Position numbers and translations under genes: made by a program. From the NCBI GenBank assembly GCA_017536625.1, contig JAFXGY010000020.1:1-47205 (forward strand): a DNA stretch of 47,205 nucleotides, given 5' to 3'. The first letter of the stretch is position 1; every line of letters begins with the position of its first letter. Below, piece by piece: positions 1-47,205 of the stretch. The stretch is from Oscillospiraceae bacterium (lineage in GTDB: Bacteria; Bacillota; Clostridia; Oscillospirales; Ruminococcaceae). The notes beneath the pieces are model-generated. The model had not been told where the DNA came from. It made no database searches and saw only the letters and a list, made by a program, of their open reading frames with translations.

Positions 1-1
1 C

Positions 2-130
2 CTTTCAAGGTTTGAGCGATTTGAAGAAAAGTGCTGTGTTTACGAAAAAGAACATAATGTAAATGTTATCCGTATAAACGACGGTGATGGAGTGTTTATA
101 GACGGAGAAGTTCATATTTGTAAAACGTAA
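2..130 (+). CDS. C-terminal tail of an unidentified protein (partial)
   Basis: A frame is open from the left edge and stops at TAA 128-130, giving 42 residues that end in VHICKT. The piece is charged and hydrophilic with two adjacent cysteines, and I recognise no domain. A terminator at 251-290 follows. Between them is low-complexity DNA with two adjacent copies of AATGCAACCAT (192-202, 203-213). The real start is outside the window, so function cannot be inferred. The frame could be fortuitous, but its in-frame end just before a terminator on the same strand favours a real 3' end. Confidence 0.4.
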   Translation, partial: LSRFERFEEKCCVYEKEHNVNVIRINDGDGVFIDGEVHICKT

Positions 131-250
131 ATTCCAATTTGTCTAACTCTTTTTTGAGAGTTGCATTTTTCGCTCTTATGGTTGTAGTTCCAATGCAACC
201 ATAATGCAACCATATGAAACCGTATCATTATTATCAAGATAATACAAAAA

Positions 251-290
251 AGCAAAGGCGCACCATTCGGTGTGCCTTTGCTTTTTTTGA
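251..290 (+). terminator. Rho-independent terminator
   Basis: 14-bp stem (251-264 with 269-282, one G-U pair), loop ATTC, then a run of T. It ends the transcript entering from the left edge. Confidence 0.85.
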
Positions 291-439
291 AATTCAAAAG
301 AAGAGTAATGAATATTTTAACAAACCAACAATACTAATATACAGCTTTATGTGATAAATGTCAATAACTTTTAACATTAACCAAATAAAATATGCTTTTT
401 GCACAAAGAAATCCGCTTCTTTTCGTAAGGTATTGCGGC

Positions 440-468
440 TTGAAAAACGCCGCAAATGGTGGTATATT
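440..468 (+). promoter_or_regulatory. Promoter of RNA cassette 1
   Basis: -35 TTGAAA (440-445), 17-bp spacer, -10 TATATT (463-468). The same boxes and spacing occur in cassettes 2 and 3. Predicted start is near 475. Confidence 0.8.
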
Positions 469-474
469 TAAATC

Positions 475-798
475 ACAGAAAGGATGATTCCAATGTACAA
501 ATGAAAAATGAAAGCTTTTATGAGAAAGAAAAGCTTTCAGAGGAAAAGCGAAGACCTTCGGAAATTAAGTTCCAAAAACAGGCTGTTAGAAGAAGTGCAA
601 AACTCGAAAAAATAAAAGGAACTGATTTATAGCGATACGAAGGCTTCGGTAAGAACATCCGAATAAAAAGAAAGAGAGGTTGAAATATGTTAGACTTTAA
701 GAGTTCACAGAAATAACCCTTGGCTTTGCAGGTGAAAGATGCAGAAGTCAAGGGTTATTTCTTTTATTGGGGAACGGCGCCGAAGGGGCGCTTTTTTT
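475..798 (+). ncRNA. Structured RNA, cassette 1 (family not recognised)
   Basis: Predicted RNA of about 324 nt from the promoter to the GCGCC/GGCGC terminator at 776-798. Elements in order: 5' box with SD-like AGAAAGGA (477-484); micro-ORF Met-Tyr-Lys-stop (493-504); stem P1 GAAAGCTTTT (510-519) with AAAAGCTTTC (529-538); long-range stem P2 CCTTCG (555-560) with CGAAGG (638-643); SD-like AAAGAGAGGT (671-680); micro-ORF at 687-716; 12-bp hairpin 711-722 with 749-760. Its loop contains AGGTGAAAGATG. P1, P2 and the 3' hairpin recur in the other cassettes with different bases that still pair, which is direct evidence for structure. CGAAGGCTTCG at 638-648 could form a competing local hairpin. GGATG in the 5' box (482-486) could pair with CATCC (656-660) and hide the first ribosome site. 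Function is unknown; a dual-function RNA or a ribosome-interacting RNA are inferences only. Confidence 0.75.
687..716 (+). CDS. Nine-residue micro-ORF in RNA cassette 1
   Basis: ATG with AAAGAGAGGT 6 nt upstream encodes MLDFKSSQK and stops at TAA 714-716. The last codons and the stop form the 5' arm of the 3' hairpin. Cassettes 2 and 3 encode MMLDTKIEQK at the same place, so MLD-x-K-x-x-QK is kept. Translation is not proven, and the conservation could come from the RNA alone. Confidence 0.35.
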   Translation: MLDFKSSQK

Positions 799-961
799 GT
801 TGCGCAAAATCCGGACAAAAAAATAAGCCGGCTGATTTTCGGCCGGATAACATATTGAATATAACAAAAAAACATTATAATGTCAATAACTTTGGTGCAA
901 AATTAACAATTTTCTGTGTTTTGCATAATTTGCAAAAAAGAATTTCGTGCGGAATTGCGGC

Positions 962-990
962 TTGAAAAAGAAGGAAAACGGTGGTATATT
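962..990 (+). promoter_or_regulatory. Promoter of RNA cassette 2
   Basis: TTGAAA (962-967), 17-bp spacer, TATATT (985-990). Predicted start is near 997. Confidence 0.8.
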
Positions 991-996
991 TAAGTC

Positions 997-1360
997 ACAG
1001 AAAGGATGATACCCGATGTACAGATAAACATCAGGAATCCGAATCAAAAAGAAACATGAAGCAGGATTCGGATTGAAGATGCTGACCTTCGGAAAGAACA
1101 AGAAAACAGCTCCCGCATGAAGATCAACCCGCTTAAGGGGAAAAAGAAGAAAAAAGAAGTGTAAAAGGGACAGAAAGATTGATATACGAAGGCAGCGAGT
1201 AAGAACATCCAAATATGAAGAAAGAGAGGTTAAAATGATGTTAGATACTAAAATAGAACAGAAATGACCCTTGCTTTATCGTAGGTGAAAGATGCGATAA
1301 TTCAAGGGTCATTTCATTTATATAAAATTTTGTGTTTGCGCCGGAAGGGCGCGTTTTTTT
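997..1360 (+). ncRNA. Structured RNA, cassette 2 (family not recognised)
   Basis: Predicted RNA of about 364 nt. Elements: 5' box AGAAAGGATGAT; micro-ORF Met-Tyr-Arg-stop (1016-1027); P1 AATCCGAATC (1036-1045) with GATTCGGATT (1065-1074), a sequence unrelated to P1 of cassette 1 but perfectly paired; P2 CCTTCG (1086-1091) with CGAAGG (1187-1192); AAAGAGAGGT (1221-1230); micro-ORF 1235-1267; 13-bp 3' hairpin (1261-1273 with 1303-1315). In that hairpin an A-T pair of cassette 1 is replaced by G-C. Terminator at 1338-1360. The spacer after it holds a small hairpin CAGCC-TTTT-GGCTG. Confidence 0.75.
1235..1267 (+). CDS. Ten-residue micro-ORF in RNA cassette 2
   Basis: Encodes MMLDTKIEQK (or MLDTKIEQK from the second ATG), with AAAGAGAGGT just upstream. 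The TGA stop lies inside the 5' arm of the 3' hairpin. The peptide is identical to that of cassette 3. Confidence 0.4.
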   Translation: MMLDTKIEQK

Positions 1361-1507
1361 ATGCAAATAAAAAAAGAACAGCCTTTTGGCTGCCCAACAT
1401 TTTAAATATACTCCTTATTTATGACAAAGTCAATGGATTTTGGTGCAAAAAACGGATTTCTGTGTTTTGCATAACTTTATCGCTTTAACTTAGTGCAACA
1501 TTGCGGA

Positions 1508-1536
1508 TTGAAAACCGCTGAAAAAAGTGGTATATT
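1508..1536 (+). promoter_or_regulatory. Promoter of RNA cassette 3
   Basis: TTGAAA (1508-1513), 17-bp spacer, TATATT (1531-1536). Predicted start is near 1543. Confidence 0.8.
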
Positions 1537-1542
1537 TAAACC

Positions 1543-1902
1543 ACAGAAAGGATGATTCCAATGTACAATTAAACATTGAAAGTTCAGTTTTTTGTAAAAG
1601 AACTTTCAGAGGAAAAACCGTTACCACCTTTGGTAAAAAGATTTCCGACATTTTAAAAGGTCCCAACTTTTGATTAACACCCGTTTTGTTTTGTAGGCTT
1701 GAAGCAGCGGTTCGGAAATTGCAATTAACCAAAGACAACGAGTCGAATGTTGATTCTGTAGAAAGAGAGGTCAAAATGATGTTAGATACTAAAATAGAAC
1801 AGAAATGACCCTTGCTTTATTGTAGGTGAAAGATGCGATAATTCAAGGGTCATTTCATTTATATAAAAATTTTTATGTCGGCGCCGAAGGGGCGCTTTTT
1901 TT
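1543..1902 (+). ncRNA. Structured RNA, cassette 3 (family not recognised)
   Basis: Predicted RNA of about 360 nt. Elements: 5' box AGAAAGGATGAT; micro-ORF Met-Tyr-Asn-stop (1561-1572); P1 GAAAGTTC (1578-1585) with GAACTTTC (1600-1607); a P2 candidate CTTTGGT (1628-1634) with ACCAAAG (1728-1734), which changes the CCTTCG/CGAAGG pairing of the other copies while keeping it paired; SD-like GAAAGAGAGG (1761-1770); micro-ORF 1776-1808; 13-bp 3' hairpin (1802-1814 with 1844-1856); terminator 1880-1902. TTACCA/TGGTAA at 1621-1636 offers a competing local hairpin. The middle part is the most diverged of the three copies. Confidence 0.7.
1776..1808 (+). CDS. Ten-residue micro-ORF in RNA cassette 3
   Basis: Encodes MMLDTKIEQK, the same peptide as cassette 2. 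GAAAGAGAGG lies just upstream and the TGA stop sits in the stem of the 3' hairpin. Confidence 0.4.
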   Translation: MMLDTKIEQK

Positions 1903-1906
1903 GTTG

Positions 1907-1936
1907 CAAAAAAATGCTCCCTTTGTTCAAGGGAGC
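1907..1936 (-). terminator. Terminator of the ccdA-tlpA operon
   Basis: On the minus strand GCTCCCTT pairs with AAGGGAGC and is followed by a T run. It lies just past the stop at 1943, back to back with the terminator of RNA cassette 3. Confidence 0.8.
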
Positions 1937-1942
1937 TTGTGT

Positions 1943-2569
1943 TTATTCAAGCAAAAGCAGCTGATCGATATAGGAAAAAAGCGCTTCTTCGCTCAAAGCG
2001 CCCATCTGGCCGCCTGCAAAAATTCCGCTCGGGGTGATGAATCCCGTTGCGGGAAGGGAATATGCGCCATAGGCATAGGTGGCGGAAAGTTCGGTATCAT
2101 AATAAACCGGGAAGGTGTATCCGTTTTCCGCGATGAATTCCATGGCTTCTTCCTTCGTTTCGCTTTGGCCGTCGGTTACGTTGATCATCATAAAAATTAC
2201 GTCATCGCCATATTCCTTCGCGGCTTTTTCAAAAGCTGGCATTTCGCGGACGCAGTATCCGCACCAGGTTGCCCAGAAGTTGATCACAACCGGTTTTCCG
2301 GAAAAATCCGAAAGGGAAACGGCGTTTCCTTCCGCATCATAAACGGTGAAATCCGGAGCCATTACTGTTTCCTCTGCGGAGGAGTTTTCTTTGGCGGGTT
2401 CGGAAGGTTTCGTGTTTTCTTCGCTTTCGGGTTCTTCGGCAGAAGAAGCGCCGGAAAGATTTCCGCTTTCGGGTTTATAATTTTCCGAAAGGTAATTGTA
2501 ACCGAAGATTGCAGCCGCAAAAAGCAAAACGGCGCAAAGGGCAAGGATTATAAGTTTCTTTTTATTCAT
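1943..2569 (-). CDS. TlpA/ResA-like membrane-anchored thioredoxin-fold protein
   Basis: 208 residues. An N-terminal membrane anchor (about residues 5-25) is followed by a Glu/Ser/Pro-rich linker and, from about 70, a TlpA/ResA/AhpC-type thioredoxin fold. The motif WATWCGYC has active cysteines C103 and C106. Such proteins act outside the membrane, reducing disulfides in partner proteins with electrons passed from the cytoplasm by CcdA. The ATG is preceded by AAGGAGG. It lies 13 nt downstream of the ccdA-like gene in the same operon, so the two are probably a redox pair. No cytochrome c maturation genes are seen here, so a general reductase or peroxide-defence role is more likely than cytochrome maturation (inference). 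Confidence 0.88.
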   Translation of the reverse strand: MNKKKLIILALCAVLLFAAAIFGYNYLSENYKPESGNLSGASSAEEPESEENTKPSEPAKENSSAEETVMAPDFTVYDAEGNAVSLSDFSGKPVVINFWATWCGYCVREMPAFEKAAKEYGDDVIFMMINVTDGQSETKEEAMEFIAENGYTFPVYYDTELSATYAYGAYSLPATGFITPSGIFAGGQMGALSEEALFSYIDQLLLLE

Positions 2570-2582
2570 AAAAAATCCTCCT

Positions 2583-3245
2583 TCAGGAAAAAAGAGCGAG
2601 AAGTCTGTTCAGAAGGCCGAACATCATGGAAATTCCCACGATGATAAGGAAAATTCCGCAGACTTTATTTATTACGTTATAATGTTTTTTGATAAAATCA
2701 AAAGCGCCGGAAAGCTGTTCGAGCAATATTGCAGAAACCACAAAAGGAACCCCAAGGCCGAGGGAATAGACCAGAAGAAGCAAAAATCCCTGCATTGCCG
2801 TGCCGGAATTTGAAGCCATCATCAAAGCGGAACCAAGGAAAGCGCCGACGCAGGGAGAAAGGCTTACGGAATAGATCATTCCGAAAAGGAAAGCGGAAAA
2901 GGCGCTTTCGGGTTTGGAGACCTTTTTCAGCCCTTTAAAGAAAGGCAGATTGATTACTTCAAGATAGCCAAGGCCGAAGATTATTACAAGGCCGCCGGTT
3001 ATGATGTTCACAGCAGTCTGATATTTCCCAAGGAAGGAACCGATACTTCCGGCAAAAAGCCCGAGAAGGCTGAAAACAGATGTGAAGCCGAGAACGAAGG
3101 AAATTGCCCTCGGAAGGATATTCTGTTTTTTATCGGTGCTTCCGGCAAAATAGGAAACATATATCGGAAGCATCGGAAGCATGCATGGAGAAATAAAGGA
3201 AATTATACCTTCAAGAAAGGTTATCAGATACTGCAAAAAAGCCAC
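2583..3245 (-). CDS. ccdA: CcdA/DsbD-type thiol electron transporter
   Basis: 220 residues, about six membrane helices. The two signature cysteines are in SPCMLPMLP (C21) and LSPCVGAFLG (C132), as in CcdA and the membrane core of DsbD. The family takes electrons from cytoplasmic thioredoxin and hands them to an extracytoplasmic thiol protein, here probably the TlpA-like product encoded next. A good SD (GAAAGGAGTG) precedes the ATG. A TAAAAT -10 element on the minus strand near 3265 may serve the operon, but the -35 is unclear. It is not the plasmid antitoxin also called CcdA. Confidence 0.88.
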   Translation of the reverse strand: MAFLQYLITFLEGIISFISPCMLPMLPIYVSYFAGSTDKKQNILPRAISFVLGFTSVFSLLGLFAGSIGSFLGKYQTAVNIITGGLVIIFGLGYLEVINLPFFKGLKKVSKPESAFSAFLFGMIYSVSLSPCVGAFLGSALMMASNSGTAMQGFLLLLVYSLGLGVPFVVSAILLEQLSGAFDFIKKHYNVINKVCGIFLIIVGISMMFGLLNRLLALFS

Positions 3246-3289
3246 TCCTTTCAGTGCTTTTCATTTTACCACAAATCACATAAAAAAGC

Positions 3290-3498
3290 GATAAATTATT
3301 GTTTAGCTTACTTGCCTCCCCTGAAAGGGGAGGTGGATTTTCGGTCGCAGACCGAAAAGACGGAAGGGTTTTAAACTTCCCAATCATTTTAGATAAATTA
3401 TGATAAGCGCTTCGCGTTACCTGTTAATCCCTCATCCGTCATTTGCTTCGCAAATGCCACCTTCCCCTCTGGGAAGGCTTTTAAAACAATAATTTATC
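3290..3498. mobile_element. MITE-like element C with 15-bp terminal inverted repeats
   Basis: 209 bp bounded by perfect terminal inverted repeats, GATAAATTATTGTTT (3290-3304) and AAACAATAATTTATC (3484-3498). The inside is strings of hairpins: CCTCCCC/GGGGAGG, TCGGTC/GACCGA, AGCGCTTCGCG, ATTTGC/GCAAAT and CCTTCCC/GGGAAGG. No coding capacity. The ends match those of the repeats at 16636-16808 and 19660-19852, which have a different interior. It separates ccdA from the micro-protein gene, whose stop codon abuts its right end. Confidence 0.75.
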
Positions 3499-3579
3499 TC
3501 AAAGCGCCGCGATGATGAAAAGAGCGGTCAGGGCGGCAAGGATGGAAACAAGTCTTCTTTTTATCATTTTATAATACAT
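3499..3579 (-). CDS. 26-residue membrane micro-protein
   Basis: A short ORF with a strong ribosome site (AAAGGAG, 8 nt before the ATG). It encodes 26 residues: a basic start (MYYKMIKRRL) and then one hydrophobic helix ending AALTALFIIAAL. It is divergent from the Crp/Fnr gene and shares its 92-bp upstream region. The TGA stop sits directly against the end of repeat C, so the original 3' end may have been replaced by the insertion. It resembles a lone signal or transmembrane segment. I know no family name. The SD and composition favour translation. Confidence 0.5.
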   Translation of the reverse strand: MYYKMIKRRLVSILAALTALFIIAAL

Positions 3580-3603
3580 ATCGGCAGCTCCTTTCTGCTT
3601 TTG

Positions 3604-3632
3604 TTGACATATTTTTAAAATTGAGATATATT
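3604..3632 (+). promoter_or_regulatory. Promoter of the Crp/Fnr-type gene
   Basis: TTGACA (3604-3609), 17-bp spacer, TATATT (3627-3632), 40 bp before the start codon. Confidence 0.75.
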
Positions 3633-3671
3633 TTATATGTTTAAATCTGTTTTTCAAAGGAGGATTTTTCC

Positions 3672-4346
3672 ATGCCCTGTGAAAAATGTGAACCCCTTCT
3701 CAGAAGTTCCTTCCCGTTTTGGGAAAAACTTTCCGAAAACGATAAAATCGACCTTATGAACGGCGCCGGCTGCGCTGAATTCAAAAAAGGACAGACAATA
3801 CATAACGGAACGGTCTGCACCGGAATCATTTTTGTAAAAACCGGCTGCCTTCGGGTCTATATCCTTTCCGAAGAGGGAAAAGAAATTACCCTTTACCGGA
3901 TTTTCGCCGGGGACGTCTGCGTTCTTTCAGCTTCGTGCGTTCTGGATTCCATAAATTTTGAAGTTCAGGTGGATGCGGAAGAAAACAGCCGCTGCTGCAT
4001 TTTAAGCCCCGGTTCATACGCAAGAGTTGCGGAAAGGAATCCGGAGATGAAGATCTTCCTTCTTGAAAAAACGGTCAGCCGTTTTTCCGAAGTGATGTGG
4101 GTAATGCAGCAGATTCTTTTTATGAGCTTTGATAAGCGTCTTGCGATTTTCCTTCTCAATGAAGCTGAAAAGAATAAAACCCCGGAAATAAAACTCACAC
4201 ATGAACAGATAGCCAAATATATGGGCTCCGCAAGGGAGGTTGTTTCGCGGATGCTCAAATATTTTTCATCGGAAGGTTATGTGGAACTTTCCCGGGGCGG
4301 AGTCACAATAACTGATTTTGATGGGCTTTCTGATTTAGCCCTTTGA
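3672..4346 (+). CDS. Crp/Fnr-family transcription regulator
   Basis: 224 residues. An N-terminal cyclic-nucleotide-type beta barrel (about 20-130; GCLRVYILSEEGKEITLYRI is the typical strand-turn pattern) and a C-terminal winged helix (about 150-215) with recognition region MGSAREVVSRMLKYF. Cysteines near the N-terminus (C3, C6) and others in the barrel could sense redox or bind a cluster, but the spacing does not match classical Fnr. SD AAAGGAGG precedes the ATG. Its neighbours are ccdA, a TlpA-like gene and trxA, so control of thiol or oxygen stress is plausible (inference). Its last 12 bp overlap the end of trxA on the other strand. Confidence 0.9.
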   Translation: MPCEKCEPLLRSSFPFWEKLSENDKIDLMNGAGCAEFKKGQTIHNGTVCTGIIFVKTGCLRVYILSEEGKEITLYRIFAGDVCVLSASCVLDSINFEVQVDAEENSRCCILSPGSYARVAERNPEMKIFLLEKTVSRFSEVMWVMQQILFMSFDKRLAIFLLNEAEKNKTPEIKLTHEQIAKYMGSAREVVSRMLKYFSSEGYVELSRGGVTITDFDGLSDLAL

Positions 4347-4646
4347 AAATTCGACAACCCTTTCTTTGGGGCGGAAGCCGACCATGGAATCCACAGCTTT
4401 TCCTTCGCGGAAAAGAACAAGAGCGGGAATGCTCATGATTCCGTAGCGGGAAGCAAGTTCCGTTTCCTCATCGACGTTCACTTTGCCGAAGGAAACGCCT
4501 TCCATTTCTTCCGCAACCTGGTCAACAACAGGGGAAAGCATGCGGCAGGGTCCGCACCAGGGTGCCCAAAAATCGACAACAACGGGATTTTCGTTTTTAA
4601 GAACGTTTTCTTCAAAATTTTCTTTATTCAAAACTTTAACTGACAT
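4335..4646 (-). CDS. trxA: Thioredoxin
   Basis: 103 residues from the preferred start, with active-site motif WCGPC (C31, C34) and the cis-proline segment MSIPALVLF. Thioredoxin is the cytoplasmic dithiol reductant and would feed CcdA. An ATG 9 nt upstream (4655) touches the SD (GAAAGG), so the ATG at 4646 with 9-nt spacing is chosen. A TATAAT -10 lies at 4686-4691 on the minus strand. Its 3' end overlaps the Crp/Fnr gene tail to tail with no terminator between. Confidence 0.95.
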   Translation of the reverse strand: MSVKVLNKENFEENVLKNENPVVVDFWAPWCGPCRMLSPVVDQVAEEMEGVSFGKVNVDEETELASRYGIMSIPALVLFREGKAVDSMVGFRPKERVVEFSKG

Positions 4647-4685
4647 TATATTCATCCTTTCGGTTCGTTTTTCTTTGTTGAGTAT

Positions 4686-4691
4686 ATTATA
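4686..4691 (-). promoter_or_regulatory. -10 element of trxA
   Basis: TATAAT on the minus strand 40 nt before the start codon. No good -35 is visible. Confidence 0.5.
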
Positions 4692-4727
4692 GCCCGAAGG
4701 GAAGGATTCTTCCGTGACTTTGTCACC

Positions 4728-4767
4728 AAAACCGTGCGTATTTTTAAAAATATGCGCGGTTTTTTTA
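4728..4767 (+). terminator. Terminator, + strand, beyond trxA
   Basis: AAAACCGTGCGTATTTTT pairs with AAAAATATGCGCGGTTTT and is followed by T residues. It is the first clear + strand terminator after the Crp/Fnr gene, so that mRNA may run antisense through trxA. The rest of 4656-4964 holds the trxA and MATE promoters and a small hairpin (GCCTTGCCCC/GGGAAGGC). Confidence 0.7.
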
Positions 4768-4902
4768 TGTTCCGGTCAGCTTAAAGCGTCGCTATCCGTA
4801 ATTTTGTTTTTTGATTTTAAAAAAGCCTTGCCCCGAAGGGAAGGCGCATTTGCTTTTGATTGCGGCGAAAGAAAATTGAAGGGCAAAAACTTTATTTTCC
4901 TC

Positions 4903-4931
4903 TTGATATTACGGAGGAAAACATATAAAAT
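4903..4931 (+). promoter_or_regulatory. Promoter of the MATE gene
   Basis: TTGATA (4903-4908), 17-bp spacer, TAAAAT (4926-4931). Confidence 0.65.
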
Positions 4932-4964
4932 ATATTGTCAGATTATAATTTTTCCGGAGGAAAT

Positions 4965-6332
4965 ATGTCTTTTTTAATAAAGGATAAAAACTTTTATAAA
5001 GTTCTTTTTTCAATAACTCTGCCCATTGCGGCGCAGAACTTCATAACCTTCACCGTAAGCCTTGCGGATTCGCTCATGCTCGGAAAAGTCGGCGAAATCG
5101 CCCTTTCCGGTGCGAACCTTGCAAACCAGCTTTTCTTCATCCTTATGATAATCACCTTCGGGGTTTCTTCCGCGGCGATGGTTTTTGCTTCCCAATATTG
5201 GGGCAAGGACGATATCTTTTCCATGAAAAGGGTCATCACAATAATGCTTCGCATTGCGGCGGTAATAAGCATCGTTGCTTCCGCTCTTGCAATCTGCATT
5301 CCCGAAACGGTTATGAGCTGGTATTCCGACGACCCGCTTGTAATCGAAGCCGGCGCAAGCTATCTTCGCATAATCGGCTGGGCGTATCCTTTTTATTCTA
5401 TCACAAACGCCATGGCTTCGGTACTTCGTTCGGCGCATATAGTAAAGATTTCAATCATAATATATCTTTCTTCGCTGATAGTGAATGTTTCGCTTAACTG
5501 GGTATTGATTTTCGGAAATCTTGGTGCTCCGGAAATGGGAATCCGCGGTGCAGCGGTTGCAACCGCGGTTGCAAGACTTGTGGAATGCGCTATCCTGCTT
5601 ATCTATCTCACGTTCTTCGAAAAGAAGATTCATTACACCATAAAGGATTTTTTCGTTCCGGTAAAAAGCTATCTTGGCGCCTTCATAAAAACCGGCGCCC
5701 CTGTTATTCTTAACGAAGCCATCTGGAGCGTCGGAACTTCCGCACTTTCCATGATAATCGGACATATCAGCACAGAATTTGTAACCGCCAACAGCATTGC
5801 AAACACCATCTGGCAATGCGTTTGGGTGGTCGTTTCCGGAATGGGCAACGCCACCGCCGTTGTGATCGGCAACTCCATCGGCAGAGGAGAGAAAAAAGAT
5901 ATCGTCCTTAAAAAGGCAGAAACCATCGTTGCTCTTTCGGCGGTTATGGGGCTTGCTTCCGCAATAATCCTTCTTATAATCCGCGGTCCGGTAATCAATT
6001 TTTATGAAGTTTCCGAAGCGACGAAGGCTCTTACCTATGACCTTATAATATCCTATGCGGTGATACTTGTTTTCCAGGCGATGTCGGTGCAGTATATCGT
6101 CGGAATTTTCCGCGGAGGCGGCGATACAAAAGCCGCAATGCTCCTCGATGTGGTGTTCCTTTGGGTGGTGGCAATTCCCCTTGGGGCATTTACCGGGTTC
6201 GTTCTCGGCTGGGCACCGCCTTTTGTCTATCTTATGCTCAAATCCGATGAATTCATCAAAAATATTTTCAGCTTTATCCATCTTCGAAGCGGAAAGTGGA
6301 TAAGGGACATAACGGTTCGTCCGGCAGAATAA
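4965..6332 (+). CDS. MATE-family multidrug/cation antiporter
   Basis: 455 residues with about 12 membrane helices in two homologous halves, as in MATE/NorM transporters. The N-terminal pattern ITLPIAAQNFITFTVSLADS and the loop VGEIALSGANLANQ are typical. MATE proteins export drugs or metabolites in exchange for Na+ or H+. The start is the ATG at 4965 because CCGGAGGAAAT lies 6 nt upstream; an ATG 30 nt earlier has no SD. It is a single-gene unit ending in a bidirectional terminator. Substrate is unknown. Confidence 0.92.
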   Translation: MSFLIKDKNFYKVLFSITLPIAAQNFITFTVSLADSLMLGKVGEIALSGANLANQLFFILMIITFGVSSAAMVFASQYWGKDDIFSMKRVITIMLRIAAVISIVASALAICIPETVMSWYSDDPLVIEAGASYLRIIGWAYPFYSITNAMASVLRSAHIVKISIIIYLSSLIVNVSLNWVLIFGNLGAPEMGIRGAAVATAVARLVECAILLIYLTFFEKKIHYTIKDFFVPVKSYLGAFIKTGAPVILNEAIWSVGTSALSMIIGHISTEFVTANSIANTIWQCVWVVVSGMGNATAVVIGNSIGRGEKKDIVLKKAETIVALSAVMGLASAIILLIIRGPVINFYEVSEATKALTYDLIISYAVILVFQAMSVQYIVGIFRGGGDTKAAMLLDVVFLWVVAIPLGAFTGFVLGWAPPFVYLMLKSDEFIKNIFSFIHLRSGKWIRDITVRPAE

Positions 6333-6379
6333 AAAAAAGCGAAGCCCGCACTTTTTTTGAAGTGCGGGCTTCTTTTTTA
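6331..6379. terminator. Bidirectional terminator
   Basis: GAAGCCCGCACTT (6341-6353) pairs with AAGTGCGGGCTTC (6360-6372), with A and T runs on either side. It serves the MATE gene and the convergent sigma/anti-sigma operon. Confidence 0.85.
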
Positions 6380-7075
6380 TCCGTGATATCGGTTTTCCCG
6401 AATTTTTCCGTATTCGGAAAAATCTTCGATTCTTTCGACGCTTTTTATAACTTCGGCGATATAATCATTTTCGGTTTTAAAACTGCACATTATTTCAAAA
6501 ATATAGTATCCGTCAGACCAGTGGAACATTTTATAAAGGGGCTTTTCATCTTTGGCGGAAAAAACTTCGTGACAATTGATTTTTATGCCGTCAAGTTCAA
6601 ATTCGCTTTCTTTTATGTTTACATTATCATCGAAGCCGATGCTGTAATCAAATCCGATTACGGAATGCTGGCTGTAAGCGATAAACTCGTTTTTTTCACT
6701 TTCTTCAAGGTAAACATATCCGGCAAAAGAATTGGCGGAAGCCTTATATACGTTTTCGGATTCAACAAGAAGCATAGGAAGATAATAATCCGTAATATAT
6801 TCTTTGGCGTCCTCTGCGATTTCAACATCGAAAGAAAAAGTGTATTCTTCGATATTTGTGCTGCGTTCCGGAAAATCCTTTTTGACGGATATTTCGCTTA
6901 TTTTGTTGCTGAAAAAACCGAAGGCCCCGGCAGAAACGGAAAAGGCGATTATCAGAGCCGCCGCAAGAAAAACCGCAAAGCCTTTTTTGGCGCTTCTTCT
7001 TCGGAAGGTTTCGCTTTTTTCGATGAGTTCCGGTTCGATTTGGCCCACGGCGGAAAGGAAATCATATTTTGTCAT
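6377..7075 (-). CDS. Probable anti-sigma partner, single-pass membrane protein
   Basis: 232 residues: a short charged cytoplasmic part (1-30), one membrane helix (about 33-52), and an extracytoplasmic domain of about 180 residues with no motif I can name. The ATG overlaps the sigma factor stop (ATGA), the arrangement expected for an anti-sigma or signal-sensing partner. A TTG six nt upstream is a weaker option. By position and topology it should hold the sigma factor at the membrane until an outside signal arrives. The family is not certain and direct binding is inference. Confidence 0.7.
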   Translation of the reverse strand: MTKYDFLSAVGQIEPELIEKSETFRRRSAKKGFAVFLAAALIIAFSVSAGAFGFFSNKISEISVKKDFPERSTNIEEYTFSFDVEIAEDAKEYITDYYLPMLLVESENVYKASANSFAGYVYLEESEKNEFIAYSQHSVIGFDYSIGFDDNVNIKESEFELDGIKINCHEVFSAKDEKPLYKMFHWSDGYYIFEIMCSFKTENDYIAEVIKSVERIEDFSEYGKIRENRYHG

Positions 7076-7626
7076 AAGCAATAACCCTCCTTTTCAAGAT
7101 ATGTTTTCAGCTTTTTTCTCGTTCTGTGAAGGGAAACGGAAATTCCGTTTTGAGAAAAACCATATTTTTCCGCAATTTCTTTAGTCGATTCAAAGAAAAA
7201 ATATCTGCGGATAATGATGTTGCGGTCTTTTTCCGGAAGCATTTTTACAAAAAGGTTTATCTTTTCTTCAAGCTCCTTTGCGATGATTTCATCTTCGATA
7301 TTATCATTCGAGGCAATGAATTCCGAAAGCTCATCAAAAATTTCCGTGTTTCCGCTTCTTTTAAAGGCATTTTTTCTGCGAAGAGCCGAAATGGCAAGGT
7401 TCCGGGTTATTTTTGCGGAAAAAATCCCAAGATTTTTCGGAACTTCCGGCGGAATAAGGTTCCAGAGGGTGAAAAAAGCGGAACTCAGGCATTCTTCCGA
7501 ATCTTCGGTATTCCGAAGAATTCTTTTCGCGATGGAAAGGCAGTATCCGCCGTATTTTTTATCGGTTTCCGCAATGGCGGAATCGTCCCTTTTGAAATAA
7601 AGCTCGATAATTTCCCTGTCCTCCAA
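7072..7626 (-). CDS. Sigma-70 family (ECF-type) RNA polymerase sigma factor
   Basis: 184 residues. Region 2 (about 10-85; EIIELYFKRDDSAIAETDKK and NTEDSEECLSSAFFTLWN) and region 4 (about 120-175; PEKDRNIIIRRYFFFESTKE then a helix-turn-helix) are clear. Start is TTG at 7626, because GGAGGTGA lies 8 nt upstream and family members begin at this residue. An ATG at 7656 would add ten unrelated residues and lacks an SD. The stop is coupled to the anti-sigma-like gene. The pair is a self-contained signal-response module with target genes not visible here. Confidence 0.9.
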   Translation of the reverse strand: MEDREIIELYFKRDDSAIAETDKKYGGYCLSIAKRILRNTEDSEECLSSAFFTLWNLIPPEVPKNLGIFSAKITRNLAISALRRKNAFKRSGNTEIFDELSEFIASNDNIEDEIIAKELEEKINLFVKMLPEKDRNIIIRRYFFFESTKEIAEKYGFSQNGISVSLHRTRKKLKTYLEKEGYCL

Positions 7627-7688
7627 AAAAGCCTCACCTCCGTTTTTTGCTTCCATAATATAAGTCGCATTTTTATCGCGAATATTAC

Positions 7689-7718
7689 AAAAAAATCCGC
7701 CGTGAAGGCGGATTTTTT
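7689..7718 (-). terminator. Terminator of the ECF transporter operon
   Basis: AAATCCGCC pairs with GGCGGATTT directly after the S-component stop, with A and T runs flanking. Confidence 0.85.
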
Positions 7719-8425
7719 CAGCTTGCAAGTATTCCGAATTTATCTTTTACCCTGCGGAGCTTGACTCCCCAGGAATCGCTTAAAAGCAAAAGGAAAATAA
7801 CCGTTGCGGCGGAATGGATTCCGTCCGGAATAAGGCTTGTGAAGCAAAGGCTGATATAGCTTTGCCACGAAAGCCCATAAACAAAACCCGCACCGTTCCA
7901 GATATTGAGTATCCAGCCGTAAATATAGCCGGAAAGAATGCCGAAGACCACAAGCTGCCATTTCTTTTTAAGCAGACCGCGCTTCGAAAGCAGCCCGGCA
8001 AAAAAACCGATGAGCCCCCAGGCGAACATCTGCCATGGGGTCCAGGGACCCTGGCCGAAAAATAGGTTCGATGCCAGGGCGGAAATTGCCCCGGTAAGGA
8101 AGCCTGCTTCCGGTCCGAAGACCATGGCAGTTATTATGATGATAGCGGAGGTGGGCTTGAAATGGGGAACAAAGGCAAAGGCCGCTCATCCAACGGCGGC
8201 AATTGCCGCCATTACCGCAAGAGGAATCCATTCCCTTGCCTGGGGTTTTTTCATTTCATAAAGCATAAGGAAAGGTATCATCGCAAGAATTACCATAACC
8301 ATGCTCACAAGTCCGTAATTCTTTGCGCCGGTGCTCATAAAAAGCCAAAGGGTCAGCGGAAAAAGCAGGCAGATGAAAACGAAAAGCACCTTTGTGCGCA
8401 TATTTTTTAAAGAAGGCTTCTGCAA
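7718..8425 (-). pseudogene. ECF transporter S component, interrupted by in-frame TGA
   Basis: A single frame of 235 codons is broken by a TGA at 8186-8188, after AVMAAIAAVG. The frame continues with AAFAFVPHFKPTSAIIII and the family block FFGQGPWTPWQMFAWGLIGF. Together the parts make a six-helix ECF S component, the substrate-binding membrane subunit. Homologues normally have Arg at the TGA position, so one base change (CGA to TGA) explains it. The start is a TTG at 8425 with AGGAAGGTG upstream, overlapping the EcfA end; an ATG at 8401 is possible. The cobalamin riboswitch upstream suggests corrinoid uptake. Either the gene is dead, or there is a base error, or the stop is read through. Confidence 0.85.
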
Positions 8426-10071
8426 AGCTTTTCACCTTCCTCACAGGTTATGATGTTCTGAACAAGATGCCTTGTCATGCGGCTTGCCGCGGTGGTATAA
8501 AAGCTGTTTTCGGCGAAAAATTTCTTCGGGGAACCTTCGGAAACAATGTATCCGTCAAAGAACAGCATGCAATGGTCGGAATATTTTGCGCAGAATTCGA
8601 TATCGTGCGTTACCATGAGCACGGTTTTTCCTTCGGCGGCAAGTTCGCGGAGGATTTTGCCCATATTCTCTTTTGAAAGAGCATCCATGCCCTTCGTGGG
8701 TTCATCAAGGAGCAGTATTTTCGGTTCGAGGAGAAGTATCTTCGCAAGGGCGGCCTTCTGCATTTCGCCGCCGGAAAGGTCATAGGGGTGGCGGTCGAGC
8801 AGAGAATCCACTTCCATCTTTTTCGCCATGCTCAAAACTCTTTCTTCAACTTCCGCCTTCGGAAGCTTTTTGCCGGTGAAAATTTCTTCAAGGTCCCTGC
8901 GAAGGGTTTCAAAAACGAAGAGGGACTGGGGATTTTGGGGAAGAACGGCCATGTTTTGCTCAAAAAGCTCGACGCCTTTATATTTGTTAAGTTCCTTTCC
9001 GGAAATTTTTATGCTGCCCATGTTATATCTGCGTTTTTGAGAAACGACGGAAAGCATTGTGGTTTTTCCGGCGCCGTTTCCGCCAAGGATCGAGCATATC
9101 TCGCCTTTTCTTACGGAAAGGGAAAGATCTCTGAGCACCGGGTCGGAACCTTTTTCGTACTGGAACCATACTTCGGAAACATCAATGACCTTTTCTTCGG
9201 GTCTTTCGTGCTCATCAAGCACCGGGGAAGAAGGATGTTTTTCGTCCACAAGGCGGCTGAACCAGCTTCTGCCTTCCACTATACTGAGGGGGCATTCGCC
9301 TTTGAGCACGCTTCCGTACATTCTTGCGGGGGTGGGAAGGGCTTTATACATTCCTTCGTGCTCTTCGGTGGCAAGGTACTGTGCCATTTCCTGGGGCGGA
9401 AGATATCTTTTCACTCTGCCGTTTTCCATGAGCAGGACTTTATCCGCATAGCCGTAAACTTCTTCAAGGTTATGCTCGGTTATGATTATTGTGGTGCCGA
9501 GTTCAAGGTTTATTTTACGCACGTTTTCAAGGAATTCTCTTGCGGCAATGGGGTCAAGCTGGCTGGAAGGCTCGTCAAGGATGAGAAGTTTCGGCTGCAT
9601 GAGCATGACGGAAGCAAGATTGAGCAGCTGCTTCTGTCCGCCGGAAAGTTCGGCGGTCTTTTTGCGGAACCAGTTATGGATTCCGAAATAATTCGCCATT
9701 TCCGCAACTCTGCTCCGGATAATCGGGGTTGCTACTCCGAGATTTTCGAGCCCGAAGGCAAGTTCGTGCCAGACTTTATCGGTAACAATCTGGGCATCGG
9801 GGTTTTGCATAACGAATCCGATCTCGCCCGCGGTTTTTACGTCCGGAAGGGAATAAACGTCCTCGCCGTAAAATTCAATGGAACCGCGGGTGGTTCCGTG
9901 GGGTTTAAGCTGGGGTTTAAGGCTTTTGAGCAGGGTGGATTTTCCGCAGCCGGAAGGACCGCAGACCACGATGAATTCGCCTTCGTTCACGGTAAAGCTG
10001 ATATCATGGAGGGCTGTTTCGTTGCCGATGGCATAATCGAAGCTGAAATTATTTACTTTAACTGCTTCCAT
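8407..10071 (-). CDS. ECF transporter ATPase, two ABC domains fused (EcfA-type)
   Basis: 554 residues with two complete ATPase domains. Domain 1 (about 1-245) has Walker A GPSGCGKST, signature LSGGQ and Walker B LLILDEPSSQLDP. Domain 2 (about 290-530) has Walker A GGNGAGKTT, signature LSGGE and Walker B LLLDEP. Most ECF systems use separate EcfA and EcfA', and here one chain carries both. ATP hydrolysis drives vitamin uptake together with EcfT and the S component. The start ATG has AAAGGAGG. Its ends overlap the genes on both sides (19 nt each), so translation is coupled. Confidence 0.93.
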   Translation of the reverse strand: MEAVKVNNFSFDYAIGNETALHDISFTVNEGEFIVVCGPSGCGKSTLLKSLKPQLKPHGTTRGSIEFYGEDVYSLPDVKTAGEIGFVMQNPDAQIVTDKVWHELAFGLENLGVATPIIRSRVAEMANYFGIHNWFRKKTAELSGGQKQLLNLASVMLMQPKLLILDEPSSQLDPIAAREFLENVRKINLELGTTIIITEHNLEEVYGYADKVLLMENGRVKRYLPPQEMAQYLATEEHEGMYKALPTPARMYGSVLKGECPLSIVEGRSWFSRLVDEKHPSSPVLDEHERPEEKVIDVSEVWFQYEKGSDPVLRDLSLSVRKGEICSILGGNGAGKTTMLSVVSQKRRYNMGSIKISGKELNKYKGVELFEQNMAVLPQNPQSLFVFETLRRDLEEIFTGKKLPKAEVEERVLSMAKKMEVDSLLDRHPYDLSGGEMQKAALAKILLLEPKILLLDEPTKGMDALSKENMGKILRELAAEGKTVLMVTHDIEFCAKYSDHCMLFFDGYIVSEGSPKKFFAENSFYTTAASRMTRHLVQNIITCEEGEKLCRSLL

Positions 10072-10955
10072 TTCAAGTCCTCCTTTATCTGAATTACTGA
10101 CGGCAAAATACCGAGTGTTATATACAAAATGTAAATTATTATATCCGTTAAATCAATTTCCGGAACAACCATTGCCGGATAAAACTCCATGGTTCCTCTT
10201 CCGCTTATATAGGCAAAAATTTCGGCGGCGAAAAGAAAAACGATAACAGCCATCATTTTTGCGTCTTTTTTGCCGAAGCGGAAGATTGAAAAAGTGCTTC
10301 TTTTGTGCTGTCCATATCCGCGCGCCCTCATGGAATCTGCGGTTATTACCGCATCTTCCAGCGCCCAGCTGACGAGGATAGAAAGGATTCTTGCTCCGGA
10401 ACGCACCCTTTGTTTTATGTTTCCGCTTTTCCAGTCAAGGCCGATGCTCCGCTGGGAATCGGCGATTATTTTTATCTGTGCCATAAGCCTTGGAATAAGC
10501 GAAAGAGTCATCGAAACGATTAGCGCTATGGAAGGAAGTATCCGCCCGAAAATATAGATGAATTTATCGGAAGTAACAACGGTGTTATAGCAGGTGAACC
10601 AAATAACCGCCGCGAACATCATTCCGGCGGAAACAATGCCGTAAATAATGGCTTCCTTTGTTACGGGGTTATTAAAAAGATAAAAAAGAATGGTTGCGCC
10701 CCGGTGGTTGAAAAGCGGGTTTGCGATGGCGATGAAGATGAACATCGGAACCCCGAAGCCGAGAGTCGCAAAAAGGGTTTTCTTCCCGTTGATAAGTGCG
10801 GAAGCAAAAATTGCGCAAAGCAAAGAAACCATCACGAAGAACGGATGGATGAAAAGAAGGGTTCCCGCAATCACCGCAACAAAATAGCCGAAGCTGACCA
10901 GGGGGTGATAGAGAGAAAGCCCGGATTCTGTTTTCATGGTCTTCTCTGTTTCCAT
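10053..10955 (-). CDS. ECF transporter transmembrane coupling protein EcfT
   Basis: 300 residues, about six to eight helices, with a cytoplasmic coupling segment that includes the family motif ADSMRARGYG (an Ala-Arg-Gly motif that contacts the ATPase). EcfT links ATP hydrolysis to tilting of the S component. The ATG follows AAAAGGAAGC. It sits between the lipoprotein gene and the fused ATPase in the riboswitch operon. Confidence 0.92.
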   Translation of the reverse strand: METEKTMKTESGLSLYHPLVSFGYFVAVIAGTLLFIHPFFVMVSLLCAIFASALINGKKTLFATLGFGVPMFIFIAIANPLFNHRGATILFYLFNNPVTKEAIIYGIVSAGMMFAAVIWFTCYNTVVTSDKFIYIFGRILPSIALIVSMTLSLIPRLMAQIKIIADSQRSIGLDWKSGNIKQRVRSGARILSILVSWALEDAVITADSMRARGYGQHKRSTFSIFRFGKKDAKMMAVIVFLFAAEIFAYISGRGTMEFYPAMVVPEIDLTDIIIYILYITLGILPSVIQIKEDLKWKQLK

Positions 10956-10980
10956 TTTTTTGCTTCCTTTTGGTTAAAAA

Positions 10981-11556
10981 TCAATGTCCGTAAGTATCGC
11001 CGACGTCTTCGCCGAGGTCGCAGGTATAAATAAGTTCGATATGGTCGCCGCGTTCGATTTTATACTGTCCCATAGAAAAACTCGGGAACCAGCCGTTTAC
11101 CTGATACATCCAGCCGGAAAGAGGTCCGCAGTCGAATTCATAAAGGTTGGCAACGCCTTCGATATAGGGGATTTTTGCCGTGCCGGTGTGTTCCATGTGG
11201 ATTTTGTTTTCCATGACGGATTCTGCGATTATATCAAAAACCGTTGCGCCGTCTTCATAAGAAACTTCATATTCCTCAAGGACGATTCCGTCTTCGGGGA
11301 GGACGGAAAGCATTGAATCGGAAAGCTCGCCGCTTTCGATGGCGGTTTTGCAGGTGATGCTGATATAGCAGATATTTTCATCCGGACGGTTTTCAATTTC
11401 GACCTTTCCGGATTTTATGGCCTGTTCAAGTTCTTCTTCCGTAAGTTCCTTGTTATATCCTTCAAATCCGCTGAAAGTGTTTCCGGAGGGGAGATCGCTT
11501 TGGCAGCCGGAAAAAACAAGAATAAATGCGATGGCAAGAGCAATTATTTTTTTCAA
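10981..11556 (-). CDS. DUF4430-type (transcobalamin-C-like) lipoprotein
   Basis: 191 residues starting at TTG with AAAGGAATGG upstream. A lipoprotein signal ends at VFSGC (C18). The C-terminal part, GATVFDII, then GPLSGWMYQVNGWFPS and a terminal GDHIELIYT, matches the DUF4430/transcobalamin C-terminal-like domain. That domain is found in cobalamin-binding and surface proteins. It is the first gene after a cobalamin riboswitch, so an outside corrinoid receptor for the ECF transporter is a good inference. Binding itself cannot be read from the sequence. Confidence 0.85.
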   Translation of the reverse strand: MKKIIALAIAFILVFSGCQSDLPSGNTFSGFEGYNKELTEEELEQAIKSGKVEIENRPDENICYISITCKTAIESGELSDSMLSVLPEDGIVLEEYEVSYEDGATVFDIIAESVMENKIHMEHTGTAKIPYIEGVANLYEFDCGPLSGWMYQVNGWFPSFSMGQYKIERGDHIELIYTCDLGEDVGDTYGH

Positions 11557-11587
11557 AATTCACCATTCCTTTCAAAAAAACGACAGT

Positions 11588-11614
11588 AAAAAAGCGGCCC
11601 TTGAAAAGGACCGC
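11588..11614 (-). terminator. Riboswitch-controlled terminator
   Basis: On the minus strand GCGGTCC pairs with GGGCCGC and is followed by six T. It lies between the riboswitch and the lipoprotein start, as expected for the expression platform. Upstream CAAGCG and GCTTGCGG segments could form the alternative antiterminator. Confidence 0.7.
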
Positions 11615-11667
11615 AAGCAAAGCAAGAAACGCTTGGTATTCATCCTTTCCCAATGAATCCCCACGCA

Positions 11668-11850
11668 AATTTTTTATGGCAAGTCTTCTGGCTTATGCTT
11701 CAACCGAAAAAAACAGCCCTTCCCGCAAAAAGCAGTGGGATAAAATGTTTTTCCGTCGGCAATTACAGCTGAGGGAGCAGCCGCGGATTTTAACCGCGTT
11801 CCTTTTTACCGCGAAAAAATCGCGGCCATAAAAAGCGCTGATATTTAATT
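11668..11850 (-). promoter_or_regulatory. Cobalamin riboswitch
   Basis: On the minus strand the conserved parts appear in order: GGTTAAAATCCGCGGCTGC (the G-x-x-AAATCC core), CCCTCAGCTGTAAT, CCCACTG, GCGGGAAGGGC, and the B12 box AGCCAGAAGACTTGCC (11678-11693). It precedes an ECF transporter operon and would switch it off when adenosylcobalamin or a related corrinoid is plentiful. The terminator at 11588-11614 is the likely output. End positions are approximate. Confidence 0.92.
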
Positions 11851-11861
11851 TTCCAAAGGGT

Positions 11862-11890
11862 ATTATATCCCCAAAAGCGGTTTATGTCAA
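11862..11890 (-). promoter_or_regulatory. Promoter of the cobalamin ECF operon
   Basis: Full consensus on the minus strand: TTGACA (11885-11890), 17-bp spacer, TATAAT (11862-11867). Confidence 0.88.
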
Positions 11891-11932
11891 CCGCAAAAAA
11901 GGATGAAAGGAATTCGCGGCTTTATAATACGG

Positions 11933-12337
11933 TCAAAGACTGACCGGCGCAAGAAAATCAAAAACAGGAATATTCCGCAAAACGCCGTAAAGAACCGCGG
12001 CGGCAATGAAAATCCATATCGGTGCCATGGGGATTTTGCGGGAAATTCTGTCTTCGCCAAAGCGGATAAAGCTGATTATCAGGGCGGAAAAATAAGCCGC
12101 GATAAAAGGAAGCGCAAAGGTGAAAACCGCGTTGTAGCGTATTGCCTGATAAAAATCAAGGTGGAGAATACTGCGCAAAGCCCGGGAAGCCCCGCAGCCG
12201 CTGCAATAAAACCCCGTTGCCTTATAAAAAACGCATGGAATTCCTGCACCTTCGCCTTCACCGGTAAAATAAAGATATAAAAGAGCGGCGGCTGCAAAAA
12301 AAGCCGCCGCCAGAACAAGAGCAAATCGTTTTTTCAT
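11933..12337 (-). CDS. DUF2752 membrane protein
   Basis: 134 residues with three to four helices and the DUF2752 signature PCVFYKATGFYCSGCGASRAL (cysteines near 35-50 and the arginine after GAS). Function of the family is not known. Its ATG overlaps the stop of the preceding CD225 gene by one base (TGATG), so it is the last gene of the dispanin operon. Confidence 0.85.
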   Translation of the reverse strand: MKKRFALVLAAAFFAAAALLYLYFTGEGEGAGIPCVFYKATGFYCSGCGASRALRSILHLDFYQAIRYNAVFTFALPFIAAYFSALIISFIRFGEDRISRKIPMAPIWIFIAAAVLYGVLRNIPVFDFLAPVSL

Positions 12338-12852
12338 CAGTAATAATATCCGTAATCTGAAAGGATTCCTTCGGTGACGCCTGCGGCGATTCCGAGAGCG
12401 AGAAGCACGATATATGCCACCACGACAAGAAGTCCGAGAGAAAGACCGATCCAGAAACTGATTCTTGCATATTTAAGCTTGCTTGCCGCATCGGCAAAAT
12501 CGCCTTTTTCTGCGGAAATATGGGCGATGATGGAGAAAATAAGGCTGATGATACCGGTAAGCTGGCAGCAGGTGAAAATTTCGACGGCGGAAAGAACTAT
12601 CCAGAGGACTGTGTTGGGCTTTTCGCCGGGAACAACAGGTTCATTGGGATATTCCGGCATTACAGGGGGAACGTAAGAACCCTGTTCCTGATAACTTCCG
12701 TATGTTTCCTGGCGATATTCGCCCTGAACATTTTCAAAAGTTTCTTCGGCGGGTGCTTCATAAGTGGGCTGTTCGGATTCGGCGCGCATTCCGCAGTTTC
12801 CGCAGAAAAGTGCGCCTTCTTTAATTTCTGCTCCGCAGTTTTTGCAATTCAT
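12337..12852 (-). CDS. Zinc-ribbon plus CD225 (dispanin-like) membrane protein 1
   Basis: 171 residues. An N-terminal zinc ribbon (CKNCG and CGNCG, about residues 3-25), a Pro/Glu/Tyr-rich linker (30-80), and two helices in a CD225/dispanin arrangement (TVLWIVLSAVEIFTCCQLTG, then a second helix after the cytoplasmic loop AAKLKYARISFW-type). CD225 is the domain of the IFITM antiviral proteins of animals, but bacterial roles are unknown. Start is the ATG at 12852 with AAAGGAGG. An upstream in-frame extension lacks an SD. Confidence 0.82.
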   Translation of the reverse strand: MNCKNCGAEIKEGALFCGNCGMRAESEQPTYEAPAEETFENVQGEYRQETYGSYQEQGSYVPPVMPEYPNEPVVPGEKPNTVLWIVLSAVEIFTCCQLTGIISLIFSIIAHISAEKGDFADAASKLKYARISFWIGLSLGLLVVVAYIVLLALGIAAGVTEGILSDYGYYY

Positions 12853-12865
12853 AATATTGCCTCCT

Positions 12866-13246
12866 TTAATATGTAAATGAATAAACGATTGAACCGAGAA
12901 CACCGAAAAAGGTGATTATGGCACTGATTATTATTGTTGCGATGAACCAGCCTTTTGCGGTTTTAAGGTTTTCTTTGGCAGTTTCGATATCTCCGGAATT
13001 TGTGTTTCCGCTGGCTTTTGCGGCATAAACGGTGGTGATTATTCCGCCGGGCAGGCAACAGAAAAACGCTGAAATCACGCCAAGGATAATCCAAAGGGTT
13101 GTGTTGAGGGGTTCTTTATAGCTTGCGGGTTCGTTTTTATAATATTCGCCGGAAAAGGTGTTTTGCGGAACTTCGGTTTTTTCTCCGCAGTTGGGGCAAA
13201 AATAAACACCGTCATTGATTTCTGTTCCGCATTTTCTGCATAGCAT
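12866..13246 (-). CDS. Zinc-ribbon plus CD225 (dispanin-like) membrane protein 2
   Basis: 126 residues: a zinc ribbon (CRKCG, CPNCG), a short linker, and the CD225 pair NTTLWIILGVISAFFCCLPGG ... GWFIATIIISAIITFFG. It is a shorter paralogue of the neighbours. The ATG is preceded by TGGAGGTG. The next gene starts 13 nt after its stop, so they are in one operon. Confidence 0.82.
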   Translation of the reverse strand: MLCRKCGTEINDGVYFCPNCGEKTEVPQNTFSGEYYKNEPASYKEPLNTTLWIILGVISAFFCCLPGGIITTVYAAKASGNTNSGDIETAKENLKTAKGWFIATIIISAIITFFGVLGSIVYSFTY

Positions 13247-13291
13247 AAAGCCACCTCCATTATTTGTTTTTTGGCAATTCTCTATTTCGGA

Positions 13292-14008
13292 TTAAAATGC
13301 CGCCATTATGAAATAAACGGTATAGATAAGCGCAACGGAAGCAAATCCGGAAACGAACCAGGTGATTGCCGCTCTTACGCTTTTGCGTGCGGCGCGGTTT
13401 TTTCCGGCATTGATTCTTTTCTGCGCCTTGTTTGCACAGATTATGGTTCCGATGGCGAAGGGGTTGCAGCAGATAACAAGCTGAACGATTCCGAGGATCA
13501 GCCAGAGGAATGCGTTCGGAGCGGGAACATCAGAATCAAGAATCGCCTGATATTCCGCGGATTTGGTGGAAGGATTTTCGGCATATCCGGAAGAAGAGGG
13601 CTTTTCTGCGGTTTTGTTTGCGGAAGTTTTTTTGCTGTGGGCTGCTCCGCAAATAGGGCAGAAATGTGCGTATTCGTCAATAAAATTTGCGCAGTTAGGG
13701 CAGGCGGAATAATCGACATAATCAAGAGCTTCGGACTGTTTTGCTCCGCAAAGGGGGCATTCGCCGTTTTCGAATTCGATTCCGCAGTTTTTGCAGAAGC
13801 GTGCCTTCGGTTTTTCCGGATTCGCGAATCTGTTGATTGCGCCGCAGCTGTGGCAATATTTATCGGTGACGACGATTTTTTCGCCGCACTGCATACATTT
13901 CATGGTTGCGATGGTGGAAGAAACTCGGTTTTCAAAATCATCTTCGGCGCCGCAGCCGGAACAGAATTTTCCTCCGCTAAGTTCATTTCCGCATTTGGAA
14001 CAATACAT
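13292..14008 (-). CDS. Multi-zinc-ribbon CD225 membrane protein 3
   Basis: 238 residues. Several Cys-x2-Cys pairs in the first 120 residues (CSKCG, CSGCG, CMQCG, CHSCG, CKNCG, CPLCG, CPNC, CPICG) make about four zinc ribbons. A Ser/Lys/Ala linker follows, then a CD225-type pair of helices (NAFLWLILGIVQLVICCNPFA, then AITWFVSGFASVALIY). An AAAGGAG ribosome site precedes the ATG. The ribbons may bind protein or nucleic acid at the membrane (inference). Confidence 0.8.
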   Translation of the reverse strand: MYCSKCGNELSGGKFCSGCGAEDDFENRVSSTIATMKCMQCGEKIVVTDKYCHSCGAINRFANPEKPKARFCKNCGIEFENGECPLCGAKQSEALDYVDYSACPNCANFIDEYAHFCPICGAAHSKKTSANKTAEKPSSSGYAENPSTKSAEYQAILDSDVPAPNAFLWLILGIVQLVICCNPFAIGTIICANKAQKRINAGKNRAARKSVRAAITWFVSGFASVALIYTVYFIMAAF

Positions 14009-14074
14009 AATATTTTCTCCTTTATAACCAAGAATGATTCGTTAGCTGAATAATCACAGATGCAGTCATCGGAT

Positions 14075-14839
14075 TTATTTTGCAAAAATCATTGGCAGAA
14101 GTTTGATTGCCGCAAAGGCAATAAGGATAATAAGGTCGATGATGATTCCGGCGATGAACCACGCTTTTGCGGTTTTAAGCTTTTTTTGTGCACGTTCAAG
14201 CTTTGCGATTTTTGCGCAGTTTGTGGCTTGGAATGAATAAAGAACAGTCAAAAGACCTGTGGGCATACAGAAAAGAATTGCCTGAATAAGTCCGAGAATG
14301 GTCCAGAGGGTTGAATTCGTGTGTTCAACGGCATATTGGGCATCGCCCACGGTATAGCTTTCGGATTCTGCTTCCCGGTATGAAGTGCTTTTTGGCTTGG
14401 AATTGGATTGGGAATTGGAATAATCCTTTTCGTCACGCTGACCGGGATAGACTTTGAAGTTTTCTTCCCCGCAGTGCATACAGAATCTATCTCTTGAAGA
14501 GATTTCTTTTCTGCAGGAAGAACAGCGGGTTTTGTACTTCGGTTCAATGCTGCGAAGGCGAAAATCGTTTTGGGTTCTTCCGCATTCCGGGCAGATCCCG
14601 TTTTCAAAGGCGATTCCGCATTCCGGGCAATATGCGCTGCCTTTTTTGTCGGCGGCAGGGTTTTTTGCTCCGCAAACGTGGCAATATCTTCGTGTTTCAT
14701 AAATTTCGGTGCCGCATTTTGCGCATTTTACCTTGTTCGGATTATGCGGGGTGTTCCAGGACCATTCTTCGTCGTCCCCGCAAATTTCACAGAGGCCTTC
14801 AAAATCAAATCTTCCGCCGCAGCGTTCACAATATCCCAT
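14075..14839 (-). CDS. Multi-zinc-ribbon CD225 membrane protein 4
   Basis: 254 residues, first gene of the operon. Zinc-ribbon pairs (CERCG, CEICG, CAKCG, CHVCG, CPECG, CPECG, CSSC, CMHCG) fill residues 4-125. A Ser/Lys/Tyr-rich linker follows, then NSTLWTILGLIQAILFCMPTG and AWFIAGIIIDLIILIAF as the CD225 pair. Alternation of ribbon types is shared with protein 3, so the genes arose by duplication. The ribosome site (AAGGCGG) is weak. Confidence 0.8.
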   Translation of the reverse strand: MGYCERCGGRFDFEGLCEICGDDEEWSWNTPHNPNKVKCAKCGTEIYETRRYCHVCGAKNPAADKKGSAYCPECGIAFENGICPECGRTQNDFRLRSIEPKYKTRCSSCRKEISSRDRFCMHCGEENFKVYPGQRDEKDYSNSQSNSKPKSTSYREAESESYTVGDAQYAVEHTNSTLWTILGLIQAILFCMPTGLLTVLYSFQATNCAKIAKLERAQKKLKTAKAWFIAGIIIDLIILIAFAAIKLLPMIFAK

Positions 14840-14870
14840 GGCTTTTTTACCGCCTTTTTCTTTTTTCTAC

Positions 14871-14899
14871 AGTATAACAAAATATATTTTTCAATACAA
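14871..14899 (-). promoter_or_regulatory. Promoter of the dispanin operon
   Basis: TTGTAT (14894-14899), 17-bp spacer, TATACT (14871-14876) on the minus strand, 32 nt before the first gene. Confidence 0.6.
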
Positions 14900-14953
14900 T
14901 ATAAAAAAGCTTAAGATTTTCTTATTTTCTTCAAAAAATTCATTTTTTCTTCA

Positions 14954-14982
14954 TTGTAAAAAATCTTTTTCGATGTTAATAT
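14954..14982 (+). promoter_or_regulatory. Promoter of the solute-binding protein gene
   Basis: TTGTAA (14954-14959), 17-bp spacer, TAATAT (14977-14982), divergent from the dispanin promoter. Confidence 0.6.
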
Positions 14983-15023
14983 ATATGGTATTAATGATTG
15001 ATTCTGAACGGAGGTGTTTTTCG

Positions 15024-16583
15024 GTGCTCAAAAAAATAATCTGCCTTGTGCTCGTGCTCATGCTGGCTTTTTCCGGCTGCGGCGCACCGAAGACCCTCGG
15101 CTTCGATATTCCAAAGGGCGTGGATTCCTTCGATCCACAGCTTGCGGGAAGCGACCCGGAGCTTATCATAGTGGAAAACTGCTTCCAGGGGCTTCTTGAT
15201 AAAGACGAAAACGGAACGGTGATTCCCGGTGCGGCGGAAAAATGGGAAGTTTCTGAAGACGGGCTTGTTTATACATTTTATATAAAGGAAGGTCTGCTTT
15301 GGAGCGACGGCGAAACTCCGGTTACGGCGGATGATTTTCTTTTCGCTTTCCAAAGGCTTTTCAGCCCCGAAACTTCCGCTCCTTCCCGAAGCGACTTTTT
15401 CAATATTGCGAATTCGGAAGATTACCTTAATGGAAAAGCCCACGAAAACGTCCTTGGTGTTCGTGCAATCGGGGATTATAAGCTGGCGATCACCCTCGAA
15501 AATCCGGATCCTCTCTTCCCGGATCTTTTGACCAATGCGGCGGTAATGCCCTGTAACCGTGCCTTTTTTGAGGGAACGAAGGGACGTTATGGCCTTGGGC
15601 TTGCATACACCATGTTTAACGGCGCATATTATGTCCGCCGAATCAACAACTACAGCTATGTTCTTTCGCCGAACGAGCACAGCGACATTGCAAATACGGA
15701 ATACGAGAACATCTATCTTTTTGTAAAGGATGACCCAACCGAAAACGCCGTGCAAAGACTTCTTGATGAAACAGTCGATGCATCCGTTCTTCGCCCGTCG
15801 GACAAGGATTTTCTTGAAAAAGAAGGGTTCACCATCCGCGAAAGCGAAAACACCACATGGGCAATGGCTTTCAATACCAAAGGCGAAGTCCTTAAAAATA
15901 ACAAGATACGAAGGGCCATTGCATACGCCATAGATAAATCCCTTCTTGCGCCGAAGATAGAGGAAAACTTCCGCATTGCGAATGCTTTCGTTCCGCCGTC
16001 GGTAACTCTTAACGGAGAAAATTACCGTGATACTGTGGGAGAAAGCTTCGCCGGGTTTGAATTCGACCCGATGATGGCTTCCGACCTTTTCAAAGCAGGG
16101 CTTGGGGAGCTTGAACTTGCGAAGCTTCCGACCCTTACCATAATCTGTACGGAAGAATTCATTCCGGCAATGGGGTTCGTTCAGAAAAGTGTGCAGGATA
16201 ACCTTGCGGTTTTCATAAACCTTATTCCCGTTACCGAAGCGGAGCTTGAAGCCGCCGTTGCAGCGGGGAATTATGATATCGCCCTTGTTCCCATGACTCC
16301 GCAGTATGATAATCCGGGCGCGGTGCTTTCGCTTTTTACCGATTCGGATAACATCACCGGTTTTTATCACGAGGAACTGAGCAGAGCGGTTACAGCCGCA
16401 ACGAAGGTCGAAGACTTCGGCGAGATGGCGGAATCCTTCGCCGTTGCGGAACAGATGCTTCTTCAGGCAATGCCGGCGCTTCCTCTTTTTTATGAAACTT
16501 CCTATTTCGCTGTTTCACCGAAGATTTCCGGTCTGGATTATTCCGTTTACGGCGGGCATATCACATTCCGGTTCTGTGAATAA
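15024..16583 (+). CDS. Peptide/oligopeptide-type ABC substrate-binding lipoprotein (SBP family 5)
   Basis: 519 residues. A lipoprotein signal ends at AFSGC (C19). The mature part has family 5 landmarks: DIPKGVDSFDPQLAGS, CFQGLLDKDENGTVIPGAAEKW, YTFYIKEGLLWSDGETPVTADDF, and NNKIRRAIAYAIDKSLL. Such proteins (OppA/DppA type) capture peptides for an ABC importer. No permease or ATPase gene is adjacent, so it is an orphan or works with a remote transporter. Start is GTG at 15024 because GGAGGTG lies 7 nt upstream; an ATG 30 nt earlier has no SD. Confidence 0.92.
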   Translation: MLKKIICLVLVLMLAFSGCGAPKTLGFDIPKGVDSFDPQLAGSDPELIIVENCFQGLLDKDENGTVIPGAAEKWEVSEDGLVYTFYIKEGLLWSDGETPVTADDFLFAFQRLFSPETSAPSRSDFFNIANSEDYLNGKAHENVLGVRAIGDYKLAITLENPDPLFPDLLTNAAVMPCNRAFFEGTKGRYGLGLAYTMFNGAYYVRRINNYSYVLSPNEHSDIANTEYENIYLFVKDDPTENAVQRLLDETVDASVLRPSDKDFLEKEGFTIRESENTTWAMAFNTKGEVLKNNKIRRAIAYAIDKSLLAPKIEENFRIANAFVPPSVTLNGENYRDTVGESFAGFEFDPMMASDLFKAGLGELELAKLPTLTIICTEEFIPAMGFVQKSVQDNLAVFINLIPVTEAELEAAVAAGNYDIALVPMTPQYDNPGAVLSLFTDSDNITGFYHEELSRAVTAATKVEDFGEMAESFAVAEQMLLQAMPALPLFYETSYFAVSPKISGLDYSVYGGHITFRFCE

Positions 16584-16589
16584 AACAAA

Positions 16590-16614
16590 AAAGCCTCCCG
16601 GCGGGAGGCTTTTT
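16590..16614 (+). terminator. Terminator of the solute-binding protein gene
   Basis: AAGCCTCCCG pairs with CGGGAGGCTT, followed by T residues. Confidence 0.88.
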
Positions 16615-16635
16615 CGTTTGCCGGGAGAAGTGCAA

Positions 16636-16808
16636 AACCTCCCTTGTCAAAGGGAGGGGGACCATCGCCTTTTGGCGATGGTGGAGGGATTCATATAATA
16701 AAGATATCTGTAATTTGAAAAAGAATCCCCCAGTCTTTTTTAACCGCAAGCGGTTAAAAAATCCAGTCCCCTTTAACAAGGGGGCTTAATGAGATAAACA
16801 ATAATTTG
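16636..16808. mobile_element. MITE-like element A (left end truncated)
   Basis: About 173 bp, almost the same as the reverse complement of element B at 19660-19852. Internal hairpins: CTCCCTTGTCAAAGGGAG, CCATCGCC/GGCGATGG, TTAACCGCAAGCGGTTAA and CCCCTTTAACAAGGGG. The right end TAAACAATAATTT matches the terminal repeat of B and C; the left terminal repeat is missing. Positions 16809-17007 hold only AT-rich DNA with a small TGTGC/GCACA hairpin. Confidence 0.75.
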
Positions 16809-17007
16809 CAGCAGAAAAACACCTGTTTTTGTGTGGCGGAATTGCATTTTTTCAAATTTACCATCATTTCATCAAAAAATCCTCGTTTTGTTTTTAACGA
16901 ACAACGAATACGCAAAAAACAGGGTGGATATTTGTGCAAAAAGCACATATTTTTAAAAGATTTTATGCAAAAACGGATTTTAAACGGTTACAATTCTGTC
17001 AGAATTA

Positions 17008-17036
17008 TTGACAATCTCTACCGGAAATAGTATTAT
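17008..17036 (+). promoter_or_regulatory. Promoter of the HAD lipoprotein gene
   Basis: TTGACA (17008-17013), 17-bp spacer, TATTAT (17031-17036). A 70-nt leader follows. Confidence 0.75.
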
Positions 17037-17112
17037 TAATCTGAAATATGGGGCATCCCCGTATTTACTAAAAAAAGAAGTGTAGAAACACTAAAATGTA
17101 AGGAGTGTCACT

Positions 17113-18684
17113 ATGAAAAAACTTCTCGCAATGCTTCTCGCTCTCGTAATGGTTCTTTCCTTCGCAGCATGCGCAAACGAAGAACCCGTTGAAGAACCCT
17201 CCAACGATCCCGTTGAAGAACCTTCCGAAGAGCCCACCGAAGAACCCACCGAACCCACCCCCATTCATGTAGAACATGAAGATTGGTCCGAAGAAGTCAA
17301 AAAAGCAATCAACGATTTCGTTGATACTTATGGCAACACCGAAAACGCATACGTAGTTTTCGACTTCGACAACACCACCTCCATCTTCGACGTTGAAGAA
17401 CAGCTTGCTGTTTACCAGCTTCAGGTAATGGCATTTGCATTCACCCCCGAAGAAATTTCCGACATCCTCTTCACCGAAATCGGCGATCATGATGAAGACA
17501 GAACCGACCTCGGCTACGGCAATGGTTCCTATGCAGACTGGGTAGCAGACATCACCGCTGCTTACACTTACCTCTATGAAACCTACGGCCCCTTCACCGC
17601 TGCTGGTCTTGACGAAGCTGCACAGGCAACCGTTCAGGCTGATCCTCAGTGGCTCGAATTCGCAACTAAAATGCGCGCAATGTATGACCTCGTTTATGAC
17701 GCAGAGTCCCCTGCAGTAGCATATCCTTGGGTACTTTATTGGTTCACCGGCATGACTGAACAGGAAGTTTATGACCTCGCTGCAGCATCCCACACCTATT
17801 ATGGTGCAGTTGAAACCTCTGAAGTAACTTGGGAAACCGCTGGCGAAGGCACCAAAGTAGGTCCTGTATCCTACACCTGGACTTCCGGTACCAGCGTTTC
17901 TGAAAACCTCCAGGAACTCTACAGAGTTCTCGACGAAAACGGCATCGATGTTTGGGTATGCTCTGCATCCGCAATCGATCCTATCCGTGCTGCTGTTGAC
18001 GTTTACGGTCTCCATGACTATGTAACCGGCGTTATCGCAATGGCAAGAACTCTTGACGAAGAAGGCAAATATGTCAACTCTTACGATTATGAAACCGGCT
18101 ATGGCTGGCTCATCGAAGATGGCGAATGGGTAAAAGACGATGTTGCTCTCGGCGCACAGACTCAGGGTGTTGGTAAAGTAGAAGCTATCAACGCTGTTAT
18201 CTATCCTCGCTATGGCGTAGGTCCTCTCGCAGGCTTCATGGATTCCACCGGCGACTACAACTTCTGCACTGAATATGCAAACCTCAAACTCGTCATCAAC
18301 TTCAACCGCGCAAGCCGTAAAGTAACCGATGGCGGCGGCGTTATCGCTGAACTTGCTGTATATCAGAGAGATACCCTTGGTTATGACCTTGCAACTGCAA
18401 ACGCAGCAGGCGATACCTACTACGTACTCCAGGGCCGTGACGAATATGGTCTCCGTGGTCTCCGTCCTTCCGACAAAACCATGAGATACGGCAAAGACGA
18501 AGAACTCCTCTTCAGAAACGAAGATAACGAAGCACAGCTCCAGTACATGATTGACAACGCTATGACTACCGAAGAAATCATCAACACCTTCGCAGTAAAA
18601 ACTGCAGCAGATGCTGAAAACAACGTTCTCGGCTTCAAATATGGCTTTGTTTCCGAATATGCTGGTTACCACAACATCGGATAA
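17113..18684 (+). CDS. HAD-superfamily lipoprotein phosphatase (phosphorylcholine-phosphatase-like)
   Basis: 523 residues. A lipoprotein signal ends at SFAAC (C20), followed by an acidic Glu-Glu-Pro repeat linker (22-50). The HAD catalytic set is visible: motif I FDFDNTT (D84, D86), motif II VCSAS near 283-287, motif III Lys in GKVEAIN (K355), and motif IV DSTGD (D377, D381). A large cap separates motifs I and II, as in PchP-type phosphatases. It probably removes phosphate from a small ester outside the cell. Codon choice (CTC for Leu, GCA/GCT, GAA) differs from neighbours, which prefer CTT, and resembles the tRNA-synthetase and cyclophilin genes here, suggesting very high expression. Substrate is an inference. 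Confidence 0.85.
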   Translation: MKKLLAMLLALVMVLSFAACANEEPVEEPSNDPVEEPSEEPTEEPTEPTPIHVEHEDWSEEVKKAINDFVDTYGNTENAYVVFDFDNTTSIFDVEEQLAVYQLQVMAFAFTPEEISDILFTEIGDHDEDRTDLGYGNGSYADWVADITAAYTYLYETYGPFTAAGLDEAAQATVQADPQWLEFATKMRAMYDLVYDAESPAVAYPWVLYWFTGMTEQEVYDLAAASHTYYGAVETSEVTWETAGEGTKVGPVSYTWTSGTSVSENLQELYRVLDENGIDVWVCSASAIDPIRAAVDVYGLHDYVTGVIAMARTLDEEGKYVNSYDYETGYGWLIEDGEWVKDDVALGAQTQGVGKVEAINAVIYPRYGVGPLAGFMDSTGDYNFCTEYANLKLVINFNRASRKVTDGGGVIAELAVYQRDTLGYDLATANAAGDTYYVLQGRDEYGLRGLRPSDKTMRYGKDEELLFRNEDNEAQLQYMIDNAMTTEEIINTFAVKTAADAENNVLGFKYGFVSEYAGYHNIG

Positions 18685-18702
18685 TTTATAATTATCTATA
18701 TA

Positions 18703-18732
18703 AAAAGACAGGGCTTTTGCCCTGTCTTTTTT
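18703..18732 (+). terminator. Terminator of the HAD lipoprotein gene
   Basis: AAAGACAGGGC pairs with GCCCTGTCTTT, followed by a T run. Confidence 0.9.
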
Positions 18733-18753
18733 TATTTATCAACAGATGTTGTT

Positions 18754-18782
18754 TTGAAAAATATTCCGAACGGTGCTAAAAT
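18754..18782 (+). promoter_or_regulatory. Promoter of the acyltransferase gene
   Basis: TTGAAA (18754-18759), 17-bp spacer, TAAAAT (18777-18782). Confidence 0.7.
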
Positions 18783-18813
18783 AAAATTATATAAAACGAA
18801 AGGAGGCGTATTC

Positions 18814-19614
18814 TTGGTATATTATCTGATTTTTTCCATAAGCCTTTTTATGGCTTTTTCCGCCGTTTCTGTTTATGGAATTATAGATCGCTGGTTCTGG
18901 CCATGGATAGCGCTTCTTGCGTTTTTGGGGATTTTCGCTTTGGGAATCGCGTTTTACCTTCTTTATTGCGCCGTTCTTTCGCTTTTTGTTGATAAAGAAA
19001 AACCCATAACCCATCAGAACAGATATTTTTATCATCTGCTTTGCCAGACGGCATTTCTTCTTCTAAGGGTTCTGCGGGTTAAAGTTCATTTCGAGGGGAA
19101 GGAATTTATTCCGAAGAATTCAAAATTCCTTCTGGTATGCAACCACCTTTGCTGGATGGATCCGGCGGTTCCTCTTCTGATTTTCAAATCCAGGCGCATA
19201 GCCTTTGTAAGCAAGAAAGAAACACATTCATGGCCGGTGGCAGGGTCTTTTCTTCACGAAACGGCATGTCTTCCCATAGACAGAGAAAACAACCGCGAAG
19301 CGCTTAAAACGATTAACAGCGCCGCGGAGCTTATCGAAAAAGGGATTTGTTCCATAGGGATTTTTCCGGAAGGTTGGGTCAGCCAAAGCGGCGAACTTTT
19401 GGAATTCCGTCCGGGAGCATTCCGCATTGCAAAAAAAGCCGGATGTCCCGTGGTTGTTTGCCATATAAGCGGAACGGAAAAAATTTCGAAAACGCCTATA
19501 TGGAAAAAGCGCAATGTTTATTTTGAGATAAAAGGTGTTATTCCGGAAGAATATGTTCTTGAACACAAAACCGCGGAAATAAGCGAACTTGCAAGAGAAA
19601 TAATGACAAAATAA
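18814..19614 (+). CDS. PlsC-like lysophospholipid acyltransferase
   Basis: 266 residues: two N-terminal membrane helices (about 1-60), then an acyltransferase domain. Motif I is CNHLCWMD (His-x4-Asp catalytic pair); motif III is FPEGWVS, where most family members have FPEG-T-R-S; a later VVVCHISGTE block is present. The family adds the second acyl chain to lysophosphatidic acid. Start is TTG at 18814 with AAAGGAGG 7 nt upstream. An earlier in-frame TTG is itself the -35 box. The altered residues after FPEG may mean a different acceptor (inference). Confidence 0.85.
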   Translation: MVYYLIFSISLFMAFSAVSVYGIIDRWFWPWIALLAFLGIFALGIAFYLLYCAVLSLFVDKEKPITHQNRYFYHLLCQTAFLLLRVLRVKVHFEGKEFIPKNSKFLLVCNHLCWMDPAVPLLIFKSRRIAFVSKKETHSWPVAGSFLHETACLPIDRENNREALKTINSAAELIEKGICSIGIFPEGWVSQSGELLEFRPGAFRIAKKAGCPVVVCHISGTEKISKTPIWKKRNVYFEIKGVIPEEYVLEHKTAEISELAREIMTK

Positions 19615-19647
19615 AGCGCCCTCCGAAAAAACGGAAGGCGCTTTTTG
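19615..19647 (+). terminator. Terminator of the acyltransferase gene
   Basis: AGCGCCCTCCG pairs with CGGAAGGCGCT, followed by T residues. Confidence 0.85.
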
Positions 19648-19659
19648 CTTTTTATCGGG

Positions 19660-19852
19660 TAAATTATTGTTTATATCATTAAGCCCCCTTGTTAAAGGGG
19701 GCTGGATTTTTTAACCGCTTGCGGTTAAAAAAGACTGGGGGATTCTTTCTTCAATTATATGTGTTTTTATAATGAATCCCTCCACCATCGCCAAAAAGGC
19801 GATGGTCCCCCTCCCTTTGACAAGGGAGGTTCTTTTGCTAAACAATTATTTA
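19660..19852. mobile_element. MITE-like element B, inverted copy of element A
   Basis: 193 bp with terminal inverted repeats TAAATTATTGTTTA (19660-19673) and TAAACAATTATTTA (19839-19852, one mismatch). The interior is the reverse complement of element A with few changes. The right end overlaps the last codon of hflX, so hflX takes its TAA stop from the repeat. It is not coding. Confidence 0.8.
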
Positions 19853-21094
19853 TGGCATCACCTGGTATTTTTCCACTTTATGAAGGATTTTTACGTCCAC
19901 AAGGGCATCGATGAGGGTGCCGTTTTCGGTGAATTCTTCGGTGAAGATTTTTCCGCTTTCGCGAATTTCTGCGGAAAGTCCGCCGGCGGAATATGGAATC
20001 AGCAGATTCGTGCGAATCTGGCTTGGGGGAAGAATTTTTGCCAGCTTTTTGAGCATCTCATCAATGCCGTAACCGGTGGCGGCGGAAATGAGCACGCAGT
20101 CATCGGTGCAGATGGGAAGCTCGCAATCCAGAAGGTCGCATTTATTGAGCACGTTGAGCACGGGGCTTTTATCTGCCTTCAGGCTGCGGAGAAGTTCCCT
20201 TGTTACCTCGGTCTGGGAATCCGCTTCGCCGGAAGAAATATCGCAGACATTGAGGAGAATATCCGCCTGGACCGTTTCTTCAAGGGTGGATTTGAACGCT
20301 TCCACAAGGTGGTGGGGAAGTCTTCGGACGAATCCGACCGTATCCACAAGCATAATGCTTCTTCCGTCCGGAAGTTCAAGACTTCTGGCGGTGGGGTCAA
20401 GGGTCGCGAAAAGTTTATCTTCCGAAAGAACGCCCGCATTGGTAAGCCGGTTGAGCAGAGTGGATTTTCCGGCGTTGGTATATCCGATGATGGCGGCGGT
20501 GATGATTCCTTCTTTTTTTCTGCGGGAACGGATAAGTTCCCGGTTGGCGGAAAGCTCTTCCAGCTTGCGTTCAAGGGTTTCGATTCGCCTTCTTATATGT
20601 CTGCGGTCGCTTTCGAGCTTTGATTCACCGGGGCCGCGGGTTCCGATTCCGCCGCCGAGCCTTGAAAGATTTTTGCCCATGCCTTCAAGCCGGGGAAGGC
20701 GGTATTTATATTGGGCAAGTTCAACCTGAAGTCTGCCTGCTCTGGTCTGGGCACGTGCGGCGAAAATATCAAGAATGAGCATGGTACGGTCGATAACGCC
20801 GAGTCCGGTGGCTTCCTCAAGGTTTCGGATATTGGCGGCGGTAAGTTCGTGGTCGAAAATAAGGATATCCGCATCGTTTGCTTCGGCAATTTCCTTTATT
20901 TCATCGATTTTTCCGCGGCCGATGATGGTTGCCCTGTCGTAATCCCGGCGGACCTGAATCACTTTTGCAATAACTTCGGCGCCTGCGCTTTTTGCAAGCT
21001 CTTCAAGTTCATCGATGGAAACCTCCGCATCCCATTCGCCGCAATCCGCGGCAACCAATATGGCGCGCTGAGGTTTGATTTCGTTTTCTGTCAT
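19850..21094 (-). CDS. hflX: GTPase HflX
   Basis: 414 residues. An N-terminal HflX domain (about 1-185, with LLAARAQTRAGRLQVELAQ-like LIFAARAQTRAG and RLGGGIGTRGPGESKLE) and a GTPase domain with G1 GYTNAGKST, G3 DTVGF and G4 NKCD. HflX binds the 50S subunit and splits stalled ribosomes. SD AAGGAG precedes the ATG. The 3' end lies in the terminal repeat of element B. Confidence 0.95.
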   Translation of the reverse strand: MTENEIKPQRAILVAADCGEWDAEVSIDELEELAKSAGAEVIAKVIQVRRDYDRATIIGRGKIDEIKEIAEANDADILIFDHELTAANIRNLEEATGLGVIDRTMLILDIFAARAQTRAGRLQVELAQYKYRLPRLEGMGKNLSRLGGGIGTRGPGESKLESDRRHIRRRIETLERKLEELSANRELIRSRRKKEGIITAAIIGYTNAGKSTLLNRLTNAGVLSEDKLFATLDPTARSLELPDGRSIMLVDTVGFVRRLPHHLVEAFKSTLEETVQADILLNVCDISSGEADSQTEVTRELLRSLKADKSPVLNVLNKCDLLDCELPICTDDCVLISAATGYGIDEMLKKLAKILPPSQIRTNLLIPYSAGGLSAEIRESGKIFTEEFTENGTLIDALVDVKILHKVEKYQVMP

Positions 21095-21112
21095 AGGGGG
21101 TTCTCCTTAAAA

Positions 21113-21150
21113 ATAAAAGGCAGGGCGGTTTCCGCATCCTGCCTTTTTTC
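21113..21150 (-). terminator. Terminator of the nitroreductase/GNAT pair
   Basis: On the minus strand GGCAGG...CCTGCC closes a larger hairpin (GCGG/CCGC inside), followed by T residues. Confidence 0.8.
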
Positions 21151-21157
21151 AAAAAAA

Positions 21158-21598
21158 TCATTTTATCATTTTCACAAGATATTCGGAAGTATCTTCTTCG
21201 GGTTTCCTTTCGCCGGAAAGGTGGAAACCGTTCCGTTCATAAAAAGCGATGGCTTTTTTATTTTTCTCCAAAGCCCAAAGAAAATCCGCTTTCATTTCGG
21301 AAACAGCAAAATCCAGAAGCTTTGCGCCGATGGAATTTCCCTGCAAAACCGGTTCGACGAAAAGTTTGTTTATCTGTTTTCCTGAAACAAAAACAAAACC
21401 TTTGACTGTGCCGTCGTCATAAACGAAAAAACCTTCCGGATTTTTGCGGTATTCTTCCGCTTTTTTTGAAACGGAAAGTTCGCCGAAATAAAATTCATCA
21501 TTTCTGAAAATGGGATAAAAGTTTAGCCGGTAATTGAAAATTTCGATTTCCGCGATTCTTTCAAAATCGAGTTCTTCTGCTTTTCGGATATTTTCCAT
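21158..21598 (-). CDS. GNAT-family N-acetyltransferase
   Basis: 146 residues with the GNAT pattern: strand-rich N-terminus, VYDDGTVKGFVFVSG, the acetyl-CoA loop region VLQGNSIGAKLLDFA (Q-x2-G-x-G/A form), and the C-terminal NKKAIAFYERNGF. It transfers an acetyl group to an unknown amine. The ATG is one base after the nitroreductase stop (TGATATG), so the pair is translationally coupled. Confidence 0.9.
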   Translation of the reverse strand: MENIRKAEELDFERIAEIEIFNYRLNFYPIFRNDEFYFGELSVSKKAEEYRKNPEGFFVYDDGTVKGFVFVSGKQINKLFVEPVLQGNSIGAKLLDFAVSEMKADFLWALEKNKKAIAFYERNGFHLSGERKPEEDTSEYLVKMIK

Positions 21599-21599
21599 A

Positions 21600-22133
21600 T
21601 CAACGGAGATAGGTTATCATATCTTCGAGGGGTCTGCGTTTTTTGTTTCGGATTTCGCCGTCGGCGGGATACCCCATTGCGATGACGAGGGCAATGGATT
21701 TCGGGCTTGGGATGCGGAAGTTCGCTTTGAGCTTTTCTTCATTAAAAACGCCGAGAATGCAGGTTCCAAGTCCTTGCTCGGTTGCTTCAAGACAAAAGTT
21801 TTCGATGGCAAGGCCGATATCATATTGGCGATAATCGCGTTTTCTTGCTTCGGAATTTGCGGCGGGGATTTCTGCGTGTTCCTGGGTTATAAGGACGAAA
21901 GCTTTTGCTTCGCCGACCCATTTGTTCACTTTTTCGCCTTTGCAATATTCTGCGGCAACGGCAACTGCTTCCGGAGCATGCGCCACATAAAAATGATAGG
22001 GCTGGGTGTTGCAGGCGGAAGGTGCAAGGCAGGCGGCATTGATGCAGGAAACGATTTTTTCTGCCTCCACCGGTTTATCGGAAAAGCTTCTGCAGCTCTG
22101 GCGGGTTTTCATAAGTTTGATAAGTTCAGTCAT
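21600..22133 (-). CDS. Nitroreductase-family oxidoreductase
   Basis: 177 residues. Typical family start TRQSCRSFSDKPV, then AACLAPSACNTQPYHFYVA (FMN-binding segment), DIGLAIENFCLEATEQGLGTC, and the C-terminal VIAMGYPADGE. FMN enzymes of this family reduce nitro groups, quinones or flavins with NAD(P)H. It is first in a two-gene unit with the GNAT gene. Confidence 0.92.
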   Translation of the reverse strand: MTELIKLMKTRQSCRSFSDKPVEAEKIVSCINAACLAPSACNTQPYHFYVAHAPEAVAVAAEYCKGEKVNKWVGEAKAFVLITQEHAEIPAANSEARKRDYRQYDIGLAIENFCLEATEQGLGTCILGVFNEEKLKANFRIPSPKSIALVIAMGYPADGEIRNKKRRPLEDMITYLR

Positions 22134-22166
22134 GTTCGTTCAATCCTTTCGTTTATCGCTTTTTAT

Positions 22167-22195
22167 ATTATAGCCGCAAGAGGCAAAAAACACAA
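22167..22195 (-). promoter_or_regulatory. Promoter of the nitroreductase/GNAT unit
   Basis: TTGTGT (22190-22195), 17-bp spacer, TATAAT (22167-22172) on the minus strand. Confidence 0.65.
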
Positions 22196-22201
22196 GCCGT
22201 T

Positions 22202-23368
22202 TTATGCTTCCAGAGAAAGCGGCCTTATGAATCTTGCGTAATTATTCGCAAGGTCGGAATAATAAACAAAGCAGGCCGGGCTGTTCTGGGCAAGAATCAT
22301 TTTTTCGTCATCGACTATAATAAGGGCATGGGTATATTTTTCCGGTTCGGAACAGGCATAGGAACCGATGTGGACTATATCGCCCTTTTTCGCGGAAAGT
22401 ACGTCATAAAAGCGGAAAACCTGCATATCGGAATTTTTTTCGCCTATCCAGTTCCAGAAGCGGCTTACGCTTGCCCAGATAATGGTTCCTCCGCCACGGG
22501 TACAATACCATTTTCTTGTCATTCCTCCGGTATTCGCCGGGGATTCGCCTTCTTCGCAAAAGCCGCTCCAGACGCATTGGGAAGCGAAGTTCATGCAGTT
22601 TCCGTACCAATCGCCCACGAAATGGAATTTTTTGTTTCTGCTTTCGCAATATTCAAGAGCATAAACGGCAGCGGCTTCCGGGTCATAAAGTCTTTCGTTT
22701 TTTCCTTTCGGAACGGAATATTCCGCAAGCTCGGTAAATTCTTTTTTAAGCAGAGAGAGCATTTCTTCTTCGGTGGGAACCGTCACCGGAAGGTCGTTCT
22801 GGAATTTTCCTTCCGAACCGGGGAAATAATGATAGGCGATTTTATATTCGCCGTTTTCTTCGGTTATGACCACGCTGTGCTGGGAATTCACCGCGAAAAT
22901 CGGCGGATAGGCTTTGCCTTCCTCGCCTTTGATCACAAAATGAAGGATAGTGGCGTTTTTGCCGTAATCTTCGATATTGACGTAATCCATGCGCTGATCG
23001 TCAAGGTCGCGTTTTTTTATATATTCGATTTCATAATCGAAGCGTTCTTTTTCAACATAGCAAAAATCATTTTCGGAAATAAGCCTTCTTCTCATCTGAA
23101 GAAGGGTGTTCCAGCAAAGGACGTTTTCCATCATTTCGTAATCAAGGTCGATTATGGGGGAAATATCCACCGGAAGCATCGCGATATATGAATCATAAAG
23201 CGCGGAAAAATAGCGCATTACGGCGACCTTCGGTGAAGAACGCTTTGGGGAAACGAATTTTACTTCGTTTATTTCGGTAATGTTTTCATCCGGGGATTCA
23301 TAAGCAAAAACCGCCGGAGAAAAGCTTAGTATCATAATTGCCGCAAGCAAAAGAGCAACAAACCGCAA
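22202..23368 (-). CDS. Secreted amidase-domain protein (Amidase_6-like)
   Basis: 388 residues. Signal peptide (about 1-23, cleaved near SPAVFAYE), a central region of no known family, and a C-terminal domain with GNCMNFASQCVWSGF, then GMTRKWYC, VSRFWNWIG, KKGDIVHIG and THALIIV. That order (Asn-Cys-x-Asn-Phe-x-Ser-Gln, Trp, Asp-x-x-His) matches putative cysteine amidases of the Amidase_6 group, thought to act on cell wall or exported peptides. Start is TTG at 23368 with AAAGGAG; the longer in-frame form adds 17 residues before the signal and lacks an SD. Confidence 0.82.
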   Translation of the reverse strand: MRFVALLLAAIMILSFSPAVFAYESPDENITEINEVKFVSPKRSSPKVAVMRYFSALYDSYIAMLPVDISPIIDLDYEMMENVLCWNTLLQMRRRLISENDFCYVEKERFDYEIEYIKKRDLDDQRMDYVNIEDYGKNATILHFVIKGEEGKAYPPIFAVNSQHSVVITEENGEYKIAYHYFPGSEGKFQNDLPVTVPTEEEMLSLLKKEFTELAEYSVPKGKNERLYDPEAAAVYALEYCESRNKKFHFVGDWYGNCMNFASQCVWSGFCEEGESPANTGGMTRKWYCTRGGGTIIWASVSRFWNWIGEKNSDMQVFRFYDVLSAKKGDIVHIGSYACSEPEKYTHALIIVDDEKMILAQNSPACFVYYSDLANNYARFIRPLSLEA

Positions 23369-23479
23369 GATTTTTTCTCCTTTTTTTAAATTGGAATACC
23401 CGAATATTATATTCTTCAAAGGCGAATTTGTAAATATATAGTATCAAAGAGAAACATTTTGTAAAATTTTTGCGGGTAC

Positions 23480-23509
23480 TTGAAAAACATATGTTCTTTG
23501 CGGTATAAT
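23480..23509 (+). promoter_or_regulatory. Promoter with LexA (SOS) box of dinB
   Basis: TTGAAA (23480-23485), 18-bp spacer, TATAAT (23504-23509). The spacer begins with AACATATGTTC (23486-23496), matching the core of the Gram-positive LexA/DinR site CGAACATATGTTCG. LexA would block this promoter until DNA damage. Confidence 0.75.
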
Positions 23510-23543
23510 TGAATCGGATAAAACAGAAAAAGGAGGTTTTCTT

Positions 23544-24785
23544 TTGGAAAGGATAGTTTTTCATATTGACGTAAACAGCGCATTCCTTTCCTGGGAAGCT
23601 TCCAGAAGAGTGCGCAATGGGGAAGAGGATATCCGGCTTATTCCATCCGCTATCGGCGGCGACAGAGATAAGCGCACCGGAGTAATCCTTGCAAAATCCA
23701 TTCCCGCAAAGAAATTTGGGGTGAAAACCGGCGAACCGGTTGGCATGGCTCTTAGGAAATGCCCGAATCTTTATCTTGCAAAGCCGGATTTCAGGCTTTA
23801 TGTAAAATGCTCGAAGGCTTTTATGGATATCTGCAGGGAATATACTCCGGTGGTCGAAAAATATTCCATTGATGAATGTTTTCTTGATATGACCGGTATG
23901 GGAAGGCTTTATCCGGACCCGGTGAAAACGGCGCATCAAATAAAAGACCGCATAAAAAGCGAACTTGGTTTTACCGTCAATGTGGGAATAGGCCCCTGCA
24001 AGATCCTTGCGAAGATGGCAAGCGATTTTGAAAAGCCGGATAAAGTCCACACCCTTTTTTATGATGAAATAAAAACAAAGATGTGGCCGCTTCCGGTTCG
24101 GGAACTTTTCAGCATAGGCCGTTCCACGACAGAAAGGCTTGAGGGCGCTGGGATAAAAACCATCGGCGATCTTGCAAGGCTTGATCTTAAAAGTGTGCAG
24201 TCACTTATCGGCGAAAAAAACGGAAAGCAGATACATGATTACGCAAATGGAATCGATGATTCCCCGGTGCTTGAAGAACCGGAGGAAGCCAAAGGATACA
24301 GCATTTCCACCACACTCGAAACGGACGTTGCGGATTTTGAAGGGGCGGATAAAATTTTTCTCGCTCTTGCGGACAGCGTTTCCGCAAGGATGCGCGCCGA
24401 CGGAAAAAAGGCATTCTGCATCGGAGTTACCATAAGGGGAAATGACTTCAAAAACCATTCCCATCAAAAGACCCTTGAAGATCCGACGGATATTACCGCG
24501 GAGGTTTATTCCGAAAGCAAAAAACTTTTCCGGGAACTTTGGGATAGAAAAACGCCCCTTCGTCTTTTGGGAATTTCCCTTACCCAGATAACGGAAGAGG
24601 ATAATGCCCAGCTTTCGCTTTTCAAAACCGAAAACGAAAACAGGGAAAAGGAGCGCAGGCTCGATAAAGCCATGGATGCCATCCGGAGCAAATTCGGTTC
24701 CGCAACGGTGGTGCGTGCTTCAAACTATCATTCCGAAATCGACGTCGGGAAAAAATATAAAGCGCAGATGGAAAACAAAGAATAA
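23544..24785 (+). CDS. dinB: DNA polymerase IV
   Basis: 413 residues, Y-family. Catalytic residues: D9 in HIDVNSAF (steric gate F14) and D110-E111 in YSIDECFLDMT. Thumb helix-hairpin-helix motifs lie near 185-225 and the little finger near 245-350. QLSLF at 356-360 is a beta-clamp-binding motif. It performs error-prone bypass of damaged templates. Start is TTG with AAAGGAGG upstream. It has its own LexA-box promoter, and an AlkD-like repair gene converges on it. Confidence 0.95.
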   Translation: MERIVFHIDVNSAFLSWEASRRVRNGEEDIRLIPSAIGGDRDKRTGVILAKSIPAKKFGVKTGEPVGMALRKCPNLYLAKPDFRLYVKCSKAFMDICREYTPVVEKYSIDECFLDMTGMGRLYPDPVKTAHQIKDRIKSELGFTVNVGIGPCKILAKMASDFEKPDKVHTLFYDEIKTKMWPLPVRELFSIGRSTTERLEGAGIKTIGDLARLDLKSVQSLIGEKNGKQIHDYANGIDDSPVLEEPEEAKGYSISTTLETDVADFEGADKIFLALADSVSARMRADGKKAFCIGVTIRGNDFKNHSHQKTLEDPTDITAEVYSESKKLFRELWDRKTPLRLLGISLTQITEEDNAQLSLFKTENENREKERRLDKAMDAIRSKFGSATVVRASNYHSEIDVGKKYKAQMENKE

Positions 24786-24816
24786 AACCGCTCCCCCAAA
24801 AAAGGAGCGGTTTTTC
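24784..24816. terminator. Bidirectional terminator between dinB and the AlkD-like gene
   Basis: AACCGCTCC pairs with GGAGCGGTT with A and T runs. A second palindrome, CGGGCGGAAATTATCCGCCCG (24820-24840), overlaps the stop of the next gene. Confidence 0.85.
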
Positions 24817-24830
24817 AGACCGGGCGGAAA

Positions 24831-25520
24831 TTATCCGCCCGTTTTTATTTTCAGCGTTTTAAGATATTCTTTCTGTTCCTTTGATATGCGAAAGCTTTCG
24901 ATTGATTTTTGGATGGCCTTGTTATGTACCCATGCGCCGAGCTTTTTCTGTTCAAGGAATGGCAAAACCGCATTATATTGCTTTGCAAGGGCCGTTGCAA
25001 AAAACCAGCTTTGCATCATGCGGATATAATATTCTTCCGATTCGATTTTTGCGACGGATTCTGCATATTCCGTTTTGAAATCGTCATCGAGAAAATGTTC
25101 CATAAGCATTTTTATGCCGAAGCGTACGGAATAGGTTTCCTTCGAGTGAAGCCATTTTTCAATATGGGGCAAAAGTTCTTTTTTGTGTTTTTTAAAAACT
25201 TTCGGCGACATGGAATCGCAGGTTGCCCAGTTATCGACAAAAGGAAGAAAAGCGGAAGTTTTTGCGGCACATTCATCAAAATCGCTTATCTGTTCAAGCA
25301 AAAAGGCATGAAGGTTATCTTCTTCGTAATATTCATGGGGAAGGGAAGAGAGAAAATTTTCTGCTTCGGGAGTTTTGAAAAAATCCTTCGCGAATTTTCG
25401 CAGAGCGGGGGTTCTTATTCCGATTATTTTTTCCTTCGGAACCGTTGGCATAAGCCTGCTTTGAAAATCGCGGTATTTTTCATCTTTCATGGAAAAAAGG
25501 GCGTTTTTTAAATCCTGCAT
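24831..25520 (-). CDS. AlkD-like DNA alkylation repair protein
   Basis: 229 residues, all-helical HEAT-like repeats. Family marks: IGIRTPALRKFAKDF, DNWATCDSMSPKVF and RMMQSWFFATALAKQY. AlkD-type glycosylases remove alkylated bases without base flipping. The start is the ATG at 25520 with AGAGGTG; the in-frame extension upstream has no SD. The stop codon lies in the CGGGCGG palindrome. Confidence 0.88.
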   Translation of the reverse strand: MQDLKNALFSMKDEKYRDFQSRLMPTVPKEKIIGIRTPALRKFAKDFFKTPEAENFLSSLPHEYYEEDNLHAFLLEQISDFDECAAKTSAFLPFVDNWATCDSMSPKVFKKHKKELLPHIEKWLHSKETYSVRFGIKMLMEHFLDDDFKTEYAESVAKIESEEYYIRMMQSWFFATALAKQYNAVLPFLEQKKLGAWVHNKAIQKSIESFRISKEQKEYLKTLKIKTGG

Positions 25521-25565
25521 GGTATCACCTCTTTTATAAGCATTATAGCATATTTTGAGCAAAAG

Positions 25566-25598
25566 AAAAACACCGCGGAAATTCCGCGGTGTTTTTCC
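25566..25598. terminator. Bidirectional terminator after the feo operon
   Basis: AACACCGCGGAA pairs with TTCCGCGGTGTT with A and T runs on either side. Confidence 0.88.
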
Positions 25599-25616
25599 AT
25601 AAGGTTCTCAAAAGGC

Positions 25617-25796
25617 TCAATTATCGGAATGGCAGGAACTGCATCCGCAGCAGCTGCCGTTTTCGCTTTTCGAACAGCATTGGCTTCCATAGGGACAGCC
25701 GATGCATTTTTTGCCGTTTTTCTTTGCTTTATAAACATAAAATCCGGCAAGACCGATTATTACGGCGAGAATTGCAATGATGATAATGTCTTCCAT
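25617..25796 (-). CDS. FeoB-associated Cys-rich membrane protein
   Basis: 59 residues. One membrane helix (about 3-22), a Lys-rich stretch (AKKNGKK), then a cysteine-rich tail with CIGCPYG, CC, CCGCSSC and a final His. Small proteins with this pattern follow feoB in many Bacillota and are thought to help Feo iron uptake (established association, mechanism unknown). It lies 36 nt after the feoB stop and ends at the operon terminator. Family match is by pattern only. Confidence 0.85.
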   Translation of the reverse strand: MEDIIIIAILAVIIGLAGFYVYKAKKNGKKCIGCPYGSQCCSKSENGSCCGCSSCHSDN

Positions 25797-25832
25797 AATG
25801 ACTGTTCCTTTCTTTGAAGATTTTTTGTGATA

Positions 25833-27824
25833 TCAGGCCTTTGCTTTTTCTTTTGCGTATCTTTCTTCCGCTGTGACGCAAAGATATACTATGACGGAAA
25901 TCATTGCAAGAACGGTGATAAGACCGGGGATGAATGCTGCGCCGAGGGTACCTTCGGTAATAAGAGTACCGATCTGATAAACAAGGAATGCAACGGTATA
26001 TCCAACCGCAAGCTGAAGTCCTATTCCGCCCCAAAGCCATTTTGCGCTCTTCATTTCGGAATTCATTGCGCCGATGGCTGCAAAGCACGGAGGGGTGAAA
26101 AGATTGAACATAAGGTATGCAAGGGCTGCTGCTTTTGTAATTGCCATAACTCCCGCAACTTCCGCACCTGCACCTTCAAGAAGGGCGAGTTCTTCGGTAT
26201 CAATAAGGTTTTCAAGACCGACAAAGCAGACAGCAAGGGTGCCGACTACGTTTTCCTTGGCGATGAAGCCGGTTACTGCTGCGGCGGCAAGTTCCCAGGA
26301 AAGAACGCCGACGATGGGAACAAGAATATAGGCAAAAGGTCCGGCAATGGAAGCAAGGATGGATTCGTCCGCGCTTTCCGCGACGGTGAAGCTCCAGCTG
26401 AAGGTCTGCATAATCTGAACGGCGGTGTTGCAAAGAAGAATGATGGTTGCGGCTTTTACGATATATGCCCAGCCGCGGCTGCACATGGATTTGAATGCGC
26501 GCATAAAGCTCGGAGCTTTATATTCCGGAAGTTCGATGATAAAGAAGGATTTCTTTGCCTTGAATCCGGTAATTTTGTTAATAAGAAGCGCACCGAGGAA
26601 GATGAGCACAATTCCGGAAAAATACATAACAAAGCTTACCCAGCCGGCGTTTTCGAAGAACGCACCGGCGAAAAGAGAAATTACAGGAATTTTTGCGCCG
26701 CAGGGCATGAAGGGCGCAAGCATTGCTGTGGCGCGGCGTTCGCGTTCGTTGCGGATGGTGCGGCTTGCCATAATTCCCGGAACGGCACAGCCGATGGTGA
26801 TGACAAAAGGAATTACGGATTTGCCCGAAAGGCCTACTCTTTTGAAGATGGGGTCAAGAACAACCGCGACCCTTGCCATATATCCGCAGTCTTCAAGAAG
26901 CGCAATGAGGAAATACATGATCATAACAAGGGGAAGGAAGCCGATTACGGCAATAACGCCGCCGATGACGCCATCAACAAGAAGAGCGGAAAGAAGAGGA
27001 TTCGCGTTTTCGAGAAGGGAACCGACCCAGCCCTGGAAGGATTCCAGAACCGCAACAAGAGCATCCGCGATGAAGGGTCCGACCCAGCTTTGGGAAATCA
27101 TAAAAACGAGCCACATAACGACGGCGAAAATCGGGATTCCAAGCCATTTGTTGGTGAGCACGGCGTCGATTCTGTCACCGGAATTCTTCTGGCTTGTGAG
27201 CACCTTTCTCTTTTCGACTTCCTGTACGATTCTGTTCACGAACTCGAAGCGTTTTCTGTCTGCCGCAAGAACGGCTTCCTTATCGGAAAGGTCGATATCG
27301 CCCTGAATATAAGGGGCTTTCTGACCTCTGCCATAATATGCGGCTGCGGTTTTTACCACTTCTTTAAGTCCTTCGGAGGAGGTGGAAACGGTATCTATTA
27401 CCGGGCAGCAGAGTTTTTCGGAAAGGAGCTTCGAATTGATTACGGTTTCCTTCTTTTCGTTGACGTCGGCTTTATTGAGCGCAACGACCACAGGAACACC
27501 GAGTTCCAGAAGCTGAGTTGTGAAGAAAAGGCTTCTGGAAAGGTTGGTGGCATCGACGATGTTGATGATGACGTCCGGGTTTTCATTTTTAACGTAATCG
27601 CTTGTTACGCTTTCTTCGGAAGTGAAAGGTGACATGGAATATGCCCCGGGAAGGTCAACCGCAATAAGCTCCTCCGATCCGTCATAAAACGATTTTTTAA
27701 TAGGGTGTTCTTTTTTTTCAACCGTAACGCCTGCCCAGTTGCCGACTTTTTCGTTACGGCCGGTGATGGCGTTATACATGGTTGTTTTGCCGCTGTTGGG
27801 GTTGCCTGTAAGGGCGATTCTCAT
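25833..27824 (-). CDS. feoB: Ferrous iron transporter FeoB
   Basis: 663 residues. N-terminal G domain: G1 GNPNSGKT (7-14), G3 DLPGAYSMSPFTSEE, G4 NKAD. A helical spacer follows, then a membrane part with two Gate-type repeats (for example VGVSGKSVIPFVITIGCAVPGIMASR-like LSGKSVIPFVITIGCAVPG). FeoB imports Fe2+ and uses GTP/nucleotide binding for gating. It is between feoA and the Cys-rich peptide gene, all on the minus strand. A DtxR-like box lies in the feoA-feoB gap. Confidence 0.96.
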   Translation of the reverse strand: MRIALTGNPNSGKTTMYNAITGRNEKVGNWAGVTVEKKEHPIKKSFYDGSEELIAVDLPGAYSMSPFTSEESVTSDYVKNENPDVIINIVDATNLSRSLFFTTQLLELGVPVVVALNKADVNEKKETVINSKLLSEKLCCPVIDTVSTSSEGLKEVVKTAAAYYGRGQKAPYIQGDIDLSDKEAVLAADRKRFEFVNRIVQEVEKRKVLTSQKNSGDRIDAVLTNKWLGIPIFAVVMWLVFMISQSWVGPFIADALVAVLESFQGWVGSLLENANPLLSALLVDGVIGGVIAVIGFLPLVMIMYFLIALLEDCGYMARVAVVLDPIFKRVGLSGKSVIPFVITIGCAVPGIMASRTIRNERERRATAMLAPFMPCGAKIPVISLFAGAFFENAGWVSFVMYFSGIVLIFLGALLINKITGFKAKKSFFIIELPEYKAPSFMRAFKSMCSRGWAYIVKAATIILLCNTAVQIMQTFSWSFTVAESADESILASIAGPFAYILVPIVGVLSWELAAAAVTGFIAKENVVGTLAVCFVGLENLIDTEELALLEGAGAEVAGVMAITKAAALAYLMFNLFTPPCFAAIGAMNSEMKSAKWLWGGIGLQLAVGYTVAFLVYQIGTLITEGTLGAAFIPGLITVLAMISVIVYLCVTAEERYAKEKAKA

Positions 27825-27859
27825 TTTGTCGTTCTCCTTTTCAGTAAAAATGCTACAAA

Positions 27860-27876
27860 GTTAGTCAAGGCTAACC
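27860..27876 (-). promoter_or_regulatory. DtxR-like box in the feoA-feoB gap
   Basis: GTTAGTCAAGGCTAACC is a near-palindrome (GTTAG...GCTAAC) like the two boxes in front of feoA. It may allow separate iron control of feoB. Confidence 0.5.
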
Positions 27877-27920
27877 GATATGTGAAAAAGGACGAAATGC
27901 CTTTTTCCGCATGGGGAAGG

Positions 27921-28139
27921 TCAATCTTCAAGGGTGATTGCTTCCGCCAGCTGATTATCGATATTGTATCTTCCGTCCTTTATTGAAACGGTACAGCTTT
28001 TTTTAAGGTGCGAAACCACGGTTATGGGTTCGCCGCTGTAACAGCCGAGGGAAAAAAGAAAGGCGTCGAGTTCTTCATCATCCGTTTCGATGGATTTGAT
28101 GATATATTCTTTGCCCTCTTCCGCAAGCTTGAGATTCAT
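27921..28139 (-). CDS. feoA: FeoA-family iron uptake protein
   Basis: 72 residues, an SH3-like FeoA fold: GKEYIIKSIETDDEELDAFLFSLGCYSGEPITVVSH. FeoA is a small cytoplasmic partner of FeoB. AGGTGAT precedes the ATG. It is first in the operon, directly after the promoter with the DtxR-like boxes. Confidence 0.92.
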   Translation of the reverse strand: MNLKLAEEGKEYIIKSIETDDEELDAFLFSLGCYSGEPITVVSHLKKSCTVSIKDGRYNIDNQLAEAITLED

Positions 28140-28165
28140 TCTATCACCTGACCTGATTTTAATGA

Positions 28166-28216
28166 GTTAGCTTAGGCTAACCGGGATTCCATAATAAAAG
28201 TTAGGATTCCCTAACC
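28166..28216 (-). promoter_or_regulatory. Two DtxR/IdeR-like operators before feoA
   Basis: Box GTTAGGATTCCCTAACC (28200-28216; perfect arms GTTAGG/CCTAAC) and box GTTAGCTTAGGCTAACC (28166-28182; perfect arms GTTAGC/GCTAAC) lie between the -10 element and the start of feoA. They resemble the DtxR/IdeR consensus TTAGGTTAGCCTAACCTAA, so an iron-sensing DtxR-family repressor is likely. Confidence 0.75.
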
Positions 28217-28223
28217 GAAAAAT

Positions 28224-28252
28224 ATTTTATCATTTATATACAGTTTTGTCAA
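28224..28252 (-). promoter_or_regulatory. Promoter of the feo operon
   Basis: TTGACA (28247-28252), 17-bp spacer, TAAAAT (28224-28229) on the minus strand. The first operator begins 7 bp downstream. Confidence 0.8.
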
Positions 28253-28322
28253 CAGTTTTTTGGATAATTTTTCAAATTCGGCTTTTTTGCCATTCCGATG
28301 GATAAAAAATGAATATAAATAG

Positions 28323-28351
28323 TTGTAATGATATAAAAAACATGATAAAAT
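28323..28351 (+). promoter_or_regulatory. Promoter of gltX
   Basis: TTGTAA (28323-28328), 17-bp spacer, TAAAAT (28346-28351). Confidence 0.65.
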
Positions 28352-28395
28352 AATTTATGTATGTTTTATTCCCTTTTGAGGAGGAAAAATTAACC

Positions 28396-30042
28396 ATGGA
28401 TTATCAGAAACTTGCGGAACTTCTGTTCCCTAACGTGACCGAAACCGCAGAAGAGGTCGAGGCACGCTATCCCAAAAGAAATCTTCCCGAAGGCGCAAAG
28501 GTAACAAGAATCGCACCGAGCCCTACGGGTTTTATGCATCTCGGAAACCTTTTCGGCGCCATTACCGATGAACGCCTTGCGCACCAAAGCGGCGGTGTTT
28601 TCTTCCTTCGAATCGAAGATACCGACGCAAAACGCGCTGTTGAAGGCGGAGTTGAAACCATTATCTCCGTTTTCAGAAAATTCGGACTCAATTTTGACGA
28701 AGGCGCCCTTATCGACGGTGAAATGGGCGATTACGGTCCTTATCGCCAGCGCCAGAGAGCTTCCATCTATCATGTTTTCGCAAAAAAACTTGTTGCCGAA
28801 GGAAAAGCATATCCCTGCTTCTGCACCGAAGAAGACCTTGCAGCCATGAGAGAACAGCAAGAAGCAGAAAAAGCAAACCCCGGTTATTACGGAAAATGGG
28901 CAGCACACCGCGATATGCCTTTTGAAGAAGTGGAAAAAGCCCTTGCCGAAGGAAAAACCTGGGTTCTCCGCTTCCGCAGCGAAGGCGATGCAGAAAAATA
29001 TCTCCACCTCAATGACCTTGTAAAAGGCAAAATCGATATGCCCGAAAACGACCAGGATATCGTTCTTCTTAAATCCGACGGTATCCCCACCTATCATTTT
29101 GCCCATGTTGTTGATGACCACCTTATGCAGACCACCCACGTTGTCCGCGGCGAAGAATGGCTTGCAACCTGGCCCATTCATGTTCAGCTTTTCAGCGCCC
29201 TTGGCTGGAAGATGCCGAAATATGTTCACACCGCCCAGCTTATGAAGATGGACGGCGAAAGCAAACGCAAGCTTTCCAAACGCAAAGACCCGGAACTTGC
29301 CCTTGATTTCTATTTCGAGGAAGGATATCCGGTTCCCTCCGTTATCGAATATCTGCTCACTCTCCTCAACTCCAACTTCGAAGAATGGCGTCTTGCAAAC
29401 CCCAAGGAACCTTATGAAAACTTCAAGTTCACCACCAATAAGATGAGCGTTTCCGGTTCCCTTTTCGATCTTGATAAACTCCGTGACGTTTCCAAAAACG
29501 TTGTTGCGATGCTCACCACCGAAAAAGTCTGGGAATATTTCTCCGACTGGGCGGAAAAATACGATAACGAATTCTATCAGCTTCTCGCAAGAGATCCGGA
29601 ATATGCAAAATCCATCATTTCCATCGGCCGCGGCGTTCCGAAGCCGAGAAAGGATATCGCCGTCTGGAGCGAGATGAAAGATTATATGGCTTTCTTCTAT
29701 GATGAACTTTTCATCGAAGGAAAACAGTACCCCGAAAACATGAGCACCGAAGATATTGCCGCTGTGCTCAAAAATTATATGAGCATCTATGATGAGCACG
29801 ACGACCAGACCGAATGGTTCGGAAAAATCAAAGAACTTTCCGTTTCCATGGGATATGCCGCTTCCCCGAAGGAATTTAAGCAGAACCCCGATGCTTTCAA
29901 AGGTCACGTCGGCGATATTTCCGCTGTTATCAGAATGGCAGTCACCGGCAGAGTAAACAGCCCGGATATGTTCACCGTTATGAGCATCCTCGGCAAAGAA
30001 AAAGTGCTTGAAAGACTCGAAAAAGCTCTTGCTAATATTTAA
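28396..30042 (+). CDS. gltX: Glutamyl-tRNA synthetase
   Basis: 548 residues, class I synthetase. HIGH-type motif PSPTGFMHLGN (41-51), CFCTEEDL in the zinc-like insert, and KMSKS-type motif KLSKRKD (292-298). It charges tRNA-Glu. The C-terminal anticodon-binding part is somewhat longer than usual. The ATG at 28396 has GAGGAGG upstream; the in-frame extension to 28357 lacks an SD. glnS follows 59 bp later. With a true GlnRS present, this enzyme may be Glu-specific (inference). Confidence 0.95.
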   Translation: MDYQKLAELLFPNVTETAEEVEARYPKRNLPEGAKVTRIAPSPTGFMHLGNLFGAITDERLAHQSGGVFFLRIEDTDAKRAVEGGVETIISVFRKFGLNFDEGALIDGEMGDYGPYRQRQRASIYHVFAKKLVAEGKAYPCFCTEEDLAAMREQQEAEKANPGYYGKWAAHRDMPFEEVEKALAEGKTWVLRFRSEGDAEKYLHLNDLVKGKIDMPENDQDIVLLKSDGIPTYHFAHVVDDHLMQTTHVVRGEEWLATWPIHVQLFSALGWKMPKYVHTAQLMKMDGESKRKLSKRKDPELALDFYFEEGYPVPSVIEYLLTLLNSNFEEWRLANPKEPYENFKFTTNKMSVSGSLFDLDKLRDVSKNVVAMLTTEKVWEYFSDWAEKYDNEFYQLLARDPEYAKSIISIGRGVPKPRKDIAVWSEMKDYMAFFYDELFIEGKQYPENMSTEDIAAVLKNYMSIYDEHDDQTEWFGKIKELSVSMGYAASPKEFKQNPDAFKGHVGDISAVIRMAVTGRVNSPDMFTVMSILGKEKVLERLEKALANI

Positions 30043-30051
30043 TTGAAAACT

Positions 30052-30075
30052 GTAGGGGCGGATATTATCCGCCCG
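30052..30075. repeat. REP-like palindrome
   Basis: GGGCGGATATTATCCGCCC within the gltX-glnS gap; a related palindrome lies at 24820-24840. No T run follows, so it is not an obvious terminator. Confidence 0.55.
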
Positions 30076-30101
30076 AAAAAATAAAAGAAAGGATATCTGC
30101 T

Positions 30102-31760
30102 ATGCCTGAAGAAGTAGTATCTAACTTTATTCATGATATAATCGATAAAGACCTTGCGGAAGGCTTTAATACCGAAGTCCACACCCGTTTTCCGCCGGAA
30201 CCCAACGGATACCTCCATATCGGTTCCGCAAAGGCCATCTGGATCAACGCATCCACCGCGGAAAAATACGGCGGCAAATTCAATCTCCGCTATGATGACA
30301 CCAACCCCGCCAGAGAAGACGATGAATATGTTCAGAGCATTCTCCGCGATATCCGCTGGCTTGGATATGAACCCAACGGCGGCATTTTCTATGGTTCCGA
30401 TTATTTCGATAAATGCTATGAATTCGCGGAAAAACTTATCATCGACGGAAAAGCTTATGTTGATGACCTTACCCGCGAAGAAATGCAGGAATACCGCGGA
30501 ACCGACGCCGGAAAACCCAGCAGACCCAGCCCTTACCGCGAAAGAACCCCGGAAGAAAACCTTGACCTTTTCCGCAGAATGAAAGCCGGCGAATTTGAGG
30601 ACGGAACAAAAACCCTCCGCGCAAAAATCGACCTTGCAAGCCCCAATATGAACATGCGCGACCCGGCAATTTACCGTATCAAAAGAGCGACCCATCATCG
30701 CCAGGGCGATAAATGGTGCATCTATCCTCTTTATGACTTTGCACACCCGATTCAGGACGCCCTTGAAGGAATTACCTATTCCTGCTGCTCCATCGAATTT
30801 GCGAACCACAGACCTCTTTATGACTGGGTGGTCGAAAACGTTGGATTTATCCATCCCCGCCCCCACCAGTATGAATTTGCTCGCCTTAACGTAACCTATA
30901 CCGTAATGAGCAAGCGCTATCTCCGCGAACTTGTTGAAAAAGGTATTGTTGACGGTTGGGACGACCCCAGAATGCCCACTCTTTCCGGTATGAGAAGAAG
31001 AGGTTACACCCCCACTTCCATCATCGAATTCGTAAAGACCGCCGGCGTTTCTAAAGCAGATTCCCTTGTTGCGGTTGAACTTCTCGAACACTGCATCCGT
31101 GACGAGCTCAACTATTCCGCCACCAGAAGAATGGCGGTAATCGACCCGGTAAAAGTTGTTGTCACAAACTATCCGGAGGATAAAACCGAATATTTCGAAA
31201 TCGCAAACAACGTAAACGATCCGGAAGCAGGCAGCAGAAAAGTTGAATTCAGCCGCGAACTTTATATCGACCGCGAAGATTTTGCCGCTGTTCCTCCGCC
31301 GAAGTTCTTCCGCCTTAAACCGGAAGGCGAAGTTCGCCTTATGGGCGGATATATCGTCAAATGCAAGGATTTTGACATTGACGAAAACGGAAACGTAACC
31401 GAAATCCGTGTTGAAGCGGACCTTGAAACCGGAAACGGAATGCCCGCCGACGGAAGAAAAGTCAAAGGCACCATTCATTGGGTAAGCGCGAAATCCGCCA
31501 TTGATGCCGATGTTCGTATGTATGACCGCCTTTTCACCGAAGCGAATATGGTAACTCTTCCGGAAGGAAAGGAATATAACGATTATCTCAACCCCGATTC
31601 CGTCAGGGAATATAAAAACGCAAAACTTGAAGCAAGCCTTGCCGAAGCCGGCGAAAACGAACGCTTCCAGTTCGTCCGCACCGGATATTTCATCCGCGAC
31701 AGCAAGGACGCAAATTGCTGGAACAGCATTGTTCCCCTTAAAGAAAGCAAAACCAAATAA
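30102..31760 (+). CDS. glnS: Glutaminyl-tRNA synthetase
   Basis: 552 residues. PPEPNGYLHIGS (31-42) is the GlnRS form of the HIGH motif, VMSKR (268-272) the KMSKS form, and the C-terminus has the two beta-barrel anticodon domains (KVVVTNYPEDKTEYFEIANN and later). It charges tRNA-Gln directly. AGAAAGGA lies before the ATG. Codon use is of the highly expressed type. Many Bacillota lack GlnRS and use the amidotransferase route, so its presence is a lineage marker. Confidence 0.96.
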   Translation: MPEEVVSNFIHDIIDKDLAEGFNTEVHTRFPPEPNGYLHIGSAKAIWINASTAEKYGGKFNLRYDDTNPAREDDEYVQSILRDIRWLGYEPNGGIFYGSDYFDKCYEFAEKLIIDGKAYVDDLTREEMQEYRGTDAGKPSRPSPYRERTPEENLDLFRRMKAGEFEDGTKTLRAKIDLASPNMNMRDPAIYRIKRATHHRQGDKWCIYPLYDFAHPIQDALEGITYSCCSIEFANHRPLYDWVVENVGFIHPRPHQYEFARLNVTYTVMSKRYLRELVEKGIVDGWDDPRMPTLSGMRRRGYTPTSIIEFVKTAGVSKADSLVAVELLEHCIRDELNYSATRRMAVIDPVKVVVTNYPEDKTEYFEIANNVNDPEAGSRKVEFSRELYIDREDFAAVPPPKFFRLKPEGEVRLMGGYIVKCKDFDIDENGNVTEIRVEADLETGNGMPADGRKVKGTIHWVSAKSAIDADVRMYDRLFTEANMVTLPEGKEYNDYLNPDSVREYKNAKLEASLAEAGENERFQFVRTGYFIRDSKDANCWNSIVPLKESKTK

Positions 31761-31763
31761 AAC

Positions 31764-31796
31764 AAAAAAGCACCGCAAAGCGGTGCTTTTTTTGTT
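31764..31796. terminator. Bidirectional terminator after glnS
   Basis: AAAGCACCGC pairs with GCGGTGCTTT with A and T runs; it also ends the convergent gene at 31797. Confidence 0.9.
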
Positions 31797-32312
31797 TTAT
31801 GATTTTGGTTTATAAATTTTCTGTTCAATAAAACTTTGTGCCAGAACTCTGTAGCTTGGAATATCCGGGTGAGCATAAGCCTTATTAACCGAAATTTTGA
31901 ATTTTTCAAACCATTCAGAATCTTCGGAAGAAATTTCTTTTCCAGCGGAAAGGTCCTTTGCGATAAATTTTGCTTTTACGGAACATTCAAAAAGGGCATT
32001 GAATTCATCATAGCTCATATCTTCGTCATATCCGACGAAAAATGCTCCGTCGGAAGCGATTGCCAAAGATGAAACAAAATTGAGATTTGCCAAATCTTCA
32101 TATATTCTGTCATAGGGAAGCTCGTTATCAAAATTGCTGTCGAGGGAAGTGAGAAGATGATATGCATCGAAAGTCAGCCTTTCGGAAAGGGAAAAGTTAT
32201 TTTTATAACTTTCGGTGCCTTTTAAACACATAATGCCAATGGTGATTCCAAACGCGAAAACAAGGATATAAATGACGCTATTCTTCAAAAGAGCTTTTGT
32301 TTTTTCGGTCAT
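31797..32312 (-). CDS. Membrane-anchored protein of unknown function
   Basis: 171 residues: a short cytoplasmic start, one membrane helix (about 13-30), then an acidic soluble part with no motif I recognise (NNFSLSERLTFDAYHLLTS, DEDMSYDEFNALFE). Start is the ATG at 32312 with AAAGGGGG; the longer in-frame form begins inside the divergent operator region. It is divergent from an XRE regulator with a shared palindrome, so it is the probable target of that regulator. Confidence 0.65.
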   Translation of the reverse strand: MTEKTKALLKNSVIYILVFAFGITIGIMCLKGTESYKNNFSLSERLTFDAYHLLTSLDSNFDNELPYDRIYEDLANLNFVSSLAIASDGAFFVGYDEDMSYDEFNALFECSVKAKFIAKDLSAGKEISSEDSEWFEKFKISVNKAYAHPDIPSYRVLAQSFIEQKIYKPKS

Positions 32313-32363
32313 AAAAATGCCCCCTTTTGTTATATTACCATAATAGTACCACAACTTTTTGAA

Positions 32364-32385
32364 TTTGTCTATCTTAATAGACAAA
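32364..32385. promoter_or_regulatory. Palindromic operator between divergent genes
   Basis: Perfect inverted repeat TTTGTCTAT-CTTA-ATAGACAAA. A second repeat, ATACTATT...AATAGTAT, lies just right (about 32387-32418), and TAATAGTAC occurs at 32341. These are likely sites for the XRE protein at 32435. Confidence 0.6.
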
Positions 32386-32434
32386 AATACTATTGAAATA
32401 TTTTATCCTTAATAGTATGAAAGGTGGTGGTTGC

Positions 32435-32659
32435 TTGCAGTTCGATAACAAAAAAGTCGGCGAAACGGTTCGTCTTCTGCGAATTCGAAAAGGACTTACA
32501 CAGGAAGTTTTAAGCGGTCTTGCGGGAATTGCCCGCACACATCTTACAATGATTGAAAACGGAACGAAGCAGCCGAATTTTGAAACGATATGGAAAATAG
32601 CTCTCGCTCTCGAAATGAGTCCGAGCGAGCTTGTTTCTGAAATGGAAAAAGAAATATAA
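32435..32659 (+). CDS. XRE-family HTH regulator
   Basis: 74 residues forming a single helix-turn-helix domain (VGETVRLLRIRKGLTQEVLS and ARTHLTMIENGTKQPNFETI). Start TTG at 32435 follows AAAGGTGG; an ATG at 32417 has no SD. It likely binds the palindromes upstream and controls itself and the divergent membrane protein gene. Confidence 0.85.
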   Translation: MQFDNKKVGETVRLLRIRKGLTQEVLSGLAGIARTHLTMIENGTKQPNFETIWKIALALEMSPSELVSEMEKEI

Positions 32660-32661
32660 AA

Positions 32662-32690
32662 AAGAGCACCGCGCCGCGGTGCTTTTATTA
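32662..32690 (+). terminator. Terminator of the XRE gene
   Basis: GAGCACCGCG pairs with CGCGGTGCTT, followed by TTTTATT. Confidence 0.8.
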
Positions 32691-32702
32691 GCTGTTTTAA
32701 AG

Positions 32703-32776
32703 TAGGGCGGTAGCTTGCTGCCGCCGTAAAATAAGGATTCCCGGAGGGGGCAGCCTTCCCGCAGGGCAAGGCTTTT
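32703..32776. repeat. Hairpin-rich intergenic repeat fragment
   Basis: GGCGG-tagcttgctg-CCGCC followed by GCCTTCCCGCAGGGCAAGGC. It is similar in style to the MITE-like elements but lacks their ends. Confidence 0.45.
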
Positions 32777-32786
32777 TTGTTTCCTC

Positions 32787-32815
32787 TTTACATTCACCGT
32801 TAAAAATAGTATTAT
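32787..32815 (+). promoter_or_regulatory. Promoter of the cyclophilin gene
   Basis: TTTACA (32787-32792), 17-bp spacer, TATTAT (32810-32815). Confidence 0.65.
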
Positions 32816-32850
32816 ATTATCATCGCTTAAAATCAGGAGGATTTATTAAC

Positions 32851-33324
32851 ATGATTAAACTTGATATCAAAGGCTACGGTTCCATGCTCATCGAGCTTGA
32901 CCCCATTGCCGCACCCAAAACCGTTGCAAACTTCGAAGCTCTTGTTGAAAAAGGCTTCTTCGATGGCCTTACCTTCCACCGAATCATAAAAGGCTTTATG
33001 ATTCAGGGCGGCGACCCCGCAGGCAACGGCACCGGCGGCTGCAAACCCGAAATTTACGGCGAATTTGCTTCCAACGGCTGGGCACAGAACACCATCAGCC
33101 ACAAACGCGGCGTTATTTCCATGGCAAGAACTTCCGACCCGAACTCCGCTTCCTGCCAGTTCTTCATCGTTCATGAGGACAGCGAATTCCTCGACGGCAA
33201 TTACGCTGCTTTCGGTCACGTAACCGAAGGACTTGAAGTTCTTGATGCGGTTGCTTCCGTCGCAACTTATCCCAATGATATGCCCTGCAAAAAAGTTGTC
33301 ATCAAAAAGATGTCCAAAATCTGA
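32851..33324 (+). CDS. ppiB: Cyclophilin-type peptidyl-prolyl isomerase
   Basis: 157 residues, no signal peptide, so cytoplasmic. Active-site block FHRIIKGFMIQGGDPAGNGTGG (catalytic Arg, Phe, Gln), MARTSDPNSASCQFFI, and AAFGHVTEGLEVLD. It speeds cis-trans proline turns during folding. AGGAGG lies before the ATG. Codon use is of the highly expressed type. A small membrane-protein gene follows 4 nt later. Confidence 0.95.
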   Translation: MIKLDIKGYGSMLIELDPIAAPKTVANFEALVEKGFFDGLTFHRIIKGFMIQGGDPAGNGTGGCKPEIYGEFASNGWAQNTISHKRGVISMARTSDPNSASCQFFIVHEDSEFLDGNYAAFGHVTEGLEVLDAVASVATYPNDMPCKKVVIKKMSKI

Positions 33325-33328
33325 TTGA

Positions 33329-33760
33329 ATGGAAAAGCTGAAAATAAAAGCGACCGCTGAAGCGGCCGCAATCCTTCTCGGATTCTTCGTTTTCGGAATT
33401 TTGATTTCCTTTCTTTTCGATGAAGCCACAGCGGAACTTTTTCGCGTTGTTTTGCTCGAATGGGGCGCGTTCCCGATGCTTTGCGCCATAACCGGCGGAG
33501 TGGTTTCTATGAAAAACGGCTTTATGCCCCTTTACGGAATCCTTTCAGGCGTGATTTTTCTTCCGTTTATGTTCTTTTTCTTTGAAGTGAACTGGGGACT
33601 TCTTATAGCTTATATGCTTTTCGGCATTGCGGGAAGCCTTTTCGGCCACTGGCTTTATCTTAAAGAGGTAAAACGCATTGAAGAGGGAAAACCGGAGAAA
33701 AAACGTAAATCCATAATTTTCGAAATGTTCGACAGGTACGATACGAAGAAATATAAATAA
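33329..33760 (+). CDS. Small four-helix membrane protein, unknown
   Basis: 143 residues with four hydrophobic segments and a basic C-terminal tail (PEKKRKSIIFEMFDRYDTKKYK). No family recognised. It follows ppiB after 4 nt without a clear SD of its own, so it is probably translated by coupling. A bidirectional terminator ends the unit. Confidence 0.65.
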   Translation: MEKLKIKATAEAAAILLGFFVFGILISFLFDEATAELFRVVLLEWGAFPMLCAITGGVVSMKNGFMPLYGILSGVIFLPFMFFFFEVNWGLLIAYMLFGIAGSLFGHWLYLKEVKRIEEGKPEKKRKSIIFEMFDRYDTKKYK

Positions 33761-33764
33761 AAGC

Positions 33765-33800
33765 AAAAAACCGTGCTCAAAAGCTGAGCACGGTTTTTTT
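33765..33800. terminator. Bidirectional terminator
   Basis: AAACCGTGCTCA pairs with TGAGCACGGTTT with A and T runs; it overlaps the end of the convergent hemolysin III frame. Confidence 0.88.
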
Positions 33801-34470
33801 ACAGCACATAAAACAAAATTCCGATAGCCTGCAAAAGGGTTCCTATTACAACAAAAACATGGAAAACTGTGTGAAAAATCGGTTTTTTATGCCCGATGCC
33901 GTAAAGAACGGCGCCGATGGTATAGGAAATTCCGCCGGAAAGAATTCAGAGCATTCCGGGAAGGGTGAGAACTTCGACGGTTTGCTTGAAGCACAGCACG
34001 ATGAACCAGCCCATAAGAATATAAAAAATCATCGAAAGTTTTTTATATTTGTTGTGGTCGATGGCGGTGAAGACTGCCGCAACCGCCGCAAGCGCCCATT
34101 CCGCACCGAAAACAATCCAGGCAAGCGCAGGATAAACAGGGCGCATTGCGCAAAGAAGGATTGGGGTATAGGTTCCCACAATGAGCAGATATATGGTGCA
34201 GTGGTCAATGACCTGCATCACTTTCTTTCCGATGCCGGGTTTAAGCCCATGATAAACGCTTGAAACGGTATAGAGCGCGATCATTGAAAAGCCATAGATA
34301 AAGGAACTTATAATTCCCCAGATATCACGGTTGAATGCGGAAATTGTAACAGTGAGGAAAAGAAGAATCACCCCAAGCCCGCCGCCGATTATATGGGTGG
34401 TCATGTTGGCAATTTCCTCGCCCCGGGTGTAATTCGGAAGAACCCTTTCGGAAAGGGGAGTCCTTCTCAT
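33799..34470 (-). pseudogene. Hemolysin III (PAQR/YqfA) family gene with in-frame TGA
   Basis: The frame starts at ATG 34470 (overlapping the DegV stop, ATGA) and runs to TAA 33799-33801, with one TGA at 33946-33948 after LTLPGML. The frame continues ILSGGISYTIGAVLYGIGHK...FHVFVVIGTLLQAIG, the normal last two helices of the family. Homologues have Trp at the TGA position, so TGG to TGA explains it. The intact part shows the hemolysin III pattern: NMTTHIIGGGLG, SSVYHGLKPG, IDHCTIYLLIVGTYTP. The short product (about 174 residues) would lack the catalytic HxxxH of the last helix. Confidence 0.85.
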
Positions 34471-35330
34471 AATTTTCTCTCTCCCCAGAAGAAGAGTGCA
34501 AGGGAACCGGGGCCGACGTGGCATCCGCAGACAGGCTCGAAATAGTTGATGGTGGTATTTCCGGTGAAGCCGTTTTCACGGAGCTTTGAAATAAGGAATT
34601 CAACGGCGCTTTCGTTATCGCCGTGAATTATCATAACATCGGCGGATTTATCTAAGACGAGTTCATCGTATTTTTTTACGATTTCGAGAATGCATTTGTT
34701 GATTCCGCGGCATTTGCCCCAGGAAACGATATGACCTTCCTCATCACCGCGGAGAAGGGGTTTTATATTGAGAAGGGTGCCGATGGCGGCGGTTGCGCCG
34801 GAAATTCTTCCGCCTTTTTTAAGATAGGTAAGGTCATCTACGGTGAAGAACTGGCACATATGGTTTTTGCGTTCTTCGGTAATGGAAACGATTTCTTCAA
34901 AAGGTTTTCCTTCTTCGATGAGTTTTGCTATTTCAACAACTTGCATTCCGATTCCGAGTCCTGCGCCGAGGGAATTTATTACGGCAATTTTTGAACCGGG
35001 GTATTCTTCCATAAGTTCTTCCGCAGCGATTTCCGCGGCGCGGACCGTTCCGCTTACTCCGCCGGAAAGACCGATATAAATTATATCGTTGCCGTTTTTG
35101 ACATCTTCCTCGAATCTTTCGCGGAAGGTTTCGGAATTGGCCATGGAAGTTTTCATTTCCGCGCCGTTTCTCATGGCATCATAAAAGGCTTTTCCGTCAA
35201 AATCATGTTCAAGGTCATAAGGAATATCGACACCATCCCTCGTATAAGCAAGGGGAATTATATTTACGTTATATTTTTTATTGAGTGTAACCGGAAGGTT
35301 GGAAGCGGTATCTGCAAAAAGTTTAATCAT
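34467..35330 (-). CDS. DegV-family fatty-acid-binding protein 1
   Basis: 287 residues. The first domain begins MIKLFADTASNLP and has the SLGAGLGIGMQVVEIA segment; the second ends PVCGCHVGPGSLALFFWG, the typical DegV close. DegV/FakB proteins bind a fatty acid for a fatty-acid kinase or for transport. ATG 35330 has GAGAGGA but with a long spacing of about 14 nt. It lies 10 nt after the second DegV gene, and its stop overlaps the hemolysin III start. Confidence 0.92.
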   Translation of the reverse strand: MIKLFADTASNLPVTLNKKYNVNIIPLAYTRDGVDIPYDLEHDFDGKAFYDAMRNGAEMKTSMANSETFRERFEEDVKNGNDIIYIGLSGGVSGTVRAAEIAAEELMEEYPGSKIAVINSLGAGLGIGMQVVEIAKLIEEGKPFEEIVSITEERKNHMCQFFTVDDLTYLKKGGRISGATAAIGTLLNIKPLLRGDEEGHIVSWGKCRGINKCILEIVKKYDELVLDKSADVMIIHGDNESAVEFLISKLRENGFTGNTTINYFEPVCGCHVGPGSLALFFWGERKL

Positions 35331-35340
35331 GGTAAAAAAA

Positions 35341-36228
35341 TCAATCCTCTCTTTTTTTGCCCCAGAAGAAAAGCGCAACGGTGCCGGGGCCGGTATGGCT
35401 GCCGATGGTGGTTCCGATATGGTTTATAAGGGGTTCGCCTTCAAGATTTGGGAAGTGTTCTTCAACAAGCTCCGCAACAGCCTTTGCGTCATCAAAGCAG
35501 GCAGACTGGCAAAGATAGCATTTTCCGGAATAGGAAAGTCCGCCTTCGGCATTTTCTTCCATGCGTTTGACGATTTCGCGGATGACCTTCTTTTTGGAAC
35601 GGATTTTTGCCCTTGGGATAAGGTGACCGTCAAAGCTTACGTTGAGGAGCGGGCAGATTCCGAGGATGGTCCCGATGGTGCCGGAAGTTTTCGAAACCCT
35701 GCCGCCTTTGATAAAGAATTTAAGGTCGGAGGAGAAGAACCAATGGTGAAGCCGGAGCTTGTTATCCTCCGCCCAGTCGCGCAGTTCATCAATATCCATG
35801 CCGGAATCCCGAAGATCCGCAAGTTTATCCATAAGAAGTCCGTATCCCGAAGAAGCGGCAAGGGAATCTATTACATAAATTTTTCTTTCCGGGTGGCGTT
35901 CCTTCGCGATGTTTGCTGCGTTGAGAGCCGAATTATAAGAACCGGAAATTCCGCTTGAAAGGGAAAGATGGATTATATCCTTTCCTTCGCCAAGGAATTT
36001 TTCGAAATATTCAAGATATTCGGTGACATTTATCTGGGAAGTCTGGGTATCTTCGCCGGCATCCATTCTCCGGTAAAATTCATCAAAAGGAATGCTTTGT
36101 CCAAGGTCATCGGCATAATCGATCCCGCCGAGTTTATAATGGAAGCAGATATATTTTATATCCCTTTCTTCAAAATGTTCTTTTGAAAGGTCGGCTGTCG
36201 AACAGCAGCTTAAAATGTAATCGGACAT
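35341..36228 (-). CDS. DegV-family fatty-acid-binding protein 2
   Basis: 295 residues, paralogue of the gene at 34467. Landmarks: HLSLSSGISGSYNSALNAAN, VIDSLAASSGYGLLMDK, FFIKGGRVSKTSGTIGTILG and GTTIGSHTGPGTVALFFWG. Start ATG with AAAAAGGAG. Bacteria with several FakB paralogues often use each for a different fatty acid, so the pair may split saturated and unsaturated ligands (inference). It is first in the degV-degV-hemolysin III operon. Confidence 0.92.
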   Translation of the reverse strand: MSDYILSCCSTADLSKEHFEERDIKYICFHYKLGGIDYADDLGQSIPFDEFYRRMDAGEDTQTSQINVTEYLEYFEKFLGEGKDIIHLSLSSGISGSYNSALNAANIAKERHPERKIYVIDSLAASSGYGLLMDKLADLRDSGMDIDELRDWAEDNKLRLHHWFFSSDLKFFIKGGRVSKTSGTIGTILGICPLLNVSFDGHLIPRAKIRSKKKVIREIVKRMEENAEGGLSYSGKCYLCQSACFDDAKAVAELVEEHFPNLEGEPLINHIGTTIGSHTGPGTVALFFWGKKRED

Positions 36229-36313
36229 TTGATTTCTCCTTTTTGTTTAAAATCAACAGAAGTTATCTTAACCGAAAGAAGTGAAAAAAGCAATGAAAAG
36301 GGACTATACTTCC

Positions 36314-36352
36314 AAAAAACAAAACGTAGAGTCCGGGAAAACGGACTCTACG
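36314..36352 (-). terminator. Terminator of the XRE-membrane gene
   Basis: Perfect 10-bp stem GTAGAGTCCG/CGGACTCTAC; on the minus strand it is followed by GTTTTGTTTTTT. Confidence 0.75.
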
Positions 36353-36366
36353 CACAGTAGAATGGC

Positions 36367-36945
36367 TTAATTATGCGGTTTTTTGATTCTGAATGCAAGG
36401 AAAACAATAAGTTCCGCCGGAATGATAAGAAGAAGGATCTGCCAAGGATTCCACTTTATAAGGCTGAGATAAACAAGAAGAAAAACTCCGGCAACAAGGG
36501 CATAAATTATGTGGCTGTTGTTTTTTCCGCCTTCCCAGATTGAATTGAGCACCAGCAAAGTTATAAGGGAAGCGGGGAAGGCATATACAAAAACAAGCCA
36601 CCAGTTGAAATCGAGAATCCAGCCGATTATATAAATCAAAAATGCCGCGGTCCAGATTCCCGCAATGGAAATGGCGATGATCATTCGGCTGTTATAAGGT
36701 CTTTCGTGTTTTTCCTTTGGCGGCTTCCATTCATCGTGGGAAGAAAGAAGATAATCGACGGAAACCCCGAAAATCTCGCTCATATTTTTGAGGACGTATG
36801 CATCCGGAACAGCCTCCGCTCTTTCCCATTTGGAAACGCTTTTATCGGAATAATTGAGAAGCTCGCCCAATTCGGCCTGGGTAAGTCCTTTTGCCGTGCG
36901 GAGATTAATTATGTTGCTGGCTGTTATGACTTTAAGATCGTCCAA
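36367..36945 (-). CDS. XRE-type HTH regulator fused to a membrane domain
   Basis: 192 residues. The N-terminal HTH (about 8-65; NLRTAKGLTQAELGELLNYSDKSVSKWE) is followed by a hydrophilic linker and four hydrophobic helices (about 88-185). This is a one-component regulator tied to the membrane. The start is TTG with CGAGGTGA upstream. No target gene is next to it except the tRNA. Signal unknown. Confidence 0.88.
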   Translation of the reverse strand: MDDLKVITASNIINLRTAKGLTQAELGELLNYSDKSVSKWERAEAVPDAYVLKNMSEIFGVSVDYLLSSHDEWKPPKEKHERPYNSRMIIAISIAGIWTAAFLIYIIGWILDFNWWLVFVYAFPASLITLLVLNSIWEGGKNNSHIIYALVAGVFLLVYLSLIKWNPWQILLLIIPAELIVFLAFRIKKPHN

Positions 36946-37067
36946 GCTTCCGTCACCTCGCTTTCATATATATTATACATTATTTTTCTTGGAATTTCCA
37001 TTAAAAAGAAAAATATTATAAACATAAAATCATATTAAAAGTATGGACTATAAAATAATGATTTATG

Positions 37068-37099
37068 AAAAAAGAGCATCCCTCTTTCGGGATGCTCTT
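37068..37099 (-). terminator. Terminator of the tRNA-Ser gene
   Basis: GAGCATCCC pairs with GGGATGCTC, followed on the minus strand by a T run. Confidence 0.88.
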
Positions 37100-37100
37100 T

Positions 37101-37191
37101 TGGCGGAGATGGTGGGATTCGAACCCACGTGCCCGGCTAAGGACAAAACGATTTCGAGTCGTTCTCGTTATGACCACTTCGATACATCTCC
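37101..37191 (-). tRNA. tRNA-Ser (anticodon CGA)
   Basis: On the minus strand: 7-bp acceptor stem GGAGATG/CATCTCC, anticodon loop CTCGAAA with anticodon CGA, a long variable arm, T loop GGTTCGAATCC, and an encoded CCA (37101-37103). Long variable arm and anticodon give Ser (UCG codons). It marks the border between chromosome and island. Confidence 0.95.
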
Positions 37192-37339
37192 GTATTTATC
37201 TCAACATCAGCACCTCAGAAAACGGGGAGAACTGATGGGGAGAACAAAGAAAAATATTAAATTCAAGATACCCGAAAAACCCCGTAAAATCAAGGGTTTT
37301 CGCTCAGGAGGCTACCGGATAGCGACCACGATTTCGAGT
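37148..37339. repeat. Attachment-like direct repeat at tRNA-Ser
   Basis: ACGATTTCGAGT occurs inside the tRNA anticodon arm (37148-37159) and again at 37328-37339. A 12-bp repeat of an anticodon-arm sequence beside a tRNA is what a tyrosine-recombinase crossover leaves. No integrase is in the window. Confidence 0.5.
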
Positions 37340-37517
37340 GTTTTCATATTGGTGAATTTTCGGTGATTTTCGTGCATTTTAATGGTCGAAACGTGCACCA
37401 AAATCGAGGTGTTTTTGGAAAGAAAAGCTCAATTCTTTCCAAAAATTAAGGGTTTGGAAAGAACAAAACCCACCAAAAAAGACATGAAAAATCCAAAAAC
37501 AAAGGAGTCGAAATCGA
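37192..37517. other. Gene-free island border
   Basis: 326 bp without a supported gene. It holds the second copy of the tRNA-derived repeat, small palindromic stretches (CGGGGAGAAC, GGTGCACGTTTCGACC region) and AT-rich DNA before the first island gene. A reading frame across tRNA and border is the usual antisense artefact. It resembles the noncoding end of an integrative element. Confidence 0.5.
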
Positions 37518-37766
37518 ATGAAAAAACAAAACGAAGAGAAAATATCCGCGATTCTATTTCGTGAGGAACCGGAGCTTTTGACAATTCCGGATTTGCAGCG
37601 GCTTTTGGGAATAAGCCGAAGAGTGGCTTATGAGCTGATTCGTGAAGGGAAACTCAAATGTTTCCAGATTGGTAACTCCTATCGTATTCCGAAAGTTTTT
37701 CTGCTGAACTACATAAATATGCTTTTTCTTGAGGAAGAAAAGCGCATGTCGGACAAAGAAACCTGA
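37518..37766 (+). CDS. Small HTH (excisionase/MerR-like) protein
   Basis: 82 residues with a helix-turn-helix of the excisionase/HTH_17 type: LLTIPDLQRLLGISRRVAYELIREGKLKCFQIGNSYRIPK. AAAGGAG lies upstream of the ATG, with a slightly long spacing. Its place beside a tRNA attachment site suits an excisionase or element regulator, but no integrase is adjacent. Confidence 0.8.
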   Translation: MKKQNEEKISAILFREEPELLTIPDLQRLLGISRRVAYELIREGKLKCFQIGNSYRIPKVFLLNYINMLFLEEEKRMSDKET

Positions 37767-37873
37767 AAAGGCAAATTTTATCCAAAAGAAAAATTTCAGC
37801 AGGATGGAAAGAAAACAAAGATGAATTAACGGTTTTCTTTCAGAATGTAAATACAAAACGAAGGAGTAAAATT

Positions 37874-38476
37874 ATGATAGATTTTATTGATTGGGACGCG
37901 GTCCCGGAAGTTATGTCAAAGGAACAGTTTTATCAAATTTGTCACATCAGCAAAACTACTGCGGGTATGCTTTTGAAAAGCGGAAAGGTACCCAGCGAAT
38001 ATTGCTCAAAGCCACGCTGTTACAAAATTAAGAAGCAGGACGTTATGAAATATTTGGAAAACAGAGTTGTGTTTCCTAACGCCTATTCCGCTCCGAAAGG
38101 CTGGTATAGCGGTACCTATGAGAATAGTCTTCCGAAAGATTTACCAGAAAGTGATTTGAAAAGGATGCGTAATTTTTACGAAAATCTTCTTATGGGATGC
38201 CCTGATATTTTGACAACCATGGATGTTGTAAAACTTACCGGATACGGCAAAAGCACCGTCAACGACTGGTGCAACCACGACATTTTGATGCATTTCCGCA
38301 AAAGCTATTATAACCATATTCCGAAGCGGTTTCTTATAGATTTTTTCTGCTCACTATACTTCCGTTCTATTACCCGCAAGACCAAATGGCATCTGAAAAC
38401 CTTGAGCCATTTTGAAGCGATTTTGCGCGAAGAAAAAAGCCGGGAATGGTGGGAAGGGAGGAAGAAAAATGAATAA
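37874..38476 (+). CDS. Island protein with two HTH-like segments
   Basis: 200 residues. Two stretches look like excisionase-type helix-turn-helix units: MSKEQFYQICHISKTTAGML (about 14-33) and LTTMDVVKLTGYGKSTVNDW (about 113-132), each followed by a strand (RCYKIKKQDV; HIPKRFLIDF). The C-terminus is basic. No known family. AAGGAG precedes the ATG. It lies downstream of the small HTH gene and may be a regulator of the element (inference). Confidence 0.7.
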   Translation: MIDFIDWDAVPEVMSKEQFYQICHISKTTAGMLLKSGKVPSEYCSKPRCYKIKKQDVMKYLENRVVFPNAYSAPKGWYSGTYENSLPKDLPESDLKRMRNFYENLLMGCPDILTTMDVVKLTGYGKSTVNDWCNHDILMHFRKSYYNHIPKRFLIDFFCSLYFRSITRKTKWHLKTLSHFEAILREEKSREWWEGRKKNE

Positions 38477-38597
38477 ATTATTAAAATATAGAGCCGATTA
38501 TATTGACTTTACTCCTAAATTTATTCATACTAATATTGAAAACTATAGAGCAAGGGAGATGATATGGTGGGCAATTCTAAATATCTCGATTCGCTAA
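38469..38597 (+). CDS. 42-residue ORF overlapping its neighbours
   Basis: ATG with GGGAGGAAG upstream encodes 42 residues starting MNKLLKYRADYIDF. It overlaps the end of the previous gene by 8 nt and the start of the HNH gene by 34 nt in another frame. It could couple translation into the HNH gene or be a lead-in with no function. No family recognised. Confidence 0.35.
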   Translation: MNKLLKYRADYIDFTPKFIHTNIENYRAREMIWWAILNISIR

Positions 38598-40174
38598 ATT
38601 TGGAAGCAAAGAAAAAGTTAAGTGAGAAACTTTGGAAAATACAAAACCATAAATGTTTTATTTGTGAGCAAGAGATTCACCTGGACATTAATAGCACTAA
38701 TATAGATCATATTCGTCCTCTTGCTGGTGGTGGAAAAGATGAACCATCAAATTTTGCAATTACACATGAGCATTGTAATAAATCAAAACAAGATGCGGAT
38801 TTGGTTGTTGCTAAGAAACTTTTCCAGTTACAAGAAATAATAAAAGAGGCAGAAAGTAGCAAAGAGGTTCCTTCATTAAAACATGTTTTGTTGGCTAATG
38901 GCGGTTCAAAATATTTATTTAGATATACAATTGAAGGTAACCAATTAGTTTACTCGTATGATGATATAGGTAACTCAAAAATAAACCGGACAGAAATATT
39001 TTTAGATACTTTGTCAAATGAAAAAACAGCTTTTATAAGTGTGCCAATTGAATATTTGTATCATGACGAAACTATTAACCCCAGAGGTATTAATAGTTCT
39101 ATAAGTTTGTTGATTAAAGAATTCCATAAGCCAAATCCTCAGCTACATTTAGGCTTAGCAAGGATCGATGACGGTAAAATTAAAATATTTGATGGACAGC
39201 ATAAAACGGTAGCCCAAATTATGTTAGGTGTTAAAAATGTTGTTGTACGACTTTTTATTGACCCTGATGTTGATAGACTTATTGAAGCTAACACGATTGC
39301 CGGTAGCAAATTAAAGCAAATTGCATTTGACAAAGCAATAGTTCGCCAACTTCACGATACTCTTTACTCGGAACGATTAAGAAAATATCAGAAAGATCAT
39401 TATTTAAGCGAAGATGATTTTTCTTTCTCGGAACAAAATTTAGTAGATCATTTTAAGGGAGAAAGAGGCAATGTTAAAGTTTATATTATTAACAGCCAAA
39501 AAAATGCTATAACGCGCAATCCGGATAATAAGCTTCAATCTTACATAAACTTTGAAGGAAGAGGAACAACACTACCTCTTTCTTACAGTACCTTTGAAAA
39601 AACTTTGTTATCATCGTTCGTTAATGCAAAGACAATTCTTTCAAAACCTATTAACTATAAAATAGATGAAGGGTTAAATCCGAGGATGTTGGAAAAAGAA
39701 CAGCTGATTTTACTTTGTAATTTGATTGCTGAAGTTTTGCTGATTGATAAATTTGATGATGAAGTAGGTACGAATAAAATTGAAAGTAAGATAGCAGCGG
39801 GAACAGGAAGTTTTATAACTGATGATCACCTTATTGCTTGCAGGCTTTTTAAAGAAGAAATTATGTATAACTGGATACAATACATAAAACTTCTTGTAAA
39901 AAATCATTTTGCATATACTGGCGCAATGTATGACGATGAAAATTTGTTTCAACAAAAACTTCCAAACCAACTTTGGGAAAATATAAGAACCTTTTTAGAA
40001 AATTTGCGTAATCTACCGGTATGGAAAGATCGGAGTATGTCTGCAACAATTTTTGGAGGAAAGAACAATTATGAGTTTTGGAAAACAACTTTCTCTACAG
40101 GAAAAACTCCGGATGGAACGGCAGTGTTGGCAACACCTTTAAATGTCGCAGAAATGATTAAAAAATCCGGCTAA
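38564..40174 (+). CDS. HNH endonuclease fused to a DGQH-motif domain
   Basis: 536 residues. N-terminal HNH domain: CFIC (C31, C34), NIDHIRPLAGGG (D48, H49), and THEHCNKSK (H70, C71). From about 150 on, IDDGKIKIFDGQHKTVAQIM (DGQH at 210-213) matches the DGQHR/ParB-like nucleotide-binding fold seen in DndB-type proteins. The rest (240-536) is unassigned. The gene is much more AT-rich than the chromosome part and rich in AAT, ATA and TTA codons, which suggests transfer. GGGAGATGAT is its ribosome site. It sits just before an R-M operon, so a role in DNA defence is likely (inference). Confidence 0.8.
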   Translation: MVGNSKYLDSLNLEAKKKLSEKLWKIQNHKCFICEQEIHLDINSTNIDHIRPLAGGGKDEPSNFAITHEHCNKSKQDADLVVAKKLFQLQEIIKEAESSKEVPSLKHVLLANGGSKYLFRYTIEGNQLVYSYDDIGNSKINRTEIFLDTLSNEKTAFISVPIEYLYHDETINPRGINSSISLLIKEFHKPNPQLHLGLARIDDGKIKIFDGQHKTVAQIMLGVKNVVVRLFIDPDVDRLIEANTIAGSKLKQIAFDKAIVRQLHDTLYSERLRKYQKDHYLSEDDFSFSEQNLVDHFKGERGNVKVYIINSQKNAITRNPDNKLQSYINFEGRGTTLPLSYSTFEKTLLSSFVNAKTILSKPINYKIDEGLNPRMLEKEQLILLCNLIAEVLLIDKFDDEVGTNKIESKIAAGTGSFITDDHLIACRLFKEEIMYNWIQYIKLLVKNHFAYTGAMYDDENLFQQKLPNQLWENIRTFLENLRNLPVWKDRSMSATIFGGKNNYEFWKTTFSTGKTPDGTAVLATPLNVAEMIKKSG

Positions 40175-40219
40175 TAAAACGATATTCCACTCTGCGATTT
40201 TAAAAATCATACATTCGTA

Positions 40220-40265
40220 AAAAACACCTTGCTATGCTAAACTTTCGGCATAGGGAGGTGTTTTT
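40220..40265 (+). promoter_or_regulatory. Hairpin that covers the ribosome site of the DUF6809-like gene
   Basis: AAAAACACCT pairs with AGGTGTTTTT and CTATGC with GCATAG. The 3' arm contains the SD (GGGAGGTG) and ends at the base before the ATG. It also looks like a terminator (stem then T run), so it could be an attenuator or a simple terminator of upstream transcription. Confidence 0.6.
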
Positions 40266-40559
40266 ATGACTAATTTTATTGAAGAACTTTATTACGACAA
40301 TATTGATCCGCAAGCAGGGAATAAAAACAAAAGAGCGCAACATGAAATGCGTATTTTATCCGAAAACGAAGATTTTTTGCTCGAAGCTCTTTCGGATGAA
40401 AATAAAACAAGGTTTATGGATTATGTTGATGCCTGGGGTATAGTAAGCGCGGAATTAAACCTTGAGAACTTTATTGCCGGTTTCCGGTTGGGAGCAAAAT
40501 TTATGTACGATACTTTTTGTGGAGAAGAAGTGGTGATTGAGGATTATTTGAAAGAATAA
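40266..40559 (+). CDS. DUF6809-like small protein
   Basis: 97 residues: MTNFIEELYYDNIDPQ at the N-terminus and NFIAGFRLGAKFMYDTF near the C-terminus, a pattern I associate with DUF6809 proteins common in mobile elements of Clostridia. Function unknown. Its SD lies in a hairpin, and it has its own terminator. Family assignment is by recall of the pattern. Confidence 0.7.
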   Translation: MTNFIEELYYDNIDPQAGNKNKRAQHEMRILSENEDFLLEALSDENKTRFMDYVDAWGIVSAELNLENFIAGFRLGAKFMYDTFCGEEVVIEDYLKE

Positions 40560-40571
40560 AAACAATTTTAA

Positions 40572-40612
40572 AAAAAGCCTTACATTGCAATGAGCAATGT
40601 AAGGCTTTTTTT
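40572..40612 (+). terminator. Terminator of the DUF6809-like gene
   Basis: AAGCCTTACATTGC pairs with GCAATGTAAGGCTT, loop AATGA, followed by eight T. Confidence 0.92.
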
Positions 40613-40639
40613 TAGCACATATAATTGACATTTTTGTTT

Positions 40640-40675
40640 TTGGTGATATCATAATATCTAGATATAATGATATCA
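40640..40675 (+). promoter_or_regulatory. R-M promoter inside a 32-bp palindrome
   Basis: TTGGTG (40640-40645), 17-bp spacer, TATAAT (40663-40668). The palindrome (40644-40675; arms TGATATCAT...ATGATATCA, centre ATATCTAGATAT, 15 of 16 pairs) covers the promoter. A second -35-like TTGACA lies at 40625. A dimeric repressor binding here would shut off the operon; the small protein encoded next is the obvious candidate. Confidence 0.7.
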
Positions 40676-40694
40676 TTTGGAGGTGAGGCAGGCT

Positions 40695-40904
40695 ATGCAA
40701 AAAATAGATTCCAAGGTTGATAGAGATAAGCAAGTTCAAGTAAGATTGCCTGCAGCTTTGCATAAGCAACTAAAACTAATGTTGATTCAAGATGATAGCT
40801 CGCTTGCTGATTTTTTTAATGAAGCAGCTACTGCATATTTGAAAAATCCTGGAAAATATAAAAAAGTGGTAGATAATATAAACGGAGGAAAAAAGAATGG
40901 CTGA
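40695..40904 (+). CDS. Small ribbon-helix-helix-like protein, first in R-M operon
   Basis: 69 residues. [21 protein letters not shown] then [16 protein letters not shown] is the strand-helix-helix pattern of CopG/Arc-type repressors. Start is ATG 40695 with GGAGGTGAGG upstream. Its last 8 nt overlap hsdM. With the palindrome over the promoter, it probably represses the R-M operon, giving a delay that protects a new host (inference). Confidence 0.75.
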
Positions 40905-42468
40905 CATTAGAAAAGAACAGGAACGTGATGAACTCCACCGCGCAATATGGGCAATAGCGGATGGATTACGCGGAAGTGTTGATGGATGGGATTTCAAATC
41001 TTATGTGTTAGGTATGATGTTCTATCGATATATTTCTGAAAACTTGACTAACTATATTAATGATGGCGAGATCGAAGCTGGTAACGAAGGCTTTGATTAT
41101 GCTTTGCTGTCTGACGAAGATGCAGAACAAGCTCGCGAAGATATGGTTAATACTAAAGGATTTTTTATTCTTCCTTCAGAACTATTCTGTAATATAAGGA
41201 AAAAGGCGGCAAATGATGAAAATTTGAATATGACTTTGGAAACGGTGTTTAAACATATCGAGGAATCTGCAAAAGGAAGCGAAAGTGAAGCAAATTTTTC
41301 TGGTCTTTTTGATGACATGGATGTAAATAGTAACAAGCTTGGCGCAACCGTTGCTAAACGCAATGCCAATCTCGTGAAGCTGATTGAGGGCGTTGCAGAT
41401 ATGAAGCTGGGCAACTACAAGGAGAATTCTATTGACGCTTTCGGGGATGCCTACGAATATTTGATGGGCATGTACGCATCCAATGCAGGAAAAAGCGGCG
41501 GCGAGTTTTTTACTCCGCAGGAAGTTTCCGAACTGTTGACCCGCATTGCAGTGGTTGGCAAGACGGAAGTCAACAAGGTTTATGACCCTGCCTGCGGCTC
41601 TGGTTCGCTTCTTTTGAAAGCAGCAAAGATTCTTGGCAAAGATAAAGTTCGTCAAGGCTTTTATGGTCAGGAGATCAACCTCACCACCTATAACCTTTGC
41701 CGTATCAATATGTTCCTGCACGATATTGACTACGACAAATTTGATATTGCACACGAGGATACTCTGCTTAACCCGCAGCATTGGGATGATGAGCCCTTTG
41801 AAGTTATTGTCTCCAATCCGCCCTACTCCATCAAATGGGAGGGCGATGACAACCCTGTTTTGATTAACGATCCCCGTTTCTCTCCTGCCGGTGTGCTCGC
41901 TCCTAAATCCAAAGCTGACCTTGCATTCATTATGCACTCTTTGGCTTGGCTTGCTACTAATGGTACGGCTGCGATTGTTTGTTTTCCTGGCATCATGTAC
42001 CGTGGCGGTGCTGAAAAGAAAATCCGCCAATATCTGATCGACAACAACTTTATCGACTGTATCATTCAGTTACCGAGCAACCTGTTCTTCGGAACCTCTA
42101 TCGCTACCTGCATCATGGTCTTAAAGCGCAGCAAGGCAGATAACAGTACTCTGTTCATTGACGCATCGAATGAGTGCATTAAGGTAACGAATAACAACAA
42201 ACTAACCGATGGCCCTGACGGAAACATCGAACATATTGTAAATGCCTTTATCGCCCGTACTGACAAAAAGCATTTTGCCCGTTGTGTTCCTTACGAAGAA
42301 ATCGTAGAACAGGACTATAATCTTTCTGTTAGTTCCTATGTTGAGCAAGAAGATACCAGAGAAGAAATTGATATCGCAAAGCTCAATAAAGAGATCAAAG
42401 AAATTGTTGCAAGGGAGCAGGTGCTGAGAGCAGAAATTGCAAAAATCATTGCAGAATTAGAGGGATAA
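40897..42468 (+). CDS. hsdM: Type I restriction-modification methyltransferase subunit HsdM
   Basis: 523 residues. N-terminal HsdM helical domain (1-150), then an adenine methyltransferase: SAM motif [10 protein letters not shown] (230-239) and catalytic NPPY (307-310), and C-terminal [23 protein letters not shown]. It methylates adenine at sites chosen by HsdS. Its start overlaps the small RHH-like gene. An unusual gene, not hsdS, follows after 3 nt. Confidence 0.96.
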
Positions 42469-42471
42469 TTT

Positions 42472-43359
42472 ATGAGACTCAGTAGTAGATTATCTGATAA
42501 AAGTAAAAATACTGGAGAAATTGAGTCTTTCATTGATTTGGAAAGATATACTGTTTCTCCTGAGGAAGAAACTGAAGATGTCCAATTGATCTCTGCAGGT
42601 GATTTTATCGAAATCCAGATTGGCACAATCATGCAGCCATTCTACTCTACGGTATGCAGAGATAGCGTCTCGTTTGTTTCTCCGTTAAAACTACACTGCT
42701 TGATTATCAATAAATCAATGATCAGTATAGATTGTGAATTGCAGTGTATGGATTATGTGGAAGGCAATCCATCCTGCAAAAATTGTAATCACAGTGTACA
42801 GGCTTGGTTTTTGGTTGGTGCTGATGATATTTTTGCACCTTTCCCCAATGTCTATGTAATAAAGCAGAGTTTCAAATTACCAGAAAATATTAAGCTTCCG
42901 GTTGAAACCGAGGATAAGTTTACTGAGTGGTTAGCCAAGGCGGAAATTGCACACAAGGAAAGACTTGGTGCTGGGGCTATCATCTATTTGCGTTCGATTT
43001 TGGAACAGATCACGATAGAAGTCGGAGACAGCGCAGGGGTTGAAATCCGCAAACGAAACGGAAGCATGAAACCATTTGACCAAGTAATTGCAGCAGTGGA
43101 TAAAGAATGTTCTATAGTTCCTGTAATATATTCAGACAACGGATATGCAATATTCCGCAGATTGAGTAATATTGCGCACGGAAACGCTGACGAAGAAACA
43201 GCTTTAAGAGAGTACGCTCCACTACGCCGTCTGGTCATGGGCATTATGGATAATGTCAAGAAAAAAGAAGAAGAAATCAAAAATAACGCCGAACTGAAAA
43301 AGGCGTTGGATGCGATAGGATTTAGTAATGGGGGTGAGCAGAGTGAACAAACTGAATGA
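42472..43359 (+). CDS. HEPN/DUF4145-like protein inside the R-M operon
   Basis: 295 residues. The N-terminal half has a Cys pattern (C88, C92, C102, C105 in NPSCKNCNHS) that may bind metal. The C-terminal half (about 155-265) reads as a DUF4145/HEPN-type helical bundle: AGAIIYLRSILEQI, PFDQVIAAVD, and FRRLSNIAHGNADEE. R230 and H236 fit the HEPN Arg-x4-6-His RNase motif. HEPN nucleases are common toxins in defence systems. It lies between hsdM and hsdS with 3-nt and overlapping junctions, so it is made with the R-M enzyme. Activity is not shown. Confidence 0.65.
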   Translation: MRLSSRLSDKSKNTGEIESFIDLERYTVSPEEETEDVQLISAGDFIEIQIGTIMQPFYSTVCRDSVSFVSPLKLHCLIINKSMISIDCELQCMDYVEGNPSCKNCNHSVQAWFLVGADDIFAPFPNVYVIKQSFKLPENIKLPVETEDKFTEWLAKAEIAHKERLGAGAIIYLRSILEQITIEVGDSAGVEIRKRNGSMKPFDQVIAAVDKECSIVPVIYSDNGYAIFRRLSNIAHGNADEETALREYAPLRRLVMGIMDNVKKKEEEIKNNAELKKALDAIGFSNGGEQSEQTE

Positions 43360-44551
43360 ATTGATACATGCGCTTTGCCCTGATGGTGTCGAATATAAGA
43401 AAATCAAGGATGTGTTTCAGAGACTACGTGGTACGCCGATCACCGCTGGAAAGATGAAAGAAATCGAGTCTTCAGATGGTGATATCCGAGTATTTGCTGG
43501 TGGGAAAACTGTCATAAACGCCAAGGAAGAAGATATCCCAAACGCCAACATAATAAGAGTACCCGCGGTTTTAGTTCAATCCAGAGGGGTTATCGACGTA
43601 GTGTATTATGAAAAACCGTTTACATTTAAGAATGAAATGTGGGCATATACTTCAGACAACAAGGTTGCAGTTAAATTCCTTTATTATGTTCTGAAGAATA
43701 ATATTCAGAAGTTTAGAGATGCTGCCGCTGGTATGGGTTCTTTGCCGCAGATTTCGCTGCCGGTAACCGAAGAATTCGAAGTTCCCGTTCCTCCTCTGCC
43801 TGTACAGAGTGAAATTGTCCGTATACTGGACAATTTCACGGAGCTTACAGCGGAGCTTACAGCGGAGCTTACAGCGAGAAAGAAGCAGTATGAGCATTAT
43901 AGAGATACGGTTTTAACATTCGAAAACAAATCAGTAAGTTGGTTCGAGTTAAATGATGTTATTCATTCACTAAATACGGGGCTGAACCCAAGACAGTTTT
44001 TCCGTTTGAATACAGAGGACGCAACGAATTATTATATAACTATTCGTGAAATTCGAGGCGGCAGAATTGTCCCAACTGATAAAACTGACCGCATCAACGA
44101 TGACGCACTTGCTCTTTGCAATAATCGTTCAAATCTCGAAATAGGGGACGTCCTTTTCTCTGGAACAGGGACAATTGGCGAAACCGCAGTAATAATGGAA
44201 GAGCCTCGAAATTGGAATATCAAAGAGGGCGTTTACGCCATCAAGCCGAACCAAGAGCGCATTTTACCGAAATTTCTACGATACTTATTAACTGCAACAT
44301 ATATCAAAACTGGATATATGAAGAAGGCGGCAGGCGGAACAGTAAAAAGCATACCAATGGGCGAAATGAGAAAACTGCAAATTCCTGTTCCTACTATCAG
44401 TGAACAAGAACGCATTGTGGCAGTTCTCGACCGCTTTGACACTCTCTGTAACGACCTTTCGGCCGGCCTCCCCGCAGAAATTGAAGCAAGGCAAAAGCAA
44501 TATGAGTATTATCGAGATAAGTTGTTGGCATTTGGAGAGGTGAACGTATGA
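43343..44551 (+). CDS. hsdS: Type I restriction specificity subunit HsdS
   Basis: 402 residues, two target-recognition domains (about 1-150 and 200-350), each followed by a conserved helix. The first spacer helix has three 12-bp repeats encoding TAEL-type units, ending ARKKQYEHYRD; the second is EARQKQYEYYRDKLL. Start is GTG at 43343 with GGGGGTGAG upstream, and the resulting NKLNELIHALCPDGVEY is the usual family start; the ATG at 43328 is weaker. It overlaps the HEPN-like gene by 17 nt and the next gene by ATGA. Confidence 0.94.
   Translation: MNKLNELIHALCPDGVEYKKIKDVFQRLRGTPITAGKMKEIESSDGDIRVFAGGKTVINAKEEDIPNANIIRVPAVLVQSRGVIDVVYYEKPFTFKNEMWAYTSDNKVAVKFLYYVLKNNIQKFRDAAAGMGSLPQISLPVTEEFEVPVPPLPVQSEIVRILDNFTELTAELTAELTARKKQYEHYRDTVLTFENKSVSWFELNDVIHSLNTGLNPRQFFRLNTEDATNYYITIREIRGGRIVPTDKTDRINDDALALCNNRSNLEIGDVLFSGTGTIGETAVIMEEPRNWNIKEGVYAIKPNQERILPKFLRYLLTATYIKTGYMKKAAGGTVKSIPMGEMRKLQIPVPTISEQERIVAVLDRFDTLCNDLSAGLPAEIEARQKQYEYYRDKLLAFGEVNV
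43841..43876 (+). repeat. Three 12-bp repeats in hsdS (TAEL spacer)
   Basis: GAGCTTACAGCG occurs three times in a row (43841-43852, 43853-43864, 43865-43876). It encodes ELTA, so the protein reads TELTAELTAELTAR. In EcoR124-type enzymes two or three TAEL units set the distance between half-sites. Confidence 0.95.
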
Positions 44552-45099
44552 ACGAATGGCAAATTGTTCTATTAACGGGTATAGTGACAATCATCACTTC
44601 CATTATTACAGCGCTCATTACTCTTTCAATTACTCATAGAAACGAAGTCAAAAAGCTTGTCTTGGAAAAAAGAGCAGAGTTGTATTTTGAATTTTATGAT
44701 GAGGCAGAACACTTGTTGCATGACAGGTTCAAAATATACGATAGCAACTACATAGGAGTTTTACTAAAGTTTAAGCCCAAAATGAAACTCCTATCTTCTG
44801 CTAAAACTGTGGAGGCATTCAAGGCGTTCTACGAATTGATCACAAAGCATTATGAAAAATACAGAAATTTCTGTAGTCAGAATGACCCCCGCAACAACCC
44901 GGATTTTATAGAGACCGGAATTGATGCGGATGGTGTTGAATATGAAATCTGCCATGCCACAGATATGGATATCTCCTACTTTGAAAGTGATGCAGAAAAA
45001 TTCAAAAAAGAAAATCTCCCAAGTATTGAAACAATCAGCCAGCATATCACGGCTCTGTATACAGAAATGAGAAAAGACTTGGGAAGCGACATGAAATGA
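44548..45099 (+). CDS. Membrane-anchored protein in the R-M operon, unknown
   Basis: 183 residues. An N-terminal membrane helix (about 5-28) is followed by a basic segment and a soluble acidic helical part (THRNEVKKLVLEKRAELYFE). No catalytic motif is visible. It starts within the hsdS stop (ATGA) and is followed 14 nt later by hsdR, so it belongs to the operon. A membrane effector or sensor is possible. Confidence 0.7.
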   Translation: MNEWQIVLLTGIVTIITSIITALITLSITHRNEVKKLVLEKRAELYFEFYDEAEHLLHDRFKIYDSNYIGVLLKFKPKMKLLSSAKTVEAFKAFYELITKHYEKYRNFCSQNDPRNNPDFIETGIDADGVEYEICHATDMDISYFESDAEKFKKENLPSIETISQHITALYTEMRKDLGSDMK

Positions 45100-45113
45100 T
45101 TGGAGGTGCAAAA

Positions 45114-47205
45114 ATGAGCCAATATAACATAATCATTTCAACAAATGAAGAAACTGTTGTAACCGAATATGAGCCGCAAGTGAAACGTTCCGATGCGTAT
45201 CAAAGCGAAGCTGCCTTAGAAGCAGCCTTTATCAAAATGCTTGGCGAACAAGGCTATGAGTATGTCTCCATTCACACCGAAGAAGATCTTGTGCTTAACT
45301 TTCGCAAACAGCTTGAACGTCTTAACCAGTACAGCTTCACGGATAAAGAATGGGAAACATTCTTCAAATCCAAGATTGCCAATGCTAACGAAGGCATCGT
45401 GGAAAAGACCCGCAAGATTCAGGAAGACTATGTACAGAACCTTACTTGCGAAGATGGCAGGACCCAAAACATCTATCTGATTGACAAAAAGAATATCCAT
45501 AACAACCGTCTGCAGGTCATCAATCAGTATGAAGAAGGGGTCGGAAATCACGATACCCGATATGACGTGACCATCCTTGTGAATGGTCTTCCGTTGGTTC
45601 ATGTGGAGTTGAAGCGCCGTGGTGTTGCGATTAAGGAAGCTTTCAACCAAATCAATCGCTATCAGAGAGACAGCTTTTGGGCAGGGTCAGGGCTTTATGA
45701 GTATGTGCAGATTTTTGTTATCTCCAATGGCACATTCACGAAGTACTACTCCAATACCACCAGAGCAAGTCATATCAAGGAAAACGACGGTAGCAGTAAA
45801 AAGCACAGTAAGAAAACTTCCAATAGCTTTGAATTTACTTCCTATTGGGCAGACGGTAACAACAGAGTTATTGCAGACCTTGTTGACTTCACAAAGACGT
45901 TCTTTGCCAAACATACCCTGCTGAACATTCTGACAAAGTATTGCGTATTTACATCTGAGGAATTGCTGCTTGTCATGCGTCCTTATCAGATCGTTGCAAC
46001 AGAACGCATCTTGAACAGAATTGAGACATCTTCCAACAGCAAGAAAACTGGGAAGATCGAAGCAGGCGGATATATCTGGCATACTACGGGCAGTGGCAAA
46101 ACCCTCACCTCTTTCAAGACGGCACAGCTTGCTACAAACTTGCCTTACATTGATAAGGTGCTGTTTGTTGTTGACCGTAAGGACTTGGACTATCAGACCA
46201 TCAAAGAGTATGACAGATTTGAAAAGGGCGCTGCTAATAGCAATAAGAGCACGGCGATTCTGCAAAAGCAGCTTGAGGACTCTACTTCTCGAATTATCGT
46301 AACTACAATTCAGAAGCTGGATGTCTTTATTCAGAAGAATCCCATGCATCCCATTAGGGATAAGCATATTGTTTTGGTGTTTGATGAATGCCATAGAAGC
46401 CAGTTCGGTGATATGCATACAAGAATTGTCGGCGGTCAGATCAAGAAGGGTGAAAAAGTTGTTAAAGTACACAGATACTTTAGAAACTATCACATATTTG
46501 GTTTTACGGGCACTCCGATTTTCTCGATCAATGCTGGTACTGGCGGAAATCCCAATCTGAAAACTACTGAGCAGGCGTTTGGCGATAAACTCCATACATA
46601 CACCATCGTTGACGCCATCAATGACGGAAATGTTTTACCGTTCCGTATTGACTATATCAACACGGTAAAGCAAAAGGACGGAAAACAGGACAAGCAAGTT
46701 ACTGCTATTGATACTGAGGAAGCGCTTGCTTCTCAGGAACGTATCTCTGAAGTTGTAAAGTATATTCTGGAACACTTTGACCAAAAGACTATGCGAAATT
46801 CCTATTACAGTCTGAAAGGTCAGCGTGTGAATGGTTTCAACTCCATGCTTGCTGTCAGCTCAATCCCTGTATGCAAAAAATACTATCTGGAACTGAAAAA
46901 GCAGATTGCAGAACAGCACCGTGATTTGACGATTGCCACCATCTTCTCGTTTGCCCCTAACGAAGCAGATAGCGCAGATGGCATCTTGGATGATGAAAGT
47001 TTTGATACCGATGGACTTGATCAGAGTTCTCGTGATTTTCTGGACATGGCGATTGACGAGTATAACAAGACTTTCAAAACCAACTTCGATACCTCCAGCA
47101 AGGGCTTCCAGGACTATTACAAAGACCTCTCTGACAAAGTGAAAAAGCGTGAAGTTGATCTGCTTATCGTGGTCAATATGTTCTTGACGGGCTTTGATGC
47201 AACGA
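45114..47205 (+). CDS. hsdR: Type I restriction endonuclease subunit HsdR (partial)
   Basis: 697 residues seen; the 3' end is outside the window. Nuclease domain with D151 and E165-L-K167 (YDVTILVNGLPLVHVELK, Mrr-like PD-ExK). Translocase: Walker A TTGSGKT (GSGKT 326-330), DECH box (424-427), and FTGTPI. It pulls DNA past the bound complex and cuts far from unmethylated sites. Start ATG 45114 with TGGAGGTG. No frameshift is seen. Confidence 0.95.
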   Translation, partial: MSQYNIIISTNEETVVTEYEPQVKRSDAYQSEAALEAAFIKMLGEQGYEYVSIHTEEDLVLNFRKQLERLNQYSFTDKEWETFFKSKIANANEGIVEKTRKIQEDYVQNLTCEDGRTQNIYLIDKKNIHNNRLQVINQYEEGVGNHDTRYDVTILVNGLPLVHVELKRRGVAIKEAFNQINRYQRDSFWAGSGLYEYVQIFVISNGTFTKYYSNTTRASHIKENDGSSKKHSKKTSNSFEFTSYWADGNNRVIADLVDFTKTFFAKHTLLNILTKYCVFTSEELLLVMRPYQIVATERILNRIETSSNSKKTGKIEAGGYIWHTTGSGKTLTSFKTAQLATNLPYIDKVLFVVDRKDLDYQTIKEYDRFEKGAANSNKSTAILQKQLEDSTSRIIVTTIQKLDVFIQKNPMHPIRDKHIVLVFDECHRSQFGDMHTRIVGGQIKKGEKVVKVHRYFRNYHIFGFTGTPIFSINAGTGGNPNLKTTEQAFGDKLHTYTIVDAINDGNVLPFRIDYINTVKQKDGKQDKQVTAIDTEEALASQERISEVVKYILEHFDQKTMRNSYYSLKGQRVNGFNSMLAVSSIPVCKKYYLELKKQIAEQHRDLTIATIFSFAPNEADSADGILDDESFDTDGLDQSSRDFLDMAIDEYNKTFKTNFDTSSKGFQDYYKDLSDKVKKREVDLLIVVNMFLTGFDAT

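Follow-up and report, generated by a model that had tools for sequence, protein, structure and literature searches.

Tandem copies of an apparently uncatalogued clostridial RNA gene with a micro-ORF at each end

Results

Three promoter-RNA-terminator units in tandem

The window analysed here is a 47,205-nucleotide stretch of DNA from an Oscillospiraceae bacterium (contig JAFXGY010000020.1). Its letters show three tandem promoter-RNA-terminator units at positions 440-1902, as a preliminary description had claimed (Table 1). Spacing between units is 522 and 546 bp, and the RNAs measure ~324, 364 and 360 nt if they start at about 475, 997 and 1543, as inferred from the -10 sequences, and end at the terminator T runs (798, 1360 and 1902). 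Judging from sequence, every copy has its own promoter, the -10 region of which is kept in the aligned units of the genus, and relatives with readable upstream sequence mostly have conserved boxes: the upstream box TTTGCAYAAA occurs in 66 of 72 relatives, as against 19 in shuffled sequence. In the window the box precedes copies 2 and 3, and a pattern search allowing up to two mismatches did not find it ahead of copy 1. A wider regulon defined by the 18-nt box was considered and rejected, despite 107 matches in 8 genomes versus 33 for the reversed control. Among the 30 loci listed, four (L202, L208, L214 and L227) have an additional loose match to the second box, and the combination of both boxes with a promoter was found, by eye, at RNA genes only.

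Table 1. Features of the three units (positions in the window)
Feature	Position	Strand	Basis
Copy 1 promoter TTGAAA-17-TATATT, extended -10 TGG	440..468	+	sequence
Copy 1 RNA	475..798	+	start from -10, end at T run; genus alignment
Copy 1 SD1 (AGAAAGGATGATTCC) and micro-ORF1 ATG-TAC-AAA-TGA (M-Y-K-stop, 493-504)	477..504	+	sequence, 16S duplex
Copy 1 P1 hairpin GAAAGCTTTT/AAAAGCTTTC	510-519/529-538	+	sequence, per-copy fold
Copy 1 P2 CCTTCG/CGAAGG	555-560/638-643	+	sequence, per-copy fold
Copy 1 SD2 (AGAAAGAGAGG, 669-679) and ORF2 MLDFKSSQK-stop (687-716)	669..716	+	sequence, comparison
Copy 1 3′ hairpin, arms 709-722 and 749-762	709..762	+	sequence, pair-count test
Copy 1 second, distal intrinsic terminator	776..798	+	sequence
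Copy 2 upstream box TTTCTGTGTTTTGCATAA	911..928	+	pattern search
Copy 2 promoter TTGAAA-17-TATATT	962..990	+	sequence
Copy 2 RNA	997..1360	+	sequence, genus alignment
Copy 2 SD1 and micro-ORF1 ATG-TAC-AGA-TAA (M-Y-R-stop, 1016-1027)	999..1027	+	sequence, 16S duplex
Copy 2 P1 AATCCGAATC/GATTCGGATT	1036-1045/1065-1074	+	sequence, per-copy fold
Copy 2 P2 CCTTCG/CGAAGG	1086-1091/1187-1192	+	sequence, per-copy fold
Copy 2 SD2 and ORF2 MMLDTKIEQK-stop (1235-1267)	1219..1267	+	sequence, comparison
Copy 2 3′ hairpin	1260..1315	+	pair-count test
Copy 2 distal terminator	1338..1360	+	sequence
Copy 3 upstream box TTTCTGTGTTTTGCATAA	1457-1474	+	pattern search
Copy 3 promoter TTGAAA-17-TATATT	1508..1536	+	sequence
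Copy 3 RNA	1543..1902	+	sequence, genus alignment
Copy 3 SD1 and micro-ORF1 ATG-TAC-AAT-TAA (M-Y-N-stop, 1561-1572)	1545..1572	+	sequence, 16S duplex
Copy 3 P1 GAAAGTTC/GAACTTTC	1578-1585/1600-1607	+	sequence, per-copy fold
Copy 3 P2 CTTTGGT/ACCAAAG	1628-1634/1728-1734	+	sequence, per-copy fold
Copy 3 SD2 and ORF2 MMLDTKIEQK-stop (1776-1808)	1760..1808	+	sequence, comparison
Copy 3 3′ hairpin	1801..1856	+	pair-count test
Copy 3 distal terminator	1880..1902	+	sequence

The RNA fold is under selection

The compensatory changes that had been claimed for P1, P2 and the 3′ hairpin are all present in the window; in the hairpin, AGAAATAACCC/GGGTTATTTC is replaced by AGAAATGACCC/GGGTCATTTC between copies. 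Covariation was judged by pair counts against shuffles in 84 aligned model matches. Selection on the fold was borne out, most strongly for the 3′ hairpin, where every one of the 20 pairs has double changes and pairing holds in 95.3% of the cells, versus 78.3% upon shuffling (a value reached by 0 of 500 shuffles); sliding the pairing out of register leaves 32-52% paired. Double changes are less frequent in P1 and P2, the genus folds of copies 1, 2 and 3 having them at 4, 8 and 6 pairs, respectively. In RNAalifold, copy 1 (+0.27) and copy 2 (+0.48) have slightly unfavourable covariation terms, and that of copy 3 (-1.43) is favourable. The body of the RNA has base-paired elements and varies in length by lineage, with 102-709 nt from the ORF1 start to the 3′ module. 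An internal hairpin with a 4-bp stem and an NNUUAN loop is recurrent, not universal (22 of 110 homologues; shuffled mean, 1.75), and a core, ACACGRCGGUGU..AUAUAGAU, is found in about 19 of the 110, after subtraction from 21 pattern matches of those in the window and L111, both discounted as chance.

A strong SD and a micro-ORF at either end

The reading as a structured RNA, sound as regards the fold, had missed two micro-ORFs in each unit, which are hence not purely non-coding. The first lies behind a Shine-Dalgarno sequence (SD1) that, in the window, starts about 2 nt past the inferred RNA start; a strong SD so near the 5′ end is what characterizes SD-type 5′ RNA stabilisers. The computed duplex between SD1 and the 16S tail has an energy of -14.3 to -15.2 kcal/mol, the latter value in copy 1. 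SD1 can pair with 14 of the tail's 16 nt (-15.2 kcal/mol). The corresponding figures for 39 ORF starts in the window are a median of -8.5 and a best of -14.4 kcal/mol, and random 22-mers have a median of -4.7. In folds of the genus units SD1 has a predicted mean unpaired value of 0.36, compared to 0.56 for SD2 and 0.44 for the whole RNA. Thus SD1 is predicted to be rather paired, and free access of ribosomes is unsupported by folding.

An SD1-like start is present in 95 of 110 homologous modules, the patterns used detecting none in the other 15. ORF1 stops after 1-4 sense codons in 83 of the 95 (TAA 56, TGA 18, TAG 9) and is 7-24 codons long in the remaining 12. It has exactly three codons (AUG-N6-stop) in 68 of 95, versus 6% in shuffles, and two to four codons in 82 of 95; the rate for the latter range is 19% in shuffles and 27% when every upstream ATG, ORF1 among them, is counted. 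None of the covariance models included ORF1.

The second site, SD2 (-13.6 to -14.6 kcal/mol with the 16S tail), precedes ORF2, which was found in 108 of 110 modules by script and in the remaining two by eye. ORF2 has mostly 9-10 codons, reading M-L-D-x-K followed by about four residues. In the 108 modules the Asp codon is GAT in 99 and GAC in 9, and the Lys codon AAG in 78 and AAA in 30, a variation confined to third positions; Leu is kept in 102. The stop (TGA 63, TAA 40, TAG 5) falls inside the 5′ arm of the 3′ hairpin. By sequence comparison, a coding signature is present in both ORF1 and ORF2.

Such conservation at the amino-acid level, together with the occurrence of ATGTTAGATATCAAGAGTGAACAGAAATGA or near variants in class-level relatives, would suit an RNA that is chiefly the mRNA of the ORF2 peptide (LDxK..., for instance a regulatory peptide), the body being a long 5′ leader that controls translation. 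We regard this as possible but rather unlikely: well kept are the first residues only, the last ones changing with the hairpin; the peptides are mostly 9-10 residues long and come in different versions in copies of one cell; and an ORF1 of only three codons, free in their choice, suggests that what counts is an event on the ribosome rather than a product.

The extent of SD1 pairing also brings to mind a ribosome decoy, in which SD1, SD2 and an AGGUGA hairpin loop of the genus would titrate 30S subunits or anti-SD sequences as 6S RNA does RNA polymerase. The genus loop is predicted to be unpaired (0.98) and is complementary to the 16S tail (about -8.4), and L110 has three SD1-like elements, two of which are followed by a micro-ORF, and L183 has two, each with one. 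A decoy would require very high RNA levels and have no need of a stop codon or peptide, its SD1 is predicted rather paired, and the loop motif GGUGAAAGA occurs in 39 of 110 homologues, GUAAAGA in 17 and no such motif in 51, all of which makes the proposal improbable. By the same analogy the RNA might work on the ribosome as a start-site mimic, holding, counting or reporting free ribosomes; SD1 would pair with nearly the whole 16S rRNA 3′ tail and sustain futile initiation-termination cycles of two to four codons, while a second ribosome would be parked at the LDxK ORF with its stop buried in the hairpin stem. We consider this, too, a long shot.

Distribution and gene neighbourhood

A strict DNA pattern matched only the genome of origin among 148 genomes of the family, and covariance models were used for this reason. 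Relatives of the RNA were found with them in genus, order and class (Clostridia). Within the genus, 12 of 15 genomes have units. The multi-copy character proposed from the three units of the window holds. From 12 genus loci 33 units were taken. Nine loci have three units each, with the paralogues in a constant order. Two units each came from L018 and L038, and L017 also yielded two, both resembling copy 3, its unit 1 having been dropped because no 5′ start was recognised. G007, G008 and G013 were examined for diverged copies, and these were rejected, matches being absent or at E 0.04-0.5 and the stretches inspected (L197, L198) not homologous; two of these three genomes without units have chance-level matches only. 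Of 394 genomes from the order, 78 were matched by models of the 3′ module at E 0.01 and 69 at 1e-4; of 391 genomes from the class, 23 were matched at E 0.001 and 20 at 1e-4. Model R2 also gave matches of E about 2e-5 in L088 and L089 that look like chance, so the numbers obtained at weak E-values should be read as maxima. In a phylum sample of 398 genomes the sole match at E 1e-4 was the window's own genome. This patchy distribution indicates that the RNA is dispensable. The Vescimonas fastidiosa record lists no feature at the RNA, its gene table being incomplete by design.

No neighbour recurs, the commonest shared family being present in 5 of 79 loci, and the conserved, regulated gene expected directly downstream of a cis-acting leader was not found. 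Because neighbouring genes are not conserved, the units are taken to be stand-alone RNA genes, and operon membership or cis-regulation was rejected. This bears on whether the RNA is a ribosome-mediated attenuator, in which translation of ORF2 up to its hairpin stop would block termination and allow a downstream gene to be expressed. Each RNA does have a leader ORF running into a terminator-like hairpin, and in 60 of 108 homologues, and 5 of 29 rows from the window's genus, the hairpin is U-tailed (T4+ within 14 nt); a same-strand ORF begins about 75 nt beyond the last unit in L038, and a same-strand gene follows in L056 (by eye). But the window, L037, L042 and L045 have downstream genes in convergent orientation, each tandem copy has a promoter of its own, and a second terminator stands behind every hairpin in the window. 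Attenuation seems to us quite unlikely.

Known families and other identities

The preliminary description had recognised no known family, and Infernal searches against Rfam 15 agree: no family overlapping the RNA reached its gathering score, either in the window or in 20 homologous loci, where the three matches obtained (T-box in L115, tRNA in L121, Gut-1 in L107) lie outside the RNA. When 9 loci were searched at E 0.5, the sole overlap was in L167, where a microRNA model matched the hairpin below threshold. A strong match to a known Rfam family, named beforehand as the outcome that would tell against novelty, did not occur. Copy 3 has no match among phages. Two patterns run on viral contigs revealed no true homologue, the second having no match at all; of two matches, L165 is an unrelated gene start, and L166 is a viral contig whose end matches positions 1-42 of the 117 in the model. 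As far as copy 3 and these two patterns go, a phage or viral RNA seems improbable. That the RNA belongs to a known family (T-box, tmRNA, 6S, raiA, ROOL etc.), is a remnant of one or is a mobile element is most improbable, given that the T-box model (RF00230) scores 14.4 bits at 663-849 (cmscan, E 2.1) against a gathering score of 93 bits, even if AGAGAG and GGUGAAAG are reminiscent of T-box motifs, and that copy 3 has no phage match, the two patterns gave no true viral homologue and shared neighbours are lacking.

Two further identities were discarded. The start of ORF2, MLD(I/T/N/F)K, resembles that of seryl-tRNA synthetase (MLDIK, MLDLK, MLDIR or MIDIK in seven serS genes); mimicry was rejected as coincidence, because the nucleotide start regions differ and the 260 nt upstream of serS have no such RNA. 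GGA is the motif bound by CsrA; a CsrA sponge was rejected since the GGA motif in SD1 of the genus is GGG or GAGAGGU elsewhere, hence not general. The portions of the open-access PMC literature covered, on related RNAs, the peptide and the mechanism, contain no account of this RNA.

Discussion

The three units are paralogues of an apparently uncatalogued, multi-copy family of stand-alone RNA genes that extends across the class Clostridia and is absent from Rfam 15 as tested. As read from its sequence, the RNA typically comprises a strong SD with AUG-NNN-NNN-stop, a variable body, and a second SD with a 9-10-codon ORF2: a structured RNA set between a minimal ORF and a conserved one that closes inside a terminator-like, stop-holding stem. 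With about ten codons and an apparently clear coding signature, such ORFs are smaller than gene finders usually call. The architecture suggests an RNA built to engage ribosomes, and the earlier notion of a "ribosome-linked" RNA fits two SD sites that each have a conserved micro-ORF behind. It raises a testable question: do start-stop micro-ORFs tie a regulatory RNA to the ribosome?

We tentatively prefer to view the RNA as trans-acting, with its ends held by ribosomes at the micro-ORFs and the variable middle doing the work. Ribosomes would initiate on ORF1, terminate at once, and do so again on ORF2, holding both ends of the RNA and shielding them from exonucleases; the 5′ part would work in the manner of the SD-dependent 5′ stabilisers known from Bacillus. 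The structured middle is not the same in the paralogues and might have RNAs or proteins as its targets in trans; the three copies would be a small set differing in target. Against this reading, the predicted folds of the genus units leave SD1 rather paired, and variation in the middle is so great that neither a shared core nor a target emerges, covariation in the per-copy genus folds being weak. Also against it are the homologues with a longer ORF1 or no SD1-like start, the patchy distribution and the lack of the upstream box ahead of copy 1 at up to two mismatches.

In Bacillus, an RNA with a strong SD near its 5′ end is stabilised, and no start codon is needed, according to the parts of PMC3997798 drawn on here. 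Because an SD alone is enough for stabilisation, ribosome-held ends by themselves leave the ORF1 stop at codon 4 and the conservation of LDxK unexplained. The STAB-SD elements of cryIIIA, ermC and hbs, as treated in those parts, are alike in having a strong SD close to the 5′ end and predicted ribosome binding (PMC3997798). They are leaders of protein genes, whereas the present family has no conserved protein gene behind it and keeps a three-codon ORF as well as a second SD and ORF at the 3′ end. Bacterial minigenes (axe-txe mg2, LEE leaders) likewise have ORFs of 2-6 codons after an SD, and the excerpts of PMC8708949 consulted propose that mini-ORF translation protects the mRNA; as described there, minigenes act in cis on the next cistron, whereas ORF1 has no cistron at a fixed distance. 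The odc1 motif also combines a structured RNA with a conserved 11-aa uORF, but in the sections of PMC8632094 used it lies before genes, is alphaproteobacterial and has a proposed role in start-codon choice.

To the extent that the accounts used describe them, raiA/ModT, ROOL, GOLLD and OLE are comparable as structured bacterial RNAs outside protein genes; the RNA described here differs from them in lacking an Rfam match and in having conserved ends, a variable middle and two micro-ORFs. Finally, the dual-function sRNAs RNAIII and SgrS are stand-alone RNAs that combine an ORF with a regulatory body. They have one longer ORF, whereas the clostridial RNA has two micro-ORFs, one at each end.

Three tandem RNA genes and their standing in Rfam

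The window, which makes up the whole of contig C16 in a 1.9 Mb draft genome, carries three promoter-RNA-terminator units as claimed in the preliminary description: promoter spacers are 17 bp, the RNAs measure about 324, 364 and 360 nt, unit starts lie 522 and 546 bp apart, and the base changes named in helices P1 and P2 and in the 3′ hairpin were all found. Each RNA has a Shine-Dalgarno site and micro-ORF at the 5′ end (SD1, ORF1) and a second pair near the 3′ end (SD2, ORF2). The suggested Infernal search against Rfam placed no family over the units at gathering score. With E values up to 10, only sub-threshold matches fell over them, including a T-box match of 14.4 bits (93 required). Elsewhere the window contains a cobalamin riboswitch, behind which lie minus-strand ORFs that presumably form an ECF-type transporter cluster.

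Positions of features in the window and in compared loci
Feature	Sequence	Position	Strand	Remark
Three tandem units	window	440-1902		
SD1 of copy 2	window	1004-1008		GGATG
Segment immediately upstream of SD2, copy 2	window	1206-1210		CATCC
Cobalamin riboswitch	window	11661-11845	-	102.7 bits
RNA segment at contig end	L166	6153-6194		IMG/VR contig
Gut-1 RNA (RF01706)	L174	1813-1887		
Gut-1 RNA (RF01706)	L107	2148-2221		

Homologues beyond the genus

Blastn with copy 3 gave matches in 12 of 15 genus genomes; the named relatives are Oscillospiraceae metagenome-assembled genomes, with ruminant hosts given for most. The genus set comprised 33 units from 12 loci (a further G001 locus, on contig C80, was left out). 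Nine loci hold three units each in identical paralogue order, and L018 and L038 supplied two each. L017 yielded only two, both copy 3-like, because its unit 1 is without a recognised 5′ start.

The proposed covariance-model search of related genomes led out of the genus into the order and class. The first model of the 3′ module (SD2, ORF2 and hairpin), R1, was built from 33 sequences and matched 5 of 197 family genomes, counting the source genome and one genus member, with matches extending into two other genera. The rebuilt model R2 matched 13 of 396 family genomes at E up to 0.01, where L088 and L089 (E about 2e-5) look like chance matches, and 78 of 394 order genomes at the same threshold (69 at 1e-4), covering 40 of 169 genera with as many as four places per genome. 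R3 matched 23 of 391 class genomes at E up to 0.001 (20 at 1e-4). In a 398-genome phylum sample, which also contains family, order and class members, the source genome was the sole R3 match at E up to 1e-4. One named carrier, Vescimonas fastidiosa MM35, is cultured; its RNA (ORF1, M-T-stop; ORF2, MMLDIKSEG-stop) occupies a gap with no annotated features between a TetR-family gene and spoVAC. The L166 contig breaks off within the SD2/ORF2 start, and its last gene resembles a phage tail protein; this end is either an assembly chimera or a real junction.

Covariation in the 3′ hairpin

Pair counts over 84 aligned matches, set against shuffles, revealed double changes at all 20 of 20 pairs of the 3′ hairpin. 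Pairing holds in 95.3% of 1540 cells (78.3% shuffled) and double changes fill 291 cells (73.6 in shuffles); this alignment was fitted to the hairpin structure and is biased in its favour, but the effect far exceeds what such bias would produce. None of 500 shuffles came up to the observed value by any measure, and pairing drops to 32-52% when the arms are slid. The claim of a selected fold holds strongly for this hairpin and, when paralogues are compared, also for P1 and P2; no fold of the whole middle was established. Among the genus relatives of each copy covariation is weak: all helices together show 4, 8 and 6 doubly changed pairs in copies 1, 2 and 3, the covariation term being unfavourable for copies 1 (+0.27) and 2 (+0.48) and favourable for copy 3 (-1.43). 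P2 is nearly invariant among copy 1 and copy 2 relatives.

Inside the RNA, 22 of the 110 modules have a stem capped by an NNUUAN loop, against a mean of 1.75 after shuffling, and a core, ACACGRCGGUGU..AUAUAGAU, is present in a subset of homologues. The middle otherwise varies, with 102-709 nt from ORF1 start to 3′ module, the shortest values possibly reflecting misassigned starts. In copy 2, SD1 can pair with the CATCC segment, a possible SD1 switch; the pairing is disrupted in some relatives.

Two short ORFs behind strong predicted ribosome sites

ORF1 has the layout AGAAAGGAUGAUUCC, or variants AAAGGGUGAUACC and AAAGAGAGGUACAGUCC, followed by AUG, two codons and a stop; window copies 1, 2 and 3 read M-Y-K, M-Y-R and M-Y-N. 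The region is absent from all covariance models. A pattern search recognised an SD1-like start in 95 of 110 unique homologous modules and none in 15. A stop follows after 1-4 sense codons in 83 of the 95, all three stop codons being employed, and after exactly three in 68, a length that only 6% of AUGs reach when the upstream sequence is shuffled. Lengths of 2-4 codons account for 82 of 95, against 19% in shuffles and 27% of all upstream ATGs (ORF1 counted among them); 12 ORFs have 7-24 codons. Since the two codons differ between families (M-R-K, M-K-S, M-F, M-W etc.), conservation lies in the early stop rather than in the peptide. L110 carries three SD1-like elements in a tandem row, about 240-340 nt upstream of SD2 and two of them with a micro-ORF; L183 carries two.

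ORF2, unlike ORF1, falls within the covariance model. A script found it in frame with [LT]DxK in 108 of 110 modules, a set from which modules lacking a recognisable SD2 or TTAGATA-like start (two changes allowed) had already been removed. The two misses, by eye MIDPKSEQK and MTLDIKNEQK, both hold D and K, so these residues are in all 110. Among the 108, length is 9 or 10 codons in 103; codons are GAT (99) or GAC (9) for Asp and AAG (78) or AAA (30) for Lys; the [LT] position has Leu in 102 (five codons) and Thr in 6; starts are ATG (96), TTG (11) and GTG (1), and stops TGA (63), TAA (40) and TAG (5). The blastn-derived genus set has the same third-position pattern. In nearly all modules the stop lies within the 5′ arm of the 3′ hairpin, where an A-U to G-C exchange (UAA to UGA) preserves both pair and stop; in one homologue, L106, this stop has been lost. 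The MLD(I/T/N/F)K start resembles the seryl-tRNA synthetase N-terminus at the peptide level only.

Duplex energies were computed with a 16-nt 16S tail of assumed sequence. SD1 scored -15.2, -14.3 and -15.2 kcal/mol in copies 1-3 and SD2 -14.6, -13.7 and -13.6, versus a median of -8.5 (best, -14.4) for 39 window ORFs of at least 200 aa, taken from the first methionine and so with some wrong starts, and -4.7 (best 1%, -14.0) for random 22-mers. Homologue medians are -16.0 for SD1 (n=92, one artefact value) and -13.7 for SD2 (n=110). Predicted folds leave SD1 unpaired with a mean probability of 0.36 (n=32) and SD2 with one of 0.56 (n=33); the average over the entire RNA is 0.44.

Stand-alone genes with their own upstream boxes

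Across 79 loci, the commonest protein family among neighbouring ORFs is shared by just 5; the RNAs are stand-alone genes. The downstream gene is convergent in the window, L037, L042 and L045, and in L038 a same-strand ORF begins about 75 nt past the last unit. Boxes recur in 72 upstream regions: TTTGCAYAAA in 66 (19 shuffled), TTTGTACAAAA in 46 (5 shuffled) and TATTGCAA in 53 (12 shuffled), with a -10-like hexamer in 55. An 18-nt form of the first box precedes window copies 2 and 3 and was not found before copy 1 with up to 2 mismatches. By eye, both boxes plus promoter mark the RNA genes alone (30 loci among 107 matches in eight genomes). tRNA genes occur in 15 of 91 loci scanned, tRNA-Pro in 8 of these (L037, L042, L045, L101, L121, L163, L172 and L174; three from one genus). 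Gut-1, another unexplained gut RNA, lies a few hundred bases from RNA genes in two loci.

A proposed mode of action

This anatomy would imply that ribosomes bind both RNA ends and soon depart: at the front from a very strong SD with start and stop inside 12 nt, at the back from a strong SD and short conserved ORF whose stop is buried in a stable stem. Read most simply, the RNA would be long-lived and held by ribosomes, and its paralogue-specific middle would act in trans; we infer the ribosome binding, the stability and the target alike. Against it, the predicted pairing of SD1 argues against easy ribosome access. Rival readings make the RNA a peptide mRNA, an attenuator or a ribosome decoy; a relic of a known family has no support in Rfam. 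The open-access papers and motif-survey passages searched do not describe this family, although a supplement may list it, and we consider it new with good confidence. As for parallels to a ribosome-held RNA, long untranslated RNA in Bacillus is stabilised when a strong SD lies close to its 5′ end (PMC3997798), and mini-ORF translation has been proposed as RNA protection in other bacteria (PMC8708949).
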